From a virus: a DNA stretch of 41,775 nucleotides. Location of the stretch: positions 1 to 41,775 of IMG/VR virus record IMGVR_UViG_3300045107_000820. One strand, written 5' to 3'. Of the stretch, positions 1 through 41,775 are shown piece after piece; position 1 is the first letter of the stretch; each line of letters begins with the position of its first letter. Under the pieces are notes generated by a model, which saw nothing but the letters and a program-made list of their open reading frames with translations, was not told the DNA's origin and did no database searches. The translations under genes were made by a program, and so were the position numbers.

Positions 1-849
1 CTAAGAAGCAACACATTTGGTGCAGTATCTTACTTGGCCTGTGTCAACTTCATAGATCCATACATCGGCCACATCCATGAAAATGCAAAACTTTTTGAAA
101 ATGGTTTTTTCCGGGTAGTCGATGGTTGCCGACTCTTCACTTTCGTCAATGGATAAAAAAGGAGGCTTGAGGTGTCCGACTACAATTGCACGAAGATTTG
201 CTTTGGTTTTCTTAGCTTCAGAAAGTTTGACTGAGAAGTGGATGTTTTCGGTTAAAAGGTTGAGTCCTTTCAATGGGATAACATTCCAAGAGCTTTCTTT
301 CACGGAGAGGAATTTTTTGCGGACCCCGAAAGAAGTTTGGCCTACGCTGTATCCAAGCTTCTCTCTGATGACCGTTCCGACAAACCCTTTCATCAAATGA
401 GAACCGTCTGAGGACTGGATGAATTGAAACTCGTTGTCCCGGATATAGAAAAGTTCTTCGTTGAATTTGATGAACATCTCTTCCTGATCCGCATCGTACT
501 CAACGTCGGCGTTTTGCAGCGAGACCATTAGGGAAACTGGGTCTTCAACATGAACGTTCCCAAAAAGAGGCTTTTTTAGTTCTTCTTCGAATCGTCTAAG
601 GACTGTAGCCTCTGTTTCAAACTCATCTTTTTGAACTGCCTTCCAGAGCCGAAGGGCTCCGACTGTAACGGAAAGTGGATCGTTACCTATAAAGCGAGGG
701 GGAAGTGGGTCTTTTGAAAAATCAAATGACTCATTCGAGAAGCTGGCGGCGGAAGACTTTGGCTTTGGAGCAGGTTTCCGCTTGGTTTGGGATAGTCCTA
801 AGCTTGAAAGGATAATGATAAGGGTGAAGGCCGAAACAAGTGATTTCAT
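1..849 (-). CDS. Secreted protein of unknown function in the repressor operon
   Basis: The 282-residue product begins with a clear Sec signal peptide (Lys, then a hydrophobic stretch ending near LGLSQ), followed by a Lys/Pro/Ser-rich linker of about 15 residues, so it should be exported. The rest has no motif I recognise. Two cysteines lie close to the C-terminus (RYCTKC), and the stop codon is the first base triplet of the window. The ATG directly follows the TAA of the S24 gene with no gap, and an AGGGA lies about 11 bases upstream. The gene therefore looks co-transcribed with the repressor genes and could be expressed in the lysogen. Superinfection exclusion or a lysogenic-conversion trait is inference only. 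It could also be a host gene beside the prophage end, but the zero-base spacing argues against that. Confidence 0.7.
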   Translation of the reverse strand: MKSLVSAFTLIIILSSLGLSQTKRKPAPKPKSSAASFSNESFDFSKDPLPPRFIGNDPLSVTVGALRLWKAVQKDEFETEATVLRRFEEELKKPLFGNVHVEDPVSLMVSLQNADVEYDADQEEMFIKFNEELFYIRDNEFQFIQSSDGSHLMKGFVGTVIREKLGYSVGQTSFGVRKKFLSVKESSWNVIPLKGLNLLTENIHFSVKLSEAKKTKANLRAIVVGHLKPPFLSIDESEESATIDYPEKTIFKKFCIFMDVADVWIYEVDTGQVRYCTKCVAS

Positions 850-1284
850 TTAAATAAAGTCCCTTTCCACTCTCATGACAACAGCAAAGACCTGAAGGTC
901 TTCGGTTGCGACACGAATGTCTTTGAATCTCGGGTTGCTGGACTTCAGATGAATCGAGCCGTGCGACGCTACGATCACCCGCTTGATGGCAGGGCCGTCC
1001 GGAAGTGTTACCAAAAAGGGTAACCCGGAAAACTTTTCAATTTCTTGCCGCTCAAAAATCCGATAGCAAATTGCCCAGTCTCCTTCGAAGATTCTATCGC
1101 CTTCCATTGAGCTTCCCTGAACTCGAACTACAGTAGTGCGTGTCCCTGTAAGGTCGGCTTTGAGCGGACGAATTTCCCGAAATCCTTTGAGGGCCATCCA
1201 CTCACTGGGAAGGCCACAGGAAGCAAAGCCCCAGATCGGGGCCAGAATCGTTACGTTTTTGTTTTCTTCTGCATTGAAGCCCAT
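850..1284 (-). CDS. Stand-alone S24 (LexA/UmuD-like) autoprotease, probable half of a split phage repressor
   Basis: The 144-residue protein carries the S24 peptidase pattern without a DNA-binding domain. It has a Cys-Gly cleavage site (FASCG, C23-G24), a catalytic Ser in GSSMEGD (S59) and a catalytic Lys in PAIKR (K101). LexA-fold proteases of this family cut themselves when stimulated by RecA filaments. The layout (C23-G24, S59, about 140 residues) resembles UmuD, but there is no UmuC gene here and the gene follows an HTH repressor, so a repressor role is preferred. The ATG has a good ribosome site (GGAGG, 4 bases before the start). It overlaps the upstream HTH gene by 34 bases in the -1 frame. 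Confidence 0.85.
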   Translation of the reverse strand: MGFNAEENKNVTILAPIWGFASCGLPSEWMALKGFREIRPLKADLTGTRTTVVRVQGSSMEGDRIFEGDWAICYRIFERQEIEKFSGLPFLVTLPDGPAIKRVIVASHGSIHLKSSNPRFKDIRVATEDLQVFAVVMRVERDFI

Positions 1285-1685
1285 ATGTCCTCCGCCGAGA
1301 GAATAGGGACAGGGATCATGCCTTCAGTTTGGTAAGGGACAGGCTCGAACCCCAGAGTCCCCTCTGGCTCTCTCATCTTTTCGTTCTCTTCTGCGAATAC
1401 TTGCCGCGCTACTCGGCGGGCAATTTTTTCTATTTCTTCAACCAGGGGCACGGTTGAAGGAAACGGTTCTCCGCGTCCGCTGACCAGCCAGTCGAGTGAA
1501 GCACCCGTTGACTCTGCGATGATGGCCAAGACTTCGAGTCCGGGCATTTTTCCGTCGCGCCATTGGTACACAGCCTGCTTTGTAAGTGAAAACTGGCGTG
1601 CGATTTGAGGTGCAGAGTCAGTTTGCAGTAGACCGCACAGGCGACCCCAAAAACCAGCTTCGTCAATGAATGGTTTACTTTTCAA
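1251..1685 (-). CDS. HTH phage repressor (CI-like DNA-binding protein)
   Basis: The 144-residue protein has an N-terminal XRE/CI-type helix-turn-helix at about residues 16-55 (SAPQIARQFSLTKQAVYQWR), followed by the typical ITGASLDWLVSGRGEP-like segment seen in CI repressors and then an acidic/basic helical linker. The ORF ends just where the S24 domain of a full-length CI protein would begin; that domain is encoded by the next, overlapping gene. The start is TTG at 1683-1685; no ATG exists in a sensible position and no strong ribosome site is visible, so low expression or an ATT start 15 bases upstream is possible. It is transcribed leftward, divergent from the Cro-like gene, and probably maintains lysogeny by binding the 1673-1740 repeats. 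Confidence 0.85.
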   Translation of the reverse strand: MKSKPFIDEAGFWGRLCGLLQTDSAPQIARQFSLTKQAVYQWRDGKMPGLEVLAIIAESTGASLDWLVSGRGEPFPSTVPLVEEIEKIARRVARQVFAEENEKMREPEGTLGFEPVPYQTEGMIPVPILSAEDIWASMQKKTKT

Positions 1686-1740
1686 TTTACAAAGGTGAAT
1701 GGCTCGTTTACTTTTGGCCGAACTTAACGTTCGTTTATTT
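1673..1740. promoter_or_regulatory. Divergent operator region: three GTTTAyTTT boxes and an inverted repeat
   Basis: Direct repeats GTTTACTTTT occur at 1673-1682 and 1706-1715, and a variant GTTTATTT at 1733-1740. A perfect 5-bp inverted repeat CGAAC-TTAAC-GTTCG lies at 1719-1733. The region separates the leftward repressor from the rightward Cro-like gene, so these are the likely binding sites of the repressor and/or the Cro-like protein. The first box lies inside the start of the repressor gene. No convincing sigma-70 -35/-10 pair with 16-18 spacing was found. Confidence 0.6.
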
Positions 1741-1757
1741 CACTCCGAGGCTACCAC

Positions 1758-2036
1758 ATGCAGATTTCGATGTCAGCCGTATCGCTTGCGCCGGTCGTGG
1801 CTTTTGCCATCGCCCGTCGGCGCGAACAGGAACCGGACTTCACTATCCAGAAATTTGCTGCCCTTGCGGGTGTTACTCGAACTTGGGCCAGCCTTGTTTT
1901 GTCTGGAAAGCAGAAGGCGGGGAAAGACTTTGCCGCAATTATCGAGCGTGAATTGGGTATCCCCGCCAAATTCTTCACGGATGAAATCGAACAGGTCGGA
2001 GAGCCGTTGTCTACTTCAACTTCTGACGAAAATTGA
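1758..2036 (+). CDS. Cro/Ner-like XRE-family regulator
   Basis: The 92-residue protein is the first rightward gene. It has a helix-turn-helix around residues 28-65 (FTIQKFAALAGVTRTWASLV, then GIPAKFF), matching small XRE-type repressors. Its position divergent from the repressor and upstream of a CII-like gene and the transposase is that of Mu Ner or lambda Cro, so it probably represses the early and/or lysogenic promoter. The function is inferred from domain and position. The acidic Ser/Thr-rich tail carries no motif. Confidence 0.75.
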   Translation: MQISMSAVSLAPVVAFAIARRREQEPDFTIQKFAALAGVTRTWASLVLSGKQKAGKDFAAIIERELGIPAKFFTDEIEQVGEPLSTSTSDEN

Positions 2037-2048
2037 AGCGAGGGAGCT

Positions 2049-2504
2049 ATGTCGCAAGGTTTGCACGATGTGTTTTCACGGGAAATCGAGCGGGTGGCCG
2101 GCGAGGAGGAAATCCCGGTTGGCGAGCTGGTCAGCGAGATCGCCGAGTTGGTTGGGAAGGACGCCCGCACCATCTACCACTGGCGGACTGGACGGTACGA
2201 ACTCCCGGCCTCCGCGATTCCCGCGCTTTGCCGGAGATTCGATTCCGAGGAACTGGCATTCGCCGTTTTGTCGGAAACCCGGCGGCAAGCGGAGGAAATC
2301 GACCGCGAGACATTCGTCGAGGTCGCCACGGTGATTTTGACTGAGACGGCGGCCCTGACGGACAGGCTCATGCTGATCTCCCGCGATGCGTCCAATATCC
2401 AGCAGGTAAGGGAGTTCGAGGCTCTTACGGCGTCAGTTTCCCGAAAGGTGATCGGTGCTGGTGACCGAGTGCGACGTGCGTATGAGGAGGCTCGTGCGGC
2501 ATGA
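2049..2504 (+). CDS. CII-like phage regulatory protein
   Basis: The 151-residue protein has an HTH-like region at about residues 24-60 (ELVGKDARTIYHWRTGRYELPA) followed by a long helical region. This is the layout of the phage regulatory protein CII family found between the Cro gene and replication genes. A good ribosome site (AGGGAG) precedes the ATG. The stop overlaps the MuA start (ATGA), giving translational coupling. It probably controls lysogeny or early transcription. The family assignment rests on pattern and position, so it could be a more general XRE-type regulator. Confidence 0.65.
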   Translation: MSQGLHDVFSREIERVAGEEEIPVGELVSEIAELVGKDARTIYHWRTGRYELPASAIPALCRRFDSEELAFAVLSETRRQAEEIDRETFVEVATVILTETAALTDRLMLISRDASNIQQVREFEALTASVSRKVIGAGDRVRRAYEEARAA

Positions 2505-4693
2505 CGAACCGGCCCTGTGTGACTCAAGAAGAAGCTGCTCGCTTGATGCAGTGTTCACTCCGGTGGGTGAAGCAGCAGATCGCTGCTGGCGTCTTGAAGG
2601 TTGTGGATTCGGGGGAAAAGCGCGGCGGCCAGCCGGTCCGGAAGGTCGTGCTTGAGTCGATGCCCGTCGAAGCCCAAGCCCGCTGGCGCGAGGAGAATCA
2701 GCGGCCACAGTACGCCGAAGAACTTGAGGCGCTTTTCATCAAGCAGCGCGAGCGGGACCGGTACCGAGGGGAGATCGCGAAAATCTACGCCGAGATGACG
2801 GAGAAGCAGCGGCGGGCGTGGGTCGTGTTCGCGAATCACCTGCGCGAGTTGATATTCCGGGCCGAGGAAATCAGGCCGAAGAAGGACATCGGGGTCGGCG
2901 GCTATGTGATGTGGACTCAGGATTTTCAGAATGCCGCGCTGGCCACCCAGACAAACAACCCTGAAATCCTTAAGCGATGGCCGCGTTTCGCAAAACCGGT
3001 CAAGCCGGCGACACTCTACAACTGGATCAGGGAATACCCCGAGCGGGGCGATCTTGTATTCCTTCCGCCTCCGACGCGGGGCAAGGCTCTGAAAGCCGAA
3101 GACGGTCGGCGGGCGAACGTCTCGAAGGAAGTTCAGGAGTTCATCAGCGCCAACTGGACGCGGTTTCCGGCGATTCGAGACCTGTGGGAAGAGGCTGCCC
3201 GCGTCGCAATCGGGCGCGGCGAAGACCCGCCCAGTTACGCCTGGGTCAGGAAGTACGTGAAGTCCGTGCCGCGCGGTGAGCGTGCCCTGGCCATCGAGGG
3301 CAAGAAGAAGTTCACCGACCTTTTCAAGACGTTCACGCCCAGGGACTACCGCGATCTCGAAGCACTCGAAGTCGTCTGCGGCGACCACATGATGGCCGAC
3401 GTCTGGGTGTCGGTCTGCGTGGAAACGGTGGACGGTCGCCGGCGACACATCGTGGTGCGGCCCTGGGTGACCTCGTGGCAGGACCTGCGGACCGGGCTGG
3501 TGTGGGGCTACCACGTTTCGTTCAGGCCAAACACGGACACGGCCATCGCCGCCTACATGAACGGCGTCCGGACGTGGGGCGCGCAGCCACCCGGCTCGTG
3601 GCGATACGTGGACAACGGCAAGGACTACAAATCCAAGAAGATGAACGGGCAGTTGATTCAAATCCACAACGTGCTGGAGACGCCGGACGAGCCGGACCTG
3701 TTCGTCTACGTGGATTCGGAAATCTCCTCCTCGATGGCGGACGACCTTGCGCTGAAGACCATGTTCGCGGACCCGTACGCGGCCTGGCAGAAGGTGATCG
3801 AACGGACGCACGGCGACTTCCACAAGCTGGAGATGCGGCATTTCTGGGGCCGGGGCTACTGCGGCCCGACACCGGAGAAACGTCCGGACAACGTCAAGGA
3901 ACTCTACAGGCAGCACCAGAAGGCGGTGGCCAAAGGCAAGCCTTCACCCTTCCCGACCTTCGAGGAGTACCGCGCGACCTTCGCGCAAATCGTCGAGACC
4001 TACAACCGCCGGGCGCATCGACGAACGACGCTCGGAGACGCGGTCGTGATTCCCGAGGTGCTTTTCGACCGGATGTATTCAGTCCGCTACACGCTGAGCC
4101 AGACGGCCATGGAAATGATGGGGATGTCGGCCATCGGTCGCACGATCCAGAAGGGGATGGTCCGGCTCGAAACGTTGTTCTTCCGGCACGAATCACTGGC
4201 CGACCACAACGGGGCGAAGATCGAGGTCCGTTACACGCTCGACGATCTTTCGAAGGTGGTCTGCCGGTTGCCCAACGGTGAATGGGTGACTGCTCAACAG
4301 GTCGAGGTTCGCGGCGTGCTGAAGACGAATTTCGAGGAGATTCGGCGACTGCGCGAGGCCGAGACCCGCGAGCGGATTTTGCTCCGCCAGGCCCAGGACT
4401 TGATCAACGACATTCTCTCGACGGAGAGCATCGAGGAGCGAGTTGCGGTCGGCGAGAAGCGGCTGAAGCCGGTGCAGCAGTTGATCACTCGGTACGACCA
4501 GGAGCGCGCGCCGGCGGCGGCGACAGGCTCAGCGGAAATCTATCAGTACCGGAAGCCCGCCGGATGGCTGCCCGGCAACGAGGACTTCGGCGCGCCGGTG
4601 ACCGAGTACCCCGACCCCGCGAAGCCGAAAATCTTCGACCCGTGGGCGCTGCCGGACGACGAGGACGACGATGCCGAATCCGCTGATCTGTAG
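2501..4693 (+). CDS. MuA-type DDE transposase
   Basis: The 730-residue protein has an N-terminal winged-helix/HTH domain (about residues 5-60, starting with TQEEAARLMQCSLRWV) like the Mu end- or enhancer-binding domain. A further helical DNA-binding region lies at about 160-260. The RNase H-fold catalytic core has the expected acidic triad: D295 in VCGDHMMAD, D371 in YVDNGKDY and E434 in VIERTHGDF. The C-terminal part (about 500-640) fits the Mu transposase C-terminal domain. It would cut and join the phage ends during integration and replicative transposition, with the MuB-like ATPase at 5347. The start overlaps the CII-like gene by four bases. Confidence 0.93.
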   Translation: MTNRPCVTQEEAARLMQCSLRWVKQQIAAGVLKVVDSGEKRGGQPVRKVVLESMPVEAQARWREENQRPQYAEELEALFIKQRERDRYRGEIAKIYAEMTEKQRRAWVVFANHLRELIFRAEEIRPKKDIGVGGYVMWTQDFQNAALATQTNNPEILKRWPRFAKPVKPATLYNWIREYPERGDLVFLPPPTRGKALKAEDGRRANVSKEVQEFISANWTRFPAIRDLWEEAARVAIGRGEDPPSYAWVRKYVKSVPRGERALAIEGKKKFTDLFKTFTPRDYRDLEALEVVCGDHMMADVWVSVCVETVDGRRRHIVVRPWVTSWQDLRTGLVWGYHVSFRPNTDTAIAAYMNGVRTWGAQPPGSWRYVDNGKDYKSKKMNGQLIQIHNVLETPDEPDLFVYVDSEISSSMADDLALKTMFADPYAAWQKVIERTHGDFHKLEMRHFWGRGYCGPTPEKRPDNVKELYRQHQKAVAKGKPSPFPTFEEYRATFAQIVETYNRRAHRRTTLGDAVVIPEVLFDRMYSVRYTLSQTAMEMMGMSAIGRTIQKGMVRLETLFFRHESLADHNGAKIEVRYTLDDLSKVVCRLPNGEWVTAQQVEVRGVLKTNFEEIRRLREAETRERILLRQAQDLINDILSTESIEERVAVGEKRLKPVQQLITRYDQERAPAAATGSAEIYQYRKPAGWLPGNEDFGAPVTEYPDPAKPKIFDPWALPDDEDDDAESADL

Positions 4694-5219
4694 GACCTGC
4701 GTGAAGAGGCTGGCAGCCGAGGAACTGGCCGCGCGACGCTGTGCTTCGTGCGAAGAACGGCTGGCCCGGAAGTTGAAATTGCAAGACCTGCTGAGAGCGC
4801 GACGCCAAGCGGACGCCGCCCGGCAGGCAAGGATCGAGGCGGAGATCGAGGCCGCGAAACCGGCCATCCGACTTTATGAACGACTCGACAGCGCCGACCA
4901 GTTCTGGGAGGCCGTAGCCCGCGCCTACGGGCGTAGAAAGGAGGAGGAGGAGATGCGAGAGATCGACACTCAGGAACTCGACGATTTCGCCCGCGAGTAC
5001 GCGGGACGCCTGCGGAATTACTTCCGGAAGGCGGCTCGGATTCTGAACCGTTCGTCGGTGCGGATGGGAGATGACGCTCAGGAGCCGGACGACCTGATCC
5101 TCCAGCAGTTGCTGGACGAACTTCTGGAAGTCGAGCCGGACATTTTCGAAGAGGTTGAACGGCTCGACCGCCGGAGCGAAGTGACCAAGAAGAAGCAGCG
5201 GCAGAAAGCCACCGCTTAA
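4671..5219 (+). CDS. CxxC-type coiled-coil early protein, function unknown
   Basis: The 182-residue protein has two N-terminal CxxC pairs (CRTC at residues 7-10 and CASC near 24-27), suggesting a small zinc-binding knuckle. These are followed by a long charged, helical, probably coiled-coil region rich in Arg, Ala and Glu, and a basic tail. It overlaps the 3' end of the transposase gene by 23 bases and sits between MuA and MuB. This position suggests a role in transposition or DNA replication, but that is inference. I do not recognise a family. Confidence 0.75.
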   Translation: MPNPLICRTCVKRLAAEELAARRCASCEERLARKLKLQDLLRARRQADAARQARIEAEIEAAKPAIRLYERLDSADQFWEAVARAYGRRKEEEEMREIDTQELDDFAREYAGRLRNYFRKAARILNRSSVRMGDDAQEPDDLILQQLLDELLEVEPDIFEEVERLDRRSEVTKKKQRQKATA

Positions 5220-5350
5220 TGACGAGTCGAGTGGGGATGTTAGCAGCATCGCCACTCGCCGGAATCACCGGAACAACCGCCAGCAACGTCCCGAAGGTAG
5301 AGGAGGCGGACGTTCCGGTCAACTTCAACTTTGAAAGGAAATTGAAGTGA
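5219..5350 (+). CDS. 43-codon ORF bridging the CxxC gene and MuB
   Basis: ATG at 5219 overlaps the preceding TAA (TAATG), and the TGA at 5348-5350 overlaps the GTG start of the MuB-like gene (GTGA). It encodes 43 residues, beginning MTSRVGMLAAS and ending FNFERKLK. It would fill an otherwise unexplained 127-base gap in a tightly packed operon. No strong ribosome site precedes it, so it would depend on translational coupling. No motif is recognised. It may also simply keep ribosomes on the message to reach the GTG start of MuB. Confidence 0.5.
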   Translation: MTSRVGMLAASPLAGITGTTASNVPKVEEADVPVNFNFERKLK

Positions 5351-6390
5351 ACTCGCAAACCAACTTGGCAATCAAATTGGTCGGTGACGCGCCGCCCTGG
5401 GACCTGGAGTTGCAACTCTGGCTCCAACAGTACGCCGCCGACCATCCGCACCTCAACTGGAAGAAGCTGTCCAGCAGCGATTACGTCGGGCAGCACGGCT
5501 ACCTTTCCGACACGACGCTCAAGATGTACGCCGAAGGCCGTTACTTCCTCTCGAAGGAAAAAGGCGGTCTCGGCACGCAGTGGAAGCCGGACAACAATCC
5601 GGAACGCATCCTGCGCGAATTTCGGCAGCGCATCGAGTCCCAGCAGTACCTCGGCCACGGCAAGGAATTCATCGAGACGAAGACGTGGAAGCAGGTGCAG
5701 CACGCGGCGTCGGTCGCCATCCGCGAGAACGAGATCGTGGTCATCTGGGGCAAATATGGCATCGGAAAATCACGGTCTCTGCGCGAATTCGCGTCGCGCA
5801 ATCTCACCCGGCCGCCGGTCTACATCCTCTGTTCCGCACTGGTCACTCCGAAGTCGCTGCTGGTTCGGCTCGCCACTGAGTTTCGAATCACCGGGACTTC
5901 GGGAAAGACCCAGGACGAATTGCTGGATCTGATCGCGAAGAAGCTCCAGCGCCAGCCGAAGGCGTTGTTTATCGACCAGGCCAACTACCTCGACCGCCGG
6001 GGCCTCGGCATCCTGTGCCACCTCTGGGAAGTCGCGAAGACACCCATCTTGATCTGCGGCACGCAGACGCTTTTCGACAATTTCCATGCTGACGGCGCCC
6101 GCGTTTCCGACGAACTCGGCCAGCTTGCGAGCCGGGTCCGCGTGTTCATTCCGCTGGCCGACCTGACGGTGCAGGAGACCGTCCAGATCGTGAAGCGGTA
6201 TCTGCCGGACTTCGACAAGCAGTACGTCGATCACGTCCACGCGGTGACGCGCGGAAACCATCGCCACCTCGACAAGGGAATGCCCGACCTGATCGCCGTG
6301 TGGAACGTCGAGAAGGAACGGGTGCGCTCGGGCGAAGTGAAAATCGAAGACGTCGTCGGCCGCGCGTTCTCGCGGCTGGCCATCGGGTGA
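5347..6390 (+). CDS. MuB/TniB-type AAA ATPase, transposition target factor
   Basis: The 347-residue protein has an N-terminal helical region resembling the MuB HTH (about residues 20-70), a Walker A motif GKYGIGKS at 135-142 and a Walker B segment ALFIDQ with D210. The C-terminal part has AAA+ lid character. MuB binds DNA in its ATP form, delivers target DNA to the MuA transpososome and protects against self-integration; the same is expected here. The start is GTG at 5347 with AGGA 8-10 bases upstream. The short ORF at 5219 ends across this start codon, so coupling is likely. Confidence 0.88.
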   Translation: MNSQTNLAIKLVGDAPPWDLELQLWLQQYAADHPHLNWKKLSSSDYVGQHGYLSDTTLKMYAEGRYFLSKEKGGLGTQWKPDNNPERILREFRQRIESQQYLGHGKEFIETKTWKQVQHAASVAIRENEIVVIWGKYGIGKSRSLREFASRNLTRPPVYILCSALVTPKSLLVRLATEFRITGTSGKTQDELLDLIAKKLQRQPKALFIDQANYLDRRGLGILCHLWEVAKTPILICGTQTLFDNFHADGARVSDELGQLASRVRVFIPLADLTVQETVQIVKRYLPDFDKQYVDHVHAVTRGNHRHLDKGMPDLIAVWNVEKERVRSGEVKIEDVVGRAFSRLAIG

Positions 6391-6402
6391 AAGGAGTCGG
6401 AC

Positions 6403-6609
6403 GTGATCATTCTCGGAGATTTCAAAATCAACGCGGACGGCTCGGTCGATGCCGGTTTTCGCATTCATTCCATCGAGCCGAAGGAGTCGGCTCCTTCGCT
6501 GAACGAACAGGTAGCGGAGGACTTCCGCAAGACTCGGGAAAAGCTGAAGGCTGCCGTCAACGTTCATCGGGCCGGGCGCGCTCATGCCGGGGAAGGGGGT
6601 GGCAAGTGA
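6403..6609 (+). CDS. Small early protein, unknown
   Basis: A 68-residue product starting with GTG at 6403, preceded by AAGGAG. It opens with a beta-like segment (IILGDFKINADGS) and continues with a charged helix and a Gly-rich tail. No family is recognised. The TGA overlaps the GTG of the following membrane protein (GTGA), so the two are probably translated together as part of the early operon. Confidence 0.6.
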   Translation: MIILGDFKINADGSVDAGFRIHSIEPKESAPSLNEQVAEDFRKTREKLKAAVNVHRAGRAHAGEGGGK

Positions 6610-6800
6610 TCATTTTCTTTCTTGTCTACACCCTGATCGGTCTGATCTGGCTGGGCTATTTCTGGGGTGACGTCATCCACGAAGACCGGGCTGCCATCCC
6701 GGTGCTGGTGTTCGGCTGGGGGATTTTCCTGCTGTTGTGGGTGGCAACACGGATTCTACGGTGGATTCCCGAGTTCCCGGTGAAGGGAGGCCAGCGATGA
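6606..6800 (+). CDS. Small two-helix membrane protein
   Basis: A 64-residue product starting with GTG at 6606. Two hydrophobic helices (about residues 2-20 and 31-50) are separated by a short acidic/basic loop (GDVIHEDR), and the protein ends in a basic tail, so it should sit in the inner membrane as a hairpin. Longer reading of the frame to 6300 runs through the preceding genes and is rejected. It overlaps the gene before by four bases and the gene after by four bases (ATGA). It could be an exclusion or host-takeover protein, but there is no direct evidence. Confidence 0.6.
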   Translation: MIIFFLVYTLIGLIWLGYFWGDVIHEDRAAIPVLVFGWGIFLLLWVATRILRWIPEFPVKGGQR

Positions 6801-7393
6801 GAAAGAAAATCATCGTTCATCCCGGAGAGCGATTTGGCCAATGGACCGTTCTCAAAATGCTGGGCAACGGCTGCGGTTTGGTGCGGTGTGATTGCGGCAA
6901 AGAGGTGCAACGGTACCTCAACAACCTTTTGAACGGAGCCTCCAAATCCTGTGGGTGCTCCAAAAACAGGGCCGGTGCCAAACCCAAGAAAAGCAAATTC
7001 GAGGTTCAAATCGGGCAACGTTTCACTAACTGGTTGGTGGTGGGAATTCCGGAAGTCGGCCAATGGGTGCAGGTGCGGTGCGACTGCGGCAAGGAGTCCC
7101 GTCGCCGGCGCATCGATCTTCTCCAGGGGAATTCAAAATCCTGTGGGTGCGCCCGGAGCGACAACTTCGTGGCGGCATTCAAGGGCAAAGACTCAAGGGT
7201 CGAGAGGGCGAAACGCCTGTTGGACGAGGTGCTGACTGAAGCCGAACAGGCTCAGGTTGATCGAATCCTCGAATCGCGGCGGCGATTCGGCTTGGCCGGG
7301 GCAGACATCAAGCTCGAAGCCATCGAGGTTGTGGTCTCGGACCGCGGCTTGGGATGGCTCTTGTGCCACGGCGGCCTCGAAGAAATCTGCTGA
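6797..7393 (+). CDS. Tandem Cys-motif (CDCG...SCGC) phage protein
   Basis: A 198-residue protein whose ATG at 6797 is preceded by GGGAGG. It contains two copies of a domain common in phage proteins. Each starts with G-x-RF, carries VRCDCGKE and ends in KSCGC (copy 1 about residues 10-56, copy 2 about 72-118). The four cysteines per copy probably bind zinc or form a treble-clef/HNH-like DNA-binding fold. The C-terminal 70 residues are helical with no motif. In other phages the domain is often linked to AP2 or HNH modules; neither is seen here, so a DNA-binding rather than nuclease role is more likely. Confidence 0.7.
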   Translation: MRKKIIVHPGERFGQWTVLKMLGNGCGLVRCDCGKEVQRYLNNLLNGASKSCGCSKNRAGAKPKKSKFEVQIGQRFTNWLVVGIPEVGQWVQVRCDCGKESRRRRIDLLQGNSKSCGCARSDNFVAAFKGKDSRVERAKRLLDEVLTEAEQAQVDRILESRRRFGLAGADIKLEAIEVVVSDRGLGWLLCHGGLEEIC

Positions 7394-7406
7394 AAGGAGA
7401 CGCATC

Positions 7407-7841
7407 GTGAACGAACGACTGACGAACGCACAGATCATCATCGAGCAGGAACGACGGCGCCTCCTCGATCTCGATACCGTTGTCGATCCGGTGGAGTTTG
7501 CCGTGGCGGTTCACATCGCCCGGCACTCTCCGGTCGAACCGGTCTCGCTGCGGACACTCTGCCACGAGTTCAACCTCGACGAACGCGCGGCGAAGAACAT
7601 TGTCCGCACCCTCCGCACGGTCTGGCTGCTCCCCATCGGGAGCAGCCGGTCCAGTACCTTCGGCCGGACCGGGTACTTCTTCTGCATCGAGCTGGAGGAG
7701 TTCAAGTTCTTCCTCCGGCAATTCCTCCGGCAGCCGCTCGATGAGCTTGCGACCGCGCGGAATCTGGCTGCCCGGCACTACCCGGAATTCGCCGGCCAAC
7801 TGAGTCTGCCGACCTTCAAGGAGGTGGCTGATGCTCAGTGA
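7407..7841 (+). CDS. Winged-helix-like early protein
   Basis: A 144-residue protein with a GTG start at 7407 preceded by AAAGGAGA; the longer frame from 7257 lies inside the previous gene and is rejected. Residues about 35-95 have the pattern of a winged helix (VSLRTLCHEFNLDERAAKN, then a beta wing around GRTGYFFCIE), suggesting DNA binding. The C-terminal region is helical. It overlaps the XRE gene after it by 11 bases. A role in early transcription control is inferred from fold and place only. Confidence 0.6.
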   Translation: MNERLTNAQIIIEQERRRLLDLDTVVDPVEFAVAVHIARHSPVEPVSLRTLCHEFNLDERAAKNIVRTLRTVWLLPIGSSRSSTFGRTGYFFCIELEEFKFFLRQFLRQPLDELATARNLAARHYPEFAGQLSLPTFKEVADAQ

Positions 7842-8034
7842 ACTTCTTCTCCTGTACCGGTCGGTCCATCGACTGAGCCTCCGTGAGCTTGCCGCCGAAA
7901 TCGGAGTGTCCCACGGGACACTGCATCGGGTTGAAAACGGCAAGCCAATTGAAGGCGAAACGATGCTCAAACTGATGAACTGGCTTTTCACTACCGAAAA
8001 AAGAACGAAAGGAAACGACAATGGGTGCAGCTAA
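7831..8034 (+). CDS. Small XRE-family HTH protein
   Basis: A 67-residue protein that is almost entirely one XRE helix-turn-helix (LSLRELAAEIGVSHGTLHRVENG, within residues 15-40). Such single-domain proteins act as repressors or co-regulators. It overlaps both neighbours by 11-14 bases in a coupled run. It is the fourth DNA-binding regulator of the early operon, after the Cro-like, CII-like and winged-helix proteins. Confidence 0.75.
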   Translation: MLSELLLLYRSVHRLSLRELAAEIGVSHGTLHRVENGKPIEGETMLKLMNWLFTTEKRTKGNDNGCS

Positions 8035-8635
8035 AAAACGTACTTTCCGGGACACCTTGACGGCTGGAATCCATGCCGCCTGGACCGAACTCCGTCCCGA
8101 TTTGAAGCGCGACCGCGACGAGCAGCGGGCGCAACGTCTGGCCTACGTCAAGGCGGTGACCGGTTTCGAAGTCGAGTCGCTGACCGAGTTGTCCGAGGCC
8201 GCCCTGGGCGACGTGCTGAACGCCATGAGAATGGAACTCGGCCCGCGCGAGAAAAAGGAAATTGCCGACAATGTCGTGCGTGTGACGTTCGGCAAACGGC
8301 GCTCGGTGAATCAGGGGCCGCCGGCGACGGTCGAGTCGATCGCGCAGTTCGCGACCGCCCAACAAATCTGGGCGATCAAGAGGATTTTCGACTGGTTGGG
8401 CTGGGGCCACGAGAAGGCTACGGAGTGGCTACAGAAGAAATACAAGCGGTCGGCGGTCGAGAAGTTGTCCTTCAAACAGGGACACTCGGCCATCCGTCTC
8501 CTGCTCGAAATCGCCGTCGCCCGGTGGTTGAAATCTGACCGGGGCGACGCTCCGGTGACGAAGCAGGAAATCGCCCAGAACGTCGAGGCCGTCAAGCGAC
8601 TCATCGGAATCGGGCGGAAAGGGGGTGGCCGATGA
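8021..8635 (+). CDS. GemA/Gp16-like phage regulatory protein
   Basis: A 204-residue protein with a strong ribosome site (AAAGGAAACGACA before ATG). The central segment QQIWAIKRIFDWLGW with WLQKKY after it matches my memory of the Mu Gp16/GemA family (DUF1018), whose members have a similar Trp-rich helix pair. GemA in Mu affects host gene expression and DNA supercoiling. The position late in the early operon also agrees with Mu. The N-terminal 90 residues are charged and helical and less typical. Confidence 0.5.
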   Translation: MGAAKKRTFRDTLTAGIHAAWTELRPDLKRDRDEQRAQRLAYVKAVTGFEVESLTELSEAALGDVLNAMRMELGPREKKEIADNVVRVTFGKRRSVNQGPPATVESIAQFATAQQIWAIKRIFDWLGWGHEKATEWLQKKYKRSAVEKLSFKQGHSAIRLLLEIAVARWLKSDRGDAPVTKQEIAQNVEAVKRLIGIGRKGGGR

Positions 8636-9333
8636 ACCAAATCACGCAACGCGATTTCACCATTCCGTCCTACGCCGAGGAAGTCGAACAACGTTTCGGT
8701 GCGCTTCGGGGACGGGCCGTCATTTTCACCGGCGACGATTACCAGATCGTGAAGGCTTGGGAAGAGGAAGCAATTCCCCTGCCGGTCGTGATCCGGACAC
8801 TGGAGGACGAGTTCAAACGGAAGCGCGGCGACATCGGTACGATCCGGTACTTCAGGGACATCGTGCCAAGGCGCGCGAAGGAACACTCGGCATCGATGAC
8901 GGGCGGTCGCCGGGAGCAGCCCGTCCCGGCCACGTCAGTCACCGAACCGGTCGAGGACCGACTCCAGGGCAGGCTGTTCGCCCTGGTGGAGGAGTTGCAG
9001 TCCCGCGCGGATGCCGTCGTCGAACCGCTCCGGACGACTTTCGAGGCCGTCGCCTTCGAGCTGGGCATTCTCGCTCAGTCCGGCGCCCATCTGGTCTATA
9101 TCCTCGAAAGGTTGGAGTCGTTCGACGAGCAGTTGGTGGCGGCCGCCGTCGAATCCCTCGCCCCAGACGAGCGCGACGACATCGAGCGGCGCGCAACCCG
9201 GACACTCAGTCCCGCCCAACTCGGCGATCCGGCCGCCCGCGCGGTGATGCTTCAGACGATGGTGAGGGGCGGCGCAAGGACTCGCTTCCGGCTGGGGAGT
9301 TTGTTCGATTCGATTCAGGAAGTTCTGAACTGA
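8632..9333 (+). CDS. Early protein with a short helical N-terminal domain, unknown
   Basis: A 233-residue protein. Residues about 10-80 form a compact pattern (AEEVEQRF, then RGRAVIFTGDDYQIVKAW and IPLPVVIRTLEDEF) that resembles a domain I recall from hypothetical proteins of Acidobacteriota and Deltaproteobacteria. The remainder is a charged, helical region without motifs. The ATG overlaps the stop of the GemA-like gene (ATGA). If the domain match is right, the phage took this gene from its host lineage. Function is unknown. Confidence 0.6.
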   Translation: MNQITQRDFTIPSYAEEVEQRFGALRGRAVIFTGDDYQIVKAWEEEAIPLPVVIRTLEDEFKRKRGDIGTIRYFRDIVPRRAKEHSASMTGGRREQPVPATSVTEPVEDRLQGRLFALVEELQSRADAVVEPLRTTFEAVAFELGILAQSGAHLVYILERLESFDEQLVAAAVESLAPDERDDIERRATRTLSPAQLGDPAARAVMLQTMVRGGARTRFRLGSLFDSIQEVLN

Positions 9334-9340
9334 CCATCGC

Positions 9341-9358
9341 GGGGACATCTCCGTCCCC
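9341..9358 (+). other. Intercistronic hairpin
   Basis: GGGGAC (9341-9346) pairs with GTCCCC (9353-9358) across a six-base loop, in the 46-base gap between two early genes. There is no U-run after it, so it is more likely an mRNA-stability or attenuation element than a complete terminator. Confidence 0.45.
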
Positions 9359-9379
9359 CTTCAAATCAAGGAAAAACCA

Positions 9380-9736
9380 ATGTTCAAGATGCCCGAAAAA
9401 TACCGGGTCAGGAGCAGTGTTGCCCAAGACGGCCCTACCGGGGCCATGCACGGGGCTTTCGTCGTGCCGAGAGTGACCAGCCGGGGCAGCTATTTCCTGA
9501 CCGTCATTGCCTCCGTTCACGAAGACGGATGGGAACACGTTTCTGTTTCTCTCCGGGACCGCTGCCCGACGTGGGACGAAATGTGCCTGGTCAAGGACTT
9601 GTTCTGGGACGCCGAAGACGCCGTCCTCCAGATTCACCCGCCCAAGTCCGAGTACTGCATTTTCCACAAATACTGCCTTCACCTGTGGCGGAATCCTTCC
9701 GTCCCTTTTCCGAGGCCAAACGCTTCGCTCTTTTGA
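9380..9736 (+). CDS. DUF7694-like small phage protein
   Basis: A 118-residue protein of a type common in tailed phages. It has a beta-rich body with WEHVSVSL, then CPTWDEM, VKDLFWD and finally HPP followed by a Cys/His/Trp-rich end (YCLHLWRNP). Those conserved Trp, His and Pro residues mark the family; the function is unknown. The ATG is preceded by AAGGAAAAACCA. A hairpin separates it from the upstream gene, while the next gene follows after nine bases. Confidence 0.65.
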   Translation: MFKMPEKYRVRSSVAQDGPTGAMHGAFVVPRVTSRGSYFLTVIASVHEDGWEHVSVSLRDRCPTWDEMCLVKDLFWDAEDAVLQIHPPKSEYCIFHKYCLHLWRNPSVPFPRPNASLF

Positions 9737-9745
9737 GGAGATACC

Positions 9746-10696
9746 ATGGCTGCAAATAGCAAAATCGAATGGACCGACCACACTTTCAATCCCTGGATCG
9801 GCTGCACGAAGGTCAGTCCTGGCTGCGCCAACTGTTATGCCGAATCCGAAAACAATCGGAGGAAGTGGGCGGTGGAAGGCTGGGGGCGGGGCAAACCGCG
9901 CCACCGTACCTCGCAATCGAACTGGGACAAGGTCTACTCCTGGAACGCCCAAGCGAAGAACGCTGTCGAGCGTCCGCGCGTTTTCTGCGCCAGCCTCGCG
10001 GATTGGCTCGACAATGAAGTTCCGATTACTTGGCTTGCGGACTTACTTCTCCTGATCGACCAAACGCCAAACCTCGACTGGCTGTTGCTCACGAAGCGGC
10101 CGGAGAATTTCGAGCCAAGGATGCAGGCCATCTTCGACAGCGGTATTGCCGATTGCCGGGTCATCGTACCGGACCTCTGGCTGAACCATCGTCGGCCACC
10201 GGAAAACGTCTGGTTCGGTGTAAGTGTCGAGGTCCAGCAGCGTGCCAACGAGAGAATTCCCGAGTTGTTGAAAATTCCGGCTCGTCTCCGATGGCTTTCC
10301 TGTGAGCCGCTTTTAGGGCCACTCAATCTTGAGCAAGTCTACTCATCCTACGGGACAATCTACGACGTCCTCTACGGCTATGAGATGGGAATGGGCGGAG
10401 GTTTCCAAGCCAATAAAATCGACTGGGTTGTTGCAGGAGGCGAGTCTGGCCCCAATGCCCGTGGCCTCGATTCAATTTGGGTGCGGTCCCTTCGGGATCA
10501 GTGCAAGCGGAACAAGACACCCTTCTTCTTCAAACAATGGGGTGAATGGCTTCCACCTGGGCAAAGCTTCCCCGCGAACGATCAGGACGCTTTCCGACTC
10601 CAGTTCGAAGGCGAGGAGTATCGAAAACTCGGAAAGAAGCTGACGGGCCGACTTCTCGATGGCGTCGAACACAACCAGTTCCCGGAGGTGCATTGA
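9746..10696 (+). CDS. Phage Gp37/Gp68 family protein (DUF5131)
   Basis: The 316-residue protein begins with the family hallmark IEWTDHTFNPWIGC, followed by the cysteine cluster GCTKVSPGCANCYAE (C-x5-C-x2-C). Later conserved parts include LLTKRPENF, ENVWFGVSVE, WLSCEPLLG and WVVAGGESGP. The fold is thought to resemble the radical-SAM/spore photoproduct lyase group, with the cysteines binding an iron-sulfur cluster; the reaction is not known. The usual three-Cys-motif partner (TcmP) is not seen next to it; an HExxH protein follows instead. The length is normal. Confidence 0.88.
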   Translation: MAANSKIEWTDHTFNPWIGCTKVSPGCANCYAESENNRRKWAVEGWGRGKPRHRTSQSNWDKVYSWNAQAKNAVERPRVFCASLADWLDNEVPITWLADLLLLIDQTPNLDWLLLTKRPENFEPRMQAIFDSGIADCRVIVPDLWLNHRRPPENVWFGVSVEVQQRANERIPELLKIPARLRWLSCEPLLGPLNLEQVYSSYGTIYDVLYGYEMGMGGGFQANKIDWVVAGGESGPNARGLDSIWVRSLRDQCKRNKTPFFFKQWGEWLPPGQSFPANDQDAFRLQFEGEEYRKLGKKLTGRLLDGVEHNQFPEVH

Positions 10697-11138
10697 GACG
10701 AGTGAAGAAAAATTCCAATTCAAATTTCACGATAGTGCGCGGTCAATCGTCCTGGCCTATTGGCACCCGATGCTTGAGGGCTGGGAAGAACACTGCGAAG
10801 ACATTCTCGACGTCGAGATTGAAGGCGAGACGGCTGACGGGGCAGTGGTCACCAGCAACATCGGTGCTCAAGTGGTCGCCACTGAAAAGATGGGCTACTG
10901 GGGTTTTGCGGAAACCTGGGCGACTCCTCCGGTCATTCATCTCTGGGTTTCGCCGGGCGCAGCGCCGGAGGACGTGGTCGAGTTGATCGGTCACGAACTC
11001 GGTCACATCACTGGCACTCCGGCGGCCGACGACATCGAGGAGGAGTTACGCGCCCACGAATATGGACAGGTGGCGCGGTCGGCCTTCGAGGCACTGAAAC
11101 TTATCGAAGAAAAAAGGAAGGAGCCGGTCCTGGCATGA
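10659..11138 (+). CDS. HExxH zincin-like early protein
   Basis: The product is 159 residues if it starts at ATG 10659; an ATT at 10692, which overlaps the previous stop and follows GGAGG, is an alternative giving 148. It contains HELGHITG, an HExxH zinc-site motif, and about 20 residues later EELRAHEYG, which could supply the third ligand. The size and motif recall ImmA/IrrE-type or other minimal metallopeptidases. ImmA proteins cleave phage or ICE repressors, which would make sense beside so many regulators, but the substrate is unknown. The stop overlaps the start of the next small gene. Confidence 0.6.
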   Translation: MASNTTSSRRCIETSEEKFQFKFHDSARSIVLAYWHPMLEGWEEHCEDILDVEIEGETADGAVVTSNIGAQVVATEKMGYWGFAETWATPPVIHLWVSPGAAPEDVVELIGHELGHITGTPAADDIEEELRAHEYGQVARSAFEALKLIEEKRKEPVLA

Positions 11139-11266
11139 AGTTCGCCGTTGTGCGCTGGATGCGCTTTCGGGAGACCCGGCTGGGCTGGTTCATCCGGCGA
11201 AAGAGGCGGCGAGACCCGAGACCGTACTTCGAAGCCGTCCAGAGGATTTATCATCCCTTCGACTGA
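11135..11266 (+). CDS. 43-residue basic protein, unknown
   Basis: ATG at 11135 overlaps the TGA of the HExxH gene (ATGA) and an AAGGAAGGAG stretch lies upstream. The product is very rich in Arg (WFIRRKRRRDPRP near residues 18-30) and ends YHPFD. It is the last gene before the early-operon terminator at 11318. A nucleic-acid-binding role is possible from charge alone. The short length limits certainty. Confidence 0.45.
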   Translation: MKFAVVRWMRFRETRLGWFIRRKRRRDPRPYFEAVQRIYHPFD

Positions 11267-11317
11267 TGAACCCAATCGACCACTTTCCCGATTTGGTTTC
11301 CAAACGTAGAAACATTC

Positions 11318-11346
11318 GCCGGAGGCTCCGAGCCTCCGGCTTTTTT
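11318..11346 (+). terminator. Rho-independent terminator of the early operon
   Basis: A perfect 10-bp GC-rich stem (GCCGGAGGCT at 11318-11327 with AGCCTCCGGC at 11331-11340), a three-base loop and six Ts. It closes the run of early genes from 1758. Confidence 0.93.
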
Positions 11347-11459
11347 GTGCTAGAAACTGAAAAACACAAAAAGAACTGGAATTTTTTGCAGCCTGTCGTG
11401 CCTGGGCTTTGCCCCCGGTTTCGAAAAAAACAACGCTCCGCATTCACCAGGGACAATAC

Positions 11460-12299
11460 ATGCTGAAAACTTGGGAGGCCCGACGCCTCGAAACAGTGCT
11501 TCAGAATGGCAAAACCAAGCCACTCGTCATTGAATGTGTTCGGTCGTCCATTTTTGAAAATGGTGATACCGATCTTGACCCTTCAAAAGTAAAAAAACTC
11601 TTTGTCGTCAAATCAACTGGGAATCCTGAAATCCATGAAGCTTCATTATTCTGTGAACTTTTTGGGAACATTTTGGCAAGGGATCTCGGGATCAACACCC
11701 CCGAACCTGTTTTGGTGAATCTCAGTCCGGAATTTATCCAAAGTCTTACTCTGGTTTCTTTGCCTTCAGGTTTGAGGTTGAGGCCGGGCCTTGCCGCTGG
11801 ATGTGAATTTATTCCGAGGCTTACTCAGGTTGTTCCTGGCTCATTTCTGAATGATGACGAGTTGAGCCAGGCATTTAGAATTTTGGCCTTCGACCTTTTA
11901 ACGCAGAATCCAGATCGAACCAGAGAGAAGGCTGACGGCGTGGGTAACGGGAACGTGAATTGTGCTTCTCGATCCGGTAAGCTGCTGGCATTTGATTTCG
12001 AGCTGTGCTTTTCGTTTCTTTACGCCTTGAGCTTTGGAAAGAATCCAAAGCCTTGGCAGGTCTCGAAACTGCCCTTTGCCCGTTCCCATGTTTTCCGTAT
12101 CCCTCTTCAAGACCGAACCCTTGATCCGGAAGATTTTCTTTCTCGCCTGAAGGGACTGTCCGTGGCCCGGCTGACTGAGCTATCTTCTTCGATCCCGGAA
12201 TCTTGGTGTTCGCGTTTCCCGGAAGTTTGTTCCCATATCAGCCAAGTCGCGAAGAATACTCCCCAATTCGAAATTGAACTGCGGAGGTGTCTGAAATGA
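11460..12299 (+). CDS. HipA-like kinase (HipA_2 type)
   Basis: The 279-residue protein has kinase-like features of the short HipA_2 family: an ATP-site Lys in LFVVKSTGN, a Glu in HEASLFCELFG, a catalytic-loop-like LLTQNPDRT with the Asp, a downstream NGNVN, and a metal-site-like LAFDFE. Related HipA toxins phosphorylate glutamyl-tRNA synthetase; the target of this short class is unknown. ATG 11460 is preceded by AGGGA; upstream in-frame codons lie in the spacer after the terminator. It overlaps the DUF3037 gene by four bases. The pair is visibly AT-richer than the phage backbone, suggesting separate acquisition. No HipB-like HTH antitoxin is adjacent. Confidence 0.75.
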   Translation: MLKTWEARRLETVLQNGKTKPLVIECVRSSIFENGDTDLDPSKVKKLFVVKSTGNPEIHEASLFCELFGNILARDLGINTPEPVLVNLSPEFIQSLTLVSLPSGLRLRPGLAAGCEFIPRLTQVVPGSFLNDDELSQAFRILAFDLLTQNPDRTREKADGVGNGNVNCASRSGKLLAFDFELCFSFLYALSFGKNPKPWQVSKLPFARSHVFRIPLQDRTLDPEDFLSRLKGLSVARLTELSSSIPESWCSRFPEVCSHISQVAKNTPQFEIELRRCLK

Positions 12300-13171
12300 A
12301 ACTTTTCCCTTACACGTACTGCGTGGTTCGATATGTTCCTGATTCTGCTGCTGGTGAAATGCTCAATGTAGGAGTCGTGATTTCTTGCCCTGATCTGGAG
12401 TATCTCGGGGCAAGGTTTGAGCATCGCTATGAGCGACTTTCTCATGCATTCGCTGGATTTGACGGCTCTCACTACAAGCGCGTGCTTCAACACTTTGAAC
12501 GTGCGCTGGAAAAATTACACGAACGCCAGGCTCCACTTCTTTTCGTGATTGAAGAAAAAAAGTTTCCAGACGCGAGGGAAGCGACGATGCGGCTTTGGAG
12601 CGATTCGGATTTGGCTTTTCAGGTTGGCCCTGTCCTGGCCGGAATTTCAGAAGATCCCGTTTTGGCATTGCAAGAGGTCTTCGACCGAATGGTTGGAGTT
12701 AACAATTTATCTCATCGGTCTGAAAAGCGGACGGATGAAGATGTCTGGAACTCCGTTTACCGAAAGCCCCTCGTGAACTTTCGGTTGCAGGGCAAGCTGC
12801 ACCCCTGGACTCTGGCGGGAGAAGATTTTGAATTTAAGTTTGACTTTACTTTCCAAAACGAAAAGCGGCACATCCTTGAGCCAGTTTCAATGGATTACGT
12901 TCAAGGGGACTGGATGCAGCGTAAGGCGACCCTTTTATTGGGAAGTGCCGCAGCGATGAGTGGGCATCCTGATTTGGGGGTTCGTTACCTTTTAATGGGA
13001 AGGCCACGAAGAGATGAGCTGCTGAATGCCTATGACCGGGCCAAAAACATCCTCCACAAGATGCCCGTAAAGCATGAGATTATCGAGGAGGACGGGGCTG
13101 AAGATTTCGCCCGATTCTTGATGAGCTATATGCGTGAGCACGGAATCCTTGAGGAAGAAGTTGTTGAATAG
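12296..13171 (+). CDS. DUF3037 protein, partner of the HipA-like kinase
   Basis: The 291-residue protein has the DUF3037 opening: YTYCVVRYVPDSAAGEMLNVGVV, in which Tyr, Arg, Glu and Asn-Val-Gly are typical, followed by a long alpha/beta region. DUF3037 genes are regularly found next to short HipA-like kinases, and the ATGA overlap here shows the same pairing. It may be the kinase's substrate, inhibitor or sensor; its biochemical role is not known to me. ATG 12296 was chosen over GTG 12287 because GGAGG lies eight bases before it. A terminator follows at 13211. Confidence 0.72.
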   Translation: MKLFPYTYCVVRYVPDSAAGEMLNVGVVISCPDLEYLGARFEHRYERLSHAFAGFDGSHYKRVLQHFERALEKLHERQAPLLFVIEEKKFPDAREATMRLWSDSDLAFQVGPVLAGISEDPVLALQEVFDRMVGVNNLSHRSEKRTDEDVWNSVYRKPLVNFRLQGKLHPWTLAGEDFEFKFDFTFQNEKRHILEPVSMDYVQGDWMQRKATLLLGSAAAMSGHPDLGVRYLLMGRPRRDELLNAYDRAKNILHKMPVKHEIIEEDGAEDFARFLMSYMREHGILEEEVVE

Positions 13172-13188
13172 GCTAAAGAGCCTGAGGA

Positions 13189-13209
13189 AACAGGCCGGAG
13201 AACCGAAAC
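13189..13209 (+). repeat. 21-bp repeat, copy 1
   Basis: An exact 21-base match to 14012-14032 (begins AACAGGCC, ends CCGAAAC). Both copies lie directly in front of near-identical terminators, so the whole unit of about 50 bases is duplicated around the 13292-14013 genes. Confidence 0.95.
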
Positions 13210-13210
13210 A

Positions 13211-13238
13211 GAAAGCCCGCCCTAACTGGCGGGCTTTC
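13211..13238 (+). terminator. Terminator after the HipA-like/DUF3037 pair
   Basis: A perfect 11-bp stem, GAAAGCCCGCC (13211-13221) with GGCGGGCTTTC (13228-13238), and a six-base loop. The A-run on one side and T-run on the other would let it work in both directions. Confidence 0.85.
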
Positions 13239-13243
13239 TATGT

Positions 13244-13249
13244 TATAAT
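13244..13249 (+). promoter_or_regulatory. Candidate -10 box for the 13292 gene
   Basis: An exact TATAAT lies 43 bases before the ATG at 13292 and just after a terminator, where a new promoter would be needed. No good -35 element stands 16-18 bases upstream, so it is only a candidate. Confidence 0.4.
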
Positions 13250-13291
13250 TCAAGACAAGAAAATTATCTTTTGAGTATATCGGAGAAAGAC

Positions 13292-13768
13292 ATGAAGATT
13301 TCATCAGACTCGATTTTGAACTATGCAAAGACCCAAAAGGGGCAGAGTGTAAAAGTTCTGGACCTCGAGGTAACTTACAACAGCGAAGGTAACGACACTT
13401 TTAACTTTGGTGGACCAATGGAATTGTTTGAAAAACATGCTCAGAAACAAAGGGTACCTCTTCCTTGGCCACAATCGGTATCTGTAGGCATTTATTTGGG
13501 GCGGGATTATGTAAAGTCAGTGCTTGATTGTGTTCCTTTTCTTGAAACCTTTGAGGTTGAAGATTTTGTCAAAAAAGTACGTGAAGAAGGGAAAGCTCAG
13601 GTTTTGTTTCTTGAGGGAGCTTGCAAGGATGGATTTTTTGTATTCACGAACACTTTGACCGGTGAATCCCAAAATGCTCAACATTCAACTGTCAAATTTG
13701 AGGTTTTGATTTCTTGGGTTGAGTCACAATTAAGTCTTATTGAATCCGATTTCGGTTGGCGGGGGTAA
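13292..13768 (+). CDS. AT-rich orphan gene, unknown
   Basis: The 158-residue product starts at ATG 13292, six bases after CGGAGAAA; the TTG at 13271 is less likely. The protein is soluble and mixed alpha/beta, with no motif I recognise. Its base composition is clearly AT-richer than the phage backbone and similar to the HipA-like/DUF3037 pair. It lies between two copies of a repeated 21-bp/terminator unit and has its own TATAAT, so it looks like an independently transcribed cargo gene (moron). No function is proposed. Confidence 0.65.
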   Translation: MKISSDSILNYAKTQKGQSVKVLDLEVTYNSEGNDTFNFGGPMELFEKHAQKQRVPLPWPQSVSVGIYLGRDYVKSVLDCVPFLETFEVEDFVKKVREEGKAQVLFLEGACKDGFFVFTNTLTGESQNAQHSTVKFEVLISWVESQLSLIESDFGWRG

Positions 13769-13827
13769 CTGGCGGCGTTAGGTGTACGTCATCGCAGTTA
13801 CACCACCTCCGAAGGAGCCAGACCAAG

Positions 13828-14013
13828 ATGACCAGCCAAGCCGAAGCCCGTTACGACCAGAACCTCGAAGCCGCAATCGCCAACGTCGAGGAAATCCTCG
13901 AAACCCTCAAGAGGAAGAGAAGAGCGGATTCCGATATTATCAACTGGGGGCACGTCGGGGACGCGGCGCATGCCCTCCAGCTTTCAAACGAGATGAAGGA
14001 GAGCCTGACGTAA
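13828..14013 (+). CDS. Small helical protein, unknown
   Basis: The 61-residue product starts at ATG 13828, ten bases after AAGGAG. It is predicted to be nearly all helix (NLEAAIANVEEILETLKRK) and ends shortly before the second repeat/terminator unit. Composition is closer to the phage backbone than to the preceding gene. A 6-bp inverted repeat (GGTGTA...TACACC, 13781-13804) lies before its ribosome site. Function is unknown. Confidence 0.55.
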   Translation: MTSQAEARYDQNLEAAIANVEEILETLKRKRRADSDIINWGHVGDAAHALQLSNEMKESLT

Positions 14014-14032
14014 CAGGCCGGAGAACCGAAAC
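14012..14032 (+). repeat. 21-bp repeat, copy 2
   Basis: Exact copy of 13189-13209, again immediately before a terminator hairpin of the same stem sequence. Confidence 0.95.
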
Positions 14033-14062
14033 GAAAAGCCCGCCGGAGACGGCGGGCTTTTC
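14033..14062. terminator. Bidirectional terminator between convergent genes
   Basis: A perfect 12-bp stem, GAAAAGCCCGCC (14033-14044) with GGCGGGCTTTTC (14051-14062), and a six-base loop. It lies between the rightward 13828 gene and the leftward 14466 gene and has A/T runs on both sides, so it can serve both. Confidence 0.9.
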
Positions 14063-14097
14063 TCGTTCCCGAAATTGTATCCCGTACAATTTACAAT

Positions 14098-14466
14098 TCA
14101 GATTGCGGCAGGCAGCAGGAGTTGCGCGTCGGACTTTACGGTCGGCCCGATGAGTCGAAGCTGCATCCTCGGCTGCGGCCGTCCGATTTTCCCGTACACG
14201 ATCTGCTCGATGCGCGGCTCCCACTCGGCCCGGACTTCCTCCGGCTGGAGCGAGAGAATCCATTTCACCAGGCTGTCGGTGTAGATGAAATGGATTCGGT
14301 GAATCTGAACCGCTTCCAGATCGCCGGCATCACAAAGGCTGTAGAAAAACTTGTATCCCAGCGGCTCGTGGAACACGCCCAGGTCTTCGACGAGCCGCAT
14401 CGCGTCGGCCAATTTCATCATCGGTCGGATGGGAAACCCGAAGTCCAGGTGCTGTTGCGTCGGCAT
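14098..14466 (-). CDS. Leftward HTH_17/excisionase-like protein
   Basis: The 122-residue protein is read on the minus strand. Its ATG is preceded by GAGGTGAAACG, a good ribosome site. Residues about 18-72 (LADAMRLVEDLGV, GYKFFYSLCDAGDLEAV, TDSLVKWI) follow the pattern of small MerR/excisionase-type DNA-binding domains. It is the only minus-strand gene after the lysogeny operon and is convergent on the 14033 terminator. It may be expressed independently of lytic transcription. The opposite-strand ORF 14122-14508 has Arg/His-rich sequence and no ribosome site, and is rejected. Confidence 0.6.
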   Translation of the reverse strand: MPTQQHLDFGFPIRPMMKLADAMRLVEDLGVFHEPLGYKFFYSLCDAGDLEAVQIHRIHFIYTDSLVKWILSLQPEEVRAEWEPRIEQIVYGKIGRPQPRMQLRLIGPTVKSDAQLLLPAAI

Positions 14467-14601
14467 CGTTTCACCTCAGATTTTACTGCTGGAGTGCGTG
14501 GATTATAGCCGGTTCCGTCAAGGGGCTGGATTTACAAGATAGATTCGATTCCATTTTCTGTTTGGGTTTTGGCCTGCGTAGAGGGTGCGTACAGTGCGGG
14601 T

Positions 14602-15222
14602 ATGACACCGCTACGACCTGCTCAACCAGTACAGCCCCCCGCGAAGGCGGCCGCTCAGGCGCCCCCGCCGAACTGGATGCCTCCGGCGCCGGGTTTCCCT
14701 CCGTTGGTCTCGACGGCGGACCGGCAGCGCGTCTTCGGCGCGTTCCGCTTCCAGCCCGCTCCAGTGCCGGGCAACCCGGAGGCCATCCGGATTCTGGACG
14801 GATGGGCGGAGGCGAACATCGTCCGCGTGACCATCCCCCAGTTGGTGGGTGTCGAGGGCGCGCCGCGTGATGGCGCGGTCTGGTTTCACAAAGCGGCGTC
14901 CGCGCAACTCGTCAATTTGTTCCAGGCATGGGACGACGCCGGTCTGATCCATCTCGTCGAAACCTGGGCCGGATCGTTCGTCCCTCGTTTTATCCGGGGC
15001 AGTCGGACCGCCCTGAGCAATCACGCCTTCGGCACGGCCTTCGACATCAACGCCGCCTGGAACGGTCTGGGCGCGATGCCCGCGCGCGCCGGTTCGCACG
15101 GCAGCGTCCGCGAACTCGTGCCGCTCGCCAACGAATTCGGATTTTTCTGGGGCGGGCACTACACCCGGCGGCGCGACGGCATGCACTTCGAGGTCGCCAA
15201 GATTTTGAACCCGGAATCCTAG
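14602..15222 (+). CDS. Endolysin, M15-family D-Ala-D-Ala carboxypeptidase/L-Ala-D-Glu peptidase
   Basis: The 206-residue protein has a Pro/Ala-rich N-terminal segment (residues 1-40) and then an M15 (VanY/peptidase) domain. Zinc ligands are H141 and D148 in SNHAFGTAFDIN and H195 in GMHFE. Such enzymes cut peptide bridges of peptidoglycan to release virions. There is no signal peptide, so a holin is expected to let it out. ATG 14602 was chosen; the TTG at 14569 is an alternative. It opens the late lysis cassette; the 135 bases upstream should hold a late promoter, but I could not identify one with confidence. Confidence 0.85.
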   Translation: MTPLRPAQPVQPPAKAAAQAPPPNWMPPAPGFPPLVSTADRQRVFGAFRFQPAPVPGNPEAIRILDGWAEANIVRVTIPQLVGVEGAPRDGAVWFHKAASAQLVNLFQAWDDAGLIHLVETWAGSFVPRFIRGSRTALSNHAFGTAFDINAAWNGLGAMPARAGSHGSVRELVPLANEFGFFWGGHYTRRRDGMHFEVAKILNPES

Positions 15223-15370
15223 GCAGGGGGCGGGCGCCTCAGCGTCCAGAACCCTGCGCCTGCCCTCGTCGCAGTACCAAAGACGGGGTTGGTCGCCCGG
15301 ACCGGTGGCAGAGGCAGGTAAACGCGGGAGGGATTTTCAAAATTGAGTAGCCCTCCCAGACCGGACGCTC

Positions 15371-15452
15371 GGCGGCGGCTTGGTTGTAGACGGCCTCTCC
15401 GCCGCCGCCCGTCAACTTTTCCCATCGATTCCACTTTTCCAGTTGGAAAAGT
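15371..15452 (+). promoter_or_regulatory. Hairpin and 20-bp palindrome upstream of the holin-like gene
   Basis: The 245-base gap 15223-15467 holds two strong dyads. One is GGCGGCGG (15371-15378) with CCGCCGCC (15399-15406). The other is a perfect 9-2-9 palindrome, ACTTTTCCA at 15433-15441 with TGGAAAAGT at 15444-15452, four bases before the GAGG ribosome site of the next gene. The second could be an operator or an RNA hairpin controlling lysis. I see no gene in the gap. Confidence 0.5.
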
Positions 15453-15467
15453 CTTTGAGGTGACGCC

Positions 15468-15698
15468 GTGTTGGATTTTCTGAAATTCGGTTTGGTGAAA
15501 AACCTGATGACCCAGGCCGCCGGTCACGTCGTGGTTTGGCTGCTCATGCTGATTTCCAATCTGCCGTCAGGTGCAAAGATCGGCATTGGGCTGGCGGTCG
15601 CCTTCCTGCAACTGGTCTTCAGCGGACTGGCCTCCTACTTCAACTCGGACGGCACGCCGCAGTCGGTCGCGTTCAAGCCGAACGCCGACCAGGGTTGA
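15468..15698 (+). CDS. Holin-like small membrane protein
   Basis: The 76-residue product starts with GTG at 15468, after TTTGAGGTGAC. Two hydrophobic segments (about 15-32 and 36-58) with a short turn (LPSGAK) and a polar C-terminus fit a class II-type holin. It lies directly after the endolysin gene and a palindromic element. Holins form inner-membrane lesions that release the endolysin. The call rests on topology and place; small phage membrane proteins are otherwise hard to tell apart. Confidence 0.6.
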   Translation: MLDFLKFGLVKNLMTQAAGHVVVWLLMLISNLPSGAKIGIGLAVAFLQLVFSGLASYFNSDGTPQSVAFKPNADQG

Positions 15699-15720
15699 CC
15701 TTTGACATAAGGAGTCGGTC

Positions 15721-16032
15721 GTGGTGCTGAAGGCGATTCTGTGGGTGCTGGACCTGTTCCGGCTGAAGCTCGACCCGGAACTCGAAAAGAAAGTCGAGGC
15801 GGAACGAGTGCGGAATCGGCAACTCGACCGCGAGTACGCCGACCTGAAGCACTCGAACGAGGTCAAGCTGAGGCTCATTGCAGAGGAGGCTGGCCGGCGG
15901 AACGCGCTGGCCGAGGAGCTGGTGAACCTGACCCGCGAGGGTGACGAGATTGACCGGAGACTGAAGGAGGTTCGGAGTGAAAAACCTGCTGTGCCTGGTG
16001 GTCCTACTGATTGGCTTCGGGCTGACCTGTAA
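15721..16032 (+). CDS. Coiled-coil lysis-cassette protein, spanin candidate
   Basis: The 103-residue product starts with GTG at 15721, six bases after GGAG. A short hydrophobic N-terminus (VLKAILWVLDLF) is followed by a long charged coiled coil. The next gene starts inside its last 56 bases in another frame, a nested layout like Rz/Rz1. It might therefore be an inner-membrane spanin, although the hydrophobic segment is short for a transmembrane anchor. Confidence 0.5.
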   Translation: MVLKAILWVLDLFRLKLDPELEKKVEAERVRNRQLDREYADLKHSNEVKLRLIAEEAGRRNALAEELVNLTREGDEIDRRLKEVRSEKPAVPGGPTDWLRADL

Positions 16033-16444
16033 TGCCCAGAACGTGGCGACCGTCGTCGAGCGGCTGCCGAACGGCGACCTGATCGTGGATGTCGAGGGGA
16101 AAGAGTACCGCGCGATTACGCCCGAATCCGCGAAGGCGATTCTGGAGCGGAAAGCGCAACTCGACCTGGTCACGCGCGAACGCGACCTTCTTCTGAGCAA
16201 AGTCGAAAACCTCTCCGCGCAACTCGCTGTCGCGCGTCGAGAGGTCGAGATCGCCGACCGTCAACGCGCGATTGAGGCCGAGCGAGCGGAAGCGTTCCGC
16301 GCTCAGTTTGAGGCTGAGTCTGCGGCGCGCAAACGCTCAGAGGAACTCATCGGAAAGCGGGGGCGAGTCTCCCGCTTTCTCGACAACCCTTGGGTGAAGG
16401 CCGCGGCGCTGGTTCTGCCGGTAGTCGGGATGTGGAGGCGGTGA
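15977..16444 (+). CDS. Exported coiled-coil protein of the lysis cassette
   Basis: The 155-residue product starts with GTG at 15977, preceded by GGAGG. It has an N-terminal signal peptide (KNLLCLVVLLIGFGLTCNA), a small beta segment (GDLIVDVEGKEYRAI), a long coiled coil (about 55-120) and a hydrophobic C-terminal helix (VKAAALVLPVVGMW). A weak lipobox-like GLTC is present, but Thr before Cys is unusual. It may act in the periplasm as a spanin partner of the overlapping upstream gene. The start lies inside that gene and the stop overlaps the following ATG. Confidence 0.55.
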   Translation: MKNLLCLVVLLIGFGLTCNAQNVATVVERLPNGDLIVDVEGKEYRAITPESAKAILERKAQLDLVTRERDLLLSKVENLSAQLAVARREVEIADRQRAIEAERAEAFRAQFEAESAARKRSEELIGKRGRVSRFLDNPWVKAAALVLPVVGMWRR

Positions 16445-16821
16445 TGGATCTCGGCGCGCTCAAGGAGTTGGCGGTGTACGGCCCGACGGTCGTGCTGTTC
16501 GGTCTGATTTTTTACTTCGTCCTACGGGCACTCCCAACGTGGAAGGAGGTCCGACTGGCCGAGCTGAAGTTTAGGGACGACGACCTGCGCGTCCGGACTC
16601 AGCAGTTGGAAGTGCTGAAGGGGATCACGGAGACGCTGAAAGATGTCGTCGACGTTTACGGGAAACAATCCGAACTGATCGGAATAGCGCAGCGGTCAGC
16701 GGGTGAGCGGGCAAATCGCCTGGAAGAGGTGTTGCAAAACGTTGTCCAGCGACTGCGCGCAGTTGAAGACCAGATCAAGTACGGCTCGGCGGACAGGCCG
16801 ACCGTGGAGATTCCGAAATGA
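16444..16821 (+). CDS. Single-helix membrane protein with coiled coil, second holin candidate
   Basis: The 125-residue product starts at ATG 16444, overlapping the previous stop (TGATG). One transmembrane helix (about residues 12-33, YGPTVVLFGLIFYFVL) is followed by a charged coiled coil, a plan seen in phage haemolysin-XhlA-like and holin-associated proteins. The longer frame from 16390 lies in the previous gene. It is the last lysis-type gene before the packaging genes. Confidence 0.55.
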   Translation: MDLGALKELAVYGPTVVLFGLIFYFVLRALPTWKEVRLAELKFRDDDLRVRTQQLEVLKGITETLKDVVDVYGKQSELIGIAQRSAGERANRLEEVLQNVVQRLRAVEDQIKYGSADRPTVEIPK

Positions 16822-17198
16822 ATTTTGACCAGCGCGCCACCCACCGGGCCTCTCGCATTCGGGGGGAGATTTTGCGTGTGCTGCACGATGGACGTCCCCG
16901 CGCCATGCGTTTGGACGACTTGCTGATTCTGCTCGATCGGGCGAGCTGGCCGTGTTCCCCGGAGAAGTTGGCGCAAGAGTTGGAGTTTTTGCTGAAGGCC
17001 GACCTTGTGGAAGTTGGCAGCGCCGGAAAGAAGGACCTCGGGACGCTCGGCCAGGACGACCAGCAGCGGCTCTTGGAGCGTTTCGCGCTCCTGACGAGCG
17101 AAGGAGGCAACGTCATGCCGATCGCGACGCTGACGGCCCTGGGAATTCTGGTGGCCGAGGGTTCGAAGAACGTCGAAGGCATCGAGCGGGGGATGTGA
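16818..17198 (+). CDS. Winged-helix-like protein before the terminase
   Basis: The 126-residue protein has a winged-helix-like N-terminal half (RIRGEILRVLHDG, then MRLDDLLILLDRA, SPEKLAQELEFLLKADLVEV). Small proteins of this kind lie between lysis and terminase genes in Mu-like phages (Mu gp25/gp26 region). It could bind DNA in packaging or regulate late genes. A GGAG lies eight bases before the ATG, and both ends overlap neighbours. Confidence 0.6.
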   Translation: MNFDQRATHRASRIRGEILRVLHDGRPRAMRLDDLLILLDRASWPCSPEKLAQELEFLLKADLVEVGSAGKKDLGTLGQDDQQRLLERFALLTSEGGNVMPIATLTALGILVAEGSKNVEGIERGM

Positions 17199-17785
17199 TG
17201 GCGCGACGGCATACGGTTTCGACTCTGACTCAGGAGCAGCAGGAGTTTGTGGTCGAACGGCTCGCCGCCGGCGAGACGCTGCGCGCGATTTCGGTTGCCT
17301 TCGAGGAAAAGTTCGGGGCTCGGTTGCCGAAGTCCTCGCTGGCCAGTTGGAAGAACGACGTCGGAGACGTGCTGGTCCGGCAGTTCCAGTTTACCCGACA
17401 GGTGGCCCGGCAACTCATCGAGCAGGCCGGGGAAGGGCGCGAGGCGCTCGACCTGCTGTTCGGCGACCTGGAGGACCGGATGCTGGTCGCGACCGCCGAG
17501 CTGGCCGCGCGCGACCCGAAGGCGGTGATGGCCGCGATCTTGGAAAAGCGGCGACTCGAACAGGACGCCCAGAAGATTGAGCTGAAGCGGCGCGAAGTCG
17601 AGCTGAAGGAGAAGCTGGCGAACCAGCGGCCGCTCGACGAGTTGATCCCGGACTTTGTCGCCGTACTTGTCGAGGTAATCGGCACCGACCCCGAGGGATT
17701 GCAGTGGTTCAGCCGCGCCGCCGACCGGCTCGCCGCCGCCCTGAACAAACGGTTTTTTGAACAGACGCCGACCGGCGGGAATTGA
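17198..17785 (+). CDS. DUF3486/Mu gp27-like small terminase subunit
   Basis: The 195-residue protein has an N-terminal HTH (LTQEQQEFVVERLAAGETLRAI, then LPKSSLASWK) and a long helical oligomerisation-type region. This is the DUF3486 pattern of Mu-like phages, whose Mu member is gp27. In Mu-type packaging the small subunit recognises the phage end and hands DNA to the large terminase. ATG 17198 overlaps the previous stop. The large subunit is not next to it: three genes (Acb2-like, Dam, membrane protein) lie between. Confidence 0.72.
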   Translation: MARRHTVSTLTQEQQEFVVERLAAGETLRAISVAFEEKFGARLPKSSLASWKNDVGDVLVRQFQFTRQVARQLIEQAGEGREALDLLFGDLEDRMLVATAELAARDPKAVMAAILEKRRLEQDAQKIELKRREVELKEKLANQRPLDELIPDFVAVLVEVIGTDPEGLQWFSRAADRLAAALNKRFFEQTPTGGN

Positions 17786-17849
17786 ACCACCCCCGGTTCG
17801 AAGCATTTCTGGCAGCCCGCCGAGATCGGCGACCTACAACGAGGCACTC

Positions 17850-18056
17850 ATGAAAAACGAAGAGATTGACCACCTGTTCACCTACCACCCGCCCACGTTC
17901 GAGCAGGTTCCCCTGTTTGGGGAACTGCGGGAGGCCGCGCGGGAATTCGCCCACGTCGTGAACCGGTGTTGTCCGGACGGCGCCGACAAGTCGGCGGCGA
18001 TTCGAAAAATCCGCGAGGCGGTCATGACGGCGAACGCCGCCATCGCCTGTGGGTAA
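17850..18056 (+). CDS. acb2: Acb2/Tad1-type cyclic-nucleotide sponge (anti-CBASS)
   Basis: The 68-residue product starts at ATG 17850, six bases after GAGG. It shows the recognisable Acb2/Tad1 hairpin-domain signature: FTYHPPTFEQ near the start, helix LREAAREFAHVV, then CP, DKSAAIRKIREAVMTANAAIA. Acb2 proteins form hexamers that bind cyclic di- and trinucleotides and so block CBASS defence; related Tad proteins bind gcADPR signals of Thoeris. The protein is short, as many family members are. It stands beside a DNA methylase, making an anti-defence pair. Which signal this member binds cannot be told from sequence. Confidence 0.82.
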   Translation: MKNEEIDHLFTYHPPTFEQVPLFGELREAAREFAHVVNRCCPDGADKSAAIRKIREAVMTANAAIACG

Positions 18057-18083
18057 ATCCAACGAACGAACCAGGGGGTGCAA

Positions 18084-18941
18084 ATGGAAGGAAGGGTCAA
18101 AAGCCCGGTGCAGTGGTTTGGCGGGAAGGGCGCGCAGGTGAACAACCTGCTTCCGCTTTTCCCTGAACATCGAATCTACGTCGAGCCGTTCGGAGGCGGC
18201 GCGTCCATGTTGTTGGCGAAACAACCCAGTCCCATCGAGGTCTACAACGACCTGGACTCCGGTCTGGTGACGTTTTTCCGCGTGTTGCGGGACAAGCGTC
18301 AGTTTCGCGAGTTCCTCCGGATGGCGTCGCTGACGCCGTATTCGCGGGAAGAACACTCGTTCTGTCTCGAAACGTGGGAGTCGGCCAAGTCCGTCGTCGA
18401 GAAAGCCTACAAGTGGTTCGTGGCGGCGAGGTCGAACTTCAGCGGAATCTTCCCCAACTCGTGGGGCTACACGGTCACCCAGTCGTCGCGGGGCATGGCG
18501 GGTTCGGTTTCGCGCTGGCTCGGCGCGGTGGAGCGGTTGCCGGAGGTCGCCCTGCGGTTGTTGCAGGTGATGATCGAGCACGACCAGGGACACAAGGTCG
18601 TGAGTCGGTTCGACACCGAGGAGACCTTCTTTTACTGCGACCCGCCCTACGTTCCCGAAACGCGGCGTGGTGGCGAGTACCGCCATGAGATGACGGCCGC
18701 GGACCACGAAGAGTTGGTCGGGACGCTCGTCGAGTGCAAAGGGAAAGTGCTTCTCAGCGGGTACGACAGCCCCATCTATGACCGGCTGGTGAAGCTGGGC
18801 TGGTGGAAGCGTTCCTGGGAGGCCAACTGTCGGGCGGCGGGCCGTACCCGTCGATCCGGACTTCTCGGCGCAGGCGCCTGCGCCAAGCAGAAACGCACGG
18901 AAACGGTGTGGGCGAACTACCCACTCCCGGAGGTCCAATGA
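18084..18941 (+). CDS. dam: Dam-type adenine-N6 DNA methyltransferase (D12 class)
   Basis: The 285-residue protein has FGGKG (12-16), the AdoMet-binding YVEPFGGGASML (32-43), a DLDSGLVTFFRVLR segment and the catalytic DPPY (186-189), all in the D12-class order. These enzymes methylate adenine; Dam-like members recognise GATC, but this target is not known. No restriction enzyme is near it, so it likely protects phage DNA from host restriction. ATG 18084, six bases after AGGGGG, is preferred to GTG 18078. Near the C-terminus (about 245-270) a Cys/Arg/Gly-rich stretch departs from the usual family pattern. Confidence 0.9.
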   Translation: MEGRVKSPVQWFGGKGAQVNNLLPLFPEHRIYVEPFGGGASMLLAKQPSPIEVYNDLDSGLVTFFRVLRDKRQFREFLRMASLTPYSREEHSFCLETWESAKSVVEKAYKWFVAARSNFSGIFPNSWGYTVTQSSRGMAGSVSRWLGAVERLPEVALRLLQVMIEHDQGHKVVSRFDTEETFFYCDPPYVPETRRGGEYRHEMTAADHEELVGTLVECKGKVLLSGYDSPIYDRLVKLGWWKRSWEANCRAAGRTRRSGLLGAGACAKQKRTETVWANYPLPEVQ

Positions 18942-19276
18942 AGAAACTTTTCGAGAACCTCGGCCTCGTGCCTGCGGCCATCGCCATCGTGCTGTTCGCG
19001 GCCTTTTGGCCCGTGTTCGGCAAGGCGAAGGACCAGGACACGGCTCAGGCCCTGTCGGTCAAGACCCAGTTCGATTTGAAGCTGGGGTTCAAGTCGGTCG
19101 TCGCGGACCTCGCTCCGGCGGCCGATTCGCTCGCGCCGCCCGGTGGGCGTCCGGAGGAAGTCGCCACGACTACCACGGCAACAACCGAAACCCCGCAGCC
19201 TGGATTCGTGAAACGAGTCTGGCGACCGTCTTCCAGTCGTGATCGCCCGGATGGGCGCCCCACGGACGGTCAGTGA
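18938..19276 (+). CDS. Membrane-anchored protein with Thr/Pro-rich tail
   Basis: The 112-residue product starts at ATG 18938, overlapping the methylase stop (ATGA) after GGAGG. It has one N-terminal transmembrane helix or signal anchor (VPAAIAIVLFAAFWPVF) and then a low-complexity tail (ATTTTATTETPQP) ending in Arg/Pro/Asp-rich sequence. No family is recognised. The end overlaps possible upstream starts of the large terminase. Confidence 0.55.
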   Translation: MKKLFENLGLVPAAIAIVLFAAFWPVFGKAKDQDTAQALSVKTQFDLKLGFKSVVADLAPAADSLAPPGGRPEEVATTTTATTETPQPGFVKRVWRPSSSRDRPDGRPTDGQ

Positions 19277-19322
19277 CTACAGCAGGTCAGCAATCTCCTT
19301 TTTTGAAACGGAACGGCAATCA

Positions 19323-21143
19323 ATGGCTCGGCGAGGATCAGTAAAACCGACAATCGATCTCTCGGCCCAGAAACGGGTGGTCGAGCAGCGCGCTGCGGAC
19401 AGCGGCGTGCCACTCGAAGCCGAGCCTTTTTCCTATGCGTGGTATGCGAAAGATTGGCCGACGCGGAAGGGCGAATTCATGGAGCGCGAGTTCATGGTTT
19501 CGGACGCTTTCGACGGAAAGAAGCTGAAACCCTTCAGGTTGAACTTCGCGCAACGCGAATTACTGGCCGGTGACCTTGAGGCGGCGCGTGACCGCAGCCG
19601 TCAGAACGTTTCGCTGAAGTGCCGGCGCCTGGGGATTTCAACTTACTACTGCGCGTCCTATCTGGCCGACTGCCTGTTCGAATCCAATCAGCATGCGCTC
19701 ATTGTCGCTCACGATCCGGACACGCTTCAGGAGCTGCTTGAGACGGTAAAGCTGCTCTACGGGAATCTTCGCGACGAAGTCAGGCCGAAGGCCGGATACG
19801 ACTCCAAGTACGAACTCAGCATCGAGGACAGAGAGCGTGGTGTCACCGGCTCGCGCATCCGGTTGGCGAACTGCACGCCCGGAAAAGAGAACAAAGGCCG
19901 GGGCACTTCGATTAGCCGTCTGCACCTGACTGAAGTCCCGTTCTGGCTTGGGGATCAGAAGAAGTTTCTGACCTCTGTGCTTGACGCGGCGAAGGGTGGC
20001 ATCGTGTCCTGGGAGTCCACGGCCGGGGGCGTCGGCGATGAGTTCTACCGGGTTTATCAGAAGGGTCGGTCCGGAAGTTCGAAGGTCATCAGTCATTTTT
20101 TCGAGTGGTGGTGGAATCCCAATTACCGAGTCGCCGGTGCGCGCTTTTTTCAGGATTCCCTTGGAAACCTGTATCTGCTTCCGGCTGGTGTCAGCGGTCG
20201 GAAACTCTCGTCTGAAGAACTCGAACCCTATCGGTTGAGCGAGTACGACGAGGAATTCCAGAAAGAAAACGAACTCCCACTGGTATCCGAACGGACTTGC
20301 GGCGTCCGAATCGCTGAGTTCCTGCGCCGGTTTCGGTTGATCTCTTCTGATTCGGGATGGGTCTGCGACGAGGTTGCCGAACGGCTGCAATGGCGGCGCG
20401 AAGAAGTCGAGGAAAAAGGCGCGCTCAAGTTCAGAATCGAGCAGCCTGAAGACGACCGGACCGCGTTCAGTAGTACTGGCGGAGGCGTTTTCGAAGAATC
20501 CTATCTGAAGGTCACGGGGAAATTCCGGCAGCCTGAAGCTGGACACCAGTACGTCGTGGTTCTCGATCCGGCGAATGGGATCCCTGGGCGCGACCCTGCC
20601 GCGATTCAGGTGATTGACGTCCAGACCCTTGAGCAGGTTTACGAATGGGCTGCCGATACCGAGAAACAAGATCTGCAAGCTGCCCGCGTGTGCGAACTCT
20701 CCGACCTCTACAACGGAGCAACCATTGTCATCGAGTCGAACATGGGCGAGGCCGCGATTCTTGAGGTCGAGCGGCTGGGGTATGGCGAGCGGCTGTACCG
20801 ATACATTGACGTCCAGACCCAGCGGGACATCGATGCCGGGAAGATCGGCGCTTTTGAGGCATGGGAGAAGGCGAGACCCGGACTCCCGATGAGCGACCGG
20901 CTCAAGCGGTTGATGGTCAATCAATTCGAAAAATTATGGCGGTCGGGCCAGTTCATCGCGGCGTCGGAGGAGCTGGTCGCGGAGGCTCGTGTCTTCGTGC
21001 AGGTGGGCAACGCCCTGAAGGCCAAGGACGGCTACCACGATGACCGGATTATGGCCGCCATGATGGGGTGCTGGTGGGCACTGACCAGTTCGGACAGCGT
21101 CGGGTTTGTTGGCGTGATGCCGGAGACCGGCGGAGGGGCGTAG
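19323..21143 (+). CDS. Large terminase subunit (Mu gp28-like packaging ATPase/nuclease)
   Basis: The product is 606 residues from ATG 19323; in-frame starts at 19239 and 19251 would add up to 28. The ATPase has a Walker A-like KCRRLGIST (about 99-107) and a Walker B with Glu in SRLHLTE (E204). The nuclease half carries the RNase H-like acidic residues in VVVLDPANG, IVIESNMGE and GYHDDRIM. It would drive DNA into the prohead and cut it after a headful. No strong ribosome site marks any of the three starts. A hairpin with a T-run follows it. Confidence 0.88.
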   Translation: MARRGSVKPTIDLSAQKRVVEQRAADSGVPLEAEPFSYAWYAKDWPTRKGEFMEREFMVSDAFDGKKLKPFRLNFAQRELLAGDLEAARDRSRQNVSLKCRRLGISTYYCASYLADCLFESNQHALIVAHDPDTLQELLETVKLLYGNLRDEVRPKAGYDSKYELSIEDRERGVTGSRIRLANCTPGKENKGRGTSISRLHLTEVPFWLGDQKKFLTSVLDAAKGGIVSWESTAGGVGDEFYRVYQKGRSGSSKVISHFFEWWWNPNYRVAGARFFQDSLGNLYLLPAGVSGRKLSSEELEPYRLSEYDEEFQKENELPLVSERTCGVRIAEFLRRFRLISSDSGWVCDEVAERLQWRREEVEEKGALKFRIEQPEDDRTAFSSTGGGVFEESYLKVTGKFRQPEAGHQYVVVLDPANGIPGRDPAAIQVIDVQTLEQVYEWAADTEKQDLQAARVCELSDLYNGATIVIESNMGEAAILEVERLGYGERLYRYIDVQTQRDIDAGKIGAFEAWEKARPGLPMSDRLKRLMVNQFEKLWRSGQFIAASEELVAEARVFVQVGNALKAKDGYHDDRIMAAMMGCWWALTSSDSVGFVGVMPETGGGA

Positions 21144-21184
21144 GGCGGCCCGGTTTATTTGCCCTGTGTGCGTCGGAAAAAAGC

Positions 21185-21213
21185 GAAAACGATTCCAAGT
21201 ACGTTTTCTTTTT
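21185..21213 (+). terminator. Possible terminator after the large terminase
   Basis: GAAAACG (21185-21191) pairs with CGTTTTC (21202-21208) across a ten-base loop, followed by five Ts and a pyrimidine-rich run. The stem is AT-rich and weak, so partial termination is more likely than full. Confidence 0.45.
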
Positions 21214-21220
21214 CTTCCTT

Positions 21221-21250
21221 ATTTCTATGCCCCCTAGCGGATTTCTATGC
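21221..21250 (+). repeat. 10-bp direct repeat, 20-bp period
   Basis: ATTTCTATGC occurs at 21221-21230 and 21241-21250 in the terminase-portal gap. The 20-bp spacing is about two helical turns and could suit a DNA-binding protein. Confidence 0.6.
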
Positions 21251-21282
21251 GGTTCGGGAAATCGGCTTGCTGGCGGGATTTG

Positions 21283-21335
21283 GCCCGAAAGGGCGGGTGG
21301 CGGGTGAAAAACCCGGATTTTGACCCCGAAAGGGG
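21283..21335 (+). promoter_or_regulatory. Three GNRA-like stem-loops before the portal gene
   Basis: Three hairpins lie in a row: GCCC-GAAA-GGGC (21283-21294), CGGGT-GAAAA-ACCCG (21301-21315) and CCCC-GAAA-GGGG (21324-21335). The third covers part of the portal ribosome site (GGAGG at 21334-21338, GTG at 21345), so it could limit translation. The capped loops could also bind a protein. Confidence 0.6.
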
Positions 21336-21344
21336 AGGCGAAAC

Positions 21345-23705
21345 GTGTTCGATTGGTGGAAAAAAATGGCGCAGTTGTTTTCGGGGCCGGACGCTGTCGG
21401 CGTCATCCCCGAAAGCGGCCGCTCGTCCGTCCAGACGGTGGGTGGAGGAATTCCCGCCGAGGTTTCCGGCGATGCCGTTATCCCCGCGCCTTTCGATTTC
21501 TCCGTGTTTCACATAATCGAGCGGCTGTGGTTTTCGAATCCGGACCTCAGCCAGGCAACGCTCAATCTGATCTCCATTGCGAACACCGGGCACGAGGTGC
21601 TGATTCCCGGTGCGACGGACCAGCGGGCGACCCGTGCCATTGAACGACTGAACTTGTTGGCCGCCCGGCTGTTCCCCGAGGGCGGAGGGGTTGACGGGCT
21701 GTTGAATCTGCACTTCACCCAGTTGGCGCTTTGGGGTGCTTTGTCGTCGGAGGCCGAAGTTGATTTCAAAAAGCGCGAGGTCCGGCGACTGATCCCCGTT
21801 CCGGTCAAGCAGATTCGGTTTACGTTTGACGCCGAAGCGATGGCGACGGTGCCGAATCAGCAGGCTCCGTGGGTGACGAGGTCGTCGAGTAACGGGCTGA
21901 TTCGCCTGGCCCCTTCCACCTACCGTTATCTGGGTTGGCTGTTCTACGACGACTCTCCCTACGCCAAGCCGCCGTTTTCAGCCGCCGTCGAGAAAATTGA
22001 ATCGCTTCAGGATACCGCCCTCGATTCGCTCGGTCAGGCAATTCAAAAGCACAGATTCCTGGGCTTCACCCAGATTTCCGTCACGCCGCCGCCGCGAAAA
22101 GCCGGCGAGATTGACAGCGAGTACGCGGGACGCCTGCGTCGGTATCTGTCGGACATCGTCGAGAACGTCCGGGAGAAGATCACGAAGTCCGGACTTCTGG
22201 TGAATTACCGGGACCAGCAGGTCACCCATACGAAAGTGGACACCAACACCACCGGCATCTCCGATTTGATTACGGTCATCGAGCAGCAGGTGATGTCGGG
22301 TTTCGGACAGCAAGGAGTGTTCTTCGGGCGCTCGGACAGCAGCACCGAAACGTTCGCGGACGTGGTGTACCAGCTACTGCTGGCCCAGTGCGCCAATCTT
22401 CAGCGCCTGTGCGCGATGCGGCTGGAACATGCCTACGCACTAGACCTTTTCCTCGGCGGCCTCTCCTTGCCGGTCGAAGTGAAGTTCAACGCCTTCCACC
22501 AACGGAAACCGCTTGAGGCAGCCCAGGCTCGCCAAACGGAATGGACGACCGCATTGGGGAAAGTGCAGGCGGGATTGCTGTCGCCGCAGCAAGCGGCCCA
22601 ATCGCTGGGGCTGGATAGCTGGTTTGACGAATCAAAGTTGTTGGGTGGAGCGTCGCGCACAGCCGATACCGGGGCGGCTTTGAGGTTGGCGTACCGGCGT
22701 GGCTCGAACCGCTACGAGTTCGTACGCGACCGCTACGAGCTGTCCAGTGTCCACCGGCACGCCGCTCTCGCGCTGACCGAGGAGGAGATCGACCGGCTCG
22801 CTGAAGAGTTCGTGGCGAAGTACCTCTCGGCGCTTGGGGGATTAAAGGCGGAGGCCCGGCAGGTCGCCCTTGAGCAGATTCGGTCGTTCCTGGCCGGCGC
22901 GAGCTTCAATGATTTCGAGACGGCCCAGGCTTTTGCCGAGCGCGTTTTCGAAATCATCCGGTCGGCATATTCGAATACATTTTCCTCGACCGCCGCCGGA
23001 CGGATTTACGAACGCACCGTCCGCGAGGTGTACGAATTCTACCGGCTGCGGGACAACAGCCCCTTCGGTGGGGAGAACCCACCGGTCGCCCTGAAGTTCG
23101 GCGGTCCAGACACCCGGTCCCTGAAGTTCATTGCTTCATTGGACGGGTTCTATTTCTCCAAGTTCGTCGACAACAACAGCAAGACGACCAAGGACTTCCT
23201 CGTTGCCGAGTATCTCGAAAAGGGTGCGGCTCTGTTCGGACGCGGAACGCCGGAGGACCTCGACGACTTCCGCGCGGCCGTGGGTGGGCGTCTGGACGAT
23301 GTGGCCGATTTTCACGTCGAAACCATCATCCGGACGGCTGTCCAGCGGACTCGGAACTGGGCGCATTTCCAGTCCCTGCGGCAGGGCAAGTTCCGGCTGG
23401 CTCGAATCATTGCCGTTCTCGACTCCGCTACCTCATCGATCTGTCGGTCGCTGGACGGAAAGTTCATCCCGGTCGGCGCGGCCGCCGAAACCATCGACCG
23501 TCTGAGCACGCTTTCCCCTGGTGAATTCGCCGCCGATGTCTACGAGACCGAGGCGGCGAAGGAGTACCGCCGGGACCCGGTCGGGTTCACGTCCAAGTTC
23601 CTCGATGAAAACGACGTCATTTCGGAAGACCTCATTAAAACGGGGCTGGGTTTCCCTCCATACCATCCGCGGTGCAGGACGCGAGTTCAGGGAGTTTTTG
23701 AATGA
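21345..23705 (+). CDS. Portal protein fused to a MuF-type head morphogenesis protein
   Basis: The 786-residue product starts with GTG after GGAGG. Residues about 50-450 have the character of a Mu gp29-like portal (DUF935): IERLWFSNPDLSQ near the start, RLIPVPVKQI, and a late LLAQCANLQRLC. Residues about 470-786 form a SPP1 gp7/Mu gpF-type minor head domain, with LDSATSSICRSLDGKF and the final FPPYHPRCRTRV motif. In Mu these are two genes (gp29, gp30). The portal ring sits at the capsid vertex; MuF proteins lie just inside the head and may enter the host with DNA. The fusion is open throughout, with no sign of a frameshift. Confidence 0.85.
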   Translation: MFDWWKKMAQLFSGPDAVGVIPESGRSSVQTVGGGIPAEVSGDAVIPAPFDFSVFHIIERLWFSNPDLSQATLNLISIANTGHEVLIPGATDQRATRAIERLNLLAARLFPEGGGVDGLLNLHFTQLALWGALSSEAEVDFKKREVRRLIPVPVKQIRFTFDAEAMATVPNQQAPWVTRSSSNGLIRLAPSTYRYLGWLFYDDSPYAKPPFSAAVEKIESLQDTALDSLGQAIQKHRFLGFTQISVTPPPRKAGEIDSEYAGRLRRYLSDIVENVREKITKSGLLVNYRDQQVTHTKVDTNTTGISDLITVIEQQVMSGFGQQGVFFGRSDSSTETFADVVYQLLLAQCANLQRLCAMRLEHAYALDLFLGGLSLPVEVKFNAFHQRKPLEAAQARQTEWTTALGKVQAGLLSPQQAAQSLGLDSWFDESKLLGGASRTADTGAALRLAYRRGSNRYEFVRDRYELSSVHRHAALALTEEEIDRLAEEFVAKYLSALGGLKAEARQVALEQIRSFLAGASFNDFETAQAFAERVFEIIRSAYSNTFSSTAAGRIYERTVREVYEFYRLRDNSPFGGENPPVALKFGGPDTRSLKFIASLDGFYFSKFVDNNSKTTKDFLVAEYLEKGAALFGRGTPEDLDDFRAAVGGRLDDVADFHVETIIRTAVQRTRNWAHFQSLRQGKFRLARIIAVLDSATSSICRSLDGKFIPVGAAAETIDRLSTLSPGEFAADVYETEAAKEYRRDPVGFTSKFLDENDVISEDLIKTGLGFPPYHPRCRTRVQGVFE

Positions 23706-24850
23706 TTGAAGTCATCTCTCTTGAAAAAAAATTGTTTCGGGCGCGGCAGCGTGCCGAGGTCGGAGTCTCCCTGGCCCGTTTGGGCACGGCCCGCGAGCCG
23801 TTGGCGAAGACGGAGGATGGGTTTCTGATGGTTCCGGGGCGCGCGCTCTCGGCCCATCTGGTTGCCGGAAACATCATCGACTTTTCCAAGCCCGGTGTTC
23901 TTGAGGCGTCAGCCCCGAAGCTGTTGGGAGTGAAGCTCTATAAGGACCACGTCGTGAAAATCGACAACCTGTGCGGGCAGGTCTCCGAGTCGATGTGGGA
24001 TTCGGCCGGCGCGCAATCCGATGGCGTTCCTGGGATCAACGTCAAGCTGGCGGTGGATGTGGAGTCGGACCCCAAGGTCGGACGCCAGATCGAGAACGGC
24101 CTGATCGACTCACTCAGCGTCAGCGTTTATTTCTCCGCCGAGCCTTCCCACCCCGAAATTTACGACGAAGACCCGTGGATGTTTTTCGACCTTCTCGGTC
24201 ACGAACTCGACGGTCGCCCGGTCTGTTTCGTCGCCACGGAAATTTTTTCCTACGACGAGATTTCACTCGTCTGGGCCGGTGCCGACAGCCTGGCGAAACT
24301 TTTTTCCAAAACCGTTTTGGGTCTGGGGGAACGCCCTCGGGCCGAGGAGGTGAAGTTGAAACTCAATAAAGACCAGTCGTTCCTGGCCATTTGCAAGGCA
24401 CTCGGTTACGCCGAAACGGCGGAGCCGGAAGTCGTCCTGAGCCGCATCGAGGAACTCCTCGAAGAAAAAAGGGCGGTCGACGATTTCGAGAACCAGATCA
24501 TCGAAACCTTCCAGCTCGGAGAGTGTCCCGAAGTTGGCGTGACGTTCACCCGGCTTCTCGCAAAGTTCGACGCCCTTCAGGTGGAAGCGGACTTCGGTCG
24601 CGCGCGCCTGAGCGAGTGCCGCGAGCAGGTGGCCCGCGACATGCAGATCGCTCTGTGCGAGCCGGGTGTCGAACTCGACCCGGCGCTCCGTTCGCAGGCG
24701 ATGTCGGCGAGTGCCGATGACCTGCCCGGCCTGATGAAGTTCTGGGGGGCGAAAGCCTCCGCGAAGTTCCCCGAGGGCGGTCGTTCGAGCGTTCCTCAAT
24801 CCAACAACCCGACGCCCAAAGCGTCTTCTGTCGCCGACACGATCCACTGA
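23702..24850 (+). CDS. Head maturation protease/scaffold (Mu gpI-like)
   Basis: The 382-residue protein begins in the ATGA overlap with the portal gene. The N-terminal half (about 60-210) resembles prohead proteases: LIDSLSVSVYF offers the Ser position, and DEISLVWAGAD resembles the conserved end of the protease domain. The C-terminal half is helical and acidic with EELLEEK-type stretches, suiting an internal scaffold, as in Mu gpI/gpZ. It directly precedes decoration and major capsid genes, as expected. The catalytic His was not placed with certainty. Confidence 0.7.
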   Translation: MIEVISLEKKLFRARQRAEVGVSLARLGTAREPLAKTEDGFLMVPGRALSAHLVAGNIIDFSKPGVLEASAPKLLGVKLYKDHVVKIDNLCGQVSESMWDSAGAQSDGVPGINVKLAVDVESDPKVGRQIENGLIDSLSVSVYFSAEPSHPEIYDEDPWMFFDLLGHELDGRPVCFVATEIFSYDEISLVWAGADSLAKLFSKTVLGLGERPRAEEVKLKLNKDQSFLAICKALGYAETAEPEVVLSRIEELLEEKRAVDDFENQIIETFQLGECPEVGVTFTRLLAKFDALQVEADFGRARLSECREQVARDMQIALCEPGVELDPALRSQAMSASADDLPGLMKFWGAKASAKFPEGGRSSVPQSNNPTPKASSVADTIH

Positions 24851-24874
24851 TTCAGTCGGCAGGGAGTGTTTTCA

Positions 24875-25261
24875 ATGCCAACTCTTCGAGCCTCGAACAG
24901 CAGTGCTCTGACGATCATCGCCGCCGCCGCCTCCGGTTACACCGCCAAAGCGGACGACCTCGTAAAAATCACGGGCGACAACGAGGTCAACCTCGCCGGG
25001 GCCGATGACAAGGTGATCGGCGTCGTCAGGTCGGTCAGCGCGTCGACCGGGAAGCTGACCGTGGAGGTCTTCGCTTCCGCGCTCGTGACCATTCGTGCCG
25101 CCGAAAACATTTCGGCTGGGGCGTTCCTCAAGTCCGCCGCGGTTTCCAGCGGTATCCAGCGTGTGGCGGTCTGCGCCGCCGACGCAAACTTCCCGCTTCA
25201 CTTGGGCGTGTGCCTCAAGGGAGCGAACAGCGGCTCCGACATCGAAGCCCTGATTTTCTGA
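24875..25261 (+). CDS. Capsid decoration-like protein
   Basis: The 128-residue product starts at ATG 24875, about eight bases after GGGAG. It is a small beta-rich protein with many Ala, Val and Ser residues and repeated short strands (DLVKITGD, VNLAGADDKVIGVV, GKLTVEVFASA). This is the profile of DUF2190/Mu gp33-like decoration or stabilisation proteins that lie just before the major capsid gene. The role is inferred mainly from place and size. Confidence 0.6.
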   Translation: MPTLRASNSSALTIIAAAASGYTAKADDLVKITGDNEVNLAGADDKVIGVVRSVSASTGKLTVEVFASALVTIRAAENISAGAFLKSAAVSSGIQRVAVCAADANFPLHLGVCLKGANSGSDIEALIF

Positions 25262-25285
25262 ATCTCTGAAAGGAACTGAAAGAAA

Positions 25286-26425
25286 ATGTCCAACGGTCTC
25301 GATACGCGGATGCCGGAAATCTCGGCCAAGCTGAAAGCCCTTCGTGAAAAAGGACAGGACGTCAGCCTGCGGCAAATCCTGAAGGACGATTACAAGATGG
25401 AGCCGGGCCATCTGTATTCCGACTTCCAATTCGACCCCAATCAAACCCGGCTCAAGGATGCCTACATCCATCCACAAGGCGGACTGCTCGTCGCGGAAGT
25501 GATTCTCGACGGGATTCGCCGTGGGATGAAATTCGGCCAGGTGATCTCAGAGTCCGGTGGCGCCCGGTACGTTTCGCCCGAGAGCATCGGCGAGCCGGTC
25601 AATCGCGGCGCTGTTCAGGGCGGGTTCTACAACGACCTGATTTTCATGGACGAATCCATCGACAGCCTGGCTCATACGATGCCGCTGCTCGACCTGTCGG
25701 CGGCCGCCCCTCGCGAATCGGGTGAAGGCGTCACCATCGAGGAAGGCTCGGTGTCCTACAAGTCGAAGACGGTCGTCATGAAAAAGCGCGGACGTGGACT
25801 GAAGGCGACGTACGAATCGCTCCAGTTCAATTCCCTGAATTTCGTCAGCCGGTTCTTCGAGGACATGGGCGTCCTGCTCGCCGTCCAGCTCAACAACGAC
25901 GCCGTCAACACGCTGGTGTCGGGCGAACAGGCCAGCGCGGCCGAAAACGCGGCCACCATCGGCGTCGCCTCGACCGGGTCGAAGCTCCAGTACAAGGACT
26001 TGACCCGTGCGTTCGTTCGGCTCGGCCTGCTCGGACGGACCGGCCAGTTCATCATCGCCAACGAGGACGGTATCAACTACTTCCTCAATATGAACGAGAT
26101 CATCAACCGGAAAAACTCCGGCCCTCAGTTCATCAACGTTCGGTTCAAGACGCCGGTCCCGACCGATCTCGACGCCTATACGAGCGTCAAGGTCGCCGCA
26201 GGGCAGTACATCATCGGCGATCGCGACCGGACGATGGTGAAGCTCACGGCCCAGCCGGTGATGATCGAAACCGAGCGCATCGTGGCGAAACAGATTCAGG
26301 GTGCGTACGCCACGACCTACACCGGTTTCGCCATCGTTCAGCGCAACGGTCGGGTCATCATCGACGAAACCGTCGCTTTCAATTCCAACCAGTGGCCGAC
26401 CTGGATGTCGCCCTACGCCGAGTAA
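25286..26425 (+). CDS. Major capsid protein (HK97 fold)
   Basis: The 379-residue protein follows AAAGGAACTGAAAG. It has a helical N-terminal arm (about 1-60), then a body typical of HK97-fold capsid proteins with E-loop-like DESIDSLAHTMPLL, a helical spine segment (KATYESLQFNSLNFVSRFFEDMG) and a C-terminal beta part with AGQYIIGDRDRTMV and ETERIVAKQIQ. The length suits Mu-like phages (gpT is about 300). It forms the icosahedral shell. Confidence 0.85.
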   Translation: MSNGLDTRMPEISAKLKALREKGQDVSLRQILKDDYKMEPGHLYSDFQFDPNQTRLKDAYIHPQGGLLVAEVILDGIRRGMKFGQVISESGGARYVSPESIGEPVNRGAVQGGFYNDLIFMDESIDSLAHTMPLLDLSAAAPRESGEGVTIEEGSVSYKSKTVVMKKRGRGLKATYESLQFNSLNFVSRFFEDMGVLLAVQLNNDAVNTLVSGEQASAAENAATIGVASTGSKLQYKDLTRAFVRLGLLGRTGQFIIANEDGINYFLNMNEIINRKNSGPQFINVRFKTPVPTDLDAYTSVKVAAGQYIIGDRDRTMVKLTAQPVMIETERIVAKQIQGAYATTYTGFAIVQRNGRVIIDETVAFNSNQWPTWMSPYAE

Positions 26426-26450
26426 TTCTGAGGAAAGGAATTCAAGAGCC

Positions 26451-26660
26451 ATGGCCGACAACAAACGGTATCTGAAGCTGAAGCACGCGGAGGGGACGTT
26501 CTTCGACGCCAAGACCGGGTTGAAGATCGTTCACGACGCCATCGTCGAAGTCGATCAAATCGGGGAACTGACCGCCGAGTTCCTTCAGGGCGGGGGACTC
26601 ATAGAAGTCTCGGCCTCCGAATTCAAGGCGCAGCAAGCCGCCGGAAAGAAGGAGAAGTAA
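26451..26660 (+). CDS. Small head-tail region protein (Mu gp35-like)
   Basis: The 69-residue product starts at ATG 26451, after AGGAAAGGAATTC. It reads NKRYLKLKHAEGTFFDAKTG and then an EFLQGGGLIEVS segment with a Lys-rich tail, resembling the small Mu gp35/HI1506-type proteins found after the capsid gene. Another small protein of similar design lies at 28132. Function is unknown; it may plug the connector or act in tail attachment. Confidence 0.55.
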   Translation: MADNKRYLKLKHAEGTFFDAKTGLKIVHDAIVEVDQIGELTAEFLQGGGLIEVSASEFKAQQAAGKKEK

Positions 26661-26663
26661 CCC

Positions 26664-27086
26664 GTGCCCCTCGCCGACGTCGATTACCTCCGTGCCGTGT
26701 TCTCGATTTCCGATGACATCGCGGACACCCGTCTGACCCCGTTCCTCGGTCGCGCCGCCCAGCGCGTCCGGGGATGGGTCGGGACGGAAGCGTACGCCGA
26801 CGCGGGGACGGTTTCTCCGACCGATCCGGAGCGGGCAGAGGCGCTGTTGCTGGCCGAGGCTCACCTGGCCTTCAGCTTCGCCCTGCTCGGACTCAACTCG
26901 CCGCTGACCACGCAGGGCGTCGTCCTGTCGCGGTCGGAGGAATCGACGGCGCGGGTGCAGTACCTGAACCCGGCCCAGATTCAGCAGTTGCAGCAGCAGT
27001 ATCTCGATGCGGCCGAGCAGATCGCGCGGCCCTACATGCTGACTGACGGCACGCCCGACGTGCCGCTCGATTTCGTGGAGGCGTAA
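26664..27086 (+). CDS. Head-tail connector, DUF1320/Mu gp36-like
   Basis: The 140-residue protein opens with ADVDYLRAVFSISDDIADTRL, the helical start expected of DUF1320 connector proteins, followed by two helices rich in Ala and Leu (ALLLAEAHLAFSFALLG). It is the expected gene after the capsid and gp35-like genes in Mu relatives, and probably forms a ring under the portal. The stop overlaps the next ATG (TAATG). Confidence 0.7.
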   Translation: MPLADVDYLRAVFSISDDIADTRLTPFLGRAAQRVRGWVGTEAYADAGTVSPTDPERAEALLLAEAHLAFSFALLGLNSPLTTQGVVLSRSEESTARVQYLNPAQIQQLQQQYLDAAEQIARPYMLTDGTPDVPLDFVEA

Positions 27087-27646
27087 TGGCCGGCGACCTG
27101 ACTCTCCAGAACCTCGACCAGTTCCTCGACCGGATTCGGCGCGTGCCGCGGGTTGCCCTGCTTCGCGTGGTCGAGCGGGGCGAGCAGCTTTTGGCCGACG
27201 AGGTCCCGGTCGTCACGACCAACCTGCGGCAGGGAATCACGAGCGACGTCCACCCGACAAAGTTGCGGGCGACCGTCACCGTCTCGGCCCGGCGTGGTCG
27301 GCAGGGCGTCCGGACGGCGGAAGTCGTCGCCCCGGACGGAAGCCGCAAGACGGTCAAGCTGCGGGGGCAGGACCGGTTCGATTACGCCGAGGCAGTTGCG
27401 CGCGGTACTGGAATCTACGGACCGTCTGGGCAGCCCATACGGCCGAAAAAGGCGAAGGTCCTGCTCGTGCCCGGCTCGCCCGGTCCGAACGAGTCCTACG
27501 TCGAGATGGACGGGAAGCGGTTCGTCTTCCGCCGGTCCGTCAAAGGCCGAAAGCCAAACCCGTTCGACCAGCGCGCCATCGCGCGGCTCGAACCCGAAGT
27601 GCCCAGGATCGTGGACCGGGCGTTGGAAATCGTCCTGAGCGAGTAA
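27086..27646 (+). CDS. HK97 gp10-like tail completion/connector protein
   Basis: The 186-residue protein has an N-terminal helix (LDQFLDRIRRVPRVALLRVVERGEQ within 10-35) and then beta strands (VPVVTTNLRQGI, LRATVTVSARRG), the arrangement of HK97 gp10/Mu gpG-type proteins that join head and tail. The C-terminal region is Arg/Pro-rich. Its ATG overlaps the preceding stop. Confidence 0.65.
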   Translation: MAGDLTLQNLDQFLDRIRRVPRVALLRVVERGEQLLADEVPVVTTNLRQGITSDVHPTKLRATVTVSARRGRQGVRTAEVVAPDGSRKTVKLRGQDRFDYAEAVARGTGIYGPSGQPIRPKKAKVLLVPGSPGPNESYVEMDGKRFVFRRSVKGRKPNPFDQRAIARLEPEVPRIVDRALEIVLSE

Positions 27647-27650
27647 AGCC

Positions 27651-28115
27651 ATGAACCCGAAATTCGCCCTTCAGCAATTCCTCGAAGCCAAAGTCGCCGC
27701 CGCGCCCTCCGGGTCGCTGCTGGCCGACGTGCAGGTCCGCGCGGCCAAGGGCGAAACCTCGAAGAAGCCCCACACGGTGGCCATCATTTCGGGTGAGTTC
27801 AGTCTCTCGCCTTCCGGGCCGAACGGCGCGCTCCAGTATTACGACGTTGAGTTGTACGTCGTGGTGTTCGTCAAAATCGCCGGTCAACAGCCGAATTCGC
27901 CGGCGGCGCGGGCGACCGCCGAGTCTCAACTCGACGAACTCGTCCGGACGATTGCGGGATTGATCTTCGAGGACCACACCCTGGGCGGGAGAGTGTACGA
28001 CGCTCGGGTTTTCGGCTGCGAGTTTCAGGACGAGGGGAAAACGGGCGAACAGTATCTGGTCTGCCCAATTTCAATTCTTGCGAACGAGGCGTCCCGCCCC
28101 GTCGAAAACCGATGA
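27651..28115 (+). CDS. Tail terminator-like protein
   Basis: The 154-residue protein has an alpha/beta pattern: a starting helix, then strands YYDVELYVVVFVKI and YLVCPISILA around a long helix (ATAESQLDELVRTIAGLIF). This is the pattern of tail terminator (gpU/gp37-type) proteins, and it stands between the gp10-like and tail tube genes where such a protein is expected. The identification depends on fold pattern and order. Confidence 0.6.
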   Translation: MNPKFALQQFLEAKVAAAPSGSLLADVQVRAAKGETSKKPHTVAIISGEFSLSPSGPNGALQYYDVELYVVVFVKIAGQQPNSPAARATAESQLDELVRTIAGLIFEDHTLGGRVYDARVFGCEFQDEGKTGEQYLVCPISILANEASRPVENR

Positions 28116-28131
28116 CAGGTAAGGAGACAAG

Positions 28132-28347
28132 ATGAGTACCAACAAATTCAAGCTGGCCGGAAACGGCGAGTTGGAAATCGACGACGGGGCGTACAACCGG
28201 ACGTTCCGTCCGGGGGAATCGTTCCAACTGGACGAGTCCGAAATCGCCCGGATTAAGCGGTTCGGCCTGGCCGAATCGTTCGTGGCCGAAACGGCCGCTC
28301 CGGCCCAGTCCCGCAAGCCCGCGAAGGCCGAGGGGGGAGGTGAATAA
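28132..28347 (+). CDS. Small tail-region protein
   Basis: A 71-residue protein preceded by AAGGAGACAAG. It has a small beta-like core (FKLAGNGELEIDDGAYNRTFRPGE; FQLDESE) and a Pro/Lys/Ala-rich tail, similar in design to the 69-residue protein at 26451. Function is unknown. The following tail tube gene starts two bases after its stop. Confidence 0.55.
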   Translation: MSTNKFKLAGNGELEIDDGAYNRTFRPGESFQLDESEIARIKRFGLAESFVAETAAPAQSRKPAKAEGGGE

Positions 28348-28349
28348 TC

Positions 28350-29444
28350 ATGGGTTTCGTCAATGATTCAGTGATGGGCTTTTGGTTGTCCAAGCTCCGG
28401 CAGACCGACTACGTCACGCCGATTGGCACGACCAATACCAACTGGCAGAAATTCGTGCCTACCGACCGGACCGCCGCGAATTACAACCCGAACGTTTCGA
28501 ACAACAAGGGTTTCGGTACTGGCGTTTTGGAGGCGACGGAGCAGTTTCTCAACTTTCACACCGTCACCAAGACGCTGCCGTTCCAGTTGTCCAGCTACTG
28601 GCTGGGTTACTGGCTCCACAAAATTCGTGGAGCAGTGGCGACAAACCAACCCGACGCGGTCAATGCGGCGGCGGTCCGTCGTCACTTGTTCGCCCGGCAG
28701 GACCTCGCGACCGATCCGGCGGCACGCGTGATCGGGTACATCGAGCGAGCTGGAAACCACAACGTCCACTACCCGTCCATGGCCGTCAGCCGCCTTCAGA
28801 TTTCCGTGGACAACGAGCAGCGCATCACGTCGTCCGTCGATCTGGTCGGCAGTGGCCAGCGGATTACACCGAGCGGGGTATCGTCTCTGCCTGAAGAACC
28901 CGCTCCGCTCAAGCACTACTACGGCGCGGACTGTAATCTCGTCATTGGTGATGGTGTGGACCCGGACATCAATGCAGGTCTTGCCGGGCGGCTGGTCAGT
29001 CAGAGCCTGTCCCTCTCCGCGCCCATTGCGGAGGACGATATGCGCCCGCTCGGAGCGGGCCGGTATCAGGTTGCCGATACGCCGGAGTCCGGCGCGATTG
29101 CCAGCCAGGCGCTCATCACCGACATGCCGTGGGAGTTGCAGTTTGCGATCCGCCTCGACTCCGCCGGTGACCCGTTTTTCACCTGGCTCCAGCAGCAGAC
29201 CGATCTGTCGGCGAAGTTCAGGTTCAACGGTCCGGTAATCGCGACTGTCGCGGGCGCTCCTCCGACCGTGTATCGCCACTCCGCGTTGTTCCAGTTCGAC
29301 AAGTGCCGGATCGCCAGCGTCCAGCTTCAGAGCCGGAACAATTTGCTGGTGGCCGCAATGACGGCGACCCCGCTCTGGGATTTCGCCAACAACCGGGACG
29401 CCCTGATCGAGCTTTTCAACGAGACGACCAGCTACACCGTGTAA
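28350..29444 (+). CDS. Major tail tube protein
   Basis: The 364-residue protein follows GGGGGAGGTGAATAATC. Its place (after the terminator and before the chaperone pair and tape measure) and composition fit a siphovirus-type tail tube protein. It has many beta segments, a segment on cross-bar-like interaction (SRLQISVDNEQRITSSVDLVG) and a closing ATMTATPLWD. It would stack into the tail tube around the tape measure. No sheath gene is near, so a non-contractile tail is likely. Confidence 0.72.
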   Translation: MGFVNDSVMGFWLSKLRQTDYVTPIGTTNTNWQKFVPTDRTAANYNPNVSNNKGFGTGVLEATEQFLNFHTVTKTLPFQLSSYWLGYWLHKIRGAVATNQPDAVNAAAVRRHLFARQDLATDPAARVIGYIERAGNHNVHYPSMAVSRLQISVDNEQRITSSVDLVGSGQRITPSGVSSLPEEPAPLKHYYGADCNLVIGDGVDPDINAGLAGRLVSQSLSLSAPIAEDDMRPLGAGRYQVADTPESGAIASQALITDMPWELQFAIRLDSAGDPFFTWLQQQTDLSAKFRFNGPVIATVAGAPPTVYRHSALFQFDKCRIASVQLQSRNNLLVAAMTATPLWDFANNRDALIELFNETTSYTV

Positions 29445-29452
29445 CCCAAGGG

Positions 29453-29476
29453 GACGGGCGGCAACCGTCGCCCGTC
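29453..29476 (+). other. Hairpin after the tail tube gene
   Basis: GACGGGCG (29453-29460) pairs perfectly with CGCCCGTC (29469-29476) across eight bases. No U-run follows. It may protect or attenuate the message so that the abundant tube protein is made in excess over the chaperones. Confidence 0.55.
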
Positions 29477-29493
29477 AATTTCAAGGAGTCGAA

Positions 29494-30141
29494 ATGTCAG
29501 GAAACAAGTACGACGCAAAGGCGGAGCAGACGGTGTTCCTCGAAATCGCCCGGGGCACGAAACGGTACAAGGTCACGCATATCCTGCGGCCGCTGACCGA
29601 CGAGGATTTCGCCCGGCTGAACGATGCGGTGAACATCAAGACCGAAGAGGGTCAGGTCAGTTCGGGATACGACGAAGTTGTGAACGAACTGTGGGAGTCC
29701 AAGGTCATCGGTATCGGCGGGTACGCCGCCATGGGCGAGCAGGATTTCAAGCCGTTCATTCCCATCGAGGATCGCCGTGCCGCCCTGCGCGGTCTGGATA
29801 CCGGTCGGGTGCTCATCGAGGAAGCCGCCGAAGACGAACTCGTCCCGCTCGATGACCGGTGCGAGTACAAACTCAGGGTGGTTTTTGACGGGAAGCCCAT
29901 CGTCACGAAGCATTTTCTCAAACCCGCTTCGGCGGAGCAGGAACGCCGGCGCAACAAGATCATCCGGGAGTGCGCCGGTACGGTCGGCAAAGCCGGAGAA
30001 CTCATCGCCCGCATGGCGAGAATCTACGACGAACTGATGATCTCGACCGAGAATTATGAAGGGGCGCCGCCGTCCAGTCACAAGTTCCTCGTGGTCGAGC
30101 AGCATCTGACCCAGCAGGCGGCGAACACGGAAAAAAACTGA
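29494..30141 (+). CDS. Tail assembly chaperone (G-like), frameshift donor
   Basis: A 215-residue helical, acidic protein (TDEDFARLNDAVN, LIEEAAEDELVPLDDRCEYKL) preceded by AAGGAGTCG. It stands between the tail tube and tape measure genes, the place of lambda gpG. The last codons read GAA AAA AAC TGA and include the slippery heptamer A AAA AAC at 30132-30138. Tail chaperones of this kind usually make a minor -1 frameshift product that includes the next ORF. They coat the tape measure protein before tube assembly. Confidence 0.8.
   Translation: MSGNKYDAKAEQTVFLEIARGTKRYKVTHILRPLTDEDFARLNDAVNIKTEEGQVSSGYDEVVNELWESKVIGIGGYAAMGEQDFKPFIPIEDRRAALRGLDTGRVLIEEAAEDELVPLDDRCEYKLRVVFDGKPIVTKHFLKPASAEQERRRNKIIRECAGTVGKAGELIARMARIYDELMISTENYEGAPPSSHKFLVVEQHLTQQAANTEKN
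30132..30138 (+). other. -1 ribosomal frameshift slippery site
   Basis: A AAA AAC fits X XXY YYZ exactly, in the correct frame, immediately before the TGA at 30139-30141. A -1 shift reads straight into the ORF ending at 30527. A possible stem, GGTCGAGC-GAAA-GTTCGGCC with two G-T pairs (30170-30189), lies downstream but is farther away than typical stimulators. Confidence 0.8.
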
Positions 30142-30149
30142 GAAGCCTC

Positions 30150-30527
30150 TTGCCCCTGATCGCGGCGGCGGTCGAGCGAAAGTTCGGCCCGCTGTTCGGT
30201 CGGGGCGGGGGCGACCAGCCGCAGGCCGGTCGGTGTCCCGGCGAGGATGCCTGCGAAGACTTTGTTTACGGTGGCCGCGACCTTCGAATCTGTGGCGTCT
30301 GTCCGAAAGAACCCACAAAGCCGAAGGGCAGAGTCCAGGCCACGGACCGGGACGAGAGGATCGTCGGGACTATCGAGCGAATGGCGGCGGAACTCGAAAT
30401 GGGCTACCCGCCCGCGCTCGATGAAATCACTCCACTGGAGTACGAACTCCTCCTCGAATACCGCAACAAGCTCGCCGACTGTGAACGACAAGTAAGGGTC
30501 GCCATGGTGATGCGGCAGCAGGGATAG
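30150..30527 (+). CDS. Tail assembly chaperone extension (T-like), probably made by frameshift
   Basis: The ORF gives 125 residues if begun at TTG 30150, but no ribosome site is visible. Read as a -1 extension from 30138 it adds 129 residues to the 215 of the upstream protein, giving a fusion of 344. It has a Cys-rich patch (RCPGEDACEDF and LRICGVC) that might bind zinc, followed by helices. In lambda the gpT part recruits the tail tube protein to the tape measure. The next gene, the tape measure, starts two bases after the stop. Confidence 0.75.
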   Translation: MPLIAAAVERKFGPLFGRGGGDQPQAGRCPGEDACEDFVYGGRDLRICGVCPKEPTKPKGRVQATDRDERIVGTIERMAAELEMGYPPALDEITPLEYELLLEYRNKLADCERQVRVAMVMRQQG

Positions 30528-30529
30528 CA

Positions 30530-33500
30530 ATGGGTGGAATCGAGCGTACCGTCACAATTCGCTTCGAAGGAGAGGGCGACGATCTCCTGGGCGTCTTCGG
30601 CAAAATTGGCGAAGCGGCCGAAGGTCTGACCGAAGCCCTGAAGAAGCAGCAGGGAGAGTACGAGGCGACCACCGCGAAGGGCGTGGCCGCCGGGACGCTC
30701 ATTGCCGATGCCATTCAGGCCGGAGCGGAGAAGGCGAAGCAGGCGGCGGCCGAAATCCTCGAACGGTACTCGTCGGTTCAATTCGCGATTGCGAAGATCA
30801 GCACCATCGCGCCAGAGATTGACTCCAGCGGTCTCGAAAAAGACCTGCGGCGAATCTCGACCACGGTCGGAAAAACCCAGACCGAAGTTGCCGAGGGGCT
30901 GTTCAACATCTTTGGCTCGCTCGACGTTTCCCAGCGGCAGGCGGTGCAACTGGTGGAGTTGTACAGCAAGGGTTCGCTCGCCGCCCAAACCCAGACCGAG
31001 AAATTTGGCGCGGCCGTCAACGGCGTGCTGAACGCCTACAAACTAGATGTTTCCGAGGCGACCCGAGTCAGCGACGTTTTCTTCAATACCGTGAACCTCG
31101 GGGTGATTACCGGTGAGCAACTGGCCTCCGGGTTGGGCAAGGTCACGCCCGCCGCTAAGTCTGCGGGTGTCTCGATTGAACTGCTCGGTGGGCTGATCGC
31201 GGCGGTCACGAAGGAAGGCGGGCAGGCCGAGGATTCGATTACTAACCTTTCGAATTTCCTGACCAAATTCGTCGGGAAAGACGCACGCGAGGCCCTGTCG
31301 AATCTCGGCGTTGAAGTCGCGGACAAGGCGACGGGGCAGTTCCGCCCACTGCTTCAGGTCCTCGACGAACTCCAGAAGAAGCTGGCGGGGTTGTCGGAAT
31401 CGGATCGCGCCCTCGCCGTCGCAAAGATTTTTCCCGATGACGAGGCGCAAAAGGGCTTCAAGGTTCTTCTCAGCCAGCTCGAATTTGTAAAAAGGGCGTT
31501 TGCCGAAAACCAGAAAGCGGCCGGGGCGACCGAGGAGGCATACGGCAAGCTCGCGAACACTTTCAATGCCGAAACCCAGCGGGCGGGGGCGCAAGCCGGT
31601 GCGCTGGCGGTTGCAATCGGAAAGGTCGTTCTCGAAAGCAAACCGGCTCAGGCGACGCTCGGGGCCGTGGCTCAAGTGCTGAAGCTGCTGACCGACAACG
31701 TTGGCGCGACCATAGCCCTGACGACCGCAGTTGGGGCGCTCGCGCTGGCATACACGTTGCTGAACACGGCGGCAATCCCGAACGCGGTTTCGTCGTTCGG
31801 AACGTTGGTTTCCACTTTGCGACTGGTCGGGCAGGTGATGGTCGGCACGGCCTCGCTGGTGCAGGGGTCGGCGGCGACCATCGCCGTGGCCACGCTGGGC
31901 TGGGGCGCGCTGGCCCTCGCAATCGGGGCGGCGACTTTCACGATTTACAAGTACGTCACGGCTGAAACTGAATTCGCGGGGACGACGGTCGAGACAATCC
32001 GGGCGGCGGCGGCGAAGCAGAAGCAGCTCGAAGCGTTGAACATCGCGACGCTCGACTATGCCGAGAAGACCGAGGGCTGCACGGGTACGCTGATTGACCT
32101 GAAGGCGGCGTACGACGCGCTGTCGCCAGCGGCCCAGGCACGGGTCAGTGCGATTCGGGGCGAGGCGGAACGATTGGCCGCGCTTCGTGAAGAACTGTTC
32201 AAGGCAAAGGAGGAGGCGAAGCAGCTTGCCCAGTTGCAGGGGTTCAATACCCTTGGAGCTTTTGGCCAGGCCATCGAGCGGCAAAATGCTGCACTGAAGG
32301 AACGTCAGGAACTGCTCGCCGCCTTTAACAAGGAGAACGAACGGGCGGCCGCTGGGACCGATACTCTTTTCGGCTTCAATGTTGCCGAGTTCAACAAACG
32401 AAACCTTTTGGAGAGTTCGAGTAAGGCGTCGGCGGCTTACGAAGAACAGCAGAAGAAGATTGAGGAACTGATTCCGCGGGTCGTTGAACTCCAAAAAGCC
32501 TTTGGCTTGAGCGACGAAGAATTGCTGAAGCAGATCACGACCTACGGCCTGGTCAGCCAGGACGCGATCCCCAGGGTACGCGAAGCACTGGACAACTACC
32601 GTAACGCACAGAGGAGTGCGGCTGGCGCAACCAAGACGCTGACCGAGCGGATCAAGGAGCAAGTCAGCGAGCTGGAGAAAGCGGCGGCAGCGGACAGGCA
32701 GTCCATTCGTCGGAAAGCAATAAACGAGGCTGTGGCGGAGGCTGCCGAAGGTTCAAAGACGACCGCAGAAGCTTTCGCAAAAGTTCAGGAAGCTCGAAAG
32801 GGCGACCTCGGGAAGATCATCGACGATTACCGGCGGACCGGAAAAATCCTCAGCGAGGTAAACGAGTCCCTTGACCTTGACCCGAAGAAGAAAACTTCTC
32901 GTGGGATCGTGACGCTCGGAGATCAGGTTCAACAGGTCACCCGTGAGATCGCCAAAGCCAAGCGCGAAGTCGATGCCCTGAAGGCGGGCGGTGGAAGGCT
33001 GTTCGACCTGACGTTGCAGAAGGAGGACGTCGAGGAAGAGAAGCGCAGGCTGGAGGAAATCCTGAAGCTGCGCCGCGCGCTGGGTGTCCAGCAGCAGGCC
33101 GCGCTTCCGGCGACCCGCGAAGGCCAAGAAGCGTTACTCCGTGGTCTGCAACGGGAGAACGAACTCCGGCAGAACGTGCTGAAGTTGTCGGAGGAACAGG
33201 CCGACGCGCAGGCCCGGCTACGACTGGCGTACGCGGCCAGTACGGCTGCCGTGGTGGACGCTCAGACGAAGGCCGACATCGCCTATCTCGAAGGACTCCG
33301 CAAGCGGCGCGAAGCCTACGCGGACACCGTCGCGGACTTGGCGAATCTCATCCGCCGGCAGCGTGACGAGGAGCGCGGCTTGGGCGACGCGCTGATCCAG
33401 GCCCAGGTTTCGGTGTTTCGGGAAAACCTCGACGCCGGGGCGCGGGTGCAGCGGGAAGGATTCGAAGCAGTCTCCCGGTTGCTGCTTGCCCAGGGCGACG

Positions 33501-36500
33501 TGTTCCGGGAGAACCCGATTCTCCGGCAGGCCGTCGCGATTGCGAACCGGCCGCCGCAGGTCTCGCCAGTTGTTGAACGGCTCAACACCACGAACGAACT
33601 GCTCAAGGGCATCGATGCCCGGCTGGAGGCGTTCTCGTCGAAGCCCAATGACGGCGCGGCGGCGATGGCGTTCCGCGCCGGTCGCAATCGTTCCACGGGT
33701 AGCTCGCGAATCGATGGACTGGTGGACCGGTACTCGGCGCAATACGGGGTCGATCCGAATCTTATCGTCGAGGTGATGCGGCAGGAGTCGGGGTTCAAGC
33801 AGGGGGCGCGGTCCAACGCTGGGGCCATCGGACTGATGCAGCTTCTGCCCGGCACGGCCTCGATGCTGGGTGTCAATCCGCAGAACCTCGAACAGAACGT
33901 CAAGGGCGGGGTGAAGTATCTCGCTCAACTTCTCGAACAGTTCGAGGGGGACGTACGCCTCGCGTTGGCGGGCTACAACGCCGGGCCGGGCCGGGCGTTC
34001 CGCGCGTTGCGGGGTTTTAAGGAGACGCGGGAGTACGTCGCGAATATCACGGGCCGTCTCGGCAGGACCGACGCGGCGCAGCCCGAGCCTGAACCGCAGG
34101 GATTCTTCGAGCGGGCTTTCAATTTTGGACGCCAGTTTTTCGGCAGTGCTGGCGCATCGATCTCGAATACCGTCTCGACTCTGTTTTCCAGTCGGAACTC
34201 GACGACTCCGGTGGATGACCCACGCGCGACCGCCGCGGCGTTCCGCACGTTGCTCGGGGCGATTGGGCTGGGTTCCGGCAGCGATGCCGAGGTCAACGCG
34301 CGGGGGCGTGCGCTCCAGTCTTTGCCGGACGGCCAGCGGCAACTGGCTGACGCGGCCGCCATCCTCAACAACCGGACGCAGATTTTCTCCATCGAAAACC
34401 AAATCGCCGAACTCCGGGCCGGGAAGGGCGCGGCGGCGGCGAAGCTGCTTTCCGATGCCGAGACGCAACGGGCGACGGCGCTGCGGGATTCGATTGCGGC
34501 CGCCCAGTCCGCCGAGGAGCGGCTGGCCCGGCTGCGGGCTGGCGACCCGGCTGCGGTCGAGACTGCCCGCAACAATGCGAACGCCGCGATCACGAACTCG
34601 CAAATCCAAACCGCCGAGCGAATCATCGGTCTTCAGGAAGAAATCGCCCGGGCCGGTGAAGGCGCAGCCGAGCGGATGAAACTCGCCTATCTGGAGTCGG
34701 TCAGGGCGCGGCAGACGGCGGAGGAGTCGGCGGCGGCCTCGATCATTCGCAGCCAGGTCGAACTGGCCGACAAAGGTGTATTCAGTCAGACGCAGGCGAC
34801 CGCGAAGGTACTCGACTACCTGAATCGGAACACGAAGAGCGTTTCCGAAATTGTCGCGGACCTGCGGATCAATACGTTCGACGGTTTGTTCAAAGTCATC
34901 GATGGTGGGCTGGACAGGGTCACGCGGAAGTTGGGTTTCGCTGGGTCAATCCTGAAGCAGTTCCTGTCCGACCTGACTCGCAACGTCCTTTCCCGTTTCC
35001 TCGGGCTGGGCGGCGGTGCTGGTGGCAGTGGCGGTTTTGGGATTCCGGGATTCGGTGGCGGCGTCACGGGGACACCAGGCTTTGCTGGTGGATCTGGGGG
35101 AGGTATTGCGGGGGGATTGCTCCAGCTTCTGGGCGGCGGCGGCGGTGGTGGTTTCGGAATTCCCGGTCTCGGTTCAGTCACGGGAACTCCCGGTTTTTCA
35201 GGTGGCGGCGGATTTGTTGGGTCGATCCGTTCGTTGCTCACGGGCGGTGGCGGTGGGTTCGGGATTCTAGGACTCGGCGGTGTCACCGGCACGCCTGGCT
35301 TTAACGGTTCGACGCTGAGTCAGCAGGCCGCCCAGGCGTTGCTGATTGGTCCGGGGTCGGCCCGGCAAAACATCGGAGCGACGGGAGTTCTGAATCAGGC
35401 ACTCGGTGGACTGCTCGGACGCGGAGGTATCGGCTCTGGGCAGTTCAGTGCGCTCGGACTCCTGAAGGGTTTTGGCCCGGCACTTCCGCTGCTAGGTCTT
35501 GGGCTGGGCGGTCGGGTTGGGGGCGTACTCGGCGCGGTCGGCGGCGGCCTGCTGGGTTTGAGTGGCGCTGCTGCGTTGGGTGCGTTTGGCAGTCTGGGCG
35601 CAGGCGCGGCGACCATCGGTGGAATTGGGACGGTCGGGCTGGGTGGGGGAGTTGCGGCCCTGTTCACGAACCCGTTCACCATCCTGGCTGGTGTCGGGTT
35701 GTTGATTGGCGGCTTCCTCCTTGGCCGCGCGCGTCAGCGTGGTCGCGATGAGCGTGAACGTGATCGCCTGTTTGGAGAAGCCCAGAAGCAACTGCAACAG
35801 CTACTCGACGACGTCAACCGTGACCGCGTTGACGGGGGGAGCGCGATCCAGCAGGCCCGGCAAATTCGGGATGAGTACCAGAAAGCAGTCAACGGGCTGA
35901 AAACCGGCTCGGTCCGGCGTTCGGCGCAGACCACCGGACGGCGGGGCGAGCCGTCGCAGTTCTCGATTGTTGACGGACTCGTGAAGCGCATCGAGGAGGC
36001 CACCGACTCCCAGAATCGCCGCCGGGAAATCGACCAGAAGCTCGTGCCTGAGTTCGACGGCGGGGGCGTGGTCGGCTCCCAGCGCATGGCAAAAATCCTT
36101 GCTGCCAACGGGATCGGGTTGAGGGGATTCACTGGGATGTTGCCCGGCGCTTACCGGGGCCGTGGGTTCGACACGATTCCGATTGTCGCCCAGGGCGGAG
36201 AGTTGGTGCTGAATCCCCGCCAGCAGCGCGCCCTCGATTTGACCCCCGCGAAACTCGCCGCCGCTGGCGTGCCCAACTTCAACGGCGCGCCCGCGCCGCA
36301 GGTGGAATATGCAGCGGGCGGCGGTGTTCAGCCGAGCGGAGTCTTGGGTGGTTTCACTGGTGCTGGCGGCCTGCAAATTTTCCTCCAGCTCGTGATGGGG
36401 ACGGATACCGCGAGCAAGCTGCTGGTGCTGGGCGCTCGAACTCGCGAAGGCCAAGAGGTCATGGCGAAAGCCGGGCTGATCACCGCGTTCAATGGAGGAT

Positions 36501-36505
36501 TCTGA
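30530..36505 (+). CDS. Tape measure protein with lytic transglycosylase domain
   Basis: The 1991-residue protein is by far the largest here. It has long helical coiled-coil stretches and hydrophobic segments (about 385-490 and 1660-1730). An SLT lytic transglycosylase domain lies at about 1058-1185, with catalytic E1086 in RQESGF, GLMQLLPGTA, and ALAGYNAGPG. A Gly-rich region at about 1490-1595 carries three copies of a GGFGI..G...VTGTPGF motif. Tape measures set tail length and leave the tail on infection; the SLT domain can open the peptidoglycan. At the usual ratio of about 0.15 nm per residue, the tail could approach 300 nm, though the SLT domain and ends may not count. Confidence 0.93.
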   Translation: MGGIERTVTIRFEGEGDDLLGVFGKIGEAAEGLTEALKKQQGEYEATTAKGVAAGTLIADAIQAGAEKAKQAAAEILERYSSVQFAIAKISTIAPEIDSSGLEKDLRRISTTVGKTQTEVAEGLFNIFGSLDVSQRQAVQLVELYSKGSLAAQTQTEKFGAAVNGVLNAYKLDVSEATRVSDVFFNTVNLGVITGEQLASGLGKVTPAAKSAGVSIELLGGLIAAVTKEGGQAEDSITNLSNFLTKFVGKDAREALSNLGVEVADKATGQFRPLLQVLDELQKKLAGLSESDRALAVAKIFPDDEAQKGFKVLLSQLEFVKRAFAENQKAAGATEEAYGKLANTFNAETQRAGAQAGALAVAIGKVVLESKPAQATLGAVAQVLKLLTDNVGATIALTTAVGALALAYTLLNTAAIPNAVSSFGTLVSTLRLVGQVMVGTASLVQGSAATIAVATLGWGALALAIGAATFTIYKYVTAETEFAGTTVETIRAAAAKQKQLEALNIATLDYAEKTEGCTGTLIDLKAAYDALSPAAQARVSAIRGEAERLAALREELFKAKEEAKQLAQLQGFNTLGAFGQAIERQNAALKERQELLAAFNKENERAAAGTDTLFGFNVAEFNKRNLLESSSKASAAYEEQQKKIEELIPRVVELQKAFGLSDEELLKQITTYGLVSQDAIPRVREALDNYRNAQRSAAGATKTLTERIKEQVSELEKAAAADRQSIRRKAINEAVAEAAEGSKTTAEAFAKVQEARKGDLGKIIDDYRRTGKILSEVNESLDLDPKKKTSRGIVTLGDQVQQVTREIAKAKREVDALKAGGGRLFDLTLQKEDVEEEKRRLEEILKLRRALGVQQQAALPATREGQEALLRGLQRENELRQNVLKLSEEQADAQARLRLAYAASTAAVVDAQTKADIAYLEGLRKRREAYADTVADLANLIRRQRDEERGLGDALIQAQVSVFRENLDAGARVQREGFEAVSRLLLAQGDVFRENPILRQAVAIANRPPQVSPVVERLNTTNELLKGIDARLEAFSSKPNDGAAAMAFRAGRNRSTGSSRIDGLVDRYSAQYGVDPNLIVEVMRQESGFKQGARSNAGAIGLMQLLPGTASMLGVNPQNLEQNVKGGVKYLAQLLEQFEGDVRLALAGYNAGPGRAFRALRGFKETREYVANITGRLGRTDAAQPEPEPQGFFERAFNFGRQFFGSAGASISNTVSTLFSSRNSTTPVDDPRATAAAFRTLLGAIGLGSGSDAEVNARGRALQSLPDGQRQLADAAAILNNRTQIFSIENQIAELRAGKGAAAAKLLSDAETQRATALRDSIAAAQSAEERLARLRAGDPAAVETARNNANAAITNSQIQTAERIIGLQEEIARAGEGAAERMKLAYLESVRARQTAEESAAASIIRSQVELADKGVFSQTQATAKVLDYLNRNTKSVSEIVADLRINTFDGLFKVIDGGLDRVTRKLGFAGSILKQFLSDLTRNVLSRFLGLGGGAGGSGGFGIPGFGGGVTGTPGFAGGSGGGIAGGLLQLLGGGGGGGFGIPGLGSVTGTPGFSGGGGFVGSIRSLLTGGGGGFGILGLGGVTGTPGFNGSTLSQQAAQALLIGPGSARQNIGATGVLNQALGGLLGRGGIGSGQFSALGLLKGFGPALPLLGLGLGGRVGGVLGAVGGGLLGLSGAAALGAFGSLGAGAATIGGIGTVGLGGGVAALFTNPFTILAGVGLLIGGFLLGRARQRGRDERERDRLFGEAQKQLQQLLDDVNRDRVDGGSAIQQARQIRDEYQKAVNGLKTGSVRRSAQTTGRRGEPSQFSIVDGLVKRIEEATDSQNRRREIDQKLVPEFDGGGVVGSQRMAKILAANGIGLRGFTGMLPGAYRGRGFDTIPIVAQGGELVLNPRQQRALDLTPAKLAAAGVPNFNGAPAPQVEYAAGGGVQPSGVLGGFTGAGGLQIFLQLVMGTDTASKLLVLGARTREGQEVMAKAGLITAFNGGF

Positions 36506-37197
36506 TGCCGCGCAACGTGCCGCTCGGACTGAAAAACCTGTTGAACGCCGGGCACTGCATCGAGCACTCGATACTGGTGATCGAGCAGGGGAGCGACACC
36601 TTCCGCTGGGCGACGATTGACGCTGTCGTCGATGGGGACGAGTTCGACGCGCGCGTCAAGTCGCGCGGACCGCTGAAGCAGAGTCTCGGCCGCGCGATCG
36701 ACAACGTCGAGGTGACGCTCGAAAACGTCCAGTCGAATTTCGGCGGGGAGTTCGTGGGATTGGCCAACAAGCTCGACCGGGCAACGGCGCGGGTCGGTCG
36801 GATTTTTATCCACCCGACGACGGGCGAGTCCTGGCTGCGGATCGAGATGCAAGGAATCGTGGCCAGCGTGCAGTTTACGCAGGACGAGTTCCGGCTGACG
36901 GTGATTCACGATGCGGCCGGACGTGGACAACTGGCATCGAGGGGCACGAGCCGGACATGCCAGTTCAAATACAAGGACCCTGATACCTGCGGGGCGACCA
37001 GCACCGAGACGACCTGCTCGAAGATTCGTGACGACGTCGCCGGTTGTACCGGACGCAGTAATGAGCATGGGTACGGCGGATTCCCGAAGGCGGACAACGC
37101 CGACACCGTCAACGCGCCGACGTCCGCGCCGGTGAATACTCAACCCCAGGGCTGGGCACAGGATGCGTACCGGGTGGCAACCGACTACAGGATTTGA
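36505..37197 (+). CDS. Cys-rich distal tail protein (DUF2163/BR0599-like)
   Basis: The 230-residue protein has an N-terminal beta domain with SILVIEQGSDTFRW and DGDEFDARVKSRG. Its C-terminal Cys motif is CQFKYKDPDTCG, TTCSKIRDDVAGC, and YGGFP. This Cys/Gly/Phe-Pro pattern is the one I know from BR0599/DUF2163-type tail proteins, which form the tail tip below the tape measure. The four cysteines may hold a metal or disulfides. The gene starts one base into the stop of the tape measure gene. Confidence 0.7.
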   Translation: MPRNVPLGLKNLLNAGHCIEHSILVIEQGSDTFRWATIDAVVDGDEFDARVKSRGPLKQSLGRAIDNVEVTLENVQSNFGGEFVGLANKLDRATARVGRIFIHPTTGESWLRIEMQGIVASVQFTQDEFRLTVIHDAAGRGQLASRGTSRTCQFKYKDPDTCGATSTETTCSKIRDDVAGCTGRSNEHGYGGFPKADNADTVNAPTSAPVNTQPQGWAQDAYRVATDYRI

Positions 37198-37200
37198 TCA

Positions 37201-38781
37201 ATGGCTGAACTGAAGGAACAACTGAAACCGAATGAGGGTGGGATTCTGGCTGATGCGTTCGGCCGGTTCGTCGTGCGCGGCCACCAGTTGTTCACTGAAG
37301 ACCGGAAGCGAATCGTCGCGCTCGGCGAGGGGCCGTGGGAAGGCCCGGTCAAGGTTTACCACCGAGCCAACGAGTTGAACCTGTCCGATACGGCCGTGGT
37401 TCATTTCGCTCCGGGCAATCGGGCGACCAGTTTTGCCGACCCGAATCAGTCCGTCAGTCCGTTTTTCCCCTCGCTGATCCCGTACAGCCGGACGGCGATT
37501 CTGTCGGTGAACATCCCCTCGGGAATGTCTGACCCCACCGACAGTCCGGACGACCTGAAGTCGATCATGGACACCCGGATTTTGCCCGACTACGACGAGA
37601 CTGGCACGGTCGTAGGGAACTCCTACAGCCAGAATCCGGCGCGGGTGACGGCGTGGATTCTGCTGAAAGTCATGAAGCTCCCTGCGTCCCGAGTCAACTG
37701 GGCAAAATGGGTCGAGTGGCGGGATTGGTGCGACTTCGAGTTGACGTGGACGAACCTTGCAGGCGATTCGAAAACGACCCCTCGATTCCGCTGCAACATG
37801 GCGTTCGTTTCCCCGACCGCGCCGACCGAGGCGCTCGAATACATCCAGTTGATTACCTGCTCGATCATTCAGGACGACGGCGAGCAGTACCAGTTTTTCT
37901 GGCCCGGTGACGGGCGCGTGCCTGTTCACACGTTCACAGCGTTCGACAACGTGGTCAATTACAAGGTCTGGCGGACCGACCAGCGCGAGCGGCCGGTGTA
38001 TCTTCGGGCGCGGTATCGTGACCTCGAAACTGAGTTTCTCGAAGAGACGACGTGGCTGGTCGTCGATGACGAGGAACTTTCCCTTGCGGATACCGTCGCG
38101 CAGCCGGCGGAACTCAGGCTGGCGAGTTGTGACGACAGTCAGGCCAGCCGGATTCTCAGGTTTCAGTTGGGGCTGAAGTCGAAGCTCGAACTGTTCGTCG
38201 AACTCCGTGCCCTGGGCGATTCCTACCATGTCCTACCCGGCGATCTGGTGGTTGTGAACCTGCCCGCCGAGGGAATCGCCGGGAAGGTTTGTCTCGTGCT
38301 GGAGTCGGTGGACGAGTCGCCGGAATCCTCGGCGGGCGAGCGGACGTTCCGATTGCAGGAGTGGGACCCGTCAATCTACTCGGATGAAATCGCGCTGCCG
38401 AACGAGGGGGTCTCGACCCGCACGCCGCCGCTCGCTCTCGCGGCCGTCGTGACCGGAACCTCGATAGCGCTCACCTGGACTCGGAACTCGGCGACCAACA
38501 CCGGGGTCGAGGTGTGGGTGGATGGCGCCCGAATCGCTGCGCTCGATCCGGACGTCGAGACCTACACCCACGTCGTGACCTACAACGGCAACTACTCAAT
38601 CAAGGTAAGAAATATGTACTCCACGGGGGGCAGCGCATTCGCGGGGCCGGTGACGGCGTCGGTGACCGCCGGTCAGACCGAACCGGGCAGCGGTGGCGGT
38701 GGTGGAGGAACTGGCGGCGGTGGCGGCGGCGGCTGGGACGGTCGTCGATGGGATGGAATTCTGGATTTGCTGGTGAACTGA
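37201..38781 (+). CDS. Tail tip/hub protein with fibronectin-like domain
   Basis: The 526-residue protein lies three bases after the distal tail gene. The body is beta-rich with many aromatic residues (WAKWVEWRDWCDFELTW). Residues about 410-490 look like a fibronectin type III domain (LALAAVVTGTSIALTWTR; TYTHVVTYNGNYSIKVRN), and the end is a long Gly-rich linker. It probably forms the hub at the tail tip, as the gpJ-like proteins do. Its exact family was not recognised. The stop overlaps the next ATG (TGATG). Confidence 0.6.
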   Translation: MAELKEQLKPNEGGILADAFGRFVVRGHQLFTEDRKRIVALGEGPWEGPVKVYHRANELNLSDTAVVHFAPGNRATSFADPNQSVSPFFPSLIPYSRTAILSVNIPSGMSDPTDSPDDLKSIMDTRILPDYDETGTVVGNSYSQNPARVTAWILLKVMKLPASRVNWAKWVEWRDWCDFELTWTNLAGDSKTTPRFRCNMAFVSPTAPTEALEYIQLITCSIIQDDGEQYQFFWPGDGRVPVHTFTAFDNVVNYKVWRTDQRERPVYLRARYRDLETEFLEETTWLVVDDEELSLADTVAQPAELRLASCDDSQASRILRFQLGLKSKLELFVELRALGDSYHVLPGDLVVVNLPAEGIAGKVCLVLESVDESPESSAGERTFRLQEWDPSIYSDEIALPNEGVSTRTPPLALAAVVTGTSIALTWTRNSATNTGVEVWVDGARIAALDPDVETYTHVVTYNGNYSIKVRNMYSTGGSAFAGPVTASVTAGQTEPGSGGGGGGTGGGGGGGWDGRRWDGILDLLVN

Positions 38782-39554
38782 TGACCCCGAGTGTTGCGTC
38801 AATTCTGGGTACTGAGACCGTGCAGTTTTCGTCTGCGGGTGCGGTCGCGTGGTCGTGTTCCGGTGGGTCGGTGTCGTCCGCCGGGTTGTACACGCCGCCG
38901 AACTTCACTGGTCGATTTCAGGTCACCGCGCAGGATTCGGGTGCGGTCGTCGATACCGGTTTCGCGCAGGTGTTGGGGGTGTTCGATTTTTTGCTGACCT
39001 ACTCCCAGACGGCTGAACAGGACCGCCGTGTGTTGGTGGCGGAAACGCCGTCGCGGGTGCGTCACACACGAACCAAGTCCGGGACTTACGTCAAAATCAC
39101 CGCCGGAAATCGCTCGGCGACCCGTGCCGAACTGGACCGGCTGTTGGAGTTCTGGTCGTGGCACAACCCGTCGAAGCGATTCCTCTGGCTGGACAAGGAG
39201 CGCAATCGCCGCTTCCCGGTCTATCCCGATGGGGAGGTCGAGTACTCCGGGCGGGGACTGCTCTGGCAGTGGCAGGTGAAGGTTTTCTCGGCCGAGGAAA
39301 TCGATGTGCCGGGGCAGGCGTTCGTGGTGTTCAACCCCGATCTGGCGCAGTACGAACTCGATTTTCTGTTTGCCGGGGTTGTTCCTACTCGTGGTCAGTA
39401 CCGTTTGCAGGGAGACGACGTGTGGACGTTTTTCGGGGACTGGTCCTATTCGCGGAAGAAGATTTTCCCGGCGCTTGCTGACGGCGTATACCAGGCGCGG
39501 GTGGTTACTCGGACCGGCCAGGTGTCGGCGATTGATACGTTCTCGGTGTTCTGA
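38781..39554 (+). CDS. Ig-like tail protein, copy 1
   Basis: The 257-residue protein starts at ATG 38781; the longer frame from 38514 lies inside the hub gene. The first 60 residues look like a bacterial Ig-like (Big) domain (VAWSCSGGSVSSAGLYTPP). The centre (VRHTRTKSGTYVKITAGNRS; LDRLLEFWSWHNP) repeats in the next gene, followed by a C-terminal beta domain. It is likely a tail-tip or side-fibre component. The stop overlaps the following ATG. Confidence 0.6.
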   Translation: MTPSVASILGTETVQFSSAGAVAWSCSGGSVSSAGLYTPPNFTGRFQVTAQDSGAVVDTGFAQVLGVFDFLLTYSQTAEQDRRVLVAETPSRVRHTRTKSGTYVKITAGNRSATRAELDRLLEFWSWHNPSKRFLWLDKERNRRFPVYPDGEVEYSGRGLLWQWQVKVFSAEEIDVPGQAFVVFNPDLAQYELDFLFAGVVPTRGQYRLQGDDVWTFFGDWSYSRKKIFPALADGVYQARVVTRTGQVSAIDTFSVF

Positions 39555-40381
39555 TGACCCTGATGATTGCTCCAACTGAATTCTCGGTGCGCGGAGACAG
39601 CGAGATCGACTTTTCCACGAACGGCGTGGGTTTTCTGGTGTGGTCCGCGTCGTCTGGAGTGATCGACTCCAATGGCTTGTGGCGTCCTTGGAATCGTACT
39701 CATGGGGCGACGGTGCGGCTTTTCAACGGCTCGGAGGCTGTGGCTGCGTCGGGGCAGGTCGTTGGGGTGTTCCCGCTGAAGCCGATCAGTCAGGCGCCAA
39801 GAAAAGCGGGGAAGAGTGTCGCTCGGGTCGATCTGCCGTCAGGAATCACCTACGCCGCCGCTCGCTCCGGCACGCGGCCGGCCTACGAGTTGAGTGGGTT
39901 CGAGCGGCCTGAAGTGGTCGCCGAGTTGCAGGCGTTTCACGCTTGGCACTACCCGGAAAAGGAAATCGTTTTCGCGGATTTACAGACTGGGCAGGCGCGG
40001 AGGTTTCTTTTCGACGGCCCAGTGCAGGTATCTGACTCCGGGCCGCGACGGGTCGAGTGGTCCGTGCCGATTGTGGCGGTCGCGGATACCGAGGCCCCGT
40101 TCGCGTTGACCGTAGTGGTCTCTGGCCTGACCGCCCGTTTGCAGTGGCTTTATGCCGGGGTCGAAGACACTCGTTTTGAGTACCGTCGGCTCGGCGACCT
40201 CGACTGGTCGGTCGGTGATTGGGGGGGCGCGAGGCAGGGTGAAGTAACCCTGATGCCCGGCTCAATCTACCGTTTTCGTGCCGTTGCACGCGACGGCGGG
40301 ACGTCCCAAGAGGTTGTTTTCGAGGTTAGCGGAGGCGGTTTTGGATTGTCGTTTGGGCTGAGTTTTGGAGGTTTAGCATGA
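39554..40381 (+). CDS. Ig-like tail protein, copy 2
   Basis: A 275-residue paralogue of the preceding protein. The start resembles an Ig-like domain (LVWSASSGVIDSNGLWRP), the centre matches (ITYAAARSGTRPAYELSG; VVAELQAFHAWHYP), and a C-terminal FnIII-like domain follows (LTARLQWLYAG). The last residues are a Gly/Phe-rich tail (FGLSFGLSFGG). The two genes probably arose by tandem duplication. Together they may form a heteromeric tip structure. The stop overlaps the start of the fibre gene. Confidence 0.6.
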   Translation: MTLMIAPTEFSVRGDSEIDFSTNGVGFLVWSASSGVIDSNGLWRPWNRTHGATVRLFNGSEAVAASGQVVGVFPLKPISQAPRKAGKSVARVDLPSGITYAAARSGTRPAYELSGFERPEVVAELQAFHAWHYPEKEIVFADLQTGQARRFLFDGPVQVSDSGPRRVEWSVPIVAVADTEAPFALTVVVSGLTARLQWLYAGVEDTRFEYRRLGDLDWSVGDWGGARQGEVTLMPGSIYRFRAVARDGGTSQEVVFEVSGGGFGLSFGLSFGGLA

Positions 40382-41775
40382 GTTACGTTGGTTCGAATCT
40401 GGGATTGGAGACGGGCTTTGAGGTCGGCCAGGACGGATGGGGCGCGCCCTACAACGACGCTATGCGCCGGCTAGACGCGCTTACCAATCTGGCTGTGCTG
40501 GAAATCGTCGATGAACTCCCTGGCTCTCCGGCCAACGGTGACAGGTATCTGCTGTCCGGGACCGCTGCGGAGAATCCAAATAAGGTCGCTGTTCGAGTCC
40601 AGGGAACTTGGCAATTTTACGCTCCGCCGCTAATTCGGACGGTCTTCGTCCTCGATCCGGGTTACTGGATGCGGTGGCTGAGTGGTGCATGGCAGGCGCA
40701 GGGGGTGCCGGCGCACACCCACGGCTTGGCGACCGGAAGCGCAGCCGGGTTTATGTCGTCGTCAGACAAGGCCAAGCTCGACGGGATTTCCTCCGGCACG
40801 GTTTTGCCGGCGCCGAGCGCGGCGCTTGCCGGAGCGCTGTTCTCGAAAACCGGCGAAAACGGGGGGACACTCTACCAGTGCCGGTTTGTTGCCCCGGCTT
40901 GGACCTGGGTAAAGGCGGCGTTAGGCGCGACTGAATCCACCGGCACGGGCGGCGGAGGCTGGGCGGTACTGCTCCCCGAGACGTCCGGCGTCCCTTCCGA
41001 CAGTCCTTCGACCTCGGAAGGATACGCGGCCCGACTCGACCCCCTGACAAAGAAGCTCTATGTCTATGTCGGCCCGGACTGGTACTTCACTCAATTGGAG
41101 CGTGCGTACGCCGGTGTCGGTGAAATTGAGGGTCTGGCGGGGTGGTACGTCGTCGATGACGCCAGTAGCTATGCGGACGGTGCGGTCATCCCTGAATTGC
41201 CGGGCCGGGCAGGATCGGTTCTCGACACTTCGGGAGTGGATAGCCCGATCATGCGGACAGGGACAGTCAACGGGAAGCGGGCAGCCGAATTTACCGGGAA
41301 TCAATCGTTCCGGTTCACGGATCGCCTTGGCATGGGCTTGGCCACGGCTGGCGAGTTTTTTGCGGTGGTAAAAAGAGTCCCGGGAACGATGAATCCGGGC
41401 GGATTTCGTCTGGGGTCCAGTGTGGGAAGTCATTACTTGTTTGACTCTGACGGGAACATTTACGAGGATATTTTGCGGAATTCTCGGCCCGGATTCTCGC
41501 CGTCGAGTGTCGACATTACTCAGTGGAACGTCCTTCGAGTTCAGTCGAACACGAACTACCGGGTCTACCTGAACGGGACGACTGTGTATAACGTGGCGAC
41601 CGGGTCGTTTTTCATGCCGTCCGCGCCGTTCTACCTGACACGCAACACAGCCTCGCTTCAGATTGCGGCGTGGCTTTTCTTTGACACGTCGTCGAAACCC
41701 GGCGGCGTACTCACAACCGAGGAGTACGATCTCGTGAGAACGTGGCTGAATTCGTTTTTCGGGTTTTCGATCTGA
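40378..41775 (+). CDS. Tail fibre/receptor-binding protein (DUF2793 and LamG-like domains)
   Basis: The 465-residue protein is complete at the window end (TGA at 41773-41775). Residues about 20-115 match the DUF2793 pattern (DAMRRLDALTNLAVLEIVDE; GSPANGDRYLLSG; VQGTWQFYAP). The middle has GLATGSAAGFMSSSDKAKLDGI, a common fibre segment that occurs before trimer shafts. The C-terminal about 200 residues look like a concanavalin/LamG lectin domain (AGEFFAVVKRV; WNVLRVQSNTNYRVYLNG), likely to bind a cell-surface sugar. It overlaps the previous gene by four bases. Confidence 0.75.
   Translation: MSYVGSNLGLETGFEVGQDGWGAPYNDAMRRLDALTNLAVLEIVDELPGSPANGDRYLLSGTAAENPNKVAVRVQGTWQFYAPPLIRTVFVLDPGYWMRWLSGAWQAQGVPAHTHGLATGSAAGFMSSSDKAKLDGISSGTVLPAPSAALAGALFSKTGENGGTLYQCRFVAPAWTWVKAALGATESTGTGGGGWAVLLPETSGVPSDSPSTSEGYAARLDPLTKKLYVYVGPDWYFTQLERAYAGVGEIEGLAGWYVVDDASSYADGAVIPELPGRAGSVLDTSGVDSPIMRTGTVNGKRAAEFTGNQSFRFTDRLGMGLATAGEFFAVVKRVPGTMNPGGFRLGSSVGSHYLFDSDGNIYEDILRNSRPGFSPSSVDITQWNVLRVQSNTNYRVYLNGTTVYNVATGSFFMPSAPFYLTRNTASLQIAAWLFFDTSSKPGGVLTTEEYDLVRTWLNSFFGFSI

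Follow-up and report, generated by a model that had tools for sequence, protein, structure and literature searches.

Accessory cargo of a Mu-like phage: a HipAD/PDC-M66-type kinase–DUF3037 gene pair whose kinase has an insert in its catalytic loop

Two recent studies describe the closest known systems. A HipA-like/DUF3037 pair located beside Retron-Sda1, named PDC-M66 by PADLOC, was dissected in 2025 (PMC12548924). Without the kinase, defence against phage Bas51 was lost; loss of the DUF3037 gene was toxic; and the retron parts proved dispensable. The PDC-M66 pair was shown to defend on its own, with its kinase neutralised by the DUF3037 protein. The DS-6 system of Escherichia coli, composed of a HipA-related kinase and a DUF3037 partner, was validated independently and renamed HipAD (PMC13092281). 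Defence was lost when a predicted catalytic residue of the DS-6 kinase was mutated, and in AlphaFold3 predictions the two proteins bind one another as well as DNA. For the earlier discovery of the system, that paper refers to its authors' work on defence systems of E. coli prophages (Brenes and Laub 2025).

We analysed a viral DNA stretch of 41,775 nt (IMG/VR record IMGVR_UViG_3300045107_000820, hereafter the window), which carries a gene pair of the same architecture (Table 1). An earlier note, made from the letters alone, had read the locus as a HipA_2-type kinase gene overlapping a DUF3037 gene at ATGA, lying between two terminators in DNA richer in AT than the phage backbone and with no adjacent HipB-type antitoxin, and each of these observations was borne out. 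Both reading frames are open and full length, with ATG starts that agree with those of homologues, and they overlap at 12296–12299. The proteins match Pfam HipA_2 (PF20613; E=5.7e-12, 45.8 bits) and DUF3037 (PF11236; E=7.6e-16, 58.8 bits), above the curated cut-offs of 27 and 22.6 bits. GC content is 0.477 in the kinase gene and 0.491 in the DUF3037 gene versus 0.597 in the whole window, and GC3 is 0.47 and 0.51 versus 0.70–0.83 in phage core genes. No HipB-type antitoxin was matched by Pfam among the five genes scanned (9746–13768). Terminator-like hairpins are present on both sides: the upstream one came from a terminator scan, and the downstream one (13212–13237), which that scan did not report, was read by eye and is also listed as a repeat arm. 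No convincing promoter was found upstream of the pair.

Table 1. Coordinates of the gene pair, its borders and the catalytic-loop insert in the window
Feature	Position	Strand	Details
HipA_2-type kinase, candidate toxin	11460–12299	+	279 aa; Pfam, PADLOC, predicted fold
DUF3037 protein, candidate antitoxin	12296–13171	+	291 aa; Pfam, PADLOC, model
Catalytic loop D152 to N167 with 8-residue insert ADGVGNGN	11913–11960	+	spacing count
Terminator-like hairpin with T run, upstream cassette border	11318–11340	+	10-pair stem, then TTTTTTGTGC
61-nt repeat ending in terminator-like hairpin, downstream cassette border	13177–13237	+	
Second 61-nt repeat copy, at end of gene 13828–14013	14000–14060	+	85%

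The first copy of the 61-nt repeat sits after the DUF3037 stop codon, and the two direct copies flank gene 13292–13768. They may reflect a past recombination that brought the cassette in, or a duplicated gene end that the cassette replaced. The flanked gene is AT-rich (GC 0.405) and encodes 158 aa; between the hairpin and this gene, close to the latter, comes TGTTATAAT, which resembles an extended −10 element. We dropped this gene as a candidate third component: it matched no family, and searches of plasmids and of 386 Acidobacteriota genomes gave no relative.

Both proteins align along nearly the full length of PADLOC models: the kinase with PDC-M66A (E=6.6e-46; residues 1–278 on profile positions 9–269 of 270) and the DUF3037 protein with PDC-M66B (E=1.5e-50; residues 6–283 on positions 4–279 of 281). 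On sequence similarity, the window pair belongs to the described HipAD/PDC-M66 kind, and the suggestion in the earlier note of an undescribed system falls, both proteins matching the PDC-M66 models and the PDC-M66 and DS-6/HipAD pairs having already been published. Nor is the pair new to phages, since each of the two proteins already has a PHROGs family. The likeness to PDC-M66, including the Retron-Sda1 pair, is drawn through the PADLOC models; unlike the latter, the window copy resides in a Mu-like phage and has no retron neighbour, and its kinase differs from PDC-M66 in an eight-residue insert in the catalytic loop. The likeness to DS-6 is one of architecture (a HipA-related kinase and a DUF3037 partner, no HipB) and, going by the citation in the DS-6 paper, extends to a link with E. 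coli prophages, the window pair being phage-borne as well. DS-6B also carries DUF1829, whereas the window DUF3037 protein has no DUF1829 match and has a C-terminal half predicted to be nuclease-like. The HipAD system and its occurrence in phages are thus already known, and what is unusual here is the catalytic-loop insert.

The phage, of a soil type, is Mu-like: it encodes a MuA-type transposase (phrog_310, E=2e-66), a MuB-type protein (phrog_296, E=3.5e-33) and a terminase, matches GemA weakly and has a CI/S24 repressor region. The repressor region (850–1685, minus strand) consists of two overlapping ORFs, one with a CI-type helix-turn-helix and one with the S24 peptidase part, rather than a single gene. 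Gene 9746–10696 encodes a DUF5131 protein that hits two PADLOC candidate models, PDC-M30B and PDC-M41B, as well as PHROG 2045, so the gene may be widespread among phages. Related phages were reached by a terminase search (the transposase search gave no close phage), which yielded six viral contigs with terminases 50%–53% identical to that of the window. The kinase/DUF3037 pair had no match in these six contigs, including G405, G406 and G407. In G405 and G407 the genes on either side, GemA and lysin, are both present, whereas three of the six contigs are too short or divergent in the region to be judged alone. G405 has the gene order MuA, MuB, GemA, lysin, terminase. Its GemA–lysin interval spans 0.8 kb, compared with 4.2 kb filled by other genes in G407 and ∼5.9 kb, with the pair inside, in the window. 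The missing matches and the differing intervals indicate that the pair is variable cargo and not part of the phage core. This agrees with the earlier note's reading of cargo in a transposable phage and makes a conserved, essential structural part of this phage family very unlikely. The host is probably a member of the Acidobacteriota. The locus adds a transposable phage, one that probably belongs to this phylum, to the carriers of HipAD, and it supports a picture of prophages with exchangeable defence genes.

Scans with alignments were used to survey HipA_2–DUF3037 pairs, and relatives of the pair turned up on plasmids, in the genomes of cellular organisms and on viral contigs. The alignments were needed: scanning the viral contigs with either protein alone gave no relatives, as did tblastn of both proteins in a phage collection. 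Across loci L003–L027, every long-type DUF3037 gene has a HipA_2 sequence directly upstream, often with an ATGA overlap, with the kinase reading frame apparently short in three (L006, L013 and L026). In the Hymenobacter plasmid copy (L004:3992–4840), a stop codon interrupts the DUF3037 gene. Both genes were present in eight out of 10 viral loci; in the remaining two, the DUF3037 gene lies at the contig end (L113) or no kinase was found (L115). Viral pairs occupy accessory-type sites, with neighbours, mostly read by eye, that include an integrase-like gene (L118) and a repressor-like gene (L112). On two viral contigs (L109 and L114) a probable type I restriction-modification locus, again read by eye, precedes the pair. 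The closest relatives of the window pair are three chromosomal copies in Acidobacteriota, 44%–47% identical and set among ordinary genes.

The kinase is confidently predicted to adopt a fold of the HipA/CtkA/PI4K kind, which upholds the earlier reading of a kinase (pLDDT 83, pTM 0.86). The model matched CtkA (Z=15.3 over 217 residues), PI4KII (Z of about 14) and HipT of the Legionella HipBST system (8ezr/8ezs; Z=12.2), a small kinase of HipA-type fold. The partners of HipT are HipB and HipS, whereas that of the window kinase is DUF3037; HipAB of E. coli likewise shares a HipA-superfamily kinase, by family and fold, but has a HipB antitoxin. A sequence search of solved structures returned no match for either window protein. 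All five core residues (K51, E66, D152, N167 and D179), which we take to bind ATP and metal, are present in the window kinase and kept in all aligned relatives. The spacing from D152 to N167 is 15 in the window kinase versus seven in 22/22 relatives counted, owing to an insert that is in frame and loop-like; model confidence drops to about 72–74 at residues 151–170. Because the insert occurs in no compared relative, the kinase may be weak or inactive, and with the five core residues kept, its activity is uncertain. It is conceivable, if rather unlikely, that the insert sets this HipAD apart in function, by altering the substrate, by acting as a brake within the kinase or by leaving the kinase inactive and working through binding. 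As a natural variant, the insert can be used to ask how far the catalytic loop of HipA-type kinases may be altered.

The model of the DUF3037 protein (pLDDT 84, pTM 0.58) comprises the DUF3037 domain (residues 8–133) and a C-terminal domain (145–285), whose mutual placement is uncertain given the pTM. The best fold matches of the C-terminal domain are restriction-endonuclease-like (BstEII, Z=8.2; Cdn1, Z=8.0), but values of about 8 are weak and within the range of common arrangements, so that the protein has no strong fold match. E195-P-V stands in place of the usual ExK motif, from which our guess is that the nuclease-like fold is non-catalytic. This region of the protein has been described as similar to a retron-associated DNA-binding protein (PMC12548924), and a DNA-binding, autoregulatory role would be in keeping with that similarity.

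Taken as a whole, the pair is likely to be a HipAD (PDC-M66) toxin–antitoxin-type anti-phage system, borne by a Mu-like phage with Acidobacteriota as its probable hosts. By analogy, the window copy would work like its published relatives. In a lysogen, the two proteins would be made together, as the ATGA overlap suggests, and the DUF3037 protein would bind the kinase and hold it inactive. Infection by a competing phage (superinfection) would presumably release the kinase, which would then phosphorylate a cellular target, stopping growth and aborting the infection. The insert, the lack of a convincing promoter and the modest identity to even the nearest relatives, which sit among ordinary chromosomal genes, are points against this reading.

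The insert also bears on whether the pair is a decayed or altered HipAD, in which the kinase has been weakened or abolished and the pair survives as a remnant or in a binding-only role. Its uniqueness among the 22 relatives counted and the lower model confidence around it favour such decay, but the two open, full-length frames, the retained core residues and the in-frame, loop-like nature of the insert speak against it, and we consider it unlikely. In a lysogeny-persistence (addiction) module, the chief effect of the pair would be to stabilise the prophage or to slow its host, with defence secondary; against this, a phage that integrates by transposition depends less on addiction. Published relatives, moreover, give phage defence (PMC12548924, PMC13092281); the toxin–antitoxin behaviour of the PDC-M66 pair (PMC12548924), the phage location and a composition like that of the repressor region point the other way, and on balance we find addiction as the main role improbable. 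Least probable by far is that the pair serves the phage in its structure or in packaging. A distant HipA_2–DUF3037 clade does adjoin terminase and portal genes in Acidobacteriota chromosomes, but the window pair falls in another clade, retains the catalytic Asp, diverges in composition and is missing from related phages; the clade placement and this absence largely refute a structural role.

The distant clade is of interest apart from the HipAD-type pair. A certain terminase-like gene was found in 35 of 396 sampled Acidobacteriota genomes, and in 33/35 a DUF3037 match lies 2.1–2.8 kb away (loci L090–L093; genomes G321, G138, G218, G241 and others). Where read, the order is terminase, HipA_2, DUF3037 (L091 and L092), and a portal gene then follows (L090 and L092). 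The arrangement resembles a conserved cluster of phage-like or gene-transfer-agent-like kind that includes a pseudokinase, suggesting a second role of the HipA_2–DUF3037 pair in phage-like clusters. Its kinases have Asn at the position of the catalytic Asp in all nine aligned members (9/9).
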